From NCBI GenBank assembly GCA_018822105.1, contig JAHJLB010000063.1, forward strand, positions 1 to 60,210: a stretch of DNA of 60,210 nt, in the 5' to 3' direction. Source of the stretch: Pseudomonadota bacterium. Lineage in GTDB: Bacteria > Desulfobacterota > Desulfovibrionia > Desulfovibrionales > Desulfovibrionaceae. The translations under genes and the position numbers were made by a program. Shown in pieces: positions 1 to 60,210 of this stretch (its first letter is position 1; every line of letters starts with the position of its first letter). The notes under the pieces were generated by a model that was not told the origin of the DNA, did no database searches, and was given only the letters and a program-made list of their open reading frames with translations.

Positions 1-152
1 CCGCCCCCCCCCCCCCCGCGCAGGGTGCCTGAGCGGCTGGCAACAACCGTACGCACGGGCACAGCCTTTCACTGTTTGCTGTGCCGCTGCCGTATTGCGC
101 GCAGATCAGTGCCGAATTGCTCGCGGGTTTACTGCAGCCCCTGTTGCCCAGG

Positions 153-170
153 GTAGCAATAAAGTAGCAA
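153..170. repeat. Short direct repeat GTAGCAA, 11-bp period
   Basis: GTAGCAA occurs at 153-159 and 164-170, separated by TAAA, just outside the left island boundary. Paired short direct repeats near a tRNA attachment site can be arm-type sites of tyrosine integrases, so a second element could lie further left. Two copies are too few to settle this. The rest of 1-152 shows no gene I recognise and begins with a run of 14 C. Confidence 0.35.
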
Positions 171-172
171 AA

Positions 173-209
173 TGAAAAAATGGTTTACAGCATTTTGCCG
201 TAAACCATT
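173..209 (-). terminator. Hairpin plus T-run; probable original terminator of tRNA-Ala
   Basis: The arms AATGGTTTAC (179-188) and GTAAACCATT (200-209) are perfectly complementary with an 11-nt loop. Read on the minus strand, the hairpin is followed by a T-run (A-run at 175-180 on the plus strand). It lies 4 bp outside the left 22-bp repeat. If the island is removed by joining the repeats, the structure falls about 10 nt after the CCA end of tRNA-Ala, which is where its terminator would be expected. The structure is seen; its original role is inferred. Confidence 0.7.
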
Positions 210-212
210 GTT

Positions 213-234
213 TTCTTTGGTGGAGACGAGGGGG
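213..234. repeat. attL: left direct repeat of tRNA-Ala 3' end
   Basis: These 22 bp are identical to 10885-10906, where the same bases form the 3' end of tRNA-Ala: part of the T-stem, the acceptor strand, the discriminator base, CCA and five downstream bases. Such a copy at the far end of an element whose integrase lies beside the intact tRNA is the standard footprint of site-specific integration. Confidence 0.88.
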
Positions 235-500
235 CACCTCACATCTCCACCATCGACAATGTAACATGCTGAAATATCTAGCAACAGGGCGTCAACTTGT
301 AGCACCTTTTTGTACTACATCAACGGTAGCCGTGTGCGGCAGCCCCGGCGGCTAACCCTGGTCTGGTCAACTGCCGGAAAGCCCCCGTGCTGTCAATGTT
401 CCGAGGGGACCACGGCTCGCCATGGACATCCACCTCGTTTTTCCTCGCCAGTATGGCCTTGCTGGAGTTGCCCACGGCGGTACCAGGGACGGCTCCACGG
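235..500. other. Non-coding left end of the island
   Basis: I find no credible gene here. The forward open frames entering this stretch run antisense to fdhB and have no ribosome binding site or recognisable domain. The area probably holds integrase arm sites, but I could not identify them. Confidence 0.5.
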
Positions 501-545
501 AAAAAGGCAGCCGCTGACGCAGACTATCCGTGCCAACGGCTGCCT
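501..545 (-). terminator. Terminator-like hairpin after fdhB
   Basis: On the minus strand AGGCAGCCG (545-537) pairs perfectly with CGGCTGCCT (513-505) and is followed by TTTT (504-501). It begins 34 nt after the fdhB stop, where the operon should end. The loop is long (23 nt), which lowers confidence in an efficient intrinsic terminator. Confidence 0.55.
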
Positions 546-578
546 GTATGGAGGTGGATGCTGCTGTTCAGTCCTGGG

Positions 579-1316
579 CTACCCCAGGATGCTCCTCACC
601 GGCTTCGCAAGCGCGGCGAAGAGTTCCTGCCGAGTATACTCGCGCGGGCCACGCGCGGGCATGCTCGACGCGTCGGCCATGAGGTTCTTGGCGTACAGGC
701 CCGGCTTGTCCGCAGTCAGGAAGATGACCCGGACGGAGTCCTCGTCCACCAACTGGGCGCCCGGGAACTTCTTCTTGGCCTCGGCCAGGGACTTTTTGGC
801 CAGGGCCAGCATGGCGTCACGGTCACCGAAGTTCATGGTGCCCGTGGGGCAGGACTGCACGCAGGCGGGCAGCTTCCCGGCCTTCACGCGGTCATTGCAC
901 ATGTCGCACTTGGCGATGACCTTGGTCTTCTTGTTCACGCGCGGGATGTCGTACGGGCAGGAGGAGCGGATGGTGGCCGCATCCTCCTTGGCCGTCTTGT
1001 CGTTGTACACCACGGCCCCGGTGTCCGGGTCCACGATGATGGAGTCAGGCAGGGACGCCCCGGACTTGCAGGGGGCGTCCAGGCAGTGGCGGCACTGATC
1101 CGGCAGGAAGAACCAGTGCATCTTGCCGCCGATCTCCTGCTCGTTGAAACGCACCAGGCGCAGGGTGACGTCCGAGAGGTCGGGCGGGTTCTGGTACGAC
1201 CCCATGTTCCTGGTCTTTTCGCCGGGCAGTTTCTTCCACTGTTTGCAGGCGACCTGGCAGCCCCGGCAGGCGGTGCATTTCGTCAGGTCAACGAAGAAGC
1301 TCTTTCCGTTACTCAT
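579..1316 (-). CDS. fdhB: Formate dehydrogenase beta subunit, iron-sulfur protein
   Basis: This 245-aa ferredoxin-like electron-transfer subunit of periplasmic formate dehydrogenase passes electrons from the catalytic subunit to a cytochrome or other acceptor. Cysteine groups are visible near the start (CTACRGCQVAC), in the middle (CRHCLDAPC), at SSCPYDIPR and later (CDMCNDR, CVQSCPTG), consistent with three or four [4Fe-4S] clusters. No Tat signal or C-terminal membrane helix is seen, so it would be exported with the Tat-bearing alpha subunit and stay soluble, as in Desulfovibrio FdhAB. It starts 11 bp after the fdhA stop. No cytochrome c3 or cytochrome b gene follows, so the acceptor must be encoded elsewhere. 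Confidence 0.93.
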   Translation of the reverse strand: MSNGKSFFVDLTKCTACRGCQVACKQWKKLPGEKTRNMGSYQNPPDLSDVTLRLVRFNEQEIGGKMHWFFLPDQCRHCLDAPCKSGASLPDSIIVDPDTGAVVYNDKTAKEDAATIRSSCPYDIPRVNKKTKVIAKCDMCNDRVKAGKLPACVQSCPTGTMNFGDRDAMLALAKKSLAEAKKKFPGAQLVDEDSVRVIFLTADKPGLYAKNLMADASSMPARGPREYTRQELFAALAKPVRSILG

Positions 1317-1327
1317 GACGCGCCTCC

Positions 1328-4300
1328 TTAGGCCTTGCGGACGTTGACCATGAAGGCCTTCGTCTCGGGGATGCCGGTGTTCGGGTCGCCAACGGACGGG
1401 GTCAGCAGGTTGGCCGCGTCACCGCCGTCCTTGGGCTGCAGCCAGCCGAAGTGCCAGGGGATGCCCACCTGGTGGGTGGTGTTGCCCTGGATCTTCATGG
1501 GCTTGAAGCGTTTGGTGACCATGGCCACGGCCCAGAGCTTGCCGCGCTCGTTCTCCAGGATGACCTTCTCGCCATTCTTGATGCCGCGCAGCTTGGCCAG
1601 CTCCTCGCTGATTTCGCAGAACATCTGCGGCTGGGCCTCCAGGAGCCAGGGCTGGTAGCGGGTCATGAGGCCCGTCTGCCAGTGCTCGGTGACGCGGTAG
1701 CTGGTGCAGACGATGGGGTAGCGCGGGTCGCACACGGAGTGCTTCTCGCCCTTGAAGCTGAGCGAGGTCGGGCTGTTCAGGGTCTTGGAGAAGACATTCT
1801 CGCTCACCGGGCAGTCACGAGGTTCGTAGTGCTCGGGGAATGGCCCGTCGTTCAGGCCCGGCCCGAAGAGCCGTCCCATGCCGTTCACCTGCATGATGAA
1901 CGGGTGCACGCTTCCCGGCGCGCCGCCGCCGTCCACCACGTCGATGTCCCATTTCTTGCCCGCAGCGTTCCAGGCCAGCACGGCCTTCTGCGGAGCGTAT
2001 GCCTTACCGGTCAGGTCCACGCCAGCGCGGTTGTAGATGATGCGGCGGTTCACCGGCCACGCCCAGGTCCAGTTGGGATACAGGCCGATGTTGGCCTGGG
2101 CCGGGGTCTGCTCCTTGGAGCGGCGCATGGCCCGGTTGCCCTTGGCGGGGTCCTCGTCCACGTAGGAGCCGCAGTAGATCCAGTTGCCGGAGCAGGTGCT
2201 GCCGTCGGCCTTGAGCTTGGCGAAGGAGGCCACCTGGGTGCCTTCCTTGTGCACCTTCACCGAACCGTCCGGCTGCTTCTCCTCCACGTCCTTCAGGTAG
2301 TAGCCGTTGATGAGCCGCGCGGTCTTGTGCGCATCAAAGCCGTGGCTGCCGCCCATGTCTTCCCAGTTCAGGCCGAGCACGGGTTCGGGGAACACGCCCC
2401 CTTCCTTCTTGTAGAGTTCGCGCAGCTTTTGGGCCAGCTCAAACATGATCTCGCCGTCCGGGCGGGACTCGCCCAGGGGCTTGGGACCCTGGTAGCGCCA
2501 CTGCATCCAGCGACCGGAGTTGGTGATGGAGCCTTCCTTCTCCGTGGACACGCAGCAGGGCAGCATGAAGACCTCGGTCTTGACCTTCTTGGGGTCCAGG
2601 CCAGGGCCTCTCCAGAAGGAGCTGGTCTCGCTGTCGTAGATGTTCACGGTAACCATCCAGTCGAGATTGCCCAACGCCTGGCGGGTCTTGTTGGAGTTGG
2701 CTCCGGAAACCGCCGGGTTCATGCCCCAGGCGAAGAAGCCCTTGAACTGGTTCTGGAACATCTTGTCGAAGAGCACCAGCCAGGAATTGTTCTGGCCGAC
2801 TTCCAGCTTGGGCAGCCAGTCGTAGCTCTGCGCGGGGTCGGCGTTCTTGTAGAAGCTCTTGAGCAGGCTCGCGATATACTTTGGGTAGTTCTTCTTCCAG
2901 TTCATGCTCTTGGGGTCCTTGGACTCGGGCTTGATCAGCTTCGAGTAGGCCTCAAGGTTGGGCTGGCCCGTGGTGGGCGTGGGCATGTAGCCGGGGATGA
3001 TGTGGTAGAGCAGGGCATGGTCCGTGGAGCCTTGGACGTTGGACTCGCCGCGCAGGGCGTTCACGCCGCCGCCAGCCACACCCATGTTGCCCAACAGAAG
3101 CTGGATCATGGCCATCGAGCGGATGTTCTGCACGCCCACAGTGTGCTGGGTCCAGCCCATGGCGTACATGGAGGTACCGGCCTTGTCGGGTTTGCCCGTG
3201 GCCGAATAGGCCTTGTAGACCGCCAGCAGCTTGTCCTGCGGGGTGCCGGTGGTGGCGCTGACGTTTTTGAGCGTGTAGCGGGTGTAGTGCTGTTTCATGA
3301 GCTGGAACACGCAGCGGGGGTCGGCAAGCGTGTTGTCACGCTTGGGGATGCCAGCCGCGTCGTACTCGAAGGCCCACTTCTTCTTGTCGTACTTGTGGGT
3401 CTTCTCGTCGAAGCCGCTGAACATGCCGTCCTTGAAGCCGAAGTCCTTGCCCACGATGAAGGAGCTGTTGGTGTTGTTGACCACATACTCCTTGAAGGCC
3501 AGGTCGTTTTCCAGGATGTAGTGGATCATGCCGCCCAGGAACGCGATGTCCGTGCCGGAGCGCAGGGGCGCGTACAGGTTCGCCTTGGAGCTGGTGCGGG
3601 TGAAGCGCGGGTCGACGTGGATGACCGTGGCCCCGGCGTCCTGGGCACGGGTGACCCACTTGAAGGAGATGGGGTGCGTCTCTGCGGCGTTGCTGCCCAT
3701 GATCAGGATGCAGTCGCTGTTCTTGATGTCGATCCAGTGGTTGGTCATGGCGCCACGGCCAAAGCTCTCGGCCAGGGCGGCCACGGTGGAACTGTGGCAG
3801 ATGCGCGCCTGGTGCTCGATGTAGGTAAGCCCCAGGGAGCGCATGAAGGCCTGGTAGGCCCAGCATTCCTCGTTGTCTATGGCTGCGGAGCCGACGCTGG
3901 CGATGCCCTCGCAGCGGTTCACGGTGACGCCCTGGGCGTTCTTCGTCACGAAGCTGGCGTCGCGGTCGCGTTTGACGCGCTTGGCGATCTGCTCAAGCGC
4001 CCAATCCCAGGACTTCGCTTCCCATTTGGTGCCGTAGGCCTTGCGGTACATGACCTTCTGCAAGCGCGGGTTGACCTGTCCGGGGGTGCCTTCGGTGAGC
4101 TGGTAGATGCTCGCGCCCTTGGCGCAGAGCGCGCCCTCGTTGATGGGATGGTCCGGGTCGCCCTCGACGTTGAGGGCGCGCTTGGAGCCGGACAGGGCGG
4201 TGTTGACGAGAAGACCGCAACCCACTGCGCAGTAACAGCACACGCTGGTGGTCTGCCTGCTCCACTCGGGCTTGAGCATTGCGATGCGGTCGACTGCGGC

Positions 4301-4402
4301 CTTGGCTTTGGCGGGCTTGGCAGCCAGACCGAGGCCGCCAAAAGCGGTGGTAAGCGCGGCGGTGGCGGAGAGTTTCAGGAACCCTCTGCGTGAAAGCGTC
4401 AT
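1328..4402 (-). CDS. fdhA: Formate dehydrogenase alpha (catalytic) subunit, Cys-type, Tat-exported
   Basis: This 1024-aa molybdopterin oxidoreductase (Mo or W) oxidises formate to CO2 in the periplasm. The N-terminus has a twin-arginine signal (SRRGFLKL, then a hydrophobic stretch to about residue 35). A [4Fe-4S] motif follows (VCCYCAVGC, then LCAKG). The metal-ligand site reads QARICHSSTVAAL: residue 202 is Cys (codon TGC) where many relatives have selenocysteine, so no SECIS element is needed. FGRGAMTNHW follows, typical of the FdnG/FdhA family. Length is usual for Desulfovibrio FdhA. The start has a strong AAGGAGG site. A Cys enzyme is usually slower but independent of selenium, which may suit a mobile gene. 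Upstream lies a 78-aa gene and a ModE-like regulator gene. Confidence 0.95.
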   Translation of the reverse strand: MTLSRRGFLKLSATAALTTAFGGLGLAAKPAKAKAAVDRIAMLKPEWSRQTTSVCCYCAVGCGLLVNTALSGSKRALNVEGDPDHPINEGALCAKGASIYQLTEGTPGQVNPRLQKVMYRKAYGTKWEAKSWDWALEQIAKRVKRDRDASFVTKNAQGVTVNRCEGIASVGSAAIDNEECWAYQAFMRSLGLTYIEHQARICHSSTVAALAESFGRGAMTNHWIDIKNSDCILIMGSNAAETHPISFKWVTRAQDAGATVIHVDPRFTRTSSKANLYAPLRSGTDIAFLGGMIHYILENDLAFKEYVVNNTNSSFIVGKDFGFKDGMFSGFDEKTHKYDKKKWAFEYDAAGIPKRDNTLADPRCVFQLMKQHYTRYTLKNVSATTGTPQDKLLAVYKAYSATGKPDKAGTSMYAMGWTQHTVGVQNIRSMAMIQLLLGNMGVAGGGVNALRGESNVQGSTDHALLYHIIPGYMPTPTTGQPNLEAYSKLIKPESKDPKSMNWKKNYPKYIASLLKSFYKNADPAQSYDWLPKLEVGQNNSWLVLFDKMFQNQFKGFFAWGMNPAVSGANSNKTRQALGNLDWMVTVNIYDSETSSFWRGPGLDPKKVKTEVFMLPCCVSTEKEGSITNSGRWMQWRYQGPKPLGESRPDGEIMFELAQKLRELYKKEGGVFPEPVLGLNWEDMGGSHGFDAHKTARLINGYYLKDVEEKQPDGSVKVHKEGTQVASFAKLKADGSTCSGNWIYCGSYVDEDPAKGNRAMRRSKEQTPAQANIGLYPNWTWAWPVNRRIIYNRAGVDLTGKAYAPQKAVLAWNAAGKKWDIDVVDGGGAPGSVHPFIMQVNGMGRLFGPGLNDGPFPEHYEPRDCPVSENVFSKTLNSPTSLSFKGEKHSVCDPRYPIVCTSYRVTEHWQTGLMTRYQPWLLEAQPQMFCEISEELAKLRGIKNGEKVILENERGKLWAVAMVTKRFKPMKIQGNTTHQVGIPWHFGWLQPKDGGDAANLLTPSVGDPNTGIPETKAFMVNVRKA

Positions 4403-4429
4403 GTTGCCTCCTTGGTTATGCGTTGCGGG

Positions 4430-4666
4430 TCAGCTGCCCAGCGTCTCGCGGCACAGCCTGACCATCAGGCGGTAGCCGGAAAGCACGGGGGGCGCGGTGG
4501 GGCGAACCTGTGTCCTCGGGAATCCCTGCTTGGGAAACACCCTGAGGAGCAGGCCGGACACCTTGCGCCGGACCTCTGCCAGGTCCAGGCCCAGACCCCC
4601 GAAGGGCAGGGTCAGGAGGCTCGGACCATCCTGTGTGGAGTGAAGCGGATCGTGGTGCTGTGTCAT
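4430..4666 (-). CDS. 78-aa protein leading the formate dehydrogenase operon
   Basis: A 78-aa protein of unknown function. The start is supported by GGAGGA six bases upstream, and the stop lies 27 bp before fdhA on the same strand, so it is probably the first gene of the operon. It contains a leucine/glycine stretch (LLTLPFGGLGLDL) and a basic second half, with no signal peptide, transmembrane helix or cysteine pair. Its size and place would suit a chaperone or maturation factor for the Tat enzyme, but I see no TorD or FdhD/FdhE motif and do not assign one. An overlapping 93-aa frame on the same strand looks like a shadow. Confidence 0.6.
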   Translation of the reverse strand: MTQHHDPLHSTQDGPSLLTLPFGGLGLDLAEVRRKVSGLLLRVFPKQGFPRTQVRPTAPPVLSGYRLMVRLCRETLGS

Positions 4667-5021
4667 GGAACTCCTCCACGGTTTCGTGAGGAGTCATCCC
4701 CGATACTCATAGGTGGGTCAAATATGTGCCATTAGCGCAAGCTCTGGCACAAATTGTCTAATTATTCTGCATATATGGCAGGAATGGCATACATGACACA
4801 TCAGACATATATCGGAGCGCAGGCACTCGTGCCGGACGACTGCTCTGAAAGGAGGGGGCAGGCCTGAGGCGTACGGAATGAATGGCCCGCCAGGGCCAGC
4901 CACACGCTCAGTAGGCGCTCGGCAAAGTGGTTTGCTGACCACGCCGAAGGGGTTCAGCCCTGGCGCGGTCGCTTCATGCGGGAGCTCTTCACTGCAGCAC
5001 GGCAGTGGGGCATCCGCTCCG
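4667..5021 (-). promoter_or_regulatory. AT-rich control region upstream of the fdh operon
   Basis: This gap between the ModE-like gene and the 78-aa gene holds an AT-rich block (about 4720-4815) that stands out from its GC-rich surroundings. It contains a perfect inverted repeat GTGCCA (4726-4731) / TGGCAC (4745-4750) with a 13-bp spacer. On the minus strand there are three related elements: CCGATATATG, CATGTATGCC and CATATATGCA. The first resembles a ModE half-site. I found no convincing sigma-70 or sigma-54 promoter. Binding by the neighbouring regulator is inference. Confidence 0.5.
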
Positions 5022-5465
5022 TCAGGTGTCCGTCTCGCTGCACTTGGCCACCTGGAACGGGAAGATCGTGCTCGCAGAGTTTAAGGCGCAGCGTTCAACG
5101 GTGGTGAACCAGGCCTGGAACTGGTCCGCGAGTTCCTCGCCAGCTGGGGTCAGGCTAACGCCATCGCGGCGCTGGCCACGGCTTTCCACGAGCTTGAGGC
5201 CCAGGACCTGCTCGGTCTGCTGGATCTTGCCCCAGGCAGCCCGGTAGGACATGCCCAGGACCTTGGCAGCCTTTCTGAGGGAGCCTTGCTGCTGGATGCT
5301 GAAGAGCAACTGCGCCCGGCCAATGCCGAAGAACAGCTCGCCCTTGTTTTCAAGCCAGAGGTGTAGGCGGAGGGTGGGACGAGGGGCGGTGGTTACGTGA
5401 AGGGCCTCGACTTCAGGGGCTTCTGTGGACCCGCCCGAACCGGACGGGAGTGCGCGGGTTGTCAT
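5022..5465 (-). CDS. ModE-like winged-helix regulator without ligand-binding domain
   Basis: This 147-aa protein is related to the DNA-binding half of ModE/TunR molybdate or tungstate regulators. The core (residues about 30-125) reads LRLHLWLENKGELFFG, GRAQLLFSIQQQGSLRKAA, LGMSYRAAWGKIQQTE and ends in a wing with RRDGVSLTPAGEEL. The C-terminal TOBE/molbindin domain that senses oxyanions in full ModE is absent. The protein may therefore bind DNA constitutively, sense another signal, or pair with another protein. GGGAGGG precedes the ATG by about 10 bases. It is followed by the fdh operon on the same strand, whose Mo/W enzyme is a plausible target. Confidence 0.82.
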   Translation of the reverse strand: MTTRALPSGSGGSTEAPEVEALHVTTAPRPTLRLHLWLENKGELFFGIGRAQLLFSIQQQGSLRKAAKVLGMSYRAAWGKIQQTEQVLGLKLVESRGQRRDGVSLTPAGEELADQFQAWFTTVERCALNSASTIFPFQVAKCSETDT

Positions 5466-5551
5466 AGCGCGCGTGCCCTCCCTGCCTTGGGCCAGCCCGC
5501 TTGCGCGGCCAGGGCCTTCGGCCTGAAGTAGATGAAAGTTGCCAGGGACAT
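5462..5551 (-). CDS. Possible 29-aa leader ORF coupled to the ModE-like gene
   Basis: A 29-codon frame (MSLATFIYFRPKALAAQ...) begins with ATG four bases after GGAGG. Its TGA overlaps the ATG of the ModE-like gene (ATGA). That layout suggests translational coupling or a leader peptide. No homology is recognised, and chance is possible in GC-rich sequence. Confidence 0.3.
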   Translation of the reverse strand: MSLATFIYFRPKALAAQAGWPKAGRARAL

Positions 5552-5796
5552 GGTGCCTCCGTGGTGCCGCGCCGGGAACGATTCAACAGCGCTGTTCACA
5601 GCTAGATAGCATGGCATGGGGCGGGTGAACAAGGGCGGCAGTCGGAGGCGTCCAGAGCGGACAATGCCAATCCCTGGATATTTCTCAGCAAAAAATGTGA
5701 GCGGCTTATCCATACCACTGTGTGACCTAGGCTCCCCCTGTGGGCAGTGCAGAGCTGTAGATGGTCGAAGCTGTTGCTGGGCAAGTTCTTCCGCGC

Positions 5797-5825
5797 TTGA
5801 CATCACACATACGAACGTCTAGAAA
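5797..5825 (+). promoter_or_regulatory. Sigma-70 promoter of the serine recombinase
   Basis: TTGACA (5797-5802) and TAGAAA (5820-5825) are separated by exactly 17 bp. Transcription would start near 5832, just before the GGAGG (5841-5845) that serves the ATG at 5854. This also argues against the longer open frame from 5761. The rest of 5552-5796 shows nothing I can name. Confidence 0.7.
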
Positions 5826-5853
5826 TGCTGTCAGCACAGAGGAGGTGCCAAGG

Positions 5854-6516
5854 ATGTGTAAGGTGTACGCGTACTTGAGAGTGTCCACGGACAGGCAGGA
5901 CTTGGAGAACCAGCACATGGAGATCACAGCCTACGCCTCGCGGCTAGGGCTGGTGGTAGCCGAATGGCTGGAGGTGGAGATCAGCAGCCGGAAGGACATC
6001 GGCAAGCGCCGGATCGTGGAGCTGGTGGACAGGCTCAAGCGTGGGGACGCGCTGGTGGTGTCCGAGGTGTCCAGGCTGGCCCGTTCCATGCGCGAGGTGC
6101 ACAACATCATGGGCGACTTGGCCGCCAAGAAGGTGGAGGTCCACATCATCAAGCAGAACGTGGTTGCCCGTGGCGAGGGCGACATGACCACGGACATCCT
6201 GATCAACGCCTTTGCCATGGCTGCCCAGATGGAGCGCACCCTGATCAGCCAGAGAACCAAGAATGGGCTGGCGAGAGTGAAGGCCCAGGGCAAGAAGCTG
6301 GGCAACCCCGGCCTTGAGCGCATCAACGCTGCCCGCCAGGAGAAGGCGGACCAGGGTGTGGAGCGCCTGCGGGCCACGCTGGCAGCCTTCAAGGGCCAGG
6401 GCCTGACCCAGCGCCGCATGGTGGAGGAGCTGAACGGCCTGGGGATCAGGACCGCCCAGGGGTGTGCCTGGACCCTGTGTGCCGTGCAGAGGGCCTTGAA
6501 GCGCCTGGGGCTGTAA
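5854..6516 (+). CDS. Small serine recombinase (resolvase/invertase family)
   Basis: A 220-aa site-specific recombinase. The N-terminal catalytic domain begins VYAYLRVSTDRQDLENQ, with the nucleophilic Ser at residue 10 after the conserved Arg. EVSRLARS and an arginine-rich E-helix region (MERTLISQRTKNGLARVKAQGK) follow. The last 45 residues form a helix-turn-helix (GLTQRRMVEELNGLGIRTAQG...) for DNA binding. The size fits Tn3-type resolvases and Hin-like invertases, not large serine integrases. The start at 5854 has GGAGG eight bases upstream and a promoter in front. It is followed by the polymerase-like gene and may resolve dimers or replication intermediates of the element. Confidence 0.88.
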   Translation: MCKVYAYLRVSTDRQDLENQHMEITAYASRLGLVVAEWLEVEISSRKDIGKRRIVELVDRLKRGDALVVSEVSRLARSMREVHNIMGDLAAKKVEVHIIKQNVVARGEGDMTTDILINAFAMAAQMERTLISQRTKNGLARVKAQGKKLGNPGLERINAARQEKADQGVERLRATLAAFKGQGLTQRRMVEELNGLGIRTAQGCAWTLCAVQRALKRLGL

Positions 6517-6607
6517 TCCTGCCCCTGGACGCCGGGCCGATCTTCAATTATCCCGATCACCTCACCCTGGCAGGGCGGGGTGGTCATCTTGTGTGCAGGA
6601 GGGGCAG

Positions 6608-7918
6608 GTGCAAGACCAGGACATTGAGCAGGCCGAGGCTGAGGAGCAGGAGGAACGGCTCCGGGACAGCCACTTCAACCCATGGCGCATGCCCCGGACG
6701 GAGAAGTCCAGGACGGTGGTCGCCGAAGTCCTCCAGCAGCTCCAGGCCTACGAGGGACACCACCAGCTCCGCAAGCGCAGCCGCAGGAAGGCGGACCAGG
6801 AGACCTTCGAGGCCACGGTCTCGGCCATCATCTCGAACCTGGCGTACCACCACCTCATGGAGCGCGAGGCCGGGGTCTACATCACCCGTTCCCACCGCTA
6901 CCTGGGCCTCAAAGGGCGCTACCAGCCAAAGGCCTACAGCAAGACCCTGCCGGACATCCTGGATCGCCTCGGATCGCAGGAGCTGGCCTTCCTGGACATG
7001 GAACTCGGCACGGACTGCCCCTTCGGCACTCCCCTGGAGACCTCCATCCGGGCAGGCAGGCGGCTCCTTGCGCTTGTCCATGAGCATGGCCTCCAGCCGG
7101 AGGACTTCGGCCTCGACCACGCCCAAGAGGTGATCCAGCTCAAGCGGTCCAAGCTGGGGGGCTGGGACAAGGGCGACTTCGCAGAGTACGAGGACACCCC
7201 GGAAACCATCCGCTACCGCGAGCAGGTCCAGGCCATCAACGCGTGGCTGGATTCGGCGGAGATCGACTTCGACGAGTACTACTGGCCTAAGGGCAGGCCG
7301 GTGGACACTTTGGACCGACGACTGAGGCGGGTGTTCACCCAGGGCAGTTTCGACAGTGGGGGCAGGCTATTCGGCGGGTTCTGGCAGTCCCTGGGCAAGG
7401 AAGCTCGACGGAAGGGCCTGTTCATCAACCAGGAGGAGGTGGTGGAGCTGGACTACGGCCAGATGAACCCCCGCATCCTCTACGGCCTGTGCGGTGCGCA
7501 GCCGCCAGATGGTGACGCCTATGACATCCCCGGCATCAAGCACAGCAGGAGCGGGGTGAAGAAGGTCATGAACGCCATGCTCTTCCACGACAAGCGGCTG
7601 GTCAGGATGCCCAAGGGCGTCCGCAAGTTCTTCGAGGAGCGCTACACCGTGGAGGCGGTCATGCGGGCCATTGAGTCCGCTCATCCGGCCATCAAGGACA
7701 GCTTCTTCACCGGGATCGGCCACCAGGCCCAGTGCATAGAAAGCCAGGTGATGGTGGAGGTCCTGCTCTCCCTCCGTAAGTTGAGGGTCCATGCCCTTCC
7801 TGTCCATGACTCCGTGGTGGTGGGGAGATCAAACAAGGACAAGGTCAAGGAGATCATGCTCTCCTGCTTCCTCAAGGTGGTGGGTGTACAGGGTCTTGTG
7901 GATGAGGTGGTAGGATGA
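6608..7918 (+). CDS. Compact protein with family-A polymerase-like motifs
   Basis: A 436-aa protein I cannot match to a characterised family, but its second half has polymerase-like motifs in the right order. Motif A-like VVELDYGQMNPRILYG has Asp282 and resembles the DYSQIELR motif of DNA polymerase I. Motif B-like RSGVKKVMNAML has K319-x-x-N322. Motif C-like VHDSVVVG has H400-D401-S402; HDS is the form in T7-like RNA polymerases, HDE in Pol I. The spacing is shorter than in Pol I and no exonuclease domain is present. The N-terminal third is basic and helical. The start is taken as GTG 6608, five bases after AGGAGG; GTG 6593 is an alternative. It is preceded by the resolvase gene. Confidence 0.6.
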   Translation: MQDQDIEQAEAEEQEERLRDSHFNPWRMPRTEKSRTVVAEVLQQLQAYEGHHQLRKRSRRKADQETFEATVSAIISNLAYHHLMEREAGVYITRSHRYLGLKGRYQPKAYSKTLPDILDRLGSQELAFLDMELGTDCPFGTPLETSIRAGRRLLALVHEHGLQPEDFGLDHAQEVIQLKRSKLGGWDKGDFAEYEDTPETIRYREQVQAINAWLDSAEIDFDEYYWPKGRPVDTLDRRLRRVFTQGSFDSGGRLFGGFWQSLGKEARRKGLFINQEEVVELDYGQMNPRILYGLCGAQPPDGDAYDIPGIKHSRSGVKKVMNAMLFHDKRLVRMPKGVRKFFEERYTVEAVMRAIESAHPAIKDSFFTGIGHQAQCIESQVMVEVLLSLRKLRVHALPVHDSVVVGRSNKDKVKEIMLSCFLKVVGVQGLVDEVVG

Positions 7919-7920
7919 TC

Positions 7921-7983
7921 ATGAACAAGTATAACTACATGGGGAACTACCCACTCTCCTTTAGTGGGACCCGTAAGCCATGA
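7921..7983 (+). CDS. Possible 20-aa linker ORF with hairpin
   Basis: ATG 7921 opens a 20-codon frame (MNKYNYMGNYPLSFSGTRKP) whose TGA overlaps the ATG of the next gene. Inside it CCCACT (7950-7955) pairs with AGTGGG (7963-7968) around the loop CTCCTTT, which is complementary to a Shine-Dalgarno sequence. It could be a translational control element for the zinc-finger gene, which has no strong ribosome site of its own. Confidence 0.25.
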   Translation: MNKYNYMGNYPLSFSGTRKP

Positions 7984-8798
7984 CCGACTGGAGCCAGCGC
8001 CTGAAGCGCAAGCAGGACGTGAAGGACCGCGCCAACGTCCCGAACCACATGTACGGCTACTGCCGGGTGATCCACTGCGGCAGGCCAGCCAGGGCCGGGA
8101 CATCGGACGGCCTGGACGAGCGGTACTGCCGCGCCCACGCCGACCACAACCAGCGGCACGGCAGCCCGCTCAAGGGATCGTACACGGCCAGGGAGCTGAA
8201 TCCCTACCGCCGGGCGGCCCTAGCCTGGATCGTGGCCCACGAGGACAACAGGTGGGTGCAGAACGCCGTCCAGCGGGTGCAGGGCCTCTACCAGCAGGCC
8301 GGGCCGTACATCGAGGCCTTCCGGCTCCGGGGCCTGCCGCCGCAGGACCGAGCCAAGGCGGCCCTGGCGAGGCTCCGCCAGCATGGTACCGACCCCCGGC
8401 TGGTCGTCGCCGCGTGGCTGGCCGTGGAGCTGGTCATCCTGGACGATCCTCAGCCGGTCACCAGCACCGAGTACAAGCGCGTCCAGGCGGCCAAGGTGGT
8501 CCACCGCATGGCCTCAGGATCGCATCGGCGCTGGGTGAGGGAAGTCCCGTCGCCCGTCTGGCCGGGCCAGAAGCAGGCCCAGGTCCAGGAACTGCACGTG
8601 TACCCTCGCAGCCGTGGCCGAGTCCTCCGTCATCTGGGCGAGGCCCTGGAGTCGGCGGTGGAGCTGCTGGTGGATCACCACCTCACGGACGTCCACGCCT
8701 TCAAGCGTGAGCAGGGCGCGACAGGAGCCTCAGGCGCTCGGCCCTACCCGAGGGGCTGGGTGTCCAGGCCCAGGAGCAAGGACGACGAGGAGAAGTAG
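7980..8798 (+). CDS. Putative zinc-binding protein, partner of the polymerase-like protein
   Basis: A 272-aa protein of unknown function. Residues about 27-62 carry a possible zinc site: YCRVIHCGRPAR, then DERYCRAHADHNQRHGSP, giving a C-x5-C plus C-x2-H pattern. The R-Y-C-x-x-H ... R-x-G-x-P segment resembles the short zinc motifs in some phage HNH-type proteins, but no HNH catalytic motif is seen. The rest is mostly helical and basic, suggesting nucleic-acid binding. It begins 61 bp after the polymerase-like gene, linked by a tiny overlapping ORF, so the two are probably co-expressed. Confidence 0.55.
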   Translation: MTDWSQRLKRKQDVKDRANVPNHMYGYCRVIHCGRPARAGTSDGLDERYCRAHADHNQRHGSPLKGSYTARELNPYRRAALAWIVAHEDNRWVQNAVQRVQGLYQQAGPYIEAFRLRGLPPQDRAKAALARLRQHGTDPRLVVAAWLAVELVILDDPQPVTSTEYKRVQAAKVVHRMASGSHRRWVREVPSPVWPGQKQAQVQELHVYPRSRGRVLRHLGEALESAVELLVDHHLTDVHAFKREQGATGASGARPYPRGWVSRPRSKDDEEK

Positions 8799-8809
8799 GA
8801 CGCAATGTT

Positions 8810-8898
8810 GCGGGGGGAACGGAATTGGTGGACGCGCCTGGATTAATATCCACTGCGTCTACCGTGGCCGAGACCTCGCCCGCCAGCGCTACACCCCC
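8810..8898 (+). pseudogene. Degenerate tRNA-Leu(UAA)-like sequence
   Basis: The segment starts GCGGGGG, then CGGAATTGGTGGACGCGCC, which closely follows the 5' half of bacterial tRNA-Leu (acceptor strand and D-arm). TGGATTAATATCCA follows, looking like a Leu-UAA anticodon arm with one T missing from the loop. CCCCC at 8894-8898 could pair with the GGGGG of the acceptor strand at about the right distance. No T-arm (GTTC) is present, so this is not a working tRNA. It may be a relic from an earlier insertion site. Confidence 0.5.
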
Positions 8899-9021
8899 AA
8901 TGATTCGCGCAAGGCCGTAGAGCGCGTTGCGAGGCCGGGATGATGTGCATATCCACCCAGGCTCTTCCGAGGCCTTAAAACCGATCCTGGCGAGACAGGT
9001 TTTGAGGCGATTCCCTTGGTT

Positions 9022-10794
9022 TCACGGCTCCAGCACCCAACGGCTGCCCTTGAGGTGCTCCAGGTCCACGCCGAAGTCCAGTTTGAGGATGAGGCCCTCA
9101 TAGCGCATCCTCTCCCGCCCGTGAATGTAGTTCTGTTGGATGGGGCCGCTGTACTCATGGCCTACGGTCTCTGCAATCAAGGGATCGGGGATGCCGAGGG
9201 TGCGGGCCGTGTGGATGAGGGTGTGCCGGAAGCTGTGAAAGACCTTCTTGCCCTCTCCGGGTGTAGTGCCCAGCCCCAGCTTCTTGAGGTGCAGTCCGAA
9301 CCACTTGGACACAGGGTGTGAGTAGGTGAAGTTCGTCTCCCTGGTCTTCTTGAGCATGGGGAACAGGCGCTCATGACCTTGCCGCTTGAGGCTCTTCACG
9401 TAGGCCGGGAAGTGCAGCCCGTCCACCAGGAAGGGGTGCAGGGGCACCATGCGGATGCCTGCCTCCGTCTTCACCGAGGTGTCCACTTCCCCCGTGGCGT
9501 CCAGGGTCTCCGTGATGTCCAGGCACCAAATGCCATCCACCTGCTTGATGTGCTCCAGACGGAGCTGACAAATCTCTTCAAGCCGCGCCCCGGTGAACAT
9601 GCCCAGCACGGGCACCCAGAACTTCCAGGGTATGGTGAAGCTGTCCTCCAGGTAGCCCCGGCTGTGGAAGATGGCCTTGAGGTCTGCCGGGGTGAATGGT
9701 GCCCGCTTGTCCTCGGGCTTTTTCTTGGGCACCCTGATGGCGAGCACGTCCTTGATGGATGCGTCCGCAATGAGGCCGTAGGTCTTCATCCACGACAGGA
9801 AGGACCGGATGCGGCTGAAGAGGTTGCTGACGGTGTCCGGGGCGTAGCGGTCTTCCTCGGGTATCTCCATCGTCAGCAGGCGCTCCAAAGTCTTGTCGCG
9901 GTACTTGGGGCTGGTCTTTCGGCTGGCGGGAAGGCGGCGCAGGTCGGCCTTGAAGTCGGCCAGCCTCTCCGCTGTGAGCTGGTCCGTGGGGATGTCGCCC
10001 ACAAGCTCTACGAACTGGGCCAGATGGTCCATGACCGTCCTCGCGGTGCGCCTCCCCTTCCACTCGCTGTTGGCCCTCTTGTCGGCCTCGTACTTCTTGA
10101 GCGCCTCGGAGAGCAGCGGTCCTGCCTTCTTGGGTGGGGCGGGCACGACGGGCGGCACGGACGCTGCCTGGGCCAAAGGCTGGGCAGGCACCACTGGGCG
10201 TGGGAACAGCTCGGCCTCCCCAGTGTAGTCGCCCTGCGCCCGGCGCTGCTCAATCTCGGCCCACTTGCCCGAGGCGATGAGCAAGGCGCGGCAGAGCTTC
10301 CCGTAGTCGGCGCTGTCCTTGGAGACCGAGAGGCCCTCTGTGGCAAGGAGCTTGTCAGCCGTGGGGGCGATCCAGCCCAGGTCATTGAGGGCCAGCTTGT
10401 CCTTCACCATGGCCTGGAGCTGTCCCAGGATCGCGGGGTGCTGCTCGACGTACTCCGGCGTGTACGGTTCCCTGCTCGTTGCCCTTCTGGTCTCCCAGGC
10501 CTCTAGCTCGGCCCGTAGGTACTTGTCCGCGAGTCCCTGAATCTGAACGTCTGTGAGTGCCGCCATGCTGGTGTCCCCGGTGCGAAGTCGTAGGATGAGG
10601 TTCTGTAGTACCGCCGCCGCCTGAAGCGCCTTGCTGCGGGCCTCGGACAGATAGGCCGTGCGGAGCGACAGGCGGAACTCCGTCCGCCCCAAGCGCTGCC
10701 TCAAGTCCCTCGGAACGGCGTGGCGAAAGTAGAAGACGTGGCCCTGTTTGACAAGATGTGCGGGCGCTTTGGAAATGAAGATGCCGACTCCCAT
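9022..10794 (-). CDS. Tyrosine recombinase (island integrase)
   Basis: A 590-aa integrase of the lambda type that would insert and excise the island at tRNA-Ala. The N-terminus (APAHLVKQGHVFYFRHAVP, RLGRTEFRLSLRTAYLSEA) resembles the arm-binding region of large proteobacterial integrases. A SAM-like core-binding domain follows (about 240-350). Catalytic residues visible are Arg404 (TGARLEE), His520 and Arg523 (HSFRHT), His546 (VGHEYSG) and Tyr556 (QQNYIHG), a complete set. It is transcribed away from the tRNA, starting about 95 bp downstream of it in the same direction, so tRNA readthrough could contribute to expression. Confidence 0.95.
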   Translation of the reverse strand: MGVGIFISKAPAHLVKQGHVFYFRHAVPRDLRQRLGRTEFRLSLRTAYLSEARSKALQAAAVLQNLILRLRTGDTSMAALTDVQIQGLADKYLRAELEAWETRRATSREPYTPEYVEQHPAILGQLQAMVKDKLALNDLGWIAPTADKLLATEGLSVSKDSADYGKLCRALLIASGKWAEIEQRRAQGDYTGEAELFPRPVVPAQPLAQAASVPPVVPAPPKKAGPLLSEALKKYEADKRANSEWKGRRTARTVMDHLAQFVELVGDIPTDQLTAERLADFKADLRRLPASRKTSPKYRDKTLERLLTMEIPEEDRYAPDTVSNLFSRIRSFLSWMKTYGLIADASIKDVLAIRVPKKKPEDKRAPFTPADLKAIFHSRGYLEDSFTIPWKFWVPVLGMFTGARLEEICQLRLEHIKQVDGIWCLDITETLDATGEVDTSVKTEAGIRMVPLHPFLVDGLHFPAYVKSLKRQGHERLFPMLKKTRETNFTYSHPVSKWFGLHLKKLGLGTTPGEGKKVFHSFRHTLIHTARTLGIPDPLIAETVGHEYSGPIQQNYIHGRERMRYEGLILKLDFGVDLEHLKGSRWVLEP

Positions 10795-10884
10795 AGCCTG
10801 ACCTTTGGAGCACCACTTTGTATTAACTTGAGGTCAACACCCTGCGTGGTGCAGGTTAAGCTAAAGAAATCGGCATCTTACAAG

Positions 10885-10906
10885 TTCTTTGGTGGAGACG
10901 AGGGGG
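10885..10906. repeat. attR: right direct repeat within tRNA-Ala
   Basis: Identical to 213-234. It covers the last 17 bases of tRNA-Ala and five bases after the CCA. Because the tRNA sequence is restored by the element, the tRNA remains intact. Confidence 0.88.
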
Positions 10907-10965
10907 ATTGAACCCCTGGCCTATGCGTTGCGAACGCATCGCTCTCCCAGCTGAGCTACGTCCCC
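10890..10965 (-). tRNA. tRNA-Ala, anticodon CGC
   Basis: A 76-nt cloverleaf. The acceptor strand GGGGACG pairs with CGTCTCC (one G-U). The D-arm is GCTC/GAGC. The anticodon stem ATGCG/CGCAT carries the loop TTCGCAA, giving anticodon CGC for Ala codon GCG. The T-arm is AGGGG/CCCCT with loop TTCAATC. Discriminator A and CCA are encoded. It is the integration target of the island. Confidence 0.96.
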
Positions 10966-11055
10966 CAAGCCGGCCCGTTGGCCGGGCGCGGAAGTGACGT
11001 TTATCGCGTTTCCAACTGGCGGACAAGACTTTTCTGTGCCGTCCCCTCGAGCAGA

Positions 11056-11742
11056 CTACGGAGCCGGCAGCACGATGACCAGATGCGGCGCGGGCTCCGC
11101 TGGGCTCTCCACGCGCCAGCGATACGCGCCGCCCGGCACTGTGGGCGCCTTCTCCGCATTGTTTTCAAGAACCCGGATGCCCGGAGCCAGCGTCACCGAC
11201 ACGTCCCCCTCGACCTTGATCCCCAGGGGCTCCGCATCGCGCCCCACCACGGCGTCCTTGAGGCGAAGGCTGAGCGAGCCCTCCGGACCGCGCGCATAGG
11301 CCAGGGGCGCAAAGCGCTCGCTGTAGACAAGCTCGCCGCCGGCGGTACTGCCCTTGCCCGAGGCCATGAAGCGCACGCGGCCATCGCCGATGGACGTGAC
11401 GCCCTGCACGCGGGTGTCCTTGCGCACGGCGTCAAGGTCCGAGACAAGGCCGGCCTCGGCCTCCTCCGTCAGCTTCTTGATCTCATCGCCCTTGGCCTTG
11501 CCTGTCTTGACGTCGTACTCCACGCGCCGCAGGGCATACCGGGTGGCTGTGTGGACCGCCGTGCCTTCCAGAAAATACCGGTAGCTGCCGTCGGCCTCGA
11601 TGCGCACCCGCGCCACGTAGTGCTCCAATGTCCAGCAGCCCTGCATGAACAGCGGCAGCAGCAGGACAAGGAGCAGGAGCGGCAAGCGCTCCTGGCGAAA
11701 CGGCCCGCGGCGCGCCGCAGCGTGGTCATCCTTTGTGCTCAT
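11056..11742 (-). CDS. Predicted lipoprotein of unknown function
   Basis: A 228-aa protein with a basic N-terminus, a leucine-rich hydrophobic segment and a lipobox-like FMQGC around residue 36, so it is probably exported and lipidated. The mature part is mixed beta and charged (VRIEADGSYRYFLEGTAV, VRFMASGKGSTAGG, LSLRLKDAVVG). I do not recognise the family. It is transcribed toward the tRNA and diverges from the 104-aa gene. AGGGG precedes the ATG. Confidence 0.75.
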   Translation of the reverse strand: MSTKDDHAAARRGPFRQERLPLLLLVLLLPLFMQGCWTLEHYVARVRIEADGSYRYFLEGTAVHTATRYALRRVEYDVKTGKAKGDEIKKLTEEAEAGLVSDLDAVRKDTRVQGVTSIGDGRVRFMASGKGSTAGGELVYSERFAPLAYARGPEGSLSLRLKDAVVGRDAEPLGIKVEGDVSVTLAPGIRVLENNAEKAPTVPGGAYRWRVESPAEPAPHLVIVLPAP

Positions 11743-11847
11743 GTGCCCCTACTACCCCTTGGCCGCGCATCCTGGCAAGGGCGCATCCCTTGACAGGGCT
11801 GGCCCGAGCCCCTACCTTCCGGCTCACCAAAACCAAGGAGTCCCCCC

Positions 11848-12162
11848 ATGGCCTACGATATTCGGCTCGTCAAGCTCATCAATGGAGAAAGCGTCATCGG
11901 CAAATGGAGCGAAGACGGCCAGACCATCCCCGACCCCGCCGTGCTCCAGACCGTGCCCAGCCAGCAGGGCGTGCAGATGATGCTTCTGCCCTTCGGGTAC
12001 CCCTTCGAGCAGGAGATCACCGGCGAGATCTCCACAGCCCATGTGCTCTACGAATACAAGAAGGCCCCGGAGGAGCTCAAGACCAAATACCTGGAAGCCT
12101 CGAGCAACCTGACGCTGGTCGCCCCCGGCAGCGGCAACCTCTCCCAGCTGCTCAAGAAATAG
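11848..12162 (+). CDS. Small cytoplasmic protein, possibly Sm-like fold
   Basis: A 104-aa protein with AAGGAG seven bases before the ATG. The N-terminal half (IRLVKLINGESVIGKW ... VLQTVP) has the LVxLxxGExVIG pattern of small Sm-like proteins of phages and bacteria, and GVQMMLLPFGYPF would be a further strand. There is no signal peptide or membrane helix. The function is unknown and the fold suggestion rests on pattern only. It is monocistronic, closed by a strong terminator. Confidence 0.75.
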   Translation: MAYDIRLVKLINGESVIGKWSEDGQTIPDPAVLQTVPSQQGVQMMLLPFGYPFEQEITGEISTAHVLYEYKKAPEELKTKYLEASSNLTLVAPGSGNLSQLLKK

Positions 12163-12200
12163 CGGCGCGCGGCCGGGCCCGCGCCCTGCACGTCGACAAC

Positions 12201-12241
12201 CGGGGTGGTGGACCAGGCTGGTCCTGCCGCCCCGTTTTTGT
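12201..12241 (+). terminator. Strong intrinsic terminator
   Basis: A 15-bp stem with one bulge, starting CGGGGTGGTGGACCA and closing with TGGTCC...CCCCG around the loop GGC, is followed by TTTTT (12235-12239). It ends transcription of the 104-aa gene before the radical SAM gene. Confidence 0.85.
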
Positions 12242-12277
12242 CTCACCCCACATCCAGTCCCTGCCAAGGAGCCCCGC

Positions 12278-14884
12278 GTGAAGGAACTCTTGCCCCTGCT
12301 GTCCCGCCCCAGCCGCTACCTCGGCAACGAATGGGGGACGGTGCGCAAGGATCCATCCACCCTGCAGGCCCGCGTGGCCCTGGCCTTCCCGGACATGTAC
12401 GAGGTCGGCATGTCCTACCTGGGCCAGAAGATCCTGGCCCAGGCCGTCAATGAGCGCCCGCGCATGCAGGCCGAGCGCGTGTACGCCCCCTGCGTTGACA
12501 CCGCCGCCATCCTGCGCGAGCACGGCGCGCCCCTGGCCACCCTGGAGACCGACACGCCCCTGGCGCGGATGGACGCCGTGGCCTTCAGCCTGACGCACGA
12601 GCTCTGCTACACCAACGTTCTGTACATGCTCGACCTGGCGCAGATCCCCCTGCACGCCGAGGAACGCCTGGGCGGAGACTGGCCGCTCATCATGGCCGGC
12701 GGCGGGGCCTGCTTCGACCCCGAGCCCCTGGCCGGATTCATGGACCTCATGGTCCTGGGCGATGGCGAGGTCGCCCTGCCGGAAATCCTGGAGCGCGCGG
12801 CCGCCGCCCGCGCGGCCGGCACGCCCCGGGCCGAGCTCCTGCGCCAGCTCACCGGCATCCCGGGTGTGTACGTGCCGAGCCTCTTCGCCTGGGACGGCCC
12901 GGGCAAGCCTGTCCGGCCGCTATTGCCGGGCTACGCGCGCGTGGAGAAGGCCCTGGTGCCCGACATCGAGAACGCGCCCTTCCCCACCTCCCCGGCGGTG
13001 CCCTTCGGCCAGGCCATCCACGACCGCTTCACGCTGGAGCTGGCGCGCGGCTGCACGCGCGGCTGCCGCTTCTGTCACGCGGGCATGGTCTACCGCCCGG
13101 TGCGCGAGAAGACCCCGGAACGCCTGGAGGCCCAGCTGGTCGAGGCCGTCAGCGCCACGGGCTTCGAGGAAGTGTCCATGCTCTCCCTGTCCACCGGCGA
13201 CTACTCGGCCCTGGAAACGCTCTTTGACACCACCTTTTCGCGCTGCGCGGCGGAGCAGGTGACCATCTCACTGCCCTCCTTGCGCGTGGGCTCCCTGTCC
13301 GAACGCATCATGGGCCGCATGGCCAGCATCCGCCGCACCGGGGTCACCCTGGCGCCGGAGGCGGGCAGCCAGCGCCTGCGCGACGTCATCAACAAGGGCG
13401 TCAGCGAGGAGGCCCTGGTGGCGCATGTGCGCACCCTCTTCGAACACGGCTGGCAGCAGGTGAAGCTCTATTTCATGATCGGCCTGCCCACGGAGACCGA
13501 CGAGGATCTGGACGCCATCGCCGACCTCTGCGTCAAGGTGCGCGACGCGGCGGGGCGCCACGTCAAGCGCCTGCAGGTGACGGCGGCGGTGTCGCCCTTT
13601 GTGCCCAAGACGCACACGCCCTTCCAGTGGGAGGGCCAGATCGGCATGGACGAGATCCGCCGCCGCGTCTACCGCATCAAGGACGCCCTCAGGCCCTACA
13701 AGCGCATCACCCTCAAGTACCACCAGCCGGAGATGAGCTACCTGGAGGGCGTGTTCTCGCGCGGGGACAGGCGGCTCGGGCCAGTCATCGAAAGCGCCTA
13801 CCGCAAGGGAGCGCTGTTCTCCAGCTGGCGCGACCACCTGAAGCTGGAGCCTTACATGGAGGCGCTTGCCGAGCACGGCCTGACGCCGGAGGAGTATCAG
13901 GCCCCGCGCAATCCCGAAGCCCCGCTGCCCTGGGACCACCTGGACTGCGGAGTGTCCAGGGAGTTTCTGCTCACCGAGCGCCGGCGCGCCCTGGCCGGCA
14001 GCATCACCGAGGACTGCCGCTACGGGGCCTGCCGCAACTGCGGGGTGTGCAGCATGGATGGCCGCAAGTCGCGCCTGACTGCGCAGGCGGCCAAGACCGA
14101 GATCCGCCCGCGCATGGTTTTTTTCAAGCGCGACCAGGAAGATGGCCCGGATGTGCGGGTCGAGGGCTACGAGGCCGGGCAGGAGCCGCCAGCGGCCCCA
14201 ACCGGGGAAGCCCCGGACGCCGCGCCCAAGCCGGACCTCTCCGAGCGCCAGGCCCAGTACCGCATCTGGTACGAGAAGCTCAACGAGGCCGCCTACCTGA
14301 GTCAACTGGAATTGCAGAGCATTTTGGAGCGCGCCCTGCGCCGCACGCGCTTTCCGCTGTCCTTCAGCGCGGGCTTCCACCCCATGCCGCGCATCTCCTT
14401 TGGCCGGGCGCTGCCCGTGGGCGTGGAGAGCCGGAGCGAATGGTTCACCCTGACCCTGCGCGAGAACCTCGCGCCGCAGCTGGTGCTCTCCGGCCTGGCC
14501 GCGCAGATGCCCCACGGCCTGACCCCGCTGCGCATCGAGGTCATGGGCGTGCTGGAGCGCACCAAGCAGGCCGTGCGCGAAGACTTCCTGGTGCGCTACT
14601 CGGGCAGCGCGCAGGACATCGCCCGCTGGCAGGGCCAGTGGGCGGAGCTCATGGCGCGGGAGAGCTTCGTGGTGGAGCGCAAAAGCAAGAACGGGCCCAA
14701 GCCCACGGACGTGCGCGCGCTGGTGGCCGAGGCCCGGCCCGAGGGCCCGGACGCCCTGCGCCTGACCCTGGACTGGGCCAACGACTACATGAGCCCGGTG
14801 AACCTGGTGCGGGCGGTGAACGCGCCCATCACCCCGCTGGCCGCGCATCTGCTGAAGACCGGCCAGGAGTTCGCAGGGGGATAG
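12278..14884 (+). CDS. Radical SAM protein fused to a DUF2344 domain
   Basis: An 868-aa protein. The N-terminal region (LAFPDMYEVGMSYLGQKIL ... GGGACFDPEPLAGFMDLMVLGDGE) is a cobalamin-binding-like domain. The radical SAM core has C259-x3-C263-x2-C266 (RGCTRGCRFCHAG), which would hold a [4Fe-4S] cluster and S-adenosylmethionine. A cysteine cluster (YGACRNCGVCSMDG, about residue 585) follows. The C-terminal 220 residues match DUF2344 (YRIWYEKLNEAAYLSQLEL, RFPLSFSAGFHPMPRISFG). In many bacteria these are two neighbouring genes. The substrate is not established; tRNA or peptide modification is a guess. The GTG start has AAGGAG upstream. Confidence 0.88.
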   Translation: MKELLPLLSRPSRYLGNEWGTVRKDPSTLQARVALAFPDMYEVGMSYLGQKILAQAVNERPRMQAERVYAPCVDTAAILREHGAPLATLETDTPLARMDAVAFSLTHELCYTNVLYMLDLAQIPLHAEERLGGDWPLIMAGGGACFDPEPLAGFMDLMVLGDGEVALPEILERAAAARAAGTPRAELLRQLTGIPGVYVPSLFAWDGPGKPVRPLLPGYARVEKALVPDIENAPFPTSPAVPFGQAIHDRFTLELARGCTRGCRFCHAGMVYRPVREKTPERLEAQLVEAVSATGFEEVSMLSLSTGDYSALETLFDTTFSRCAAEQVTISLPSLRVGSLSERIMGRMASIRRTGVTLAPEAGSQRLRDVINKGVSEEALVAHVRTLFEHGWQQVKLYFMIGLPTETDEDLDAIADLCVKVRDAAGRHVKRLQVTAAVSPFVPKTHTPFQWEGQIGMDEIRRRVYRIKDALRPYKRITLKYHQPEMSYLEGVFSRGDRRLGPVIESAYRKGALFSSWRDHLKLEPYMEALAEHGLTPEEYQAPRNPEAPLPWDHLDCGVSREFLLTERRRALAGSITEDCRYGACRNCGVCSMDGRKSRLTAQAAKTEIRPRMVFFKRDQEDGPDVRVEGYEAGQEPPAAPTGEAPDAAPKPDLSERQAQYRIWYEKLNEAAYLSQLELQSILERALRRTRFPLSFSAGFHPMPRISFGRALPVGVESRSEWFTLTLRENLAPQLVLSGLAAQMPHGLTPLRIEVMGVLERTKQAVREDFLVRYSGSAQDIARWQGQWAELMARESFVVERKSKNGPKPTDVRALVAEARPEGPDALRLTLDWANDYMSPVNLVRAVNAPITPLAAHLLKTGQEFAGG

Positions 14885-15009
14885 GGCAAGGCGGCGAGAC
14901 GCGTCCGGCGGCTTAAGGCTCCGGCGCTCTCGCGCACCTTGCCTGCGGGCGGGCGACAACGCTAGAGGCTTGTGGAGCAGAAGACCGTGGAGAGACCCCG
15001 GGAGGGAAC

Positions 15010-15474
15010 ATGGAGACGAGGGTGAACCTGTGGAAGCCGGAATACCAGCTCGACATTGAAGTTATCGACGACCAGCACAGGGGCTTTTTCGACCTCTGCA
15101 TGAAGTCCGACATGCTCTGCGAGGCCGCCCAGACCCGCCCCGTCCAGCTTCAAGACTTGGTCCATCTCATCTACGCCATGCGCGCGTATGCCTTCAAGCA
15201 CTTCCATGCCGAAGAAACCCTGCTGCTCAAGTACGGGTACCCGAGAATCTATCCCCATATCCGCCAGCATGACGTGTTCCTGGGCAAGCTGCAGGAGTTC
15301 ACCGCCAAGCTGAACGACCTCCTGGCCGCGTCCCCATCGACCGGGCAGGAGGCCTTCCTGGACAGCGCCAAGGGCATCAACGACTATCTCGCGGACTGGT
15401 GGGGCAGGCACATCCTGAGCATGGACCTGGACTACGCGTCTTTCATCCGCGAGCACAAGGGCGCCAAGGCCTAG
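15010..15474 (+). CDS. Bacteriohemerythrin
   Basis: A 154-aa single-domain hemerythrin that binds O2 reversibly at a di-iron centre. Motifs in order are IDDQHRGFFDL, YAFKHFHAEETLL, HIRQHDVFLGKL and WWGRHILSMDLDYASF, supplying the His and carboxylate ligands of the family. No membrane or signalling domain is attached. In anaerobes such as Desulfovibrio it is thought to scavenge or sense oxygen. GGGAGGG precedes the ATG. Three bases separate its stop from the convergent PilZ gene. Confidence 0.92.
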   Translation: METRVNLWKPEYQLDIEVIDDQHRGFFDLCMKSDMLCEAAQTRPVQLQDLVHLIYAMRAYAFKHFHAEETLLLKYGYPRIYPHIRQHDVFLGKLQEFTAKLNDLLAASPSTGQEAFLDSAKGINDYLADWWGRHILSMDLDYASFIREHKGAKA

Positions 15475-15477
15475 GCC

Positions 15478-16167
15478 CTAGCTGCTGGCGCACGCCTCGG
15501 CCAGCAGGCCCCGCGGGGCGAGGTGCCGCGCCGCAAGCTCCTTGAGCTGCCCCGGGCGGATGTCCAGAAAACGCAGCCCGAAGCCGTTGCGGCCGGAGGC
15601 CCTGGCCTTGGCTTTGCGCCAGCAGATGTTGGAGAGAATCGGGGTGCGGTCCTCAAGGCCTTCGATGCGCAGCCGCACAAGCTCACCGGACCCGAACGCG
15701 CATGGGCTGGAGACGAACCCGCCGCCGTCGGAGATGTCCAGGATGCTGGCCCGGGCGGCATTGGTGAAATAGAAATCGTCGCTGGCCGCCAGCAGCCCGT
15801 CAAGCACCACAGGCACCCGCCCGGAGTGGCGCACCTCGCGCGGGGCGAAGCCCTGCACCCGCAAGGGGAAACCCTCCGGATCGTCCAGATAGGCCACCTC
15901 TCCCCCCTGCCCCTGGCGCAACACCCGCAACACCGGGAACACCCCCGCCAACTGGAAGATCTGGCTCCGCTCCAGGCGGGGCGCGCGCATGACCTTCTCG
16001 ACCTCCAGCACAAACCCGCCGAACGGGTGGTCGTGCAGGCGGTCCAGCAGATAGGTCACGGACGGGGCATACTGCGCCGCGAGGCGCAAGCGCTCCATCT
16101 CCTTTTCGTAATCCTGGGGCCTGTCCGTCAGGACAAGCACATCCCGCCTTGCGCTACCCGCACCCAT
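15478..16167 (-). CDS. PilZ-domain protein 1
   Basis: A 229-aa cytoplasmic protein. The C-terminal half is a PilZ-like domain: REVRHSGRVPVVLDG, then the ILDISDGGGF signature (D-x-S-x-x-G type), LVRLRIEGL and ICWRKAKAR...GLRFLDI. These are the elements that bind cyclic di-GMP, though the N-terminal arginine motif is partly degenerate. The N-terminal half (DYEKEMERLRLAAQY, GGFVLEVEKVMRAPRLERSQIFQLAG) is shared with the next gene and is of unknown fold. It is paralogous to 16318-17004 on the same strand. Confidence 0.82.
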   Translation of the reverse strand: MGAGSARRDVLVLTDRPQDYEKEMERLRLAAQYAPSVTYLLDRLHDHPFGGFVLEVEKVMRAPRLERSQIFQLAGVFPVLRVLRQGQGGEVAYLDDPEGFPLRVQGFAPREVRHSGRVPVVLDGLLAASDDFYFTNAARASILDISDGGGFVSSPCAFGSGELVRLRIEGLEDRTPILSNICWRKAKARASGRNGFGLRFLDIRPGQLKELAARHLAPRGLLAEACASS

Positions 16168-16317
16168 GACACCCTCCCGTCCCGAGCCATCGATAGAAGA
16201 AGGACGTATACCAAGTTCTGGGCAAAAGGGAAGCCCTAAGCGTGATTTTCGTTGCCTGAGCCGACGGAGGAGAGGGTTGAAAAACCAAGAGCCGGGCCCG
16301 ACGGGGAAATCCTTGCC

Positions 16318-17004
16318 TCAGCCCGTCACCTTCAACGGGCCTGGATCCTCCGGGGGCGAGATGTAGCGGGTCACGAGCTCGTCGAGCTGGGCGGGACGGA
16401 TGTCGACAAAGAGCAGGCCGATGCCCGGCAGGGTATGGGCCTTGCCCCAATGCTTGCGCCAGCGGATGTGCGCCTGGATGGGGGCGGGGTCTGTGAGCTC
16501 CAGGATGCGCAGATGCACGAATTCCTGGCTGGTGAAGTCCTCCAGGGTATAGGCGAAGCCGCCGCTGGCGGAGATGTCCAGGAGATTGGACCGGACGGGG
16601 TTGGCGAAGGCGGCGTCATCCTCGGGGGCGATGAGCACGTTCAGGCGCGACGGGACCCGCGTGTGGCAGCGCACGCACCGGGGGCTGAAGACCTTGACGT
16701 TCATGGCGAAGCAGCCCGGATCATCAAGGTAGGTCAGGGTCTGGTCCTCGCCCTTGCGCATGGTCCGGAGCAGCGGGAAGGAGCCGGCGACCTTGAGCAG
16801 GTGGTCGCGCTCCGAACGCTTGGCGCGCATGACCCGCTCCACCTCGAGCACAAAACCGCTGGTCGGAGTCTCCAGCAGCCTGTCCAACAGGCCCGAGACC
16901 TTGGTTGCGAACTCCAGCTTAAGCCCCAGCCGCCCGAGATCGCGGCTGTACTCGTCAGGCCGTTCGGTCAGCACCAACACCGTTTTACTGCTGTCTTTGC
17001 CCAT
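16318..17004 (-). CDS. PilZ-domain protein 2, paralogue of the neighbour
   Basis: A 228-aa protein with the same architecture as 15478-16167. The shared N-terminal half includes FVLEVERVMRAKRSERDHLLKVAGSF (shown only as its family counterpart), followed by a C-terminal PilZ domain with RCVRCHTRVPSRLNV, LLDISASGGF and IRWRKHWGKAH...GLLFVDI. It probably arose by tandem duplication. AGGAGG lies just before the ATG. A 150-bp gap separates the two genes. An HD-GYP gene upstream on the same strand suggests a cyclic di-GMP circuit; the output is unknown. Confidence 0.82.
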   Translation of the reverse strand: MGKDSSKTVLVLTERPDEYSRDLGRLGLKLEFATKVSGLLDRLLETPTSGFVLEVERVMRAKRSERDHLLKVAGSFPLLRTMRKGEDQTLTYLDDPGCFAMNVKVFSPRCVRCHTRVPSRLNVLIAPEDDAAFANPVRSNLLDISASGGFAYTLEDFTSQEFVHLRILELTDPAPIQAHIRWRKHWGKAHTLPGIGLLFVDIRPAQLDELVTRYISPPEDPGPLKVTG

Positions 17005-17117
17005 GCGCCCCTCCTGCCAAGAAATAATGCTGTGGAGAAGTATCCCACAGAATTGCGCTCATGGGAACACACAATATCAACATCACGACATGGTTACGTA
17101 GGGGCCGCCGCTTCCAG

Positions 17118-18140
17118 CTATTTGTGCTTCCCGTAGGCAACCAGCAGAGCCTGGAGATTGCGCGACAGCTCGGCGTCATACCCCGGATCCTGCACCAGGA
17201 TGGCTGCGGCCTTCATGGGCTCCTGGGCCTCGGCATAAACGCGCTTGCTGGTCATGGCGCAGAAGGAGTCGGCCAGAGCGCACAGCCTCCCCATGTCGCC
17301 CAGGGCCACGCCCTGCTTCTTCTGCGGGTAGCCGGCTCCGGTGAGGCGCTCGTGGTGGTCGGTGACGCATTCCTCGACCTCGGGAAATCGCAGGTCGAGC
17401 TTGGAGAGCATCTCGTAGCCGGTCTGCGTGTGGCGCTGAAGCTTGGCCCGCTCGTCCGGGGTGAGGGGCTTGTCCTTCTCGCGGATGAAGGCCGGGACCT
17501 TGCTCATGCCCAGGTCGTGCAGAAAGAGCCCCACGGTCAGGTGGTCGAACACCTTGCGCTTGATGTCCCCGGCCTCGTAGTGCGCAGCCTTGGTCTTCGC
17601 GTGGATGGCCAGGCCCATGATGGCCGAGTTGAAGGAGTGGTTCTCCAGGCTGTGCACCGGGTGCAGCCGCCGGGCCAGGGCGCGGATGCGGTGGATGTCG
17701 TGGTACAGATACTCGGTGAGGACCAGGACGTCGGTCCAGAGCTTGGCCAGCACCATGGGCACGGGCTGCTCGTAAAACTCGCCCAGCCGCCGGGTGAGGG
17801 CCTGGGTGAAGATGTCTGCGATCTCGGTCTCGTGCAGATTCTTGTCCACCAGCACCAGATCCAACTGGTAGCTGATGTGCTTGACATAAATGGGGTGGTC
17901 CTCGCGCGAGACGAAGATCAGCCCCTGCTCCACCTGCTGGGCCAGGGCCTCCACCTGCTCGTTGCTCAGCCGGTCGCCGCCCCGGCAGAAGGGGACGATG
18001 CGCGCCACGTCCTCCTGAAACCGAAAGAGGTTCAAGGGCGGGCGGTACTTACTGAAGCTCTCCAGAATATCCAGGTTGATCTGGTAGTATTCCTCGTCCA
18101 GAGCGTCCGGGATGTCTGCTTTCTTTTTATCTCCAGCCAT
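17118..18140 (-). CDS. HD-GYP domain protein, probable cyclic di-GMP phosphodiesterase
   Basis: A 340-aa protein. The N-terminal 140 residues are a helical sensor-like region without membrane segments. The C-terminal HD-GYP domain has H208-D209 (LFLHDLGMSK), RHTQTGYEML, DHHERLTGAGYP (the HHE and GYP signatures) and ADSFCAMTSKR. Members with these residues hydrolyse cyclic di-GMP to GMP at a metal centre. It diverges from mraZ and stands upstream of the two PilZ genes, likely effectors. Confidence 0.92.
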   Translation of the reverse strand: MAGDKKKADIPDALDEEYYQINLDILESFSKYRPPLNLFRFQEDVARIVPFCRGGDRLSNEQVEALAQQVEQGLIFVSREDHPIYVKHISYQLDLVLVDKNLHETEIADIFTQALTRRLGEFYEQPVPMVLAKLWTDVLVLTEYLYHDIHRIRALARRLHPVHSLENHSFNSAIMGLAIHAKTKAAHYEAGDIKRKVFDHLTVGLFLHDLGMSKVPAFIREKDKPLTPDERAKLQRHTQTGYEMLSKLDLRFPEVEECVTDHHERLTGAGYPQKKQGVALGDMGRLCALADSFCAMTSKRVYAEAQEPMKAAAILVQDPGYDAELSRNLQALLVAYGKHK

Positions 18141-18411
18141 TGTGCCTGCTTCGCGTTGCCCTTGAGGACCAAGGCGGGCGGGCGCCCGCGCTGTCTGGGC
18201 TCCCGAAGGATTCCTGCCCAGGCCAGCGGCCCTAATATTAATTCCTCATCCTGATTGCCCCAGCCCTGCCAGACCAATCCATAACCATCATGCATCGCAC
18301 ACTGTTCCGAAGGATCCGGCTGGACTTCGGAGAACTGCGTTGACCTCTACCCTTATTTCCGGTGGATGAAAATGTTTTTTGTGTTGACTTTCCCCTGGAA
18401 TTCATAAAAAA
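18141..18411. other. Divergent intergenic region, HD-GYP gene to mraZ
   Basis: The region between the two divergent start sites carries both promoters. An AT-rich stretch with TTGACT at 18384-18389 and ATTCATAAAAAA lies just before the GTGG boxes, but spacing to a clear -10 hexamer is not canonical, so I do not name an exact promoter. Confidence 0.4.
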
Positions 18412-18445
18412 GTGGGGCGAAGTGGAAATACGTGGGAATTAGTGG
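18412..18445 (+). promoter_or_regulatory. MraZ-binding boxes: four GTGG repeats, 10-bp period
   Basis: GTGG occurs at 18412, 18422, 18432 and 18442, exactly 10 bp apart. MraZ is known to bind direct repeats of this kind upstream of its own gene. The boxes lie where they would cover the transcription start, consistent with autorepression of the whole dcw cluster. Confidence 0.85.
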
Positions 18446-18462
18446 TACGGCTAGGGGGAAAT

Positions 18463-18915
18463 GTGCGTTTACTTGGTCATGCCCACCGCAGTCTGGACCC
18501 CAAGGGACGGCTCATGCTGACCCCGGAGTTCCGCGACCAGCTCCTGGCGGAATCGCCGCAAGGCACTGTGGTGCTGACCCTGTTCCAGGGCCAGATCATC
18601 GGCATCACCCCGGCCCAATGGGATGCCTTTGTCCAGGAGCTGGAGACCAAGCTCAGCGCGCCTTCAAGCATGCTCCAGGACATGCGCCGCGTGGCCTATG
18701 CCGGCTACGTGGAGGTGGCGCTGGACAAGCAGGGCCGCATCCAGCTGCCCACGCACCTGCGCAAAAGCGGACGCATCGACAGGGACATCGTGCTGGCCGG
18801 CGTCGGCAAGCGCTTTGAGATCTGGGACAAAGACCGCTTCGAGGCGTTGCTGGAGCAGAGCCACGCGGACGTTTCCGGGGAAATGGCCAAAGCGGACATC
18901 TCCCTGCCCTTCTAG
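18463..18915 (+). CDS. mraZ: MraZ, dcw-cluster transcriptional regulator
   Basis: A 150-aa protein with two AbrB-like DNA-binding halves: GHAHRSLDPKGRLMLTPEFR near the start and YVEVALDKQGRIQLPTHLR in the middle, both with the DxxGR motif. MraZ forms rings and represses the mraZ promoter. I place the start at GTG 18463, just after AGGGGG. An open frame from 18412 would add 17 residues translated through the GTGG boxes and is unlikely. First gene of the dcw cluster. Confidence 0.93.
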   Translation: MRLLGHAHRSLDPKGRLMLTPEFRDQLLAESPQGTVVLTLFQGQIIGITPAQWDAFVQELETKLSAPSSMLQDMRRVAYAGYVEVALDKQGRIQLPTHLRKSGRIDRDIVLAGVGKRFEIWDKDRFEALLEQSHADVSGEMAKADISLPF

Positions 18916-18924
18916 CCGGATGAC

Positions 18925-19902
18925 ATGACCATGAGCGAAGCCCCCCACATCCCCGTCATGCTGAAAGAGGTGGTGGAGTACCTCTCCCCCCGGGCTGGCG
19001 GACGCTACCTGGACGGCACCCTGGGTCTGGCCGGGCACAGCCTGGGGCTTCTGCGCGCTTCCGAGGGCGGGGCCGAACTGGTCTGCCTGGACCGCGACGA
19101 ACAGGCCCTGGGCCTTGCGCGCGAACGCCTGAACGAATTTCCGGGCCGGGCCAGGACCTTCCACCTGCCCTTCAGCGCCTTTGAGACCGCGCTGGAGGAG
19201 GCCGGATGGGCCGGCATCGACGGGGCCGTGCTGGACCTGGGCGTTTCTTCGCTGCAGCTGGACGAGGCCGAGCGCGGGTTCAGCTTCATGAACGACGGCC
19301 CCCTGGACATGCGCATGGACCCTTCCGGCGGCATGCCCACGGCCCGCCTGCTGGTGAACCGCGAGCACTACGAGGAGCTGCGGCGCATCATCCGCGACCT
19401 GGGCGATGAGCCCCTGGGCGGAAAGATCGCCAGGGCCATCGTGCGCGCACGCGAGCAGGAGGATATTCGGACCACGTCAAGACTTGCGGAGATCGTGGCC
19501 AAGGCGTATCCCCCCGACCGCCGCCGCGAGGCCCGCAACCACCCGGCCACGCGCACCTTCATGGCCCTGCGCATGGCCGTGAACGACGAGATCGGCGAAA
19601 TTAAAGCATTCTTGGAGCGCATCGTGCCGCACCTGAACCCCGGAGCCCGGCTGGCCGTCATCTCCTTCCACTCTGCGGAGGACCGCGAGGTGAAGGAGGC
19701 CTTCCGCCTTTGGGCCAAGGGCTGCCGCTGCCCCATGACCCAGCAGATCTGCACCTGCGACCGCATCCCCCTGGCGCGCATTCTGACCAAGAAGCCGCAG
19801 CTGCCGACCCAGCTGGAGATGGACCGCAACCCGCGCAGCCGGAGCGCCAAGCTTCGGGTATCCGAGCGCCTGGGGCCGGACGGCGCCGAGGTGCGGAGAT
19901 GA
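18925..19902 (+). CDS. rsmH: 16S rRNA (cytosine-1402-N4)-methyltransferase RsmH
   Basis: A 325-aa S-adenosylmethionine-dependent enzyme that methylates N4 of C1402 in the ribosomal P site. HIPVMLKEVVEYL, YLDGTLGLAGHS (SAM-binding loop), GAVLDLGVSSLQLD, FSFMNDGPLDMRM and ISFHSAEDREVKE are family signatures. A zinc-like cluster CRCPMTQQICTC precedes the C-terminus. The start may be ATG 18925 or 18931. Its TGA overlaps the ftsL ATG. Confidence 0.96.
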   Translation: MTMSEAPHIPVMLKEVVEYLSPRAGGRYLDGTLGLAGHSLGLLRASEGGAELVCLDRDEQALGLARERLNEFPGRARTFHLPFSAFETALEEAGWAGIDGAVLDLGVSSLQLDEAERGFSFMNDGPLDMRMDPSGGMPTARLLVNREHYEELRRIIRDLGDEPLGGKIARAIVRAREQEDIRTTSRLAEIVAKAYPPDRRREARNHPATRTFMALRMAVNDEIGEIKAFLERIVPHLNPGARLAVISFHSAEDREVKEAFRLWAKGCRCPMTQQICTCDRIPLARILTKKPQLPTQLEMDRNPRSRSAKLRVSERLGPDGAEVRR

Positions 19903-20189
19903 GCGGCACCAAGAGCTGGGTGCTCTCGTTTTTTTGCGCCATCTGCGGCGCGCTTTTGCTGGGCCTCACCTCGGTGTGGATGAGCGTCGTGCGCATGGAG
20001 CTGGCCTACGACATCAACAAGCTTGAAAAAGAGCTGGCCAGCCGCACCACGCTGGTGAGCAAGCTGGAGTTGGAGCGCAACAACCTGACCTCGCCCTACC
20101 GTCTCAAGCGCCTGGCGGCCACTTACGGGCTTGCGCCCGTGGGGCCGGGACAGATGCGCTTGATGGCCGGGCAGGGTCAGGGGAACTAG
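19899..20189 (+). CDS. ftsL: Cell division protein FtsL
   Basis: A 96-aa bitopic membrane protein: short cytoplasmic N-terminus, one transmembrane helix (VLSFFCAICGALLLGLTSVW), then a leucine-zipper-like coiled coil (LEKELASRTTLVSKLELERNNL) and a short tail. FtsL joins FtsB and FtsQ in the complex that activates FtsW/FtsI. The identification rests on size, topology and position between rsmH and ftsI. The ATG overlaps the rsmH stop (ATGA). Confidence 0.88.
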   Translation: MSGTKSWVLSFFCAICGALLLGLTSVWMSVVRMELAYDINKLEKELASRTTLVSKLELERNNLTSPYRLKRLAATYGLAPVGPGQMRLMAGQGQGN

Positions 20190-20204
20190 ACGGCAAGGGC
20201 GGAC

Positions 20205-22181
20205 ATGAAAAGGCGAGCTCCCCACAGCCGGGAAGGCGCACCCACCAGGGCCAAGACCGATACCGGCAGATTGAAGCTCCTGCTTGTGGGCCTGTTGTTC
20301 GCCGGGATATGGCTGACGCTCTGGGGCCGGGCCGCCTACGTCCAGCTCTATCTCGGGCCGGAACTCAAGAAGGGCGCGGAAAAGCAGAGCCTGGCGACGG
20401 GGTTCGAACTGGGGGAGAGGGGCCGCATCTACGCCCGTGACGGCGCCCTTTTGGCTACAAGCGTGGAGAGCAAATCCGTGTACGTTTCGCCCATCAAGGT
20501 CGACAGCGCGGCCCAGACGGCAAGCGCCCTGGCCCAGATCATGGATGTCCCCAAAAGGAATATCGAGCGTGATCTGGCCTCGAAAAAGGGTTTCGTCTGG
20601 ATCAAGCGCCAGATCGCTGACCGCGAGGCCCAGGCCATCGAGGCGGCGAAGCTGTCCGGCGTGTTTCTGACCAGCGAATACCGCCGCATGTATCCCAACC
20701 ATCATTCCGCAGGGCAGGTGCTTGGGTTTGTGGGCGTGGACGGCATCGGGCTGGAGGGACTGGAGAAGACCTTCGAGGAGCGCCTGGCGGGACGCCAGGC
20801 CAAGTACGTGGTCCAGCGCGACGCCACGGGCCGCAGGCTGTACCTGGACGACCAGGGCCGCGAGATGGACATCCGCGGGGCCGACGTGCGCCTGACCCTG
20901 GACACCGTCATCCAGGACGCCGCAGAGCAGTCTTTGTCCGATGCCGTGAACAAGTACAACGGCCGCTCCGGCATGGCCATAGTCATCAAGGTCGATACCG
21001 GCGAGATTTTGGCCCTGGCCCACTTCCCCTTTCTCAATCCCAACATGGCGGGAGAGTCGAAGCTCGCCGCGCGCAGAAACCGCGCCGCCATGGACATGTT
21101 CGAACCGGGCTCCACCTTGAAGCCTTTCGTCTTCGCCGCCGCCCTGGAGCAGAAGGTCATCGATCCGAACAAGATCTTCGACTGCGAGAACGGCAGGTGG
21201 ACCCTGCGCGGCAAGGTCATCCGCGACACCCACCCCTACCACTGGCTCAGCGCCAACCGAGTGCTGCGCTACTCCAGCAACATCGGCACGGCCAAGATCG
21301 GCCTGGCCCTCGGCGCCCAGCACTACTTCAACACCCTGCGCAAGCTGGGCTTCGGCCAACGCACCGGGCTGGAAATGCCTGGCGAGTCCGAGGGCAAGCT
21401 GCGCCAGCCCAAGGAATGGAGCGAGGTCGACCTGGCCTCCATCTCCTTTGGCCAGGGCATCGGCGTCACCGGCCTGCAGATGGCCCAGGCCTACCTGTGC
21501 CTGGCCAACTTTGGAGTACCGAAGCCCCTCAAGCTCGTACTCGACCCCGCCGCGGAGGCCGCCCCGCAGGCCGAGCGCGTGTTCAGCCGGCAGACCGCCG
21601 AGACCGTTCTGTCCATGCTGCGCGAGACGGTGGAGGAGGACGGCACCGGCAAGCTGGCGCGCATCCCGGGCGTGGTGGTGGCGGGCAAGACCGGCACTGC
21701 CCAGAAGGCCGCCTCCACCGGCAAGGGCTACGGCGAGGCCAATGTAGCCTCCTTTGTGGGCCTGTTCCCCGGCGACAAGCCGGAATTCATCATCATGGCC
21801 ATCGTGGATGAGCCCTCGCCCGTGTCGCTGGGCGGCATCGTGTGCGCGCCCGCCGTGCGCGACATCGCCATCAAGACCTTGTCGTACTACAACCGCCTGC
21901 CCGAGGCCAAGGCCGCGCCCCAGGCCGAGCCGTCGGAGTCGAGCATGCAGGACAAGGCCACCCGCGCGCCCTCGGCCAGCGCCGGGGCCACCGTGCCGGA
22001 CCTCTCGGGCCTGCCCGTGCGCAGAGCGCTGGAGGTCCTGGGCAAGCGCGGCATCGTGCCCACCATCAAGGGCACGGGCATGGTCATTTCGCACCAGAAA
22101 CCAGCCCCTGGCGAACCCTGGCCCGATGCGCAGGGCACCGGCGGCGGCTTTGTCCTCTGGCTGCAGGAGAGGGGGAAGTGA
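20205..22181 (+). CDS. ftsI: Septal peptidoglycan transpeptidase FtsI (PBP3) with PASTA domain
   Basis: A 658-aa class B penicillin-binding protein that cross-links septal peptidoglycan. One N-terminal membrane anchor (LKLLLVGLLFAGIWLTLWG), then the dimerisation domain (RGRIYARDGALLA). The transpeptidase domain has S303-x-x-K306 (PGSTLKPF), S357-S-N359 and K495-T-G497. The last 70 residues form a PASTA domain (VPDLSGLPVRRALEVLGKRG), more usual in SpoVD-type PBPs than in enteric FtsI. Its TGA shares one base with the murE ATG. Confidence 0.95.
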   Translation: MKRRAPHSREGAPTRAKTDTGRLKLLLVGLLFAGIWLTLWGRAAYVQLYLGPELKKGAEKQSLATGFELGERGRIYARDGALLATSVESKSVYVSPIKVDSAAQTASALAQIMDVPKRNIERDLASKKGFVWIKRQIADREAQAIEAAKLSGVFLTSEYRRMYPNHHSAGQVLGFVGVDGIGLEGLEKTFEERLAGRQAKYVVQRDATGRRLYLDDQGREMDIRGADVRLTLDTVIQDAAEQSLSDAVNKYNGRSGMAIVIKVDTGEILALAHFPFLNPNMAGESKLAARRNRAAMDMFEPGSTLKPFVFAAALEQKVIDPNKIFDCENGRWTLRGKVIRDTHPYHWLSANRVLRYSSNIGTAKIGLALGAQHYFNTLRKLGFGQRTGLEMPGESEGKLRQPKEWSEVDLASISFGQGIGVTGLQMAQAYLCLANFGVPKPLKLVLDPAAEAAPQAERVFSRQTAETVLSMLRETVEEDGTGKLARIPGVVVAGKTGTAQKAASTGKGYGEANVASFVGLFPGDKPEFIIMAIVDEPSPVSLGGIVCAPAVRDIAIKTLSYYNRLPEAKAAPQAEPSESSMQDKATRAPSASAGATVPDLSGLPVRRALEVLGKRGIVPTIKGTGMVISHQKPAPGEPWPDAQGTGGGFVLWLQERGK

Positions 22182-23656
22182 TGCCCGCCGCGCGCAAGGC
22201 ACGCTGGAACGAGCTCCTGGCCCTGGTGGGCCGTGGCCTCATGGTGCGCACGGACTCCCGCGAAGTGCGCCCCGGCGAGGTCTTTGTCCTCATGCCCAGC
22301 ACAGGCGAACGCAGCCCGGCCTTCCTGGCCGACGCCCTGGCGCGCGGCGCGGCCTGGGTCGTGGCCGGACCAGATGCGGCCCTGCCGCAGGGGAGCGCGG
22401 CCAAGCTGGCCGTGGTGCCCGACGTGCCGGAGGCGCTGGGCCTCCTGGCCGCCAAATACTTCCGCACCCGCGAGCAGGCCATGCAGGTGGTCGCCGTCAC
22501 CGGCACCAACGGCAAGACCACCATCACCTACCTGCTGGAAGGGCTGCTGGCCGCCGCCGGGCGCAAGGTCGGCGTGCTGGGCACCGTGGCCTACCGCTGG
22601 CCCGGCACGCGCATTGAGGCCAACCTGACTACGCCGGGCTGCTGGCGCCTGCACGGGCTCTTCGCCCAGATGTCCAAGGACGGCGTGGACACCGTGGTCA
22701 TGGAGACCAGCTCCCACGCCCTGCACCAGAAGCGTGTGGCGGGCCTTGAGTTCGACGTGAGCGTGCTCATCAACCTGACCCAGGACCACCTGGACTACCA
22801 TGGCAACTTCGAGGACTACTATCAGGCCAAGAAGCTGCTTTTCTCCAGCTATCCCCGCGCCGACAAGTTCAAGGCCGCCAACGCCGACGACGCCTACGGC
22901 CGGCGCCTGCTCCTAGAGCTGCCCGACGCCGTGGGCTTCACCCTGGCCGGGGCCGCCGCACCGGCCGGCAACCGCATGCTCAAGGGCTCCCTGGTCTCCT
23001 GCACCGGCAAGGGCGTCTCCCTGCGCATGGAATTCGAGGGCAAGTGCTGGAGCCTTGAATCCGGCCTTGTGGGTGCCCACAATGCCTCCAACCTCATGGC
23101 CGCCCAGGCCGTGGGCCTGGGCCTGGGCCTCGGCCCGGCCGACATGCAGGCCCTGGCGCCCTTCACCGGGGTGCCGGGCCGCCTGGAGCGCGTGGCCAAC
23201 GGCAGGAACCTGGACATCTTCGTGGACTACGCCCACACCCCGGACGCGCTGCTGAACGTGCTGCGCGCCTTGCGCGCCCTGGACTTCTCGCGCGTCATCA
23301 CGGTGTTCGGCTGCGGCGGCGACCGCGATCGCACCAAGCGCCCGCTCATGGGCCGCGCCGTGGCCGGACTCTCCGACGTGGCCGTGCTGACCTCGGACAA
23401 CCCGCGCCACGAGGACCCGCTGGCCATCATGGCCGATGTGCGCCCTGGCCTGGCGGACGGTCCCGAAGGCCTCCTGGTCATCGAGGAGCCGGACCGCTTT
23501 GCGGCGCTGCGCCAGGCCGTGGGCATGATACGCCCCGGAGACGTCCTGCTCGTGGCCGGCAAAGGCCACGAGGACTATCAGCAGGTGGGCGACGTCAAGC
23601 ACCCCTTCTCCGACGTCGAGGCCGTGGGCCGCGCCATCCGCGAGGTGCTGCCGTGA
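22181..23656 (+). CDS. murE: UDP-MurNAc-tripeptide synthetase MurE
   Basis: A 491-aa ATP-dependent ligase that adds the third amino acid of the peptidoglycan stem. [14 protein letters not shown] binds the uridine nucleotide. The P-loop is VTGTNGKTT (Lys112). LTTPG and ETSSHAL follow. TSDNPRHEDP contains the DNPR motif that selects meso-diaminopimelate, so the cell wall is of the DAP type. The start at 22181 overlaps the ftsI stop (TGATG). Confidence 0.96.
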   Translation: MPAARKARWNELLALVGRGLMVRTDSREVRPGEVFVLMPSTGERSPAFLADALARGAAWVVAGPDAALPQGSAAKLAVVPDVPEALGLLAAKYFRTREQAMQVVAVTGTNGKTTITYLLEGLLAAAGRKVGVLGTVAYRWPGTRIEANLTTPGCWRLHGLFAQMSKDGVDTVVMETSSHALHQKRVAGLEFDVSVLINLTQDHLDYHGNFEDYYQAKKLLFSSYPRADKFKAANADDAYGRRLLLELPDAVGFTLAGAAAPAGNRMLKGSLVSCTGKGVSLRMEFEGKCWSLESGLVGAHNASNLMAAQAVGLGLGLGPADMQALAPFTGVPGRLERVANGRNLDIFVDYAHTPDALLNVLRALRALDFSRVITVFGCGGDRDRTKRPLMGRAVAGLSDVAVLTSDNPRHEDPLAIMADVRPGLADGPEGLLVIEEPDRFAALRQAVGMIRPGDVLLVAGKGHEDYQQVGDVKHPFSDVEAVGRAIREVLP

Positions 23657-25071
23657 ACATGACCCTCGACGCCATCGCCCGCTGCCTCACCGGCGCGGGG
23701 CTGCCGGGTCCCGAAGGCGGGCTTGTCATCGGCGCCGTGCGCACGGACTCCCGCGAGGTCGCCCCCGGCGACCTGTTCGTCTGCCTCAAGGGCGAGCGTT
23801 TCGACGCCCACGACTTCGCGGCTCAGGTTGCAGAGGCCGGCGCCGCCGCCATCGTGGCCTCCAGCGCCCTGGAAGGCGTCAACTGCCCTGTCCTTCTGGT
23901 GGACGACACCCTCAAGGCCCTGGGCGCCCTCGCCCGCTGCTGGCGCGAGGGCTTCGCCCACAAAGCGGGCTCACGCGTGGTGGCCATAACAGGGACGGCG
24001 GGCAAGACCACCGTGAAGGAGCTGTTGGCCCAGACCCTCGCGTCCGCCCAGGGCGGGGCCTTGGCCGTGGCCAAGAACCACAAGAATTTCAACAATCAGG
24101 TGGGCCTGCCCCTGTCCATGCTGGCCGCCAGCGGACAGGAAGACGCCTGGGTCATGGAAGTGGGCATCAGCAAGCCCGGCGACATGGACGAACTGGGCGT
24201 GATCGCCGCCCCGGACCTGGCGCTGGTGCTGAACATCGGGCCTGCGCACCTGGAAGGCCTGGGCGACCTCTCGGGCGTGGCCAAGGCCAAGGCCTCCCTG
24301 CTCGCGCACCTGCGCCCTGGCGGCGCTGGCCTGTGCAGCATGGACTACCCCGAGCTCTGGGCCGAGGCGCAAGCCGTGCTGCCCGGGGTGGTCGGCTTCT
24401 CCGCCGCCAACAGCTTCGCCAGGTACTACGCCAGGTTCGAGGAGACGCTTCCGGGCGGGCGCGGCCTCTTTGAGCTCATCGTGGACGGCCAGGCCTTCTG
24501 GGCCGAACTGCCGGCCTGCGGGGCGCACTTTGCCGAAAACGCCGCCGCCGTGGCCGGAGCCTGCCACCTGCTGGGCCTCACGCCGGAGCAGACCGCCGCC
24601 GGACTGGGCGGCGCGGTCCTGCCGGACCAGCGCTTCTGCTGCGTGGAGGCCGGAGGCTGGCGCCTGGTGGACGACACCTACAACGCCAACCCCCTGTCCA
24701 TGCGCCGCAGCCTAGAGGCCGCCCGGCTCATGGCCGGAGACGGTCCGCTGGTGCTGGTGCTGGGCGACATGAAGGAGCTGGGCGCGGGCGCGCAGGCGGC
24801 CCACGAGGACCTGGGAGCGCTGCTGCCGGGCCTCACGCCCGCCGCCGTGTTCTTCCAGGGCGAGTTCGCTGCTGACGTCGCCCGGGGCGCGGGCGCGGCG
24901 GTCAGCGTCAACACGATTTCCGAACCCGCCGAAGTGCTGGCCCAGCTGCGTACCAGGCCCGCTGCGAGCGGGGTGATCCTGGTCAAGGGGTCGCGCTCCT
25001 GCCGCATGGAGCGCTACGCGCAGGCCCTGCTGGCCGAGCTCGGGAACGCGGAAAAGGGAGGGCGCGCATGA
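23653..25071 (+). CDS. murF: UDP-MurNAc-pentapeptide synthetase MurF
   Basis: A 472-aa ATP-dependent ligase that adds D-Ala-D-Ala to the UDP-MurNAc-tripeptide in the cytoplasm. [15 protein letters not shown] near the start, [14 protein letters not shown] (P-loop), [17 protein letters not shown] and [11 protein letters not shown] are family signatures. The GTG start overlaps the murE stop (GTGA); ATG 23659 is an alternative two codons later. Because ddl is not in this cluster, its D-Ala-D-Ala substrate must come from a gene elsewhere. Confidence 0.95.
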
Positions 25072-26144
25072 TCTATCATCTGCTCTACCCCCTGGCAGCC
25101 AAGTTCACGGTCTTCAACGTCCTGCGCTACATCACCTTCCGCAGCGTCTACGCCCTGCTGACGGCGCTGGTCATATCCATCCTCCTTGGGCCGAGGCTCA
25201 TCGAGTGGCTCAAGGCTCTGCGCTGCCGCCAGCACATCCTGCAGGAGGTGGCCAGCCACCAGGCCAAGGAAGGGACGCCGACCATGGGCGGCCTGCTCAT
25301 CGGCATATCCCTGGTCACCAGCGTGCTGCTCTGGGGCGACCTGACCAACGCCTACATCTGGCTGACGCTCTATGTCTTTGTGGGCTTCGGGGCCGTGGGC
25401 TTCTGGGACGACTACGTCAAGGTGGTCAAGAAACAGAACAAGGGCATCTCCCCGCGCGCCAAGCTGGCCGGCCAGATCTTCGTGGCCGGGTCGGCCATAG
25501 CGCTGCTCATTTTCCAGCCCGCTTACTCCACCGCGCTGTCCGTGCCCTTTTTCAAGCACATCCACCCGGACCTGGGGCTGTTCTACCTGCCCTTCGCCGT
25601 CTTGGTGCTGGTAGGCGCCAGCAACGCCGTGAACCTCACCGACGGCCTGGACGGCCTGGCCATCGGCCCCACCGTGGTGGCCACGGCCTGCTTCGCCATC
25701 TTCATCTACGCCGCAGGCAACGCCGTGATCTCCCAGTACCTGAACATCACCCCCGTGCCCGGCGTGGGCGAGGTGACGGTGTTCTGCGGCGCGCTGGTGG
25801 GCGCCGGCCTGGGCTTCCTGTGGTTCAACGCCTACCCCGCCCAGGTGTTCATGGGCGACGTTGGCTCCCTCTCCCTTGGCGGCACCCTGGGCTTCATCGC
25901 CGTGCTGGCCAAGCAGGAGCTGGTGCTGGCGCTGGTGGGCGGCGTGTTCGTGTTCGAGACCCTCTCGGTGATCCTCCAGGTGGGCTACTTTAAGATGAGC
26001 GGCGGCAAGCGCATCTTCCGCATGGCCCCGCTGCACCACCATTTCGAGCTCAAGGGCATCCCCGAGTCCAAGATCATCATCCGGTTCTGGATCCTTTCCA
26101 TCCTCATGGCCCTCATGGCCCTGAGCACTTTGAAGCTGCGCTAG
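25068..26144 (+). CDS. mraY: Phospho-MurNAc-pentapeptide translocase MraY
   Basis: A 358-aa polytopic membrane enzyme that moves phospho-MurNAc-pentapeptide to undecaprenyl phosphate, forming lipid I. About ten hydrophobic helices are visible. Signatures are [41 protein letters not shown] (catalytic Asp cluster), [12 protein letters not shown] and [10 protein letters not shown]. The ATG overlaps the murF stop (ATGA). Confidence 0.97.
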
Positions 26145-26153
26145 GTGGCGGGC

Positions 26154-27497
26154 ATGAACAGGAAACGTGACCTCTTGAAAAGTCTAAAGATTTTCGAGAA
26201 CCGCCTCGTGGTCGTGGTGGGCGCGGGCGTCTCCGGTCTAGCCGCGTGCCGGTTCCTGCTCAGCCTCGGTGCGCGGGTGCGGCTGGTGGACGCCAAGCCG
26301 GACCTGTCCGCCGATGTGCTTCTGAAGGTGACGCCGAACCCGTCCAGCGCCGGCCTGACCCTTGAGGCCGGGCCGCACAGCGCCGCGCAGTTCGCCGACG
26401 CCCATCTGGTGGTGCTTTCCCCCGGGGTGCCGGTGAAGAAGCTTGCCTCCGTGCTGGCGGAGGTCGAGCCCTGGCGCATCGTGGCCGAGATGGAGTTTGC
26501 CTCCTGGTTCCTGGACGAGCCGGTCATCGCCATCACCGGCACCAACGGCAAGACCACCACCACGACCCTGGTGGGACACATCTTGGAGCACGCCGGACTG
26601 ACGCCCTTCATGGGCGGCAACATCGGCACCCCCCTGTGCGACTACCTCATGGCCGACGCCCCGGCGGACGTCCTGGTCATCGAGATCTCGAGCTTCCAGC
26701 TCCAGAACTGCCGCACCTTTGCCCCGCGCGTGGCCGCCCTGCTCAATTTCTCGGCCAACCACCTGGACTACCACCTGGACATGGAGGAATACCTCGCGGC
26801 CAAGCTGAACCTCTTCGGCCGCCAGGACCACGGCTGCGTGGCCATCGCCCCTGAAGGCATGCGCCACGGCCTTGAGGCGCGCAATTTCACCAAGGCCCGC
26901 CGCGACTATTTCACCGCCGACACGGACTTCCGCTGCCCCGGCCTGCCCGGGGCCCACAACCGCGAGAACATCGCCGCAGCCTGGCGCATGGTGCGGCCCT
27001 TTGGCGTCACCGAAGCCCAGGCGCGGGAAGCCATCGCCGCATTCGAAGCCCTTCCGCACCGCATCCAGCCCGTGGGCGAAGCCGCGGGCGTACTCTTCGT
27101 CAACGACTCCAAGGCCACAACCCTGGATTCCGTGGCCGCCGCGGTGCGCAGCTTTGACCGGCCCGTGCGCCTGCTTTTGGGCGGGGTGTTCAAGGGCGGC
27201 GTCGTTGCGGACATCCTGCCCGCCCTGCAGGAGCGCGTGGTGTCCGTGGGCCTGTTCGGCGCCAGCCGCGAGGTCTTTGAGCCCGTGCTGGCCCCGCACT
27301 TTCCCGTGGCCTGGGACCAGATTCTGGAGGATGCCGTGCGCCGCCAGTTCGCCCTGGCCAGGCCGGGCGACGTGATCCTGCTTTCCCCGGCCACGGCCAG
27401 CTTCGACGCCTACTCCGGCTATACGGAGCGCGGGCGCGATTTCGCGCGGGTGGCGGCCGCCCTCATGGACGAGCAGAACGAGGGGAACCAGCCATGA
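26154..27497 (+). CDS. murD: UDP-MurNAc-L-alanine:D-glutamate ligase MurD
   Basis: A 447-aa cytoplasmic ATP-dependent ligase that adds D-Glu to UDP-MurNAc-L-Ala. VVVGAGVSGLAACRFL forms the nucleotide-binding fold and ITGTNGKTTTTTL the P-loop. EISSFQLQNC, NFSANHLDYH and NDSKATTLDSV are typical. I choose ATG 26154, six bases after AGGTGG; a GTG at 26145 directly after the mraY stop would add three residues. The stop overlaps the ftsW start. Confidence 0.95.
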   Translation: MNRKRDLLKSLKIFENRLVVVVGAGVSGLAACRFLLSLGARVRLVDAKPDLSADVLLKVTPNPSSAGLTLEAGPHSAAQFADAHLVVLSPGVPVKKLASVLAEVEPWRIVAEMEFASWFLDEPVIAITGTNGKTTTTTLVGHILEHAGLTPFMGGNIGTPLCDYLMADAPADVLVIEISSFQLQNCRTFAPRVAALLNFSANHLDYHLDMEEYLAAKLNLFGRQDHGCVAIAPEGMRHGLEARNFTKARRDYFTADTDFRCPGLPGAHNRENIAAAWRMVRPFGVTEAQAREAIAAFEALPHRIQPVGEAAGVLFVNDSKATTLDSVAAAVRSFDRPVRLLLGGVFKGGVVADILPALQERVVSVGLFGASREVFEPVLAPHFPVAWDQILEDAVRRQFALARPGDVILLSPATASFDAYSGYTERGRDFARVAAALMDEQNEGNQP

Positions 27498-28603
27498 ACC
27501 AGCGCCGGGGCACCCAATACTATCCCATGGACTACTGGCTGCTGTGCGCCACGCTGCTGCTGGCGGGCATAGGGCTGATCATGGTCTTTTCCAGCTCGGG
27601 CATGATGGCCGAGCGCTTTTACGGCGACAAGTATTTGTTTTTCAAAAAGCAGGCCGTGTTCTTCGCCGTGGGGACCACCGCCATGATCTTCTGCGCGCGC
27701 GTGAGCCGCCGGTTCTTCTACGACCTGACCTACCTCTGGATGTTCCTGGCGGTCTTGCTGCTCGGCCTGTGCCTGGTCATCGGCACCACGGCGGGCGGGG
27801 CCAAGCGCTGGATCAACCTCGGCCCCATCTCCCTGCAGCCCCTGGAGTTCGCCAAGCCGGCATTGGTGCTCTACCTGGCCTATTTTTTCGCCAGGAAGCA
27901 GGAGATCATGCGCGTCAAGACCTTCAGCGTGGGTTTCATCCCGCCCTTTGCCGCCACAGGGCTCATGAGCGCACTGCTCCTTCTGCAGCCGGACTTCGGC
28001 GGGGCCATGCTCCTGGCCATCCTGCTCATGTTCATGTGCCTGGCGGGCGGCACGCGGGTCATCTACCTCATCGGCGCGGCCCTGGCCGGCGGCTGGAGCG
28101 GCTGGCTGCTCATCGCGTCCTCGCCCTACCGCCTGAAGCGCTGGACCGCCTTCCTCGACCCCTTCAAGGTCGCCCAGAACGAAGGCTACCAGCTGGTGCA
28201 GTCCCTCTACGCCTTCGGCTCCGGACGTTTCTTCGGCGCGGGCCTTGGCGCAGGCAAGCAGAAGCTGCTCTTTCTGCCCGAGGCGCACAACGACTTCATC
28301 ATGGCCGTGGTGGGAGAGGAGCTGGGCTTCCTGGGCCTGTCGCTGATCATGCTGCTCATGGGCCTTCTGCTCCTGCGGGCCTTCCGCGTGGCCTTCCTCC
28401 AGGAGGACCTGCTGGACCGGCTCACGGCCTTCGGCATGACCATGGTGCTGACCCTGGGCGCCTGCATGAACCTGGCCGTGGTGCTGGGCACCGTGCCGCC
28501 AAAGGGCGTGCCCATGCCCTTCGTCAGCTACGGGGGCAGCAGCCTGCTGGTCTCCTTCATCTGCGTGGGCATCCTGCTCAACCTGTCGAGGAACCGCTCA
28601 TGA
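27494..28603 (+). CDS. ftsW: Septal peptidoglycan glycosyltransferase FtsW
   Basis: A 369-aa SEDS-family membrane protein with about ten helices that polymerises lipid II at the septum together with FtsI. Recognisable stretches are GLIMVFSSSGMMAERFYGD, GGAKRWINLGPISLQPLEFAK, LQPDFGGAML, EAHNDFIMAVVGEELGFLG and PFVSYGGSSLLVSF. Its position between murD and murG supports FtsW over RodA. The ATG overlaps the murD stop. Confidence 0.95.
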   Translation: MNQRRGTQYYPMDYWLLCATLLLAGIGLIMVFSSSGMMAERFYGDKYLFFKKQAVFFAVGTTAMIFCARVSRRFFYDLTYLWMFLAVLLLGLCLVIGTTAGGAKRWINLGPISLQPLEFAKPALVLYLAYFFARKQEIMRVKTFSVGFIPPFAATGLMSALLLLQPDFGGAMLLAILLMFMCLAGGTRVIYLIGAALAGGWSGWLLIASSPYRLKRWTAFLDPFKVAQNEGYQLVQSLYAFGSGRFFGAGLGAGKQKLLFLPEAHNDFIMAVVGEELGFLGLSLIMLLMGLLLLRAFRVAFLQEDLLDRLTAFGMTMVLTLGACMNLAVVLGTVPPKGVPMPFVSYGGSSLLVSFICVGILLNLSRNRS

Positions 28604-29688
28604 AGCGCCGCACGGCCATACTGCGCCTCGTGGTCAGCACCGGCGGCACCGGGGGGCACATCTTTCCGGCCCTGGCCGTGGCCGCCGAGGTGCGCCGCCG
28701 CGAGCCCAAGGCCGAGGTCCTGTTCCTGGGCGGGGCCGGTCCCGAAGGCGAGCTGGCGCGCAAGGCCGGCCTGGCCTTTGAGGCCCTTCCGGCCAGCGGC
28801 GTGCTGGGCAAGGGCTTCAAGGCCCTGCTGGCCCCGGCTTGGGTGGGCAGGGGCGTCATCCTGGCCGCCCGCGCGCTGCGGCGCTTCGGCCCGCAGGCGG
28901 TCATCGGCTTTGGCGGATACGCGGGCTTCTGCCCGGTGCTGGCCGCCGCGCTGCTGGGCATTCCCTCGGCGGTGCACGAGCAGAACAGCCGCCCCGGCGT
29001 CACCAACCGCATCCTGGGCAAGCTGGTCAGGCGCGTGTTCGTCTCCTTTGACGACGTCCAGAAGCTTTTCCCCGCGGCCAAGGTGCTGCGCACCGGCAAC
29101 CCCGTGCGCGCAGAGATCTGCGCCGTGGACCGCGCGCCCGGCTCCGGCCGCAACCTGCTGGTGCTGGGCGGGAGCCAGGGGGCCAAGGCCGTCAACGATC
29201 TGGTGGTTGACGCCCTGCCGCTGCTTCTGGCCGCAGGGGTGAAGATCCTGCACCAGGCTGGCAGGGCCGATCTGGAGCGCATGCGCGCCGCGTATGCCGT
29301 CGCCGGGGCGGACGTAGGCCAGGTCCAGGGCTTTGTGGAGAACATGGCCGCGGCCTATGCCTGGGCAGATGTGGCCCTGTGCCGGGCCGGGGCCTCCACG
29401 GTCTTTGAACTGGCGGCCACGGGCACGCCTTCGGTGCTGGTGCCCTTCCCCTTCGCCGCCCACGACCACCAGCGCATCAACGCCCAGGCCCTGGAGTCCT
29501 TCGGCGCGGCCGTGCTGGCCGACCAGGGCGCCCTCAGCGGACCGGCCCTGGCGCAGATGCTCCTGGAGCTCCTGGACGACAACGAAACACTTTCGGCCAT
29601 GAGCCACGCGGCCAAGGCCTTTGCCCGGCCCCGCGCGGCGGCAAGCATCGTCGACGGGCTTGAAGAGCTGTGCCGCCTGGCGGCCTAG
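28600..29688 (+). CDS. murG: UDP-GlcNAc:lipid I N-acetylglucosaminyltransferase MurG
   Basis: A 362-aa GT28 glycosyltransferase at the inner face of the membrane that makes lipid [18 protein letters not shown] is the N-terminal loop for the lipid. [39 protein letters not shown] and [16 protein letters not shown] are family motifs for UDP-GlcNAc binding and catalysis. The ATG at 28600 overlaps the ftsW stop (ATGA). Confidence 0.95.
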
Positions 29689-29711
29689 ACGGTCAAGACA
29701 AGGACAACGCC

Positions 29712-31148
29712 ATGACAGAGACACACAGGATCGCAGTCCCCGGCAGAAGCGCCAGCCCGGCCATGTACAGCCGCGTCAGCACCGTGCACATGGTGGGCAT
29801 CGGCGGCTCGGGCATGAGCGGCATCGCCGAGGTGCTGCTGAACATGGGCTTCGCCGTCACCGGCTCGGACATGGCCGCAAGCAGCGCCGTGCGCAGGCTC
29901 AAGCAGCTGGGCGCGCAGGTCTTCATCGGCCACGGGGCCGAGAACGTGGGCAAGGCCGACGTCGTGGTCAAGTCCACGGCCATCCAGGACGAAAACCCAG
30001 AGCTGGTGCGCGCTCGGGAGCTCTCCATCCCCATCATCCCCCGGGCGGAGATGCTGGCCGAGCTCATGCGCATGCGCACAGGCATCGCCGTGGCCGGAAC
30101 CCACGGCAAGACCACCACCACCTCGCTTCTGGCCACCATCTTCACCGAGGCCGGCCTGGACCCCACGGTGATCATCGGCGGACGGTTGAACACTTACGGC
30201 AGCAACGCACGCCTGGGCGAGGGCGAATTCCTGATCGCCGAGGCCGACGAGTCCGACGGCTCCTTCCTCTGCCTCTCGCCCATCATGACCGTGGTGACCA
30301 ACGTGGACAAGGACCACATGGATTTCTACCCGGACATGCAGTCCATCGACAAGGCCTTCACCACCTTCATGAACTCCATCCCCTTCTACGGGGTCAACGT
30401 GGTCTGCGGCGACGATCCCGGCGTGGCCCGGCTCATGCCGCTCATCAAGCGCCCCTGCCTGACCTACGGCCTGGGCCCGAAAAACCGCCTGCGCGGCAAG
30501 ATCATCACCACCAGCCTGCGCAGCATCTTTGACGTGACCCTGGACGGCGAGAGCTGGGGCCAGGTGACCCTGGCCCACCCCGGCCTGCACAATGTGCTGA
30601 ACTCCCTCGGCGCCATCGGTGTGGCCATGGAGGCCGGCCTGCCCAAGGAGGCCATCCTGCAGGGCCTGGCCAATTTCGGGGGCGTGGGCCGCAGGTTCGA
30701 GCGCAAGGGCGAGAAGCACGGCGTGCTCGTGGTGGACGATTACGGCCACCACCCGGCGGAGATCAAGGCCACCCTGGACACGGCCAAGGCCTGCTACCCG
30801 GACCGCAGGCTCGTGGTGGCCTTCCAGCCGCACCGCTTCACCCGCACCCAGGCCCTGTTCGGCGAATTCTGCACCGTCTTCGGCCAGGCCGACCTGCTCC
30901 TGCTGACGGAGATCTACCCGGCCAGCGAGGCCCCCATCCCGGGCGTCAACGGCATGTCCCTGGCCCAGGGCATCAAGCAGGTGAGCCAGACCAAGGTGCG
31001 CTTCTTCCCGGATTTCGCCGGGCTCACCCGGCAGCTCAAGGAGATTTTGAAGCCCGGCGACCTGTTCCTGACCATGGGCGCCGGGAGCATCTGGAAAGTG
31101 GGCGAAGAGTGGCTGAACGAACCTGAACACGGAACCGACGAGGCGTAG
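29712..31148 (+). CDS. murC: UDP-MurNAc:L-alanine ligase MurC
   Basis: A 478-aa ATP-dependent ligase that adds L-Ala to UDP-MurNAc. [18 protein letters not shown] binds [16 protein letters not shown] is the P-loop, [10 protein letters not shown] and [10 protein letters not shown] contact metal and substrate, and [13 protein letters not shown] and [10 protein letters not shown] are C-terminal signatures. I choose ATG 29712, eight bases after AAGGA. It has a longer N-terminal tail than E. coli MurC, so ATG 29763 is possible. Confidence 0.95.
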
Positions 31149-31154
31149 GCAACC

Positions 31155-32051
31155 ATGCCCCTGACCCTCACGCCAGGCACGCTCCTTCGCGAGCGCACCA
31201 CTCTCCGGCTGGGCGGCCCTGCCCTGGTCGAAGCCGTGGTGTCATGCGCGGCCGGGCTGGACCAGCTGGCCGGGCTCTTGCCTGGCCTGGGAGGCCGGCC
31301 CCTGGCCTTGGGCGCTGGCAGCAACCTGCTGGCGTCAGACGGCCCCCATGCCTTGGTGCTGGTGCGCGCGGCCAACACCTCCGCCCCGCAGCTCCTGCCG
31401 CAGCCTGACGGCACGACCCTCGTGCGCGCCGGAGCCGGGCTGCGCCTGCCGCGGCTCCTGGGCCTCGCCCAGCGCCTGGGCCTTACCGGCCTTGAAGGCC
31501 TCACCGGTGTGCCGGGCAGCCTGGGCGGCTCCGTGGCCATGAACGCCGGCTCCTATGGCCTGGAGCTGGGCAGCGTGCTCTCGCGGGTGCGCATCTGGAC
31601 CCCGCAGGGCGGCCTCATGTGGCGCGAGGCCGAAGACTGCGCCTTTGGCTACAGGAGCTTTGCCCCCAACCTCGGCCCGGACGCCGCGCAGGACTTCTGG
31701 CTGATCTGGGAAGTGGAGCTGGCCTTGAACGCCGACGCGCCCGCAGCCATCCGCGAGCGCATGGAGGCGGTCTACGCCAGGAAGAAGGCCAGCCAGCCCG
31801 TCACGGCCAAAAGCGCGGGTTGCGTGTTCAAGAACCCGCAAGGCGCCAGCGCCGGCAAACTGCTCGACGAGGCCGGCATGCGCGGCAAGCGCCTGGGCGG
31901 CATGTGCTTCTCTCCCGTGCACGCGAATTTTCTGGTGAATATGGACAAGGGCACCTCGGCCCAGGCCCTGGAACTGCTGGACCTGGGACGGATGGCCGTG
32001 CGCCGGCGTTTTGGCGTGGACCTCGAGACCGAAGTGGTGGTGCTGCAATGA
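31155..32051 (+). CDS. murB: UDP-N-acetylenolpyruvoylglucosamine reductase MurB
   Basis: A 298-aa FAD-dependent enzyme that reduces enolpyruvyl-UDP-GlcNAc to UDP-MurNAc with NADPH. LALGAGSNLLASD and GLEGLTGVPGSLGGSVAMNAG bind FAD. The proton-donor region reads SAGCVFKNPQGASAGKLLDEAG: residue 223 is Cys where many MurB have Ser, a variant known in type II-like enzymes. It follows murC by six bases and its stop overlaps ftsQ. Confidence 0.93.
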   Translation: MPLTLTPGTLLRERTTLRLGGPALVEAVVSCAAGLDQLAGLLPGLGGRPLALGAGSNLLASDGPHALVLVRAANTSAPQLLPQPDGTTLVRAGAGLRLPRLLGLAQRLGLTGLEGLTGVPGSLGGSVAMNAGSYGLELGSVLSRVRIWTPQGGLMWREAEDCAFGYRSFAPNLGPDAAQDFWLIWEVELALNADAPAAIRERMEAVYARKKASQPVTAKSAGCVFKNPQGASAGKLLDEAGMRGKRLGGMCFSPVHANFLVNMDKGTSAQALELLDLGRMAVRRRFGVDLETEVVVLQ

Positions 32052-32896
32052 TCCGCTCTGGCGGGATGCCGCGCAAGCCGCGCGACGGGCGCAAGCCTGC
32101 GGTGCGCCTGAACAGGCCGCGCAAGGACGGTGGCGCGGGCCTGGTCATGGACACGGCCCTGGCCGTGAAGAACGCCATGCTCTTCTTCGCCGCCTTGCTG
32201 GTGCTGGTGGCCCTTGGGGCCACGCTGATCTATGGCTACCGGTTCGTGACCACCACCCCGGCCCTGGGCCTGACCGAGATCACCGTCACGGGCAACATGC
32301 GCCTGGCCTACGGGCAGGTGCTTGAGATCGCCGGGCTGCGCCTGGGCCAGAACAGCCTGGGCGTCAACGTGAGCCGGGTTGAGGCGGCGCTCTCGCAGAA
32401 CCCCTGGACCGCGTTCGTCACCGTGCGCCGCGAGCTGCCGGACAAGCTGTTCATCAACATCGTGGAGCGCCAGCCCTCCTTCTGGGTGCGCCAGGACGGG
32501 ACGCTCTATTTCGCCGACGCCAAGGGCGAGATCATCACCAAGCTCTCCCCCGGCGACTCGGCCTCGCTGCCGCTTCTGGAGATCGCGCCGGAGCTGCAGG
32601 ACCAGCACCAGGTGCTGGAGGCCATGGTGGCGCGCATGAACCAGCAGGACCTGCCCTTCGCCCTGGGGCAGATGGCCTGGGTAAAATTTTCGGAGTCCGG
32701 CCAGGTGGAGATGTACCTGGACGCCCTGCACATCCGCGTGCGGGCGGAACTCGCGAATTGGGAGACGCATTTCAGCCGCATCGAGACGGTCTGGCGTGAC
32801 CTCAAGCTGCGCGGCGAGGCCGGGCAGGTTGCGGCCATCGAGGCCAGCGGCGGCAAGATCTGGGTAGAGAAGAGGCAGAAGTCCGGGGCTTCCTGA
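32048..32896 (+). CDS. ftsQ: Cell division protein FtsQ
   Basis: A 282-aa bitopic protein: basic cytoplasmic N-terminus, one membrane helix (AMLFFAALLVLVALGATLIYG), then a periplasmic POTRA domain (LTEITVTGNMRLAYGQVLEIAGL) and a beta domain (VRRELPDKLFINIVERQPSFW). It links FtsB/FtsL to the divisome. The ATG overlaps the murB stop. No ddl gene lies between murB and ftsQ, unlike many proteobacterial dcw clusters. Confidence 0.92.
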   Translation: MIRSGGMPRKPRDGRKPAVRLNRPRKDGGAGLVMDTALAVKNAMLFFAALLVLVALGATLIYGYRFVTTTPALGLTEITVTGNMRLAYGQVLEIAGLRLGQNSLGVNVSRVEAALSQNPWTAFVTVRRELPDKLFINIVERQPSFWVRQDGTLYFADAKGEIITKLSPGDSASLPLLEIAPELQDQHQVLEAMVARMNQQDLPFALGQMAWVKFSESGQVEMYLDALHIRVRAELANWETHFSRIETVWRDLKLRGEAGQVAAIEASGGKIWVEKRQKSGAS

Positions 32897-32951
32897 CGGG
32901 GAAGAAGAGGGAAGGCCCGGCCCTTTGGCGAGTCTAACAAGGGAGGAGAGC

Positions 32952-34187
32952 ATGGCCAAGAGCGACATCATCGTTGGCCTGGACATCGGCACCACAAAGA
33001 TTTGCGCCGTGGTGGGCGAGGCCAAGGACGACGGGGTGGTGGACATCATCGGCATCGGCACAAGCCCAAGCACGGGCCTGCGCCGTGGCGTGGTGGTGAA
33101 CATCGAACAGACAGTGCAGTCCATCAAGAAGGCCCTGGAAGAGGCCGAGCTGATGGCCGGCTGCGAAATCCATTCCGTGTACGCCGGAATCGCGGGCAGC
33201 CACATCAAGGGCTTCAACAGCCACGGCGTCATCGCCGTCAAGGGCGGCGAGGTCACCCAGAAGGATGTGGACCGCGTCATCGAGGCGGCCAAGGCCGTGG
33301 CCATCCCGCTGGACCGCGAGGTCATCCACACCCTGCCCCAGGAGTTCATCGTCGACGACCAGCGCGGCATCGCCGATCCCCTTGGCATGGCGGGGGTGCG
33401 CCTGGAGGTGAAGGTGCACATCGTCACCGGCGCGGTGACCTCGGCCCAGAACATCGTGCGCTCCTGCCACCGCTCGGGCCTCGACGTGGCGGACATCGTG
33501 CTCGAGTCCCTGGCCTCCAGCAAGTCGGTGCTCTCCGCGGAGGAGCGCGAGATCGGCGTCTGCCTGGTGGACCTGGGCGGCGGCACCACGGACATCGCCA
33601 TCTTCTCCAAGGATTCCATTAAGCACACCGCCGTGCTGGCCCTTGGCGGAAACAACCTGACCAACGACATCGCCTTCGGGCTGCGCACGCCCATGACCGC
33701 GGCGGAGAAGATCAAGGTGGACCACGGTTGCGCCCTGGCCGAGCTGGTCAAGGTGGACGAGGGCATCGAGGTGCCCAGCGTGGGCGGCCGCGACTCCCGC
33801 TCCATGAGCAAGCGCGTGCTGGCCGAGATCTGCGAGCCCAGATGCGAGGAGATCCTGGCCCTGGTGGACCAGGAGCTCATCAAGAGCGGCTACAAGAATC
33901 AGATCGCCGCGGGCGTGGTGCTCACCGGGGGCACGTCGCTCATCCACGGCATGCAGGACCTGGCCGAGCAGGTCTTTGATCTGCCGGTGCGCGTGGGCTA
34001 CCCCGAGTATGTGGGCGGCCTGCACGACATGGTCAACAGCCCCAAATACGCCACCGCGGTAGGCCTTCTGCTCTACGGGGCGGAAAACCGCCAGGTCAAG
34101 GGCGGCGGGGATTTCCGCATCCGGGAGGACAATGTGTTCAACCGCATACTGGGGCGGATGAAGAAATGGTTCGTGGACATCGCCTAA
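32952..34187 (+). CDS. ftsA: Cell division protein FtsA
   Basis: A 411-aa actin-like ATPase that tethers FtsZ to the membrane. [18 protein letters not shown] is the first phosphate loop, [14 protein letters not shown] the second, and [19 protein letters not shown] the adenosine motif. The C-terminus ([18 protein letters not shown]) is the amphipathic membrane-targeting helix. The start at 32952 has GGAGGAG upstream, better than the frame start at 32925. Confidence 0.96.
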
Positions 34188-34248
34188 GCGCGGCGTGTGT
34201 CTGCGGGGAAGGTCCAAGCATCCATCACTGATCAGGGAGGAGGGAGTC

Positions 34249-35490
34249 ATGGCACATTTCGAGATCGAGAACGACATGAGCGCGAAAATCAAGGTCATCG
34301 GCTGCGGCGGGGGCGGCGGCAACGCCATCAACAACATGATCCAGTCCAAGCTTTCCGGCGTGAGCTTCATCGCCGCCAACACCGACGGCCAGGACATCGA
34401 GAAGTCCCTGGCGGACCACACCATCCAGCTGGGCGGCAAGCTGACCAAGGGCCTGGGCGCCGGCGCCAACCCCGAGGTGGGCCGCAACGCAGCCCTGGAA
34501 AGCATCGACCAGATCCGCGAAGTGCTCGCCAACACCGACATGGTCTTCATCACCGCCGGCATGGGCGGCGGCACGGGAACCGGCGCTGCGCCGGTCATCG
34601 CCCAGGCCGCCCGCGAGGCCGGGGCCCTGACCGTGGCCGTGGTCACCAAGCCCTTCTATTTCGAGGGCAAGCGCCGCATGCAGCAGGCCGAAAAAGGCAT
34701 CGCCGAACTCAAGCAGGTGGTGGACTCCATCATCACCATCCCCAATGACCGCCTGCTGCAGATGGCCGCCAAGAAGGCCGGGTTCGCCGACATGCTGAAG
34801 AAGGCCGACGAGGTCCTCTTCTACGCCGTGAAGGGCATTTCCGACCTCATCACCGTGCACGGCCTCATCAACCTGGACTTCGCGGACGTGAAGGCCATCA
34901 TGACCGGCTCGGGCATGGCGCTCATGGGCACCGGCATCGCCTCCGGCGAGAACCGCGCCCGCGAAGCGGCCCTCAAGGCCATCACCAGCCCGCTTTTGGA
35001 GGACGTCTCCATCGCCGGAGCGCGCGGGGTCTTGTACAACATCACCGCCGGTCCGGACCTGGGCACCGACGAGATCCAGGAGGTTTCCGACCTCATCGCC
35101 AAGGAAGCCCACGACCAGGCCAACATCGTCTTCGGTGTGGTGGCCGACGAGAGCGCGGGCGACGAGCTCTGCGTCACCGTCATCGCCACCAACATCGAGC
35201 AGCGCGATGTGGCGCCCAAGCCGGAGATCGTGGGCGGCCTGCGCCCGCTTCTGGCCCCGGTGCAGGGCATGGGCTCGCGGCCCGGCCGCCGGAACACCAT
35301 CTCCAGCGTCATCGCCGGAAACAACCACGAGGTGCCGGCCTTCGTGCGCTTCGGAGCCGCCCCGGCAGAGGAGCAGCACCAGAGCAAGCGCGCGGCGCTG
35401 CGGGCCATGGGCGCTCCGGGCGAAGAGGACTTCCTGTTCGAGGACGACGAACTGGATACCCCGGCATACATCCGCAGGAACGCGGACTAG
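34249..35490 (+). CDS. ftsZ: Cell division protein FtsZ
   Basis: A 413-aa tubulin-like GTPase that forms the Z-ring. [18 protein letters not shown] opens the domain. The tubulin signature [10 protein letters not shown] starts at residue 106. [13 protein letters not shown]-like text (here [19 protein letters not shown]) forms the T7 region. The C-terminal peptide [11 protein letters not shown] is the docking site for FtsA. ATG 34249 has GGGAGGAGGGAG upstream; 34195 would add 18 unconserved residues. Last gene of the dcw cluster. Confidence 0.97.
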
Positions 35491-35499
35491 GAGCGCACA

Positions 35500-37269
35500 G
35501 TGAAACGCCCTTCCGGGGCGGGTGGCAAGCGCACGCGCCAGCGCCAGTCCACTGACCGTCCCGGAAAGTCCGCGCCAGCGCCCCTGGACCACGGCGGCCG
35601 ACTCCCTGCGGCCCTGGTGGTTCCAGGAGACGAAGGCATGGGCCTCTCGGCCCTGGGCTGGCAGGCGGTCTACCGCCTGCTGGCGGGCCAGCCGGAGATC
35701 GCCGTGGAGCGCTTCTTCCTCGGCAAGGGCTTCGACGCGCCGGAGTCAGCGGACAGCCAAAGGGAGCTCAGACTCTTCCCCTTAATGGCGGTGAGCGTTT
35801 CCTTTGAGGAGGACTTCCTCCCCTTCCTCAGGGCGCTCATCGCCGCGGGCGTTCCGTCAACCCGGACGGAACGCCCGGACTACCCCCTCATCCTCGTGGG
35901 CGGCCCCATCGCCTTCCTGAACCCGGCGCCTCTCGCCCCTCTGGCCGACGCCTTCTTCGTGGGCGAGGCCGAGGCCGGACTTCTGGACTTCTGCCTTGCC
36001 CTCAAGCGCGCCGTGTTCGCTGGCGTGGGCAAGCAGGCCTTTCTGGAGTCCGCCAAGGACATGCCCGGCATCTACGTGCCGGGGTTGTCCAAAATCCCGG
36101 TGCGCCGGGTCCTGGCCATGAGCCCCGACCACTGCGGCCTCCTCGCCACCCCGGCCTGGTCCTGCTTCACCGGCCCGCAGGCGGCCTTTCCCGACGCGCT
36201 GCTCCTGGAGATCAACCGGGGCTGCCCGCACGCCTGCCGCTTCTGCGCCGCCGGGTTTGTGTACCGCCCTCCGCGCCACGCGTGCATGGAGGACCTGCAG
36301 GCCATCGTCGAGGAGGCCCGCCCGCCCAAGGTCGGGCTGGTGGGCACGGCCCTCACGGACTGGCCGGAGCTCTTGCCCTTCCTGCGCTGGCTGCATGCCC
36401 GCAAAACCAAGTTTTCCCTGTCCTCCCTGCGCGCCGACGGACTCACCGAAGAACTGCTCTGCTTCCTGCGCGCGTGCGGCATCCGCACCGTGACCCTGGC
36501 CCTGGAGGGCGCCAGCGAGCGCCTGCGCCACGCGGCCAACAAGAAGCTCGACGCCGAGGTCTTTCTGGAGGCCGTGGAGCGCGCCGCGCGACTGGGGGTG
36601 AACCACCTGCGCGTGTACCTCATCATCGGCTGGCCCTGGGAGGGGCCGCAGGACTATGACGAGCTGCAGGCCTTTCTCGGCCGGATCCTGGCCGCCCGGG
36701 ACCGGGGCCAAGGCAGGAAGACGAGCGAATTCATGCGCATCACTCTCGGCGCCAGCTCGCTGGTGCCCAAGCCCTGGACACCCATGCAGTGGGCGCCCAT
36801 GGCCTCGGAGGAAACGCTTGTCGCCGCGCAAAAGCGCCTGAAGGACATGACCAAAGCCCTGCGCGGCGTGGCCCTGCAAGTGGACGCGCCCTTCCAGGCG
36901 CGGCTTCAGGGCGTGCTCACGCGCGGGGGCGAGGAGACTTTCGAGCTGGTGCGGATGGCCGCCACGGAGGGCGGCTGGAAAAAGGCCATGCGCCTCTGGG
37001 CGGACCAGACCAGGGACATCCTGGACCGTGAGCGCGGCCAGGACGAGGCCTTCCCCTGGGAGGTCATCCACACGGGCGTTTCCAGGCAGTCCTTGTGGCG
37101 GGAATGGGGCCGGGCCAAACGCTCCCTGCCCACCCCAAGCTGCCCCAGGGCGGGATGCGCGGAATGCGGCCTTTGCGGCCTGGACAAGTGGTTGCAAAAC
37201 GACGGCTCCGGACCGGAGCCTGAAAACTCAGGCCCCTCAGCGGAAGCCCCCGCCGACAGGTCCGGCTGA
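35500..37269 (+). CDS. Radical SAM protein, cobalamin-domain type
   Basis: A 589-aa protein related to the N-terminal part of the 12278-14884 protein. The first 200 residues resemble a B12-binding-like domain (LVVPGDEGMGLSALGWQAVYRLL, LILVGGPIAFLNPAPLAPLADAFFVGEAEAG). The radical SAM core has C242-x3-C246-x2-C249 (RGCPHACRFCAAGF). A cysteine cluster near the end (CPRAGCAECGLCGLDKW) may hold another cluster. There is no DUF2344 part. The GTG start lies seven bases after AGGAG and 9 bp after ftsZ, so it may be the last cistron of that operon. The substrate is unknown. Confidence 0.85.
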   Translation: MKRPSGAGGKRTRQRQSTDRPGKSAPAPLDHGGRLPAALVVPGDEGMGLSALGWQAVYRLLAGQPEIAVERFFLGKGFDAPESADSQRELRLFPLMAVSVSFEEDFLPFLRALIAAGVPSTRTERPDYPLILVGGPIAFLNPAPLAPLADAFFVGEAEAGLLDFCLALKRAVFAGVGKQAFLESAKDMPGIYVPGLSKIPVRRVLAMSPDHCGLLATPAWSCFTGPQAAFPDALLLEINRGCPHACRFCAAGFVYRPPRHACMEDLQAIVEEARPPKVGLVGTALTDWPELLPFLRWLHARKTKFSLSSLRADGLTEELLCFLRACGIRTVTLALEGASERLRHAANKKLDAEVFLEAVERAARLGVNHLRVYLIIGWPWEGPQDYDELQAFLGRILAARDRGQGRKTSEFMRITLGASSLVPKPWTPMQWAPMASEETLVAAQKRLKDMTKALRGVALQVDAPFQARLQGVLTRGGEETFELVRMAATEGGWKKAMRLWADQTRDILDRERGQDEAFPWEVIHTGVSRQSLWREWGRAKRSLPTPSCPRAGCAECGLCGLDKWLQNDGSGPEPENSGPSAEAPADRSG

Positions 37270-37485
37270 GCCGCAGCCGCCCGAAGCGGCTGGTCCAGAC
37301 GCCGCCTCCGGCCCGGAACCTCCGGAGCGGCCCCTGGCAACCACCGCTGCGCAGGCCGACACGCGGCGCTCAGAATCCCGCGCCCCGCAGGCCGGACAAC
37401 GCACCTCAAGCTCATCGGCAGCCGAAAACACGAGCTCCTCAAACTGCTTCCCGCACTTCCCGCAGGCATATTCGTAGATGGGCAT
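37237..37485 (-). CDS. FmdB-family zinc-ribbon protein
   Basis: An 82-aa protein starting MPIYEYACGKCGKQFEEL, the hallmark of the FmdB putative regulatory family, with a second CxxC (VRCPACGARDSERR) completing a zinc ribbon. The C-terminal half is a Gly/Ser/Ala-rich tail. It ends inside the last 33 bp of the convergent radical SAM gene. FmdB proteins are named after a formamidase regulator, but their role is mostly unknown. A longer same-frame ORF reaching 37668 is rejected because homology begins at this Met. Confidence 0.85.
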   Translation of the reverse strand: MPIYEYACGKCGKQFEELVFSAADELEVRCPACGARDSERRVSACAAVVARGRSGGSGPEAASGPAASGGCGSAGPVGGGFR

Positions 37486-37585
37486 GGTCCGCCTCTCTCC
37501 TTCAACCTTGGCCGCTCTTGCGCCGGCCGTTCCTGAGGCTGGAAAAGTGTATCCGCGCAGGCCCGCTGTCAAGGTCCAGGGCCTT

Positions 37586-37638
37586 TGTGCAGTTGTTCGC
37601 GCGGCTCCATGTGCAAGACATGTGCAAGCGAATGCACA
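37586..37638 (+). promoter_or_regulatory. Upstream activator sites: TGTGCA repeats
   Basis: TGTGCA occurs at 37586, 37610 and 37621, and its inverse TGCACA at 37633. The last two form TGTGCA-N6-TGCACA, a perfect palindrome. They lie about 75-130 bp before the expected start of the sigma-54 promoter, the usual place for enhancer sites of an NtrC-type regulator such as the one encoded at 40304-41692. Binding is inferred. Confidence 0.6.
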
Positions 37639-37688
37639 AGACGAGGCTGCGACAAGATGCATATCCATTAATAACAGTGTTTAGCTGT

Positions 37689-37704
37689 TGGCACGGCTCC
37701 TGCT
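37689..37704 (+). promoter_or_regulatory. Sigma-54 promoter of the zraP-like gene
   Basis: TGGCACGGCTCCTGCT matches the -24/-12 consensus (TGGCACG-N4-TTGCW) at every key base except one T in the -12 element, with correct GG-to-GC spacing. Transcription would begin near 37715, about 75 bp before the ATG. Confidence 0.85.
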
Positions 37705-37788
37705 TACCCCCTGGCAGTACCAAACGACGCACCGCCGGAGAGTTCCGCCCAACCGTGAAGAGCCAACAACAATTTTGAGGAGTTCATC

Positions 37789-38271
37789 ATGAAAAAGCGT
37801 CTTCTGACCACCATCACCGTCCTGGCCCTGGTTTCCCTGTCCGCCTTCGCCATCGCCGCCCCCAGGGGCGGACGCGGACCGGCCGCAGCCGAGCCGGCCC
37901 TGACCCCGGAGAAGCAGGCCGCCGTGGCCAAGATCGTGGACAAGCACCACACCAAGCTCGTCGAACTGCGCGAGAAGATTTGGGCCAAGCACACCGAACT
38001 GCAGGCCCTGAGCCAGGCCGGCAAGGCCGAAAAGGCCGACATCCAGAACCTTATCGCCGAGATCTCCAAGCTGCGCACCTCCATGAACGAGGAGCGCGAT
38101 GCCCTGCGCTCCGAGATCGAGAAGGAAACCGGCATCAAGAGCTACGGTCGCGGCTATCACCGCGGCGGCCTGGGCGGCGGCGACTGCTCCGGCGGCGGCG
38201 GCGACTGTCCCCGCGGCGGCTCCGGCCAGGGCTATGGCCCCCGTGGCGGCATGATGGGCGGCGGCTACTAG
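37789..38271 (+). CDS. ZraP/Spy-like periplasmic metal-responsive protein
   Basis: A 160-aa exported protein. Signal peptide residues 1-24 (KKRLLTTITVLALVSLSAFAIAA). The helical core (LTPEKQAAVAKIVDKHHTKLVELREKIWAKHTELQAL ... given here only as its two ends) has the heptad pattern of the Spy/CpxP/ZraP family, with HH and further His as possible metal ligands. The C-terminal 40 residues are glycine-rich with two Cys (GGGDCSGGGGDCPRGG) and ...MMGGGY, perhaps a metal-binding tail. GAGGAG precedes the ATG. A sigma-54 promoter and downstream kinase/regulator genes make a ZraPSR-like envelope stress system likely. Confidence 0.85.
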   Translation: MKKRLLTTITVLALVSLSAFAIAAPRGGRGPAAAEPALTPEKQAAVAKIVDKHHTKLVELREKIWAKHTELQALSQAGKAEKADIQNLIAEISKLRTSMNEERDALRSEIEKETGIKSYGRGYHRGGLGGGDCSGGGGDCPRGGSGQGYGPRGGMMGGGY

Positions 38272-38295
38272 ACGCGCTTCGTCCCTCCTCTCAAC

Positions 38296-38333
38296 GGGCG
38301 GTCCGGTTGGTTTCCCCCCCAGCCGGGCCGCCC
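38296..38333 (+). terminator. Hairpin between zraP-like gene and kinase gene
   Basis: GGGCGGTCCGG (38296-38306) pairs with CCGGGCCGCCC (38323-38333) through 11 bp with one G-U. No T-run follows. It may act as a partial terminator or as an RNA-stabilising structure that makes zraP mRNA more abundant than the kinase and regulator mRNA. Confidence 0.5.
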
Positions 38334-38447
38334 TTGCCTTGCACAGGCCTGGACTGTTGACAGCAACGCCCGAAGCGGCCATGCACAGTCAAGCCGGGCC
38401 GGTCGCGCCCCGCGCACAGCACAATTTGCGACAGCGGAAACAGGAAC

Positions 38448-40307
38448 ATGGAACTGCGCTCCTTCAACAAAGACAAAGGCCCGGTGCTGGCGGCGGTGGT
38501 CGCGCTGCTGATCCTGGGCGCGGGCAGCATCTTCCTCACCTGGCAGAACATCCGCCGCCAGCGGGAGCTGGTGGACCAGCACCTGATGCTCTCCGCCGGG
38601 GCCGTGATCCACGGCGTTGAAGCCAATCTCATGCGCATCATGCACGCCCTGGGCCGCTCCCCGGACCTCCACGAGCGCCTGTTCCCCACCATCAAGGAAT
38701 TCTTCCAGGAGATAAGCGCCTCCGGCGAAATCGTCTTCCTCGGCGTTTTTGACGAGGACGGCGTCCTGCTTGTCTCTTCCGCCAAGACGGGCCAGCATGA
38801 GGCCATCACCCTGCCCGAGGAGATCATCGCCGAGTTGGAAGTCAATGGCCGCTGGGCCGGCCCCCTGGCCTACCAGGGCAAGACCGCCCTGTTCTCCGCC
38901 CTGCGCGCCCGGCCCAGCCTCTCGCGCCTGTGCTCCGACACGATCCAGGGGCTGCCGCCTCTGCCTCCGAAGCTGCGACCCCGAGGCCCCGGGTCTGGGC
39001 CCGGGGCTGGCATGGGACCGGGCATGGGGCGCGGCATGGGGCCGGACCTGCCTGGCTCGCCCCGCCTGGGCGAAGTGCCCTCCATGTTTCTGGTGGCGGC
39101 GCTGAGCCCCGACCGGCACCTGGCCCAGTACAACGCCTACCGACACGCCGCGCAGCTCCAGACCGGCTACGTGCTTGCTGCGGCGGCGGTGCTCTGGTTC
39201 CTTTCCCTGGCCTACCTGAGCCGCCGCGACCAGGCCATGAAGGCCGCGCGCCTGGAGCGCTTCCAGTCCAAGCTGCTGGACAACATGCCCGATGGCCTGC
39301 TGACCCTTGGCCCGGATGGCTTGATCCTTTCCGCCAACGGCTCCGCCGTGCGCCTGCTCGTCGGCTCGGATGGCGGCGGGGAAGCTGGCGGAGCGGACCT
39401 GACCGGCCGGAGCTTCCGCGACTTTCCCTTTGCCGAATTGGCCGCCACGGACGGCTCGCACCCGGACGAATGGCGGCAATACGAGCACGACGGACGCAGC
39501 CTGGAGGTGCTCTGCCTGCCCCTGCATGGCGAGGGCGGTTCAGGCCAGACCGAGGAGCGGCTTGTCCTCCTGCGTGACCGCACGCGCCTGAAGACCCTGG
39601 AGGACGACCTGGCCGAGGCCAACCGCCTGGCGGCCATCGGCTCCCTGGCTGCGGGGGTGGCGCACGAGATCCGCAACCCCTTGAGCTCCCTGCGCGGCTT
39701 CGCCCAGCTCTTCGCCACCAAGTTCAAGGGCCAGGAGCCCCTGGCCTCCTATGCCACGACCATGGTTCAGGAGGCCGACCGCCTGAACCGGGTGGTCACG
39801 GACCTCTTGTATCTGGCCCGACCGCGCGAGCTGGCCCCGGCCAAGCTGGACCTGACCCAGGTGGCCAACGGCCTGCGCGGCCTGCTGCGCTTCGACCTGG
39901 AGGCCAAGGGCGTGACGCCGGAGCTGGATCTGGCCGAGACGCGCCTCTGCGCCGACGGGGACGCCCTCAAGCAGGCCCTCCTGAACCTGCTGGTCAACGC
40001 CCTGGACGCCGTGACCGACGAGGGCGGCCGCATCAGCCTGTCCGCCCGGCGCGAAGGCGACGGGGTTCTCGTCAGCGTGGCCGACAACGGCCAGGGCATG
40101 GACGAGGCCGTGCGCCAGCAGGCCTTCGAACCCTTCTTCACGGCCAAGCGCCAGGGCACGGGCCTGGGCCTGGCCATAGTCCAGGGCATCATGCGCGCCC
40201 ACAAGGGCCGGGCCTTCATCGACTCCACGCCCGGACAGGGCACCACGGTGCATCTGTATTTTCCCGACTGCCCCGAGACCCTGGACGCCGGAGGTGACGC
40301 CTCATGA
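38448..40307 (+). CDS. Sensor histidine kinase, ZraS-like
   Basis: A 619-aa membrane kinase. TM1 (VLAAVVALLILGAGSIFLTW), a periplasmic sensor of about 210 residues, TM2 (TGYVLAAAAVLWFLSLAYLS), a PAS-like region (LDNMPDGLLTLGPDGLILSANG), HisKA with H406 (AHEIRNPLSSLRGFAQLF), and an ATPase domain (NLLVNALDAV, DNGQGMDEAV, GTGLGLAIVQGIM). The periplasmic part has an unusual Gly/Pro/Met insertion (about 180-205: PGAGMGPGMGRGMGPDLPG) that could bind soft metals such as copper. The stop overlaps the regulator gene (ATGA). Confidence 0.92.
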   Translation: MELRSFNKDKGPVLAAVVALLILGAGSIFLTWQNIRRQRELVDQHLMLSAGAVIHGVEANLMRIMHALGRSPDLHERLFPTIKEFFQEISASGEIVFLGVFDEDGVLLVSSAKTGQHEAITLPEEIIAELEVNGRWAGPLAYQGKTALFSALRARPSLSRLCSDTIQGLPPLPPKLRPRGPGSGPGAGMGPGMGRGMGPDLPGSPRLGEVPSMFLVAALSPDRHLAQYNAYRHAAQLQTGYVLAAAAVLWFLSLAYLSRRDQAMKAARLERFQSKLLDNMPDGLLTLGPDGLILSANGSAVRLLVGSDGGGEAGGADLTGRSFRDFPFAELAATDGSHPDEWRQYEHDGRSLEVLCLPLHGEGGSGQTEERLVLLRDRTRLKTLEDDLAEANRLAAIGSLAAGVAHEIRNPLSSLRGFAQLFATKFKGQEPLASYATTMVQEADRLNRVVTDLLYLARPRELAPAKLDLTQVANGLRGLLRFDLEAKGVTPELDLAETRLCADGDALKQALLNLLVNALDAVTDEGGRISLSARREGDGVLVSVADNGQGMDEAVRQQAFEPFFTAKRQGTGLGLAIVQGIMRAHKGRAFIDSTPGQGTTVHLYFPDCPETLDAGGDAS

Positions 40308-41692
40308 CAAGGCCGGACCAACGCACTGTGCTAGTGGTGGACGACGAGCCGGCGCATCGGCTCATGGTTCGCGCCGTGCTTGAGGACGCGGGCTGGACCG
40401 TGGCCGACGCCGCCAGCGGCGACAAGGCCCTGGCCCTGCTCGGCAAGGTCCAGCCGCATGTGGCCCTGGTGGACATGAAGATGCCCGGCATGGACGGCCT
40501 GACGCTGCTGCGCGAGCTGCATGCCCGCATGCCCGGCCTGCCCGTGGTGCTCTTGACCGCCTTCGGCAGCGTCGGCTCCGCCGTGGACGCCATGAAGCAG
40601 GGGGCCTTCGACTACCTGACCAAGCCCGCCGACAATGAAGAGCTCAAGGCCGTGCTGGAGAAGAGCTACGAGTATCGCCGCCTCATCGAGGAGAACGCCC
40701 GCCTGCGCGCCGAGCGCACGGGCGAAAACGGGGGCATCATCGGCGCAAGCCCGGGCATCGCCCGCGTGCGCGAACTCATCGAACAGGTCGGGCCGAGCGA
40801 AGCCACGGTGCTCATCCTGGGCGAATCCGGCACCGGCAAGGAACTGGTGGCCGACGGCCTTCACCGCGCCAGCGCGCGCTCGCGCAAGCCGCTCATCAAG
40901 GTCAACTGCGCGGCCCTGCCCGCCGACCTGCTGGAGAGCGAACTCTTCGGCTACGTCAAGGGCGCCTTCACCGGCGCGGTGAAGGACAAGCCAGGCCGGT
41001 TCCAGCTCGCCGCCGGCGGCACCCTGCTGCTGGATGAAATCGGCGACATTCCGGCCCAGCTGCAGGCCAAGCTGCTGCGCGCGCTTCAGGAAAAGACGGT
41101 GGAGCCCCTGGGCGGAGTGAAGTCCGTCGAGACCGACGTGCGCATCCTGGCGGCCACCAACCGCGATTTGCGCGCCGATGTGGCCGCCGGGCGCTTCCGC
41201 GAGGATCTCTTCTATCGTCTGGCCGTGCTGGAGATCCCCATCCCGCCCCTGCGGGAACGCCTGGAGGATCTGCCGCTCTTGACCGGGCACCTGTTGCGCA
41301 AGCTGGGGAAAAAGAACCACAAGGAGATACGCACCGTCAGCCCGGCGTTTCTGGAGGCCCTGACGCGCCACACCTGGCCCGGCAACGTGCGCGAACTGGA
41401 AAACGTCCTTGAGCGCGCGCTCATCCTGGCCCGCTCCGACACCTTCGGGCTTGACCTGCTGCCCCCCCAACTGGCCGGCCTGGTGAGCGAACAGGCCGAC
41501 GCCGCCCCCGGCGAGACCCACAACGCCCTGCCCGCGGCCCTGGGCCACGCCATGGACGACGCCGAACGCGAAACCCTGGTGCGCGCCCTGGGCACCTATG
41601 CCGGGCACCGCGAAAACACCGCCGACGCCCTGGGCATCAGCCGCCGCACCCTGCAGTACAAGCTCAAGAAATACGGCCTCACCAAACGCTAG
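40304..41692 (+). CDS. NtrC-family sigma-54 response regulator, ZraR-like
   Basis: A 462-aa regulator. The receiver domain has the DDEP acidic pair, phospho-acceptor Asp57 (LVDMKMPGMDG) and a conserved Lys (LTKPADNEEL). The AAA+ domain has Walker A (GESGTGKE), the GAFTGA loop that contacts sigma-54 (GYVKGAFTGAVKDKPGRF), Walker B (GGTLLLDEIGDI) and RDLRADV. The C-terminal Fis-type helix-turn-helix reads ENTADALGISRRTLQYKLKKYG. Translation is coupled to the kinase gene. Likely target is the sigma-54 promoter at 37689. Confidence 0.95.
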   Translation: MTRPDQRTVLVVDDEPAHRLMVRAVLEDAGWTVADAASGDKALALLGKVQPHVALVDMKMPGMDGLTLLRELHARMPGLPVVLLTAFGSVGSAVDAMKQGAFDYLTKPADNEELKAVLEKSYEYRRLIEENARLRAERTGENGGIIGASPGIARVRELIEQVGPSEATVLILGESGTGKELVADGLHRASARSRKPLIKVNCAALPADLLESELFGYVKGAFTGAVKDKPGRFQLAAGGTLLLDEIGDIPAQLQAKLLRALQEKTVEPLGGVKSVETDVRILAATNRDLRADVAAGRFREDLFYRLAVLEIPIPPLRERLEDLPLLTGHLLRKLGKKNHKEIRTVSPAFLEALTRHTWPGNVRELENVLERALILARSDTFGLDLLPPQLAGLVSEQADAAPGETHNALPAALGHAMDDAERETLVRALGTYAGHRENTADALGISRRTLQYKLKKYGLTKR

Positions 41693-41708
41693 CCGCGCCC
41701 CTTGACTT

Positions 41709-41726
41709 TATGGGCATATGCCCATA
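41709..41726. promoter_or_regulatory. 18-bp perfect palindrome upstream of the DUF134 gene
   Basis: TATGGGCATATGCCCATA is a perfect palindrome. TTGACT (41702-41707) lies directly before it, so a bound protein would cover the promoter. It is the likely operator of the DUF134 helix-turn-helix protein encoded 25 bp downstream. Confidence 0.8.
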
Positions 41727-41751
41727 ACAATCCCTCCCACGGAGGGCTCCC

Positions 41752-42246
41752 ATGCCGCGACCCAAATGCTGCCGGAGGGTTTCCGGCGCGCCTGCCTGCA
41801 GGACGTTCAAGCCCACGGGCGTGCCCGCCGCCTCCCTTAAGGAGGTGGCCCTGGCCCTGGACGAATACGAGGCCATCCGCTTGGCGGACTTTGAGGGGCT
41901 GTACCAGGAAGAGGCGGCCAGGCGCATGGGCGTCTCGCGCCAAACCTTCGGCCGGACCATCGAGGCCGCGCGGGGCAAGGTCGCCCGCGCCCTGGTCCAG
42001 GGCCTGCTCCTGCGCATCGAGGCGCCGGAGGCCGAGCCAGCACTGTTTCCCGCCATGCGGGCCTTGGCCTGCGCCGGGTGCGCCCACCATTGGAACGAGC
42101 CCGCTTGCACGGGACGGCCCGAGGCCTGCCCGGCCTGCGGCTGCGCCGAGGTTCACCGCCGCGGCTATCCGGGCGCCAAGGCCCCCGGCAAGGCCGACGC
42201 CAGCGCGGGCCCAGGCGATGCCAAGCCCAGAGGCGCCAACCCCTAA
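41752..42246 (+). CDS. DUF134-family helix-turn-helix protein
   Basis: A 164-aa predicted regulator. It opens [10 protein letters not shown] and has [22 protein letters not shown] and [23 protein letters not shown], a sigma-70 region 4-like helix-turn-helix typical of DUF134. The C-terminal part has two CxxC pairs ([17 protein letters not shown]), a likely zinc ribbon or redox site. GGAGGG precedes the ATG. Family members often sit with NifX/Mrp-like genes, as here. The first CRRVSG cysteines may also bind metal. Confidence 0.88.
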
Positions 42247-42264
42247 CCTCCACTGGAGACCCCC

Positions 42265-42648
42265 ATGCTCAAGATCGCCATCCCCACCCGCGCAGGCATC
42301 GTGGACGGCCATTTCGGCCACTGCGAATCCTTCACCATCTTCAGCATCGACGACAACAAGAGCGTCGCCGCCCAGGAAAGCTTCACCCCGCCCCCGGCCT
42401 GCGGCTGCAAGTCGAACCTCATTCCGACCCTGTCAGGGATGGGCGTGTCCCTGCTCATCGCCGGGAACATGGGCGAGGGCGCGGTGGTGCGCCTGGGCCA
42501 GGCCGGCATCACGGTCATCCGCGGGGCTTCCGGGCCCGTGCAGGACGCTTTGGAGGCCTGGCGGAACGGCACCCTGGCGGACACGGAGCTCGTGTGCCTG
42601 GAGCACGGCGCAGACCACGAATGCTCGCACGGGCTCAAGTCCCTGTAA
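42265..42648 (+). CDS. NifX/NifB-type iron-molybdenum cofactor-binding family protein
   Basis: A 127-aa small protein of the dinitrogenase FeMo-cofactor family: MLKIAIPTRAGIVDGHFGHCESFTIFSI and LLIAGNMGEGAVVRLGQAGI are typical, with an ACGCKS loop. Such proteins bind metal-sulfur clusters. No nitrogenase genes are present, so a role in handling other metal-sulfur clusters is more likely. It is 18 bp after the DUF134 gene and is probably under the same operator. Confidence 0.88.
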   Translation: MLKIAIPTRAGIVDGHFGHCESFTIFSIDDNKSVAAQESFTPPPACGCKSNLIPTLSGMGVSLLIAGNMGEGAVVRLGQAGITVIRGASGPVQDALEAWRNGTLADTELVCLEHGADHECSHGLKSL

Positions 42649-42741
42649 GGCCAGCAGTCCCGGCAGGCGTCGCCGGGTTCGTTGACAGCCCGCGCCAAAC
42701 CTCGTAGTTCTGCGCCCATCATTTCAGAGAGGGAACAACCC

Positions 42742-42963
42742 ATGCGCGAGAAGGTCGAAGCCGCCCTGGCCAAGGTCCGGCCCATGCTCCAGGCCGATGG
42801 CGGCGACGTGGAGCTGGTGGACGTCACCGACAAGGGCATCGTCCGGGTCCGCCTCACGGGCCGCTGCAAAACCTGCCCCATGTCCCAGCAGACCCTGCGC
42901 AACAGCGTGGAGCGCATCGTCCTGCGCGAGGTGCGGGGCATCAAGGCCGTGGAAGAGGCCTGA
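42742..42963 (+). CDS. NifU-like C-terminal domain protein, iron-sulfur scaffold
   Basis: A 73-aa protein consisting only of a NifU C-terminal (Nfu) domain: VEAALAKVRPMLQADGGDVELVDV and the cluster ligands CKTCPMS. Nfu proteins carry [4Fe-4S] clusters to target enzymes. The start at 42742 has a GAGAGG site and matches the family start; an open frame from 42682 adds 20 unconserved residues. It precedes gltX. Confidence 0.92.
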   Translation: MREKVEAALAKVRPMLQADGGDVELVDVTDKGIVRVRLTGRCKTCPMSQQTLRNSVERIVLREVRGIKAVEEA

Positions 42964-43039
42964 GCGCCCCGCGCGACGCTCGGCTCCCTCCGAGCCCTGG
43001 CCGGGCGCACTGCACATATATTCATCAGGAGATCCACCC

Positions 43040-44443
43040 ATGACCATCGTTACCCGCTTTGCCCCCAGCCCCACGGGATACCTGCACATCGGCGGCGCGC
43101 GCACCGCGCTGTTCAGCTGGCTGCTGGCCAAGAGCCAGGGCGGGGAGTTTCTCTTGCGCGTGGAGGACACGGACCGCGAGCGCAGCACCCAGGAGGCCAC
43201 CGACGCCATCCTGGAGGCCATGGAATGGCTTGGACTGACCGCCGAAGGCGAGACCGTGTTCCAGAGCCAGCGTTTCCATCTCTACAACAGCTACATCGAC
43301 ACGCTGCTGGCCAAGGGCCATGCCTATTGGTGCCAGTGCACACCCGAGGAGGTCGAGGCCATGCGCGAACAGGCGCGGGCCGCAGGCAAGAAGCCCAAGT
43401 ACGACGGCCGCTGCCGCGAGCTGGGCCTCGGCCCGGGCGCGGGGCGCGTGGTGCGCTTCAAGGGGCCCCTGGATGGGGTCACCGGCTTTGACGACATGGT
43501 CAAAGGCCCCACCTCGGTGCAGAACGCCGAACTGGACGACATGATCCTGCGCCGCAGCGACGGCGCGCCCACCTACAACCTTGCCGTGGTGGTGGACGAC
43601 AACGACATGGACGTGACCCATGTGCTGCGCGGCGATGACCACGTGGCCAACACCCCGCGCCAGATCCTGCTCTACAAGGCCTTTGGCTGGCGCGTGCCCA
43701 AGTTCGGACACGTGCCCATGATCCTGGGGCCGGACAAGGCCAAGCTTTCCAAGCGCCACGGCGCGCTTTCCGTCATGGAATACAAGAAGATGGGCTACCT
43801 GCCCGAGGCGTTGGTGAACTATCTGGCACGCCTGGGCTGGTCCCACGGCGACCAGGAGATCTTCCCACGCGAGGACCTCCTGCGCCTCTTCAACACCAAC
43901 AACCTCGGCAAATCGCCCTCGGTCTTCGACCTGAAGAAGCTGGAGTGGCTGAACGCCCACTACATCAAGGAGTCAACGCCCGAGCGCCTGGCCGCCCTGC
44001 TCCCGGAGTATCTGGCCGACGCGGGCGAGACCGCGGGCCTGAACCTCGACCCCGGCTACCTCGCCGGCATCGTGCCCCTGCTGCAGCCGCGGGCCAAGAC
44101 CCTGGTGGAAATGGCCGACATGGCCCGCTTCTTCCTGGTTCCCGCGAACGCCCTGGCCTACGACGACAAGGCCGTGGCCGAGCAGTTGACGCCTGAAGCC
44201 CGCCGGCTGCTGGCCGACCTGCTGCCCATCTATGAGGCCGCCCAGGACTACCGCGACCACAAGGCCCTCGAAGCCCGCACCCAGGCCTTCCTGGACGCGC
44301 GCGAGCTCAAGTTCAAGGCCGTGGCCCAGCCCCTGCGCGTGGCCCTCACCGGCAAGACCGCCAGCCCCGGCCTGTTCGAGACCATGTGCGTGCTGGGCAG
44401 GGACGAGTCCTGCGCGCGCATCAAGCGGGCCCTGGTCCTCTAG
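43040..44443 (+). CDS. gltX: Glutamyl-tRNA synthetase
   Basis: A 467-aa class I aminoacyl-tRNA synthetase. The HIGH-like motif is FAPSPTGYLHIGGARTALF, the KMSKS-like motif is KLSKRHG. LRVEDTDRERS and DDHVANTPRQILLYKAFGW are family signatures. Its product also supplies the tetrapyrrole pathway, in which the nearby hemL acts. AGGAG lies eight bases before the ATG. Length is normal. Confidence 0.97.
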   Translation: MTIVTRFAPSPTGYLHIGGARTALFSWLLAKSQGGEFLLRVEDTDRERSTQEATDAILEAMEWLGLTAEGETVFQSQRFHLYNSYIDTLLAKGHAYWCQCTPEEVEAMREQARAAGKKPKYDGRCRELGLGPGAGRVVRFKGPLDGVTGFDDMVKGPTSVQNAELDDMILRRSDGAPTYNLAVVVDDNDMDVTHVLRGDDHVANTPRQILLYKAFGWRVPKFGHVPMILGPDKAKLSKRHGALSVMEYKKMGYLPEALVNYLARLGWSHGDQEIFPREDLLRLFNTNNLGKSPSVFDLKKLEWLNAHYIKESTPERLAALLPEYLADAGETAGLNLDPGYLAGIVPLLQPRAKTLVEMADMARFFLVPANALAYDDKAVAEQLTPEARRLLADLLPIYEAAQDYRDHKALEARTQAFLDARELKFKAVAQPLRVALTGKTASPGLFETMCVLGRDESCARIKRALVL

Positions 44444-44457
44444 CCGGGCGCTGCGGC

Positions 44458-45513
44458 ATGGCCCACGCCCCCTGCTTCGCCAGCGACAATTACGCCGGCG
44501 TGCACCCGACCGTCATGGCCGCCCTGGCGGCAGCCAACGTGGGCCCGGCGCCAGCCTACGGCGCAGACGCATTGACCCGGGCCGCCTGCGCGCGGTTCAA
44601 GGAAGTGCTCGGCGAAAACGCCGAGCCCTTTTTCGTGTTCCTGGGCACAGCGGCCAACGTGCTTGCCCTCCAGGCCATGACAAGGCCGCACCACGCCGTG
44701 CTGGCCGCGTCCAGCGCGCACATCAACGTGGACGAATGCGGAGCGCCGGAGCGGATTCTCGGCTGCAAGCTCATGTGCGTGGACACGGCCGGGGGCAAAC
44801 TGACGCCGGGCGACCTGCGCCCCTTCCTGAGCCACCTGGGCAACGAGCACCACAACCAGCCCCGCGTGGTCTCCATCGCCCAGGCCACGGAGCTGGGCAC
44901 GGTCTATGGCATCGACGAGATCCAGGCCCTGGCGGACTTCGCCCACGAGAACGGCCTGCTGCTGCACATGGACGGCGCGCGATTGGGCAACGCCGCCGCG
45001 GCCCTGGGCTGCGATTTGCGCGACCTCACCAGCAGCGCCGGCGTGGACGCGCTTTCCTTCGGCGGCACCAAGAACGGGCTCATGTTCGGCGAGGCCGTGG
45101 TCTTCTTCCGGCCGGACCTGGCCCGGGACTTCCCCTTCATCCGCAAGCAGGGCATGCAGCTCTGCTCCAAGATGCGCTTCATCGCCGCCCAGTTCCTGGC
45201 CCTGCTTGACGGCGGGCTCTGGCGCGCCAACGCCGCCCAGGCCAACGCCATGGCCCGGCTCCTGGCCGACAAGGTCGCGGGCATCCCCGGCCTGCGCCTG
45301 ACCCAGCCGGTGGAGACCAACGCGGTCTTCGCCAGCCTGGCCCCGCGGGCCATTGCCCGCCTGCAGGAGCGCTTCGCCTTCTATGTCTGGGACCATGAGC
45401 GGCACGTGGTGCGCTGGATGACCAGCTTCGCCACCACCGAGGCCGAGGTGGAGGCCTTTGCGGCGGCGGTGCGGCAGGAGGTGGCGGCAGCCGAGGCAGG
45501 CGCGGAGGCATAA
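44458..45513 (+). CDS. ltaE: Low-specificity threonine aldolase
   Basis: A 351-aa PLP enzyme of the beta-eliminating lyase family that cleaves threonine to glycine and acetaldehyde. FASDNYAGVHPTVMAAL, PAYGADALTRAACARF, HINVDECGAPE, LHMDGARLGNAAAALG (the Asp binds the PLP ring) and LSFGGTKNGLMFGEAVVF (PLP lysine) are seen. The start at 44458 is 14 bp after gltX and has no strong ribosome site. This subgroup can also act on related beta-hydroxy amino acids. Confidence 0.9.
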   Translation: MAHAPCFASDNYAGVHPTVMAALAAANVGPAPAYGADALTRAACARFKEVLGENAEPFFVFLGTAANVLALQAMTRPHHAVLAASSAHINVDECGAPERILGCKLMCVDTAGGKLTPGDLRPFLSHLGNEHHNQPRVVSIAQATELGTVYGIDEIQALADFAHENGLLLHMDGARLGNAAAALGCDLRDLTSSAGVDALSFGGTKNGLMFGEAVVFFRPDLARDFPFIRKQGMQLCSKMRFIAAQFLALLDGGLWRANAAQANAMARLLADKVAGIPGLRLTQPVETNAVFASLAPRAIARLQERFAFYVWDHERHVVRWMTSFATTEAEVEAFAAAVRQEVAAAEAGAEA

Positions 45514-45608
45514 TAAGGCAGCTGCGGCCAGAAACCCGCGCCGCCGGTCCCTGGCCGAAGGTGAAGACGCGGGGAGGGACATTATCGCGCCGCCGCAGGC
45601 AGCCGGGA

Positions 45609-46226
45609 CTATTTGCCTGGCGGCCTTGATCGCGCCAGGCCTTCGGCTTCGGACCACAGGCGCTGCGCCAATTCCTCCAGCTCCCTGGGGCCTTGGGAGC
45701 CGTAGGTCACGCATTTCTTGAAGTCGCCCGCAGCGAAGCAGAAGCTTGTGCTCGAGGCGTCCGCCACACGCAGCGCCCTGTTTTGCACAACGCCGTCATC
45801 CCTGAGCAGGACCGAATACCTGACGCTGTAGTCCGCCGGCAGTTCAAAGAAGCGGAACCTGTGGAGCTCGTTGAGCAGGGCCAGCATATCCTTGGGCGGA
45901 TAGCGGAACGGCAGGCTCTGGCCGTCGCGCTCCAGCGTGGCGCTCCCCGCGCCGCTCAGGCTCACCCGCCGGACAGGAAAGGAGGGCGTTCCGGAATGGC
46001 GCGTCAGCGTTATGCTGACGGCGTCAAGCCGGTACTGCGGCGGCGGCCCCGCGGATACATGACTGGACTCATCGGCCATGGCGCGTGTCCCCGCAAGGCC
46101 AGAAAGGCACAGCAGCAGGACAGCCGCAAGCCACCTGCGCAGCGCCGGGTTGACATTGCTGCTTCCCTGCCCTGAAACGGGCGCCCCTTTGCGGGGCCCC
46201 CTCTGAACCCGCCCCGCCTGCTTCAT
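45609..46226 (-). CDS. Predicted exported protein coupled to the metalloprotease gene
   Basis: A 205-aa protein of unknown function. A hydrophobic segment (RRWLAAVLLLCLSGLAGTRAMA) about residues 30-50 looks like a signal peptide after a long basic leader. The mature part (YRLDAVSITLTRHSG, VSLSGAGSATLERDGQ, LLNELHRFRFFELPADY, GDFKKCVTYGSQGPRELEELAQRL) suggests a small beta-rich domain with a Cys pair. The ATG overlaps the protease stop (ATGA), so translation is probably coupled. It could be an inhibitor or partner of the protease, but that is inference. Confidence 0.7.
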   Translation of the reverse strand: MKQAGRVQRGPRKGAPVSGQGSSNVNPALRRWLAAVLLLCLSGLAGTRAMADESSHVSAGPPPQYRLDAVSITLTRHSGTPSFPVRRVSLSGAGSATLERDGQSLPFRYPPKDMLALLNELHRFRFFELPADYSVRYSVLLRDDGVVQNRALRVADASSTSFCFAAGDFKKCVTYGSQGPRELEELAQRLWSEAEGLARSRPPGK

Positions 46227-47239
46227 GCCCTGCGGCGGCGCGCACGCCACCCAACGAGGGCCGTGAGGCCTGTGGACAGCAGGATGACGCTTCCGGGCAC
46301 TGGCGTGGGCGTGGTCTCCGACAGGGTATAGCCGAGATCCAGCAGTATCCCGACTTCAACCGCGCTGAAGTCGCGCGCGCTGAGGCCTGTGCCGGTGGAA
46401 GGCAGCATCAGCAGGTTGAGCACGGCGTCGCTGATGTGGGACACGCTGCTGCCCGGCTCATAGGGATTCGGGCTGTACAGGGCCACCAGCTGTCCGCCGT
46501 TGGCGGCCATGGCGTGGGCGCCATTGAAGTACAAGGTTCCTCCGCCGGCGCTGGCCGCGTTCCAGACCGCCTGGTTCAGCGAGAAATTCGCGTTGATGAC
46601 CTTCACACCCGCCGCATTGACCAGGAAGTTTGTGAAGGGGTCCCATTCTCCGGCGGCCTTGGTCCCGAAAATGGGGGAGCCGTCCTGCCCGATGGTGGCG
46701 GCGAAGCCCAGGACGTGCGTGAGTTCATGGAACATGGTGCTGGTAAAGTCGTACTGGGTGTTCGAGACAGGCAGGTTCCCGTTCAACTGCCAGTTGTGGG
46801 CGAAATTCACGTCCAGGGTGCCCAGGGATGTGGCCCCGAAGGGATTCGCCCCGGTCTGCAACTGGGTCATGACGGCCCCGTTGGAACGCACCCCGGCGGA
46901 GCCGTAATCATACAGGTAGGAGCCTGCCGAGGCCAGGGTGTTGCTGGCGGGGTCGTTGCTGGAGGTCACATCGAGCCGGATAGTGCCGGAATTGCTGAAG
47001 TGGCTGGCGAACATGGACGAGAAGCTGTCCGCCGCGGCCTGGAGCGCCGCCTGCCGCTCTGCCCCATAGGTGGGGTCCAGGAACGCAGCGTCGGTGAGGG
47101 GGCTCCCAAAGTCGAACTGGAAGACGATGTTGGCCTGGGCCGCCGGGGCAAAAACCAGGGACCCGACCAGGAAAACGCAGCAGAGAGCCGCGCGCACCGC
47201 GCGAGGAGTCCTGTATTTATCCTTTGCAACTGAGTACAT
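46223..47239 (-). CDS. Secreted zinc metalloprotease-like protein with PEP-CTERM-like tail
   Basis: A 338-aa exported protein. The signal peptide ends near APAAQA. A zinc-protease motif H171-E-L-T-H175 (TMFHELTHVLGF) lies mid-protein, followed by a Gly/Asn/Ala-rich domain. The C-terminus has the three parts of a PEP-CTERM-like sorting signal: a Pro motif (PTPVPG), a hydrophobic helix (SVILLSTGLTALVGW) and a basic end (RARRRRA). That would target it to an exosortase. I take ATG 47239; ATG 47260 has no ribosome site. A consensus promoter lies upstream. Confidence 0.85.
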   Translation of the reverse strand: MYSVAKDKYRTPRAVRAALCCVFLVGSLVFAPAAQANIVFQFDFGSPLTDAAFLDPTYGAERQAALQAAADSFSSMFASHFSNSGTIRLDVTSSNDPASNTLASAGSYLYDYGSAGVRSNGAVMTQLQTGANPFGATSLGTLDVNFAHNWQLNGNLPVSNTQYDFTSTMFHELTHVLGFAATIGQDGSPIFGTKAAGEWDPFTNFLVNAAGVKVINANFSLNQAVWNAASAGGGTLYFNGAHAMAANGGQLVALYSPNPYEPGSSVSHISDAVLNLLMLPSTGTGLSARDFSAVEVGILLDLGYTLSETTPTPVPGSVILLSTGLTALVGWRARRRRA

Positions 47240-47276
47240 ACAACCACCCACCCTTCCCATTCAAAAGCTTGTTATA

Positions 47277-47305
47277 TGTATAGACGAAAGTCATACACAT
47301 GTCAA
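47277..47305 (-). promoter_or_regulatory. Consensus sigma-70 promoter of the metalloprotease gene
   Basis: On the minus strand TTGACA (47305-47300) and TATACA (47282-47277) are separated by exactly 17 bp. Transcription would start near 47270, about 30 bp before the chosen ATG. This is the best sigma-70 match I found in the window. Confidence 0.85.
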
Positions 47306-47435
47306 GCGCTATACCGAAGAACGCAATGGCTCTGCAAAGCCGAAGCCACCGGAGCACTCCTCCACGCGCTTTGAGGTGAGAATCCCACCGGCTTGTTTCC
47401 TCCCGGACAGCCGCCCGGGCCGGCCTGCCCTCTTC

Positions 47436-48707
47436 CTACAGCCGCACCTGGCGCACGGCGTCCAGGGTCTTCCTCAGGTCCGCGTCCGTGTGGGCGAAGG
47501 AGGTGAAGGCGCATTCGAAGCCCGAGGGCGCGAGGTTCACGCCAAAGCCGCGCATCTGGCGGTAGAACTCGCCGTACGTGGCGGAGTTCGCGGTCTTGGC
47601 GGCCTCGTAGTCGGTCACCGGCGTATCGGTGAAGAAGAGGGTGAACATGCTGGCCAGGTGGTTCAGGGTCACAGGCTGCCCCTTGGCGCGCAGCAGCTCG
47701 GCCATGTCCTCGGCAAAGACCTTGGTGCGCGCCTCCAGGGCGGCGTAGTCGCTCTGCATGAGGCCCTTGAGCGTGGCCAGCCCAGCAGCCATGGCCACGG
47801 GGTTCCCGGAGAGCGTTCCGGCCTGGTACACCGGGCCGCAGGGCGCGATGTGCTCCATGATCTCGCGGCGCCCGCCGTAGCAGCCCACAGGGAAGCCGCC
47901 GCCGATGATCTTGCCCAGGGTGGTCAGGTCCGGCGTCACCCCGAAGCGCGCCTGCGCCCCACCCAGGGCCACGCGAAACCCGGTGATGACCTCGTCGAAG
48001 ATGAGCAGGGCGCCGTATTTGGTGCAGATTTCGCGCAGGCCTTCGAGAAAGCCCCTGGCGGGAGGGATGAGGCCCACGTTGCCGGCCACGGGCTCGATGA
48101 TGACGCAGGCGATGTCCGCGCCATGCGCCGCGAACCGGGCCTCCACGGCCGCAAGATCGTTATACGGGGCCAGCAGCGTCTGCGCGGCGATGGCGTCGGG
48201 CACGCCCGGGGTGCCGGGGATGCACAGGGTGGCCACGCCGGAGCCTGCGCTCACCAGGAAGCCGTCGCTGTGGCCGTGGTAGCAGCCCTCGAACTTGAGC
48301 ACCTTGTCGCGCTTCGTGTAGCCGCGCGCCAGGCGCACCGCGCTCATGGTGGCCTCTGTGCCGGAGCTGACCATGCGCACCATCTCCATGCTCGGCATGA
48401 TGGAGCGGATCAGCTCGGCCAGCTCCACCTCATCCGGGCAGGGCGCGCCAAAGCTCGCGCCCTTGTCCAGGGCCGCCACTGCGGCCTCGCGCACGGAGCC
48501 GTCGGCGTGGCCCAGCAGCATGGGCCCCCAGCTCATGACGTAGTCGATGAGCTCCAGACCATCGACGGTCCACATGCGGCTGCCGGCCGCCCGCTCGATG
48601 AACACGGGCTCGCAGCCCACGCTCTTGCAGGCGCGCACAGGGCTGTTGACGCCGCCGGGAAGCACTTTCGCGGCACGCTCGAAATAGGCAGCAGACTTGC
48701 TGGGCAT
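47436..48707 (-). CDS. hemL: Glutamate-1-semialdehyde 2,1-aminomutase
   Basis: A 423-aa PLP enzyme that makes 5-aminolevulinate from glutamate semialdehyde in the C5 tetrapyrrole pathway. [69 protein letters not shown] and the PLP lysine region [17 protein letters not shown] are present. It lies 24 bp after the siroheme decarboxylase gene on the same strand, so precursor supply and heme synthesis are linked. Confidence 0.96.
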
Positions 48708-48731
48708 AGCGGAATCTCCGTCGTTTGGCGG

Positions 48732-49232
48732 TTAGAAGTAGCGCATGGAGATCTTTTTGAGCTCCCGCACGCTTTGCAGCATCTGATAGTCCGTCACCCC
48801 TGTGGCCTGTGAGATGGCCTTGACCACCTCCATGCAGTCACCGGGGTTCTTGCCGTGGATCATGGTGTAGAGGTTGTACCGCCACTGCGGATAGGTGCGG
48901 CGGATGTAGCAATGGCTGATCTCCGGACGGTCGGCCATGATCTTGCCCACGCGCTGGGCCTCTTCGGGATCGTCCACGCGCCAGGAGACCATGGCGTTGT
49001 GCCCGTAACCGGCCTTCTGGTGGCGCAGGGTGGCTCCGAAGCGGCGGATGACGGCCTCGCCCTTCAAGCGGGCCAACAGCGCCAGCACCTCCTCCTCCGG
49101 GCAGCCGGCCTCGGCCGCGATGGCGGCGAAGGGCGTGGGTCCGTCAGGAATGTCGGCCCCGGCCAGGGCCAGGATGCGCATCTCGATGTCCGTGAAGGTC
49201 GGGGGGGCTTTCTTGTGTGCGGCGTGGCTCAT
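48732..49232 (-). CDS. Siroheme decarboxylase subunit, AhbA/AhbB family
   Basis: A 166-aa protein with an Lrp/AsnC-like fold: an N-terminal helix-turn-helix (TDIEMRILALAGADIPDGPTP-type start, shown to 20 residues only) and a RAM-like domain (MVSWRVDDPEEAQRVGKIMA, HCYIRRTYPQWRYNLYTMIHG). These motifs mark the AhbA/AhbB pair that decarboxylates siroheme in the alternative heme pathway of sulfate reducers, not a true regulator. I cannot tell AhbA from AhbB with certainty; the partner gene is not in the window. Operon with hemL. Confidence 0.85.
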   Translation of the reverse strand: MSHAAHKKAPPTFTDIEMRILALAGADIPDGPTPFAAIAAEAGCPEEEVLALLARLKGEAVIRRFGATLRHQKAGYGHNAMVSWRVDDPEEAQRVGKIMADRPEISHCYIRRTYPQWRYNLYTMIHGKNPGDCMEVVKAISQATGVTDYQMLQSVRELKKISMRYF

Positions 49233-49448
49233 GGGCTATGCTACTCGCTTGTTCGGGTCGTGGCGTCGTTTCAAGACGAGCCCTTGTACCTGCAAGCGCG
49301 GCGGCTGGCAACACGGGCCGCGCCTCCGGCATGCCCTTCCGGGGTACGTATTCCAGGGGCTTGCATCCCATGCCTTGGTCAGCGTAGAAGAGCGCATCCG
49401 TCCACGCGTTTGTTGCGCCGGGGCGGCAATCCTGCCGAGGAGCTGCCA

Positions 49449-50441
49449 ATGAAGATCGCCGTCGTCGGCGCCGGTGCCTGGGGCACCACCCTGGCCGACA
49501 TGCTCGCCCGCAAGGGCGTGCCCACCACCCTCTGGGTCCGCGAGCCCGAGCTCCTGGCCGAGATGAAGGAGCAGGGCCGGAACACCTGGTTCCTGCCCGA
49601 GCACCCGCTCTCGCCCGACCTGGCCCTGCACGCCAATCCGGCCCGGGCCTTCGCCGGGGTCAAGATCTTCCTCATGGTGGTGCCGAGCCAGTTTTTGCGC
49701 TCCACCCTGGAGAGCTTCCGCGACATCCTGCCCAAGAAGCCCATCGTGGTCTGCGCCAGCAAAGGCATCGAGAACGGCACCCTGGCCCCCATGTCCCAGG
49801 TGGTGGCCGAGGCCCTGGAGCCGCTGAATCCCCGCTACGCAGTGCTCTCCGGCCCCAGCTTCGCCAAGGAGGTGGCCCTGGGGCTGCCCACCACCGTATC
49901 CCTCGGCTGCGCGGACAAGAAGCTCGGCAAGGAGTTGCAGGCCCTGTTCTCCACCGAGAACTTCCGGGTCTACACCAACGAGGACTATCTCGGCGTAGAG
50001 CTGGGCGGCGCGCTGAAAAACGTCATGGCCATCGCCGCTGGCATCTGCGACGGCCTGGGCTTCGGGCATGACGCCCGCGCGGCGCTCATCACGCGCGGCT
50101 TGGCCGAGATGAGCCGCCTGGGCAAAGTCATGGGCGCCAAGCCCAAGACCTTCATGGGCCTTTCCGGCATGGGCGACCTGGTGCTCACCTGCACCGGCGA
50201 CCTCTCGCGCAACCGCCAGGTGGGCATGAAGCTGGGCCAGGGCCACAAGCTCAAGGACATCCTGGCCGAGACCAAGACCGTGGCCGAGGGCGTGCGCACC
50301 ACGGAGTCCGTGCACTTCCTGGCGCGCAAGCTGGGCGTGGAGCTGCCCTTGACCGAGCAGGTCTATCGCATCCTCTACGAGGACAAGGACCCCTCCCAGG
50401 CCGTGCGCGACCTGATGCAGCGTGAGTTGAAGGGGGAGTGA
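49449..50441 (+). CDS. gpsA: Glycerol-3-phosphate dehydrogenase [NAD(P)+]
   Basis: A 330-aa cytoplasmic enzyme that reduces dihydroxyacetone phosphate to sn-glycerol-3-phosphate for phospholipids. VVGAGAWGTTLADMLARKG is the dinucleotide-binding loop. ASKGIENGTLAPMSQV, LSGPSFAKEVALGLPTTV, ELGGALKNVMAIAAGICDG (catalytic Lys) and GLSGMGDLVLTCTGDLSRN are family motifs. GAGGAG is upstream of the ATG at 49449. It diverges from the siroheme gene and ends at a terminator. Confidence 0.96.
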   Translation: MKIAVVGAGAWGTTLADMLARKGVPTTLWVREPELLAEMKEQGRNTWFLPEHPLSPDLALHANPARAFAGVKIFLMVVPSQFLRSTLESFRDILPKKPIVVCASKGIENGTLAPMSQVVAEALEPLNPRYAVLSGPSFAKEVALGLPTTVSLGCADKKLGKELQALFSTENFRVYTNEDYLGVELGGALKNVMAIAAGICDGLGFGHDARAALITRGLAEMSRLGKVMGAKPKTFMGLSGMGDLVLTCTGDLSRNRQVGMKLGQGHKLKDILAETKTVAEGVRTTESVHFLARKLGVELPLTEQVYRILYEDKDPSQAVRDLMQRELKGE

Positions 50442-50468
50442 ACCCTCAGCGGACATCCATGCGCTTCG

Positions 50469-50499
50469 AACGGCCCGTTCTGCGGGCCGTTTTCTTTTC
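50469..50499 (+). terminator. Intrinsic terminator of gpsA
   Basis: AACGGCCCG (50469-50477) pairs with CGGGCCGTT (50483-50491) around a 5-nt loop, followed by TTTCTTTT. It is 28 bp after the gpsA stop. Confidence 0.92.
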
Positions 50500-50513
50500 C
50501 GATGCAGGCCCGC

Positions 50514-51908
50514 TCACTTCCCGATGCAGAAGCGGGAGAAGATCTGCTCCAGCACCTCGTCCGGCGCGATCTCCCCGGTGAGCTCGGCGAGCAGGCGGCA
50601 GGCGCCGTCGAGGCGCTGGCCCAGGATGTCATAGGGCAGACAGGCCTGAACCTCCTCGGCCAGGGCCAGCAGCTCCTCCCGCGCCCGGCGCAGCACCTCT
50701 GCCTGGCGGGCGTTGGGCGCCACCTCGTCCGCGTCGGGTTCGGCCCGGCCAGCGGTGAGGACGGAGCGCAGCAGCCCGGAGGCCTCCTCCAGCCCCTCGC
50801 CCGTGCGCGCGGACACGCGCAGCGCCTGAAAGCCCTGCGCGGCCAGCTCTGCGGCAAGGCTTGGCTCGCTTGCGGGTAGGTCGGCCTTGTTCAGCAGCAC
50901 CAATGTGCGCGCCGCGGCGAGCCCGGCCAGATTCCCGCGGTCCGCCTCCGACAAGGGCCTGGTGGAATCCACCACATACAGCACGGCCTCAGCCCGCTCC
51001 ATGAGCTCACAGCTCATGACCTGGCCCTGGGCCTCCACGGGGCAGCGCGTCGCATCCCCCTGGGGCAGGCCGGCCGTGTCCGCCAGACGCGCCACCAGCC
51101 CGTCCAGGTCGATGCTTTCCTCCAGGTAGTCCCGCGTCGTGCCGGGCCTGTCCGAGACAATGGCCCGCCTGCGCCCGGTGAGGGCGTTCAGCAGGCTGGA
51201 CTTGCCCGCGTTGGGCAGGCCCGCCAGCACGGCCAGCGCGCCCTCGCGCCAGGCCCTGGTGCGCGCCACCGCAGCCAGCAGCCGCCCCACATCCTGCGCA
51301 GCGGCCAGGGCCTCCTGGCGCAGCACCGGCAAAGGCAGGCAGTCCACGTCCTCGTCCGGAAAATCCACCGCCAGGCAAAGCCGCCCGCGCAGGGACTCCA
51401 GAGCTTCGCGCACGGCGCGGATGCGGCCGGAGAGCGCCCCGGAGAGCTTCATCTGAGCCAGGTGCAGGGCCGCGCGCGTGGGGGCGGCGATGGTCTCGGC
51501 CACGGCCTCGGCCTGGGTCAGGTCGAGCCTGCCGTTCAGGAAGGCGCGCAGCGTGAACTCACCGGGCCGCGCCAGGCGGGCGCCCCCTGCAAGGAGTTCA
51601 TCCAGGACGGCGCGCAGCACCGCCGGTCCGCCGTGGCAGAAAAGCTCCACCACGTCCTCGCCGGTGAAGGAGCCGGGGCCGGGCATGTACGCGGCCAGGA
51701 CCTCGTCCAGCACCCGGCCGGTGGCATCCACGAGGCTGCCGTGGTGCAGACGGCGCGGCCTGAGGCCTGTGAACCCGGCATGGGGGGAGCGGAACAGGGA
51801 GGCGGCCAGGGGCAGGGCTTGCGGGCCGCTGAGGCGCAGGATGCCGACGGCTCCGGGGCCTGCGGCTGTGGCGATGGCGGCGATGGTGCCTGGGGGGGAC
51901 ATGCTCAC
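50514..51908 (-). CDS. mnmE: tRNA modification GTPase MnmE
   Basis: A 464-aa protein that, with MnmG, makes the 5-carboxymethylaminomethyl modification of wobble uridine. GTIAAIATAAGPGAVGILRLSG is the formyl-THF domain start (given to 20 residues at most elsewhere). The G domain has AGLPNAGKSSLLNALTGR, DRPGTTRDY, DTAGLPQG and LNKADLP. It ends FCIGK, the conserved C-terminus. GGGAG six bases before GTG 51908 favours that start over ATG 51902. A terminator separates it from jag. Confidence 0.95.
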   Translation of the reverse strand: MSMSPPGTIAAIATAAGPGAVGILRLSGPQALPLAASLFRSPHAGFTGLRPRRLHHGSLVDATGRVLDEVLAAYMPGPGSFTGEDVVELFCHGGPAVLRAVLDELLAGGARLARPGEFTLRAFLNGRLDLTQAEAVAETIAAPTRAALHLAQMKLSGALSGRIRAVREALESLRGRLCLAVDFPDEDVDCLPLPVLRQEALAAAQDVGRLLAAVARTRAWREGALAVLAGLPNAGKSSLLNALTGRRRAIVSDRPGTTRDYLEESIDLDGLVARLADTAGLPQGDATRCPVEAQGQVMSCELMERAEAVLYVVDSTRPLSEADRGNLAGLAAARTLVLLNKADLPASEPSLAAELAAQGFQALRVSARTGEGLEEASGLLRSVLTAGRAEPDADEVAPNARQAEVLRRAREELLALAEEVQACLPYDILGQRLDGACRLLAELTGEIAPDEVLEQIFSRFCIGK

Positions 51909-51919
51909 TTCGGTCTCCC

Positions 51920-51966
51920 AAAAAGCAGCGCCGGGGCAGGGACGCGGTCGCGTCCCCTGCCCCGGC
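51920..51966 (-). terminator. Terminator of the rpmH-jag operon
   Basis: A 16-bp GC-rich stem (51930-51945 with 51950-51966, one bulged C) has a 4-nt loop. On the minus strand it is followed after five bases by TTTTT (51924-51920). It sits between the jag stop and the mnmE start, so mnmE may depend on readthrough or a nearby promoter. Confidence 0.8.
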
Positions 51967-51991
51967 GGCGATAGCGGCTCAGTGCCGGGGC

Positions 51992-53236
51992 CTATTCCAC
52001 GGCGGATTCGCTGTATTCCTGGTCCGCTGCGGCGTCCTCGATGAGCTCCCCGTCCCTGCCCTTGCGCTTGGTCATGATGAGCACGCGCTTCATGGAGCCC
52101 TCGCCCTTGCTGCGGGTGAAGACATGCTCGTCATCCTGCAGGGTCAGGTGCACCACGCGGCGGTGATAGGAACTCATGGGCCGGGTGCTCTGGGTGCGGC
52201 CGGAGCTCATGGCCTTGTCCGCAAGGTGACGGGCGATCTGGCGCAGCCGCTCATCCTGGTTTTCCCGGTAGTCCCCGGCGTCGATCTGCACGCGCACGGA
52301 GGCGTCCATGCGCTTGGACACAAGGCGGTTCACCAGATACTGGATGGAGGCCAGGGTCTGGCCTTCGCGGCCGATGAGCAGGCCGGAATTCTCGGGATCC
52401 TCGATGCGCACGCTGACGCGGTCGGAGAGCAGGGTCACGGTGATCTGGGCGTTGTCCACCAGGGGCAGAAGCAGGTTCTGCGTCACCTCGCGGGCCACCT
52501 GCTCAAGCAAGGCCTGGTCCAGATGCCCGATGCCCTGCGGCGCGCCGCCCTCTTCCTCGCCGCCGAAGTCGGCCGGCTGGGGTTCACGGCGCGGCGGACG
52601 GGGCTCCACGGTCTCGCGGCGGGGACGCTCGCGGCGCCGGGGCTGCTGGGCGCGGTCGGAGCGGGGCTCCGTGACGCGATTGCCGTCGCGGTCCGGCTGG
52701 CGCTCTACAACATCGGGAATGCGGTTGCCATTGCGGTCAGACGGTTCTGAAGCGGGTCGGTTGCCCTCGCGCTCGGGCTGCCGGTCGGGCTGCCCCTCTC
52801 CGGGCTGGCGCTCGCCCCGGCCACGACCGCGGCCACGGCGGCCGCGCTCGCTGCGACGGGACGGCTCCCCATGCGTATCCTGATTCGGCCGGGCCTCGCC
52901 CTGCGGTGCGGGGGCGCCCTGGGCGGCCTCGGGCTCACGGCGCGCCGGACGGTCCTCCTGGCGGGGCCGCTCCTCGCGCTGGGGCCGATCGGGCTGACGC
53001 TCGGAACGGGCCTCCGCAGCGGGCTGCTCCTCCTGCTCCGCAGCCAGGGACTTGAAGCTGCCGCGCGGCTTGGCGCGCACCATGGCCTTCTTCACGCCCA
53101 CCAGACCGAAGATGCCGGAGGAACCGCCGGAGAGTATCTCGATCTCCAGCTTTTCGCGTTTCTGATCAAAGTGCTTGCAGGCGGCCTCAATGGCCTCGTC
53201 CAGATTCTTGCCTTGGAATTCTTTGCTTTCGCTCAC
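51992..53236 (-). CDS. jag: RNA-binding protein Jag/KhpB
   Basis: A 414-aa protein with a Jag_N domain (residues 1-55, EFQGKNLDEAIEAACKHF ... GIFGLVGVKKAMVRAKPRG), a long Arg/Glu/Pro/Gln-rich disordered linker (about 65-245), a KH domain (VRIEDPENSGLLIGREGQTL) and a C-terminal R3H domain (RPMSSYHRRVVHLTLQ). It binds RNA and is linked with the YidC insertase by operon position. The linker is much longer than in Firmicute homologues. Follows yidC. Confidence 0.93.
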   Translation of the reverse strand: MSESKEFQGKNLDEAIEAACKHFDQKREKLEIEILSGGSSGIFGLVGVKKAMVRAKPRGSFKSLAAEQEEQPAAEARSERQPDRPQREERPRQEDRPARREPEAAQGAPAPQGEARPNQDTHGEPSRRSERGRRGRGRGRGERQPGEGQPDRQPEREGNRPASEPSDRNGNRIPDVVERQPDRDGNRVTEPRSDRAQQPRRRERPRRETVEPRPPRREPQPADFGGEEEGGAPQGIGHLDQALLEQVAREVTQNLLLPLVDNAQITVTLLSDRVSVRIEDPENSGLLIGREGQTLASIQYLVNRLVSKRMDASVRVQIDAGDYRENQDERLRQIARHLADKAMSSGRTQSTRPMSSYHRRVVHLTLQDDEHVFTRSKGEGSMKRVLIMTKRKGRDGELIEDAAADQEYSESAVE

Positions 53237-53273
53237 AACAGTCCTCCCAGCAGGTCGTTCTTCGCCACCATGC

Positions 53274-54884
53274 CTAAGCCTTGCGCATCATCCACCACTG
53301 CTGGGCGATGGAGAGGACGTTGTTCACCAGCCAGTAGACGACCAGCCCCGCCGGGAAGTTCAGGAACATGAAGGTGAAGACCACAGGCATGAGCAGCATG
53401 ATCTTGGCCTGGGTGGGGTCGCCTCCGGAGGGGGTCATCTTCTGCTGGATGAACATGGTGGCCCCCATGATCAGGGGGGTGACATAATAGGGATCCTTCA
53501 CCGACAAGTCGGCCAGCCAGACGAGATCAGTGAAGGGCACATGGCTGATGAAGGCGGCGTGCCGCAGCTCGATGGAGCCCAGCAGAGCCTTGTACAGGCC
53601 GAAAAACACGGGAATCTGCACGACCATGGGCAGACAGCCGCCGGCCGGGTTCACCTTGTAGGTCTTGTAGAGCTGCATGATCTCGCTGTTCATGCGCTCC
53701 TTGTCGTCGACATACTTCTCGCGCAGCTTGGCCAGCATGGGCTGCAGGCGCTTCATCTGCTCCATGGACTTGTAGCTCTTCTGCGACAGGGGCCAGAAGA
53801 TGAGCTTGATGAGCACGGTCAGGAGGATGACGGCCACCCCGTAGTTGTGCACATACTGGTAGAACCAGTTCAGCACCTTCAGCAGGGGCACGGCGATCAG
53901 GTGGAACCAGCCGAAATCCACGGCGTCGGCCAGCTTGTTGGGCATGCCGGCCAGGATGGCGCGGTCCGCCGGGCCCATGTAGTAGGAGCACTTGAGGGTC
54001 TGCGTCTTGCCGGGTCCGATGTCGGCGGGCTGCGACACGGCCAGGTTGAACACCTGGGACTTGTACAGCCCGTTCAGCTGGGCGTCCTCCACGCCAGGCA
54101 GGATGGCCACGAGGAAATAGTTGCTCTCGATGGCGCCCCAGTTGACCTTGCCCTTGGAGTCGACCCCCTTCTTCTCCATGTCCTCCAGGCTGGTCACTTC
54201 CTCGAACCCGCCCTTGGCCGGCCCGTAGGCGATGCGCGTGGGGTTGTACTTATCCTCGCCCTCGCCCAGGGGCGACAGGCTCTGGGTGGCCACGGTGAAG
54301 GCCACCCGGCCGGTGACGGCGGCGGCGCCGGGGTTGGTCAGCACCAGTTCCTCGGTGATGAGGTAGGAGTCGGCACTCACGGTCAGGCGGCGCTCCAGCT
54401 TGAGGCCGCCCGCCTCGCCGCTGAAGGTCAGGGTCTTCTTCTCGCCGGCCTTGAGCTCCGCGTCCTGGCCGTCAGAGGTCCAGTTGGGGCTGTTCCAGGT
54501 GTGGATCTCCTGGCCGGCGGGCTGCAGCACCACGCCCAGGGCCGAGCGGTCGCGGGCGGCGTCGCCCACCATGTCGATGAGGGGGGAGTCCGCCTTGATG
54601 GTCTGCCGGTAGCGCGCCAGGTCAAAGCGCTCCAGCACGCCGCCCTGGCTGCTGAAACGGGCCGAGAACAGCGGCGTCTTGACGGAAATCTTGCGTCCCT
54701 GGCTGGCTGGCGCGGCGACGGGCTCGGCCAGGGCCTTGGCGGCTGCGCCAGGCTCGATCTTGGCGTCGGGCTGGGCCACGGGAGCCGGGGGCGCAACGGG
54801 CTCCGCAGGCGGGAAGATGTAGCTCCAGCCGAAGAGGACGAGGAGGGAAAGGGACAGGGCCAAAATCAGGCGTTTGGTATCCAT
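53274..54884 (-). CDS. yidC: Membrane protein insertase YidC
   Basis: A 536-aa inner-membrane insertase. TM1 (LILALSLSLLVLFGWSYIF), a large periplasmic beta domain (about 60-330) and a C-terminal five-helix core with PVPLLKVLNWF-like text (VPLLKVLNWFYQYVHNYGVA), the cytoplasmic coiled hairpin (SYKSMEQMKRLQPMLAKLRE) and FPAGLVVYWLVNNVLSIAQQ. The start at ATG 54884 matches the family; a longer frame reaches back through yidD and is rejected. It follows yidD by 4 bp. Confidence 0.95.
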   Translation of the reverse strand: MDTKRLILALSLSLLVLFGWSYIFPPAEPVAPPAPVAQPDAKIEPGAAAKALAEPVAAPASQGRKISVKTPLFSARFSSQGGVLERFDLARYRQTIKADSPLIDMVGDAARDRSALGVVLQPAGQEIHTWNSPNWTSDGQDAELKAGEKKTLTFSGEAGGLKLERRLTVSADSYLITEELVLTNPGAAAVTGRVAFTVATQSLSPLGEGEDKYNPTRIAYGPAKGGFEEVTSLEDMEKKGVDSKGKVNWGAIESNYFLVAILPGVEDAQLNGLYKSQVFNLAVSQPADIGPGKTQTLKCSYYMGPADRAILAGMPNKLADAVDFGWFHLIAVPLLKVLNWFYQYVHNYGVAVILLTVLIKLIFWPLSQKSYKSMEQMKRLQPMLAKLREKYVDDKERMNSEIMQLYKTYKVNPAGGCLPMVVQIPVFFGLYKALLGSIELRHAAFISHVPFTDLVWLADLSVKDPYYVTPLIMGATMFIQQKMTPSGGDPTQAKIMLLMPVVFTFMFLNFPAGLVVYWLVNNVLSIAQQWWMMRKA

Positions 54885-54888
54885 GGTG

Positions 54889-55173
54889 TCAACTCGTGTG
54901 GGTGTCGGAGATGTTGTGGAAGATGCGCAGGGGAACGGGATCGTATCCGCTGCGGCACAGGGGCTGGCAGCGCAGCACGCGCCACAGGGCCAGCAGGCTG
55001 CCCCGCGCCGGGCCATGGAGCAGCACGGCCTGCCGGGCATATTCCGAACAGGAGGGCTCAAAGCGGCAGGAGCCCGCAGACAGGGGGGAGAGCAAGCGCT
55101 GGTAAAGCCAGATGAGCGCCAGCAGTGCGGAGCGCGCTGGAGCGCGCAAAACAAAGCGCAAGTCTCTGCGCAT
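54889..55173 (-). CDS. yidD: Membrane protein insertion efficiency factor YidD
   Basis: A 94-aa protein with the family core [31 protein letters not shown] and [24 protein letters not shown] (each only named by these ends), including conserved Cys residues and an amphipathic N-terminal helix. It helps YidC. Its ATG shares one base with the rnpA stop (TGATG). Confidence 0.93.
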
Positions 55174-55562
55174 CAGGGCCTCTCGTGGGGCGCCGCCGCC
55201 GGAACTTCCCGCAGCAAGCGGGTGAGCACGGCGGGGAACTCCTGTTCCACCAGGGCCAGATCGACGCTCTTCGGGTCCAGATTCCGTTTCGGGACGACGA
55301 CGATGTCCAGAGGCCTGTCTATCTCTTCCTGGTGCAGCCTGAAAAAATCGCGCAACACGCGCCGAATGCGGTTGCGCCGCACCGCCCGCCCGACCTTCCG
55401 GCTCACGGTAAGCCCAAGCCTGAGACCCTCGCCCGCGTCATCGCGGGGCAGAACGAAGAGGACGAAATGCCGGGTAAAATACTTCCGGCCCTGCTCGTAA
55501 CAGGCCGTGAACCGGGAGCTTGCGAGCAGACGGCGGCTTCTTGGCCAGCCTAGAGAGCTAAT
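55173..55562 (-). CDS. rnpA: Ribonuclease P protein component, probable AUU start
   Basis: The RNase P protein subunit, which helps the RNA cleave tRNA 5' leaders. The C-terminal part has the signature [19 protein letters not shown]. An ATG/GTG-only search gives just 77 aa from GTG 55406, but the same frame continues upstream with clear homology: [22 protein letters not shown] and [13 protein letters not shown]. No ATG, GTG or TTG occurs there. Codon ATT (55562-55560) aligns exactly with Met1 of E. coli RnpA (ISSLGWPR against MVKLAFPR), with AAGGGG eight bases upstream, giving 129 aa. It would overlap rpmH by 13 bp. CTG 55529 is a less likely start. Confidence 0.8.
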
Positions 55563-55687
55563 CTCTTGCGCCCCTTCTGGCGGCGGCGGCGGAGGACCGC
55601 CTGGCCGTTCTTGGTGCGGGAACGAACGAGGAAACCAAAGGTGCGCTTCCTTCTGATCTTGCTGGGCTGGTAGGTACGCTTGCTCAT
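55550..55687 (-). CDS. rpmH: 50S ribosomal protein L34
   Basis: A 45-aa basic protein, [20 protein letters not shown]..., ending GRKRLAL. The sequence is a full match to the L34 family. It is too short for most ORF finders. AGGAG precedes the ATG. First gene of the rpmH-rnpA-yidD-yidC-jag operon, as in many bacteria where it lies near the origin. Confidence 0.97.
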
Positions 55688-55848
55688 TATGTGTTCTCCT
55701 GGGAGGATGTGTTGTTTTCCGTCAGCGCGGAACCAAGCCGTATAGCCGGGTCGAAGGCGGTCGTCAAGCCCCCGGCGGCCGGTCCAGTTCTGACGGCCGC
55801 GCGAGATGTCTCTTTTCGCGGCGGCTTCGTTCTGTTACCTTCTTACGC

Positions 55849-56601
55849 ATGGCGAAGCAAGTATTCCTTTCGGCCCACCGCAGCTACCGCGAGGCCATCA
55901 CCCCCCAGAAAGGCGAGATGACCTTCCAGATCGTGGTGGAGCACACCGACCTCTTTGTCACCGCCGAGCGCGACCTCTCCGCCCCCATGCTCGACCTGGT
56001 GCATGCGCTGCGCGGGGAGCTGAAGAGCTTCATGCTCCTCACCCCCGGCTTTCGCGAGAGCCTGCGCCCTGTTCCCGCGCCGGACACGGCCCCCCGCGTG
56101 GCGCGCGAGATGGCCCGCGCCGCGGGGCTGTGCAACGTCGGCCCCATGGCCGCCGTGGCCGGCACCTTCGCCGAACTGGTGGCCGAGCACTTCGCCCGCG
56201 TAAGCCCCAACATCATCGTGGAGAACGGGGGCGACATCTCCATGCACTCCACCCGCAGCCGCGTGGTGGCCCTGCTGGGCGACCCGGAGTCCGGGGCGCG
56301 CCTGGGCCTGCGCCTGGAGAAGAAGGACTTCCCGGTGAGCCTGTGCGCATCCTCGTCCACCATTGGCCCTTCCCTGAGCCTCGGCCAGGGGGAGCTCGTG
56401 GTGGTGCGCTCCAGAAGCGGGGCCTTTGCCGACGCCGCAGCCACAGCCCTGGCCAACCTCATCGACAGCGGCGACGACCTGAACCTGGTGCTGGCCCAGG
56501 CCCGGAAAATGGCTCCCCTGGGCCTTGACGGCGTGTTCGCCCAGGCCGGGGGCAAGGTCGCGGTGTGGGGCAAGATGGAGCTGGTGGCCCTGGAAGGCTA
56601 G
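55849..56601 (+). CDS. UPF0280 family protein (ApbE-like)
   Basis: A 250-aa protein of the UPF0280 family, distantly related to the flavin transferase ApbE. LHPSYREAITPQKGEMTFQI-like text (here HRSYREAITPQKGEMTFQI), FRESLRPVPAP, GPMAAVAGTFAELVAEHF, NIIVENGGDISMHST and CASSSTIGPSLSLGQ are family features. The biochemical role is unproven. There is no ribosome site before the ATG, so translation may be leaderless or start differently. Confidence 0.88.
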   Translation: MAKQVFLSAHRSYREAITPQKGEMTFQIVVEHTDLFVTAERDLSAPMLDLVHALRGELKSFMLLTPGFRESLRPVPAPDTAPRVAREMARAAGLCNVGPMAAVAGTFAELVAEHFARVSPNIIVENGGDISMHSTRSRVVALLGDPESGARLGLRLEKKDFPVSLCASSSTIGPSLSLGQGELVVVRSRSGAFADAAATALANLIDSGDDLNLVLAQARKMAPLGLDGVFAQAGGKVAVWGKMELVALEG

Positions 56602-56649
56602 GGTCCGCGCGCGCGGCTTCAGGCGGCCGGAGGCAGCCCGGAGCCCGGC

Positions 56650-57339
56650 CTAAGGGTTCTCAGCCCTGGCCGCAGTGGTCACCGCATGGAGCAGCTGCGG
56701 GGTCAGGATGCGCAGCACCCTCCGCCCGCTGGTGGCCGGGCCGCTGCCGCCGCTGGTGTCCACCAGGATGTGGCCCTGGCCGGCCAGCCCGTGGAGGTAG
56801 CCCTCGATGGTCTGCGGGCCGCAGACGAATATGTCCGCCATCTGCCGCACTGCGGAATCGTAAAGCACCTCGCTGACCCCGTTGGCCTGGAGGATGTCCA
56901 GGACGCGCACAATGCCCAGGGGCACGTTGGGCGCGCGCAGGGCCTTCTTGGTGGTCTTCTTCAGCCGCGAGACCATGACGTTGAGCATGGCGGCTATGGC
57001 CGGCGGACAGGTGTCGATGTAGTCCTGCAGATCGTCGCGGTTGATGACCACGACCTTGGAGTCCTCCAGGGCGATGGCCGTGGCCGTACGCCCGTGGTCC
57101 TCCAGGAACAGGGCCATCTCCCCGAACATGGCCACGGGCTGGAGCACCGCAAAGACCTTCTTGCGGCCGTCCACGGAGCCGGAGATCTCCACCTTGCCGT
57201 CCACCAGCAGGTAGGCCTCGTCGCCCTTGCTGCCCTCGGTGAAGATGACGTTGTGCTTGAGCATGGTGCGCTGCAGGAACGAGCCCTGGCTCACCCGCTT
57301 CAAGACCACGGACCCGTCGCGACTGCCGGGAAGCGGCAT
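56650..57339 (-). CDS. CRP-like cyclic-nucleotide-binding-domain protein
   Basis: A 229-aa protein. The N-terminal cNMP-binding barrel has FTEGSKGDEAYLLVDGKVEI and FGEMALFLEDHGRTATAIAL with the phosphate-binding cassette region. The C-terminal part is winged-helix-like (LDILQANGVSEVLYDSAVRQMADIFVCGPQTIEGYLHGL-type, quoted here only as ends), but not a classical CRP helix-turn-helix. It may regulate its own operon or sense a nucleotide. GAGGTG precedes the ATG, three bases after the lipoprotein stop. Confidence 0.88.
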   Translation of the reverse strand: MPLPGSRDGSVVLKRVSQGSFLQRTMLKHNVIFTEGSKGDEAYLLVDGKVEISGSVDGRKKVFAVLQPVAMFGEMALFLEDHGRTATAIALEDSKVVVINRDDLQDYIDTCPPAIAAMLNVMVSRLKKTTKKALRAPNVPLGIVRVLDILQANGVSEVLYDSAVRQMADIFVCGPQTIEGYLHGLAGQGHILVDTSGGSGPATSGRRVLRILTPQLLHAVTTAARAENP

Positions 57340-57342
57340 GGT

Positions 57343-57882
57343 TCACCTCGTTGTTGCGTCTTCGCTGACAAAAAATGGATCCTGGCCGCCCTGGACGCCT
57401 CGCCCCTCGGTCAGAATGGCACGGTAGCCGAAGGTGACGAACAACGGACGCTCGCCCCATTGCTCCGGCCGCAGACTGAACTCAAAGCCGACGCCCTCGT
57501 CGGCCTTGAGCTCGCGGGGCAGATAACTGCGCGTGTCCTGGGCCACCACACGGCCTTCCGGATCGCTCAGGTAGGCGGTGAACTGCAGGGAATCCACCCA
57601 CCTGGCCCATTCCGGGATCTTGCGGGTGTCCAGATAGGCCCAGCCCTTGACCCCGGCCACATTCCCGACCGGCTGGATCTGGTAGTCAAAGCGCATGTAG
57701 TCCATGATCAGGGAGCGCGGCTCCTCAAGGGACCAGGCGTCGCGGTGCAGATGCCCCACGCTCTTGGGCGCTGGCGCGCAAGCCCACAGCAGCAGGGCGG
57801 GAAGGGCCAGGGCCGCCAGGATCCAGCGGCTCGCCCGCCGCCGGGGCGCAGGCGCAAGGGCGACATGACAGTCCTGTTTCAT
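57343..57882 (-). CDS. Predicted lipoprotein
   Basis: A 179-aa protein. A basic start, hydrophobic stretch and lipobox (ALLLWAC, Cys about residue 33) indicate export and lipid attachment. The mature part has FDYQIQPVGNVAGVKGWAYLD and LPRELKADEGVGFEFSLRPE, probably a beta sandwich. I do not recognise the family. The start at 57882 gives a normal signal; a longer frame to 57990 does not. It lies between the glycosyltransferase and CRP-like genes in a likely operon. Confidence 0.78.
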   Translation of the reverse strand: MKQDCHVALAPAPRRRASRWILAALALPALLLWACAPAPKSVGHLHRDAWSLEEPRSLIMDYMRFDYQIQPVGNVAGVKGWAYLDTRKIPEWARWVDSLQFTAYLSDPEGRVVAQDTRSYLPRELKADEGVGFEFSLRPEQWGERPLFVTFGYRAILTEGRGVQGGQDPFFVSEDATTR

Positions 57883-57944
57883 GGCTTTATGCGTAGCACA
57901 GCCCCCGAAAAATGCAAAGCCCCACCCGCACAAAGGATCTTGCC

Positions 57945-59621
57945 TCAGCGTGCGGCCAGGTCGCTCCACTTGGCCGCCAGATCCGCCCACAGGGCAGCCA
58001 GGCCCGACCGGGACACGGCGTCCAGGTCCGCCTGGGCGAACATGCCTTCGAGCTTGATCTTGTTGCCCATGACCTGGCCGATGGCCGCCGGGCCCTTGGC
58101 CTTGGCCAGGCTGGAGTGCTGCACATGGGCGATGGCCAGATCCCCGCAGTACACGGCCCCGCGCCCGGCCACCGCGGAGCGCAGGTCGCGCGCCAGGTCG
58201 TCGAACTGGGTGGGGCTCAGGGAGATGTCAAACCCGCCCAGCTCGGCCAGGACGCTGGTGCGCAGGGCATGGCAGCAGCCGGACACATGCACGGCCGGGC
58301 GCGCATAGGTGAACAGCCCGGCATCCAGCCCCCCGGCGCAATTGTCGAAGACGTTCACCAGGTCCGGACGGTCCTGGAAGGTCCGCGCGCCGCCGCCGGG
58401 GCGGAAGAGCTGGTAGTCGGCGGACTGCAGGCACGTGGGCCGGCCTGCGGAGACGATGCGGCAGCCTGCGGCCCCGCAGTCCGGATTGGCCCGGCCCGCG
58501 CCCAGCAGTCGCAAAAGCCAGCTTTCCGGGAGAATGACGTCGTCGTCCAGAAACACGGCCCAGGCGCGCGCGCGCACCTCGGGCAGGGAGAGCAGCCAAT
58601 TGCGCGCAGCGGGCGCGCCCACGTTCACCGGCAGCCGGACCACGGACATGGCCCCCGGCGGGAACAGCTCCCGGCAGGCCTCCATGACCTCGCCGGTCCC
58701 ATCCGTCGAGCCGTTATCCAGGGCCACGATGCGCGCGCCGTGCAGGTCCGTGCGCGCGAGGCTGGTCAGGGTCTGGCGCACGAGGACGGCCTTGTTCCAG
58801 GAATAGACGAGGATCGAGGCGTCCTCCGCGGCGGCTGGCGGGGCCACGGGCAGGGGGACGGCGAGGGCATGCAGCTTGAGGCCCAGATGCGTGTGCCAGG
58901 GCAGGGCCAGGAAGAGCGCATTCAGCAGCTCGCGGCCGGCCTGGACCTCGCCAAGGCGCAGAAGCAGCTCGGCGCGATGGTATGCGGCCCAGGCCCCGAA
59001 CATGTCGGCGTCCACATCTGGAAGGTGCCGCAATGCGGCCTCGGGCGCATCGAAATAAAACGACATCTCCGCGGCCAGACGCGAGCGCAGGGGCAGAAGC
59101 GCCTCGGGCCAGGGGCAGGCGGAAAGCGCCGCGGCGCAAAGGTCCGGGCTGCCCAGGCGCAGCATGCCGTCCCAGGCCGAGGCCAGCCAGCCCAGGCCCT
59201 GGCCCGGATCGCGCAGACGCGGCAAGAGCACCCGCACTGCCAGGCCGGCATCGCCGGAGGCCAGCAGCGCGGAGACCTCGTCGGCCTCGGGTCGGCCCTC
59301 CAGGCGGGCCAGGAGCTGCCGGAGGAAGGCCTCAAGGGACGACGACCAGGACGATGGCGGGACGGCGGCCAGCGCCTCGCGCAGCAGGATGACGCGGCCC
59401 GGCTCCAGGGGGGCGCGCTGCCAGGCCCACAGGGCCAGCCCAGCACCGCAGAGGGCCAGGTCCGCGCCGCCGGACAAAAGCGCCCGGGCGGCCAGGTGCC
59501 GGGCCAGGCCCGGCTCCTCCAGCCCCATGCACCAGAGCGGCAGGTCATGGCGGAGCTTGTCAGCCAGGGCCGGGAGCGCTATGGAAATGGCCGGAAAGCC
59601 GTGCAGGGGCGGGCGGGCCAT
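57945..59621 (-). CDS. Glycosyltransferase family 2 protein with helical N-terminal domain
   Basis: A 558-aa protein. The first 270 residues are rich in Ala and Leu helices (LLRLGEVQAGRELLNALFLA), perhaps TPR-like repeats. The GT2 domain starts ILVYSWNKAVLVRQTLTSL, with IVALDNGSTDGTGEVMEACR and the acidic metal site VFLDDDVILPESWL. The likely role is sugar transfer to an envelope glycan or protein; the acceptor is unknown. AAGGAGG precedes ATG 59621. A larger frame reaching 60164 runs antisense to the next gene and is rejected. Confidence 0.88.
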   Translation of the reverse strand: MARPPLHGFPAISIALPALADKLRHDLPLWCMGLEEPGLARHLAARALLSGGADLALCGAGLALWAWQRAPLEPGRVILLREALAAVPPSSWSSSLEAFLRQLLARLEGRPEADEVSALLASGDAGLAVRVLLPRLRDPGQGLGWLASAWDGMLRLGSPDLCAAALSACPWPEALLPLRSRLAAEMSFYFDAPEAALRHLPDVDADMFGAWAAYHRAELLLRLGEVQAGRELLNALFLALPWHTHLGLKLHALAVPLPVAPPAAAEDASILVYSWNKAVLVRQTLTSLARTDLHGARIVALDNGSTDGTGEVMEACRELFPPGAMSVVRLPVNVGAPAARNWLLSLPEVRARAWAVFLDDDVILPESWLLRLLGAGRANPDCGAAGCRIVSAGRPTCLQSADYQLFRPGGGARTFQDRPDLVNVFDNCAGGLDAGLFTYARPAVHVSGCCHALRTSVLAELGGFDISLSPTQFDDLARDLRSAVAGRGAVYCGDLAIAHVQHSSLAKAKGPAAIGQVMGNKIKLEGMFAQADLDAVSRSGLAALWADLAAKWSDLAAR

Positions 59622-59723
59622 GAGTCCTCCTTGATCTTCGGCGTCTCGGCCCTTCTTACGGCATCGGGACGCGGATGAAAAGCGCCAACGGCCCTTGGAC
59701 CGGCCATCCGGGAGGAGACAGGC

Positions 59724-60210
59724 ATGGACGTGCAGACTGCGGCGGGGGTGCTCCGCTCCGGCGGGGTGGTCATCTACCCCACCGAGACCCTGTACGCCCT
59801 GGGCTGCGCAGCGGACAACCCCGCGGCCTGCGCCCTTGTGGCCGCCCTCAAGGGCCGCCCGCAATCCAAGCCCTTTCCGCTCATCGTGGCGGACATGGCC
59901 GGTCTGCGGCGCCTGCTGGCCCCCCTGCCCGCCGCCCTGGAGCACGACCTGGCCCTGCTGGCCGAACGCTTCTGGCCCGGCCCGCTTTCGGTTCTCCTGC
60001 CCACCCGGCCCGGCCTGCCCCCCCTGGTGCGCGACGCCCAGGGCCTGTCCTCGATCCGCCTGAGCCCGCACCCCACGGCCAGCGAGCTCTGCCGCAGCGC
60101 CGGCAGCGCCCTTGTGGCCACCAGCGCCAACATCAGCGGCCAGCCCGCCACGGCCGACCCGCACAGCCTGGCCCCGGCCCTGCTCGCGGGCGCGGCAGGC
60201 GCGCTGCTCG
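59724..60210 (+). CDS. L-threonylcarbamoyladenylate synthase, truncated by window end
   Basis: The first 162 codons of a Sua5/TsaC/YwlC-family enzyme that makes threonylcarbamoyl-AMP for the t6A tRNA modification. GGVVIYPTETLYALGCAA, LKGRPQSKPFPLIVAD, RFWPGPLSVLLPTRPG and ATSANISGQPA are family motifs. GGAGGAG precedes the ATG. The open frame continues past the last base, so length and C-terminal domain cannot be judged. Confidence 0.93.
   Translation, partial: MDVQTAAGVLRSGGVVIYPTETLYALGCAADNPAACALVAALKGRPQSKPFPLIVADMAGLRRLLAPLPAALEHDLALLAERFWPGPLSVLLPTRPGLPPLVRDAQGLSSIRLSPHPTASELCRSAGSALVATSANISGQPATADPHSLAPALLAGAAGALL

Follow-up and report, generated by a model that had tools for sequence, protein, structure and literature searches.

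TV-Pols, described by Iyer, Abhiman and Aravind in 2008, are polymerases with a minimal family-A core that are found in transposons and viruses (PMC2579912). In the sections of that study drawn on here, their hallmarks are a hairpin with an absolutely conserved arginine, two metal-binding aspartates in an RRM-like palm, fingers with a conserved aspartate and an RxxxK motif, and a thumb of two antiparallel helices. Their genes have a gamma-delta resolvase, a lambda-type integrase, a transposase or sometimes a D5-like helicase as neighbour, one three-gene element consists of a TV-Pol, a resolvase and a Bro-N/KilA-C gene, and the elements occupy hot spots rich in restriction-modification operons (PMC2579912). 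The same authors proposed that TV-Pols combine primase and polymerase activity.

The divPolA2 proteins of barbaviruses, as presented in the parts of Yutin et al. 2024 used here (PMC11348598), have a palm, a globular N-terminal domain unlike any known one, no thumb homologous to those of other DNA polymerases and no exonuclease, and they co-occur with a regular PolB. Their describers suggest that divPolA2 is perhaps a repair DNA polymerase or an RNA polymerase, the mitochondrial RNA polymerase being among its structural matches, and in those parts of the paper TV-Pol is named once, in the background. The CCPol-MP and PolA-SSB primases of SCC elements are likewise family-A polymerases of mobile elements, with a small neighbouring gene and recombinases nearby (PMC7581432, PMC10061031, as far as excerpted here). 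Among enzymes classed as TV-Pols, CCPol is the only one for which we found biochemical tests in the portion of the open-licence literature consulted; it uses dNTPs and retains equivalents of E710 and F762 of DNA polymerase I (E174 and F225; PMC7581432, from which these two Pol I residue numbers are taken).

A polymerase gene beside tRNA-Ala

The window, by which we mean the whole stretch of 60,210 nucleotides that was analysed, comes from a Desulfovibrio-like bacterium, the host of the island described below. The gene for a compact family-A-like polymerase of the TV-Pol/divPolA2 type lies at 6608..7918 on the forward strand and encodes a protein of 436 aa, here labelled P0001. The open reading frame begins with a GTG start codon, five bases after an AGGAGG ribosome-binding site read from the sequence (6597..6602, forward strand), and is a genuine gene; when the sequence was re-read, the frame, its coordinates and its motifs were all as the sequence-only reading had given them. 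Comparison with three relatives gave dN/dS values of 0.22, 0.33 and 0.38 for the polymerase gene; it is under purifying selection. The cell's own Pol I sits elsewhere in the genome and is a different enzyme; the gene product studied here is a small, pared-down relative of DNA polymerase I on a mobile island.

The probable integration target is a tRNA-Ala(CGC) gene (10890..10965, reverse strand). An exact direct repeat of 22 bp, probably the att sequence, occurs at the 3' end of the tRNA (10885..10906) and again as a distal copy at 213..234, and the two copies bracket 10,672 bp (10.67 kb) of the window. Between them lie a formate-dehydrogenase-like pair as cargo, with an iron-sulfur subunit (579-1316, reverse strand; Pfam Fer4_11) and a molybdopterin subunit (1328-4402, reverse strand; Pfam Molybdopterin); an HTH_1 regulator (5022..5465, reverse strand; PF00126, E 4e-12); a serine recombinase of the resolvase family (5851..6516, forward strand; PF00239, E 6e-31; an ORF start is possible at 5761); the polymerase; its conserved downstream partner orf272, whose N-terminal part is rich in Cys and His (7980..8798, forward strand); and a tyrosine integrase with a DUF6538 domain (9022..10794, reverse strand; PF20172 and PF00589). 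A serine recombinase and a tyrosine integrase lie near the polymerase, in agreement with the earlier placement of the gene on a mobile element. No helicase, D5-like ones included, was recognised among the eight scanned ORFs of the window. Within the formate-dehydrogenase-like genes (579-4402) the ORF reads ARICHSS, which suggests an enzyme that uses Cys in place of selenocysteine.

Of the other genomes of the genus, 14 were searched, and in five of these (G054, G227, G174, G025 and G001) the tRNA end is directly followed by sequence like window positions 152-212, which lie beyond the distal repeat, and this junction reads as the site without the island. Further partial tRNA ends, recurring 8-29 kb apart, were seen in three of them (loci L356, L357 and L353 of G174, G001 and G054): G054 has one at a distance of 8 kb, G174 one at 19 kb, which adjoins an integrase, and G001 two, at 11 and 29 kb, so that other islands may occupy the site in these three genomes. 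Only G227 and G025 present clean sites, with no second copy of the tRNA end in the contig that follows (4.5 and 1.1 kb, respectively). Within the genus, tRNA-Ala(CGC) seems to be a hot spot for islands.

Fold, motifs and kinship of the polymerase

Profile searches with P0001 returned little. Pfam gave no family at E <= 1, and so neither DNA_pol_A (PF00476) nor RNA_pol, and no exonuclease was recognised in that search, as had been read from the sequence before; the NCBIfam search gave nothing near a cut-off, and phmmer against PDB sequences no usable family. Hits to VirB4 in NCBIfam (E 0.022) and RmrT in PADLOC (E 0.015) were discarded as far below the cut-off or without a passing stretch. None of three family members scanned reached a Pfam cut-off, and the relative L035 matched RNA_pol with an E of only 0.15. 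P0001 does match the PHROG family phrog_4756 ('unknown function') over residues 61-427 with an E of 1e-35.

The predicted structure of P0001 shows a family-A palm and fingers. The 50 best structural rows listed by VIA are all DNA polymerases; that no RNA polymerase stands among these best 50 leaves room for the RNA polymerase resemblance reported by Yutin et al. Residues 1-170 have no Pfam match and are spanned by few of the structural rows. Helices at 32-51 and 61-83 of the model are candidates for the two antiparallel thumb helices of TV-Pols. Profile-profile comparison by hhalign between the family and Pol I gave a weak E of 0.005, and T7 RNA polymerase and T7 DNA polymerase, which are known homologues, also matched each other weakly here (E 0.087). 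Chance-level scores were obtained with the shallow T7-like profiles: E 0.078 for T7 RNA polymerase, where the sole aligned stretch contains HDSF, and E 0.04 for T7 DNA polymerase, in a region outside the motifs. A resolvase control gave 0.41. Because the hhalign score to Pol I is weak, membership of family A rests on the predicted fold.

All motifs lie on the forward strand. The hairpin arginine ahead of motif A is part of a GGR (7358..7366, residues 251-253), and the model has strands at 239-243 and 251-256 here. Motif A, ELDYGQMNPRILY (7445..7483, residues 280-292), contains the metal-binding Asp282 and, at the sugar-gate position 287, an Asn; motif B (7547..7585) carries R314 and K318 on the O-helix, which spans residues 314-326 in the model; and motif C, VHDSVV (7802..7819, residues 399-404), contains the second metal-binding residue, Asp401. 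Conservation was followed in an alignment (A1) of 33 sequences, namely P0001, four from a peptide-pattern scan and 28 from a PHROG-profile search, after a 184-aa fragment (L031) and one ORF from the same place as L002 (L034) had been dropped. R241, F243, G251, G252, R253, R267, Y305, R314, K318 and M417 are invariant in all 33, and Asp282 and Asp401 are each present in 32, L017 being the single exception that lacks both.

P0001 on its own retrieved no relatives from the viral contigs; A1 retrieved 54, of which 51 are at least 300 aa long. Three short ORFs (L040, L049, L068) and seven near-duplicate or 5'-open ones (L055, L065, L067, L078, L079, L084, L086) were left out, giving 44 viral rows. 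Each of these has Asp282, R314 and K318, and also the HDS of motif C, the last by construction, because the viral rows were recruited with an HDS-containing pattern. Over the combined 77 sequences G252, R253, R314 and K318 are each found in 77, the fingers residue Asp303 in 72, and Asp282 and Asp401 each in 76, with 44 of those rows recruited by the HDS pattern. Judged from the alignment, this conservation exceeds chance. The sequence-only reading had called P0001 family-A-like with aspartates at 282 and 401 that could bind metals; the palm and fingers of the predicted structure and the conservation of both residues, whose positions were confirmed in sequence and alignment, uphold it.

Two variants were seen in passing. 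In G193 (contig C43, locus L351) two members stand in tandem, at 1880-3220 and 3466-4803; the first lacks both metal-binding aspartates (motif A ELGY, motif C HES) and the second retains them, a dead and live pair that perhaps forms a heterodimer. A 548-aa member on another contig of G193 (C99, L352:2639-4285) has about 125 additional residues between the N-terminal part and the palm.

The polymerase family is common. In a sample of 297 genomes from the class the PHROG profile found it in 35, and tblastn found it in 196 of 50,697 phage records, all less than 60% identical, and in four of 72,556 plasmid records. Among 40 phage matches listed, identities are 22-30% and every one is annotated as hypothetical. 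The nearest named relatives, at 67-92% identity, come from Desulfovibrio and Humidesulfovibrio MAGs and one 'Deltaproteobacteria bacterium'. The window's own genome carries a second copy, adjoining a DUF6538 integrase that is itself next to tRNA-Ser. Viral and genome rows are intermixed in a FastTree tree built from 81 sequences, and the eight orf272-bearing sequences of the window clade form one group there, with support 1.0.

The family profile matches gp041 of phage Barba31A with an E of 7e-70 in a search of three stretches, and the Barba31A record scores 1e-78 against the A2 profile; judging from phage, fold and size, gp041 is probably the published divPolA2. The family profile holds no named barbavirus row, and the viral row L081 is the sister of gp041 in the tree. 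P0001 and divPolA2 share this full-length profile and fold match, the presence of another DNA polymerase alongside and, apparently, a palm without a recognisable exonuclease and an N-terminal part without a known match. They differ in setting: the window copy is chromosomal, by a tRNA with recombinases and orf272, whereas divPolA2 is described from phages only in the cited parts of the paper.

With the gamma-delta-resolvase subset of TV-Pols, P0001 shares the minimal family-A core, the hairpin arginine, the two aspartates and the fingers Asp with RxxxK. Ma-LMM01, which Iyer et al. name, gave nothing at E <= 1 against the A2 profile. In hhalign its gp030, probably the TV-Pol they meant, aligned with the family at E 7e-4, and four other profiles gave values of 0.14-0.74; the gp030 profile was built from 14 sequences, the other 13 being 91-94% similar to gp030.

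By these likenesses the window polymerase fits the published divPolA2 and TV-Pol group and would be a new member of an already-described kind. The earlier suggestion that it might be undescribed therefore does not hold, P0001 falling in phrog_4756, matching divPolA2 and fitting the TV-Pols. The open-licence literature, to the extent searched, contains no mention of phrog_4756 and no biochemical study of this divPolA2/TV-Pol-type branch. We are highly confident of this identity: P0001 is a polymerase with the family-A fold, belongs to the TV-Pol/divPolA2 group and is encoded on what is probably an integrative island.

Sugar-gate positions and the choice of substrate

The mixture of DNA and RNA polymerase features noted at first sight is real: HDS is the motif C of T7 RNA polymerase (residue 811), and T7 DNA polymerase has HDE. 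We compared the positions that face the sugar in Pol I, equivalence being assigned by ungapped spacing from Asp282 and Lys318 without residue-by-residue structural alignment. At the position of Glu710 the 77 family members have His (63), Asn (7), Gln (4) or Ser, Phe and Trp (one each), and never Glu. At that of Phe762 they have Asn (38), Leu (30), Met (4), Val (2) or Ser, Thr and Phe (one each), and at that of Tyr766, Asn (69), Phe (7) or Tyr (1). A Pol I control behaved differently: the pattern for the first position matched 25 of 30 sequences, with Glu in 23 and Asp in two, and that for the other two positions matched 28 of 30, with Phe/Tyr in 25, Tyr/Tyr in one and two apparent false matches. 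T7 RNA polymerase has Gly, Met and Tyr at the three positions.

Across the family the dNTP-selecting residues of Pol I appear to be lost, which is a new detail. CCPol retains the Glu and the Phe and the window family has lost both, and the dNTP preference of CCPol is for that reason not simply transferable. It is a tentative idea, one we would hold at about one in four, that the whole divPolA2/TV-Pol branch consists of family-A polymerases with a swapped dNTP sugar gate, with Glu replaced by His or Asn and Phe by Asn or Leu.

Loss of the gate would permit NTPs, and the protein might then be an RNA-synthesising enzyme, either the RNA primase of its element or a compact RNA polymerase. The family has Glu in none and Phe in one of 77 at the positions concerned, T7 RNA polymerase likewise lacks them (Gly, Met), and dNTP-using CCPol keeps both (PMC7581432, in the excerpts used). 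The HDSF shared with motif C of T7 RNA polymerase lies in the only stretch that hhalign aligned (E 0.078), and the cited parts of Yutin et al. weigh an RNA polymerase and report a mitochondrial RNA polymerase as a structural match (PMC11348598). T7-like single-subunit RNA polymerases are however larger (883 aa against 436) and have Tyr at K+8, where the family has Asn or Phe, the best 50 structural rows listed are all DNA polymerases, and P0001 has no Pfam RNA_pol match. We consider RNA synthesis a possible but rather unlikely function. The GGRFY of the family presumably resembles the DxxGR element of RNA polymerases.

Neighbours and proposed role

Matches to orf272 of at least 60% identity occur at nine places in 297 genomes, and all nine lie directly downstream of a polymerase match. 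Loci L001, L002/L034, L003, L004 and L032 coincide with those of G250, G288, G185, G001 and G150, and the polymerase-orf272 pair is therefore counted as nine places. At one of them, in G185 (C19), both genes survive only as remnants; this decayed stretch (L320:10548-11217) shows a resolvase-like remnant, the end of the polymerase gene and codons 1-84 of orf272. Eight weak, partial matches (27-41% identity) lie away from family members and probably belong to another family. No viral relatives of orf272 were found. Its structural model, with a pLDDT of 37, is unusable; it is helical and without strands. The CCPol-MP primases of the cited texts have an OB-fold SSB as partner and a helicase; orf272 may or may not be such an SSB, and a helicase was recognised in none of the eight scanned ORFs. 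A difference from TV-Pol elements is that these ORFs include no recognised D5-like helicase and that the partner is orf272.

By profile, three of the pairs (those of the window, G250 and G220) have both recombinase types next to them, resolvase and integrase. The pair of G288 has only an 80-aa integrase-like fragment, near that of G090 there are resolvases alone, at a distance of about 6 kb or more, and neither type was found by profile in the 19.5 kb stretches around the pairs of G150, G001 and G185 (C17). Since recombinases differ or are missing among the nine copies, no single kind of mobility goes with the pair. Across the family, 12 of 30 loci in genomes and three of the 54 on viral contigs have a resolvase homologue nearby; for tyrosine integrases the counts are eight of 30 and five of 54, and for Bro-N/KilA-C homologues one of 30, plus the G220 locus (L318), where the polymerase and a Bro-N/KilA-C gene occur together with both a resolvase and an integrase. 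Each of the three types was found at none of 30 loci around Pol I, which come from other genomes than the family loci, and none of 30 around T7-like DNA polymerase. Resolvase, integrase or Bro-N/KilA-C neighbours and restriction-modification hot spots are further likenesses to TV-Pols. In L318 a CRISPR-type array (about 5777-8600; repeats of about 29 bp at 61-bp spacing) adjoins the pair.

Restriction genes near some copies raise the idea that the pair is cargo with a defensive or anti-phage function. The L319 copy directly follows hsdMSR, L315 has GmrSD_N and Eco57I-type genes a few kb off, ORFs of L316 and L317 share their opening residues with the GmrSD-type ORF of L315, and the CRISPR array stands beside the pair in L318. 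Such proximity needs no functional link, because TV-Pol elements sit in restriction-modification hot spots (PMC2579912, sections cited above); moreover, neither protein has a passing PADLOC match (best E 0.015), and phages carry the polymerase family too. We regard a defence role as very improbable, and set it aside on context alone.

An accessory polymerase for repair or translesion synthesis would fit the lack of a recognised exonuclease and the second DNA polymerase of the two phages examined (KASIA and Barba31A), and repair is one option of Yutin et al. (PMC11348598, cited parts). The companions that were recognised are instead recombinases, an antirepressor-like gene and restriction genes, and no repair genes were recognised among the scanned flanking ORFs, a minority of those flanking; repair seems to us an unlikely role, though a likelier one than defence.

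The explanation that we favour, with moderate confidence, is a family-A-fold TV-Pol/divPolA2 polymerase of the tRNA-Ala island that makes or extends short strands on element DNA. Such a polymerase would act on the element's own DNA, by priming, gap-filling or both, in connection with the excision and integration that the recombinases of the element carry out; orf272 would be its DNA-binding partner. That the polymerase primes or extends DNA for its element is, from its context, slightly better than an even bet.

The phage divPolA2 is now tied to recombinase-linked mobile elements. Iyer et al. proposed, in the sections cited, that T7-like RNA polymerases arose from a small primase-like family-A enzyme (PMC2579912). 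The tie between divPolA2 and these elements, together with the apparent family-wide loss of the sugar gate, makes that origin testable on a protein of 436 aa.
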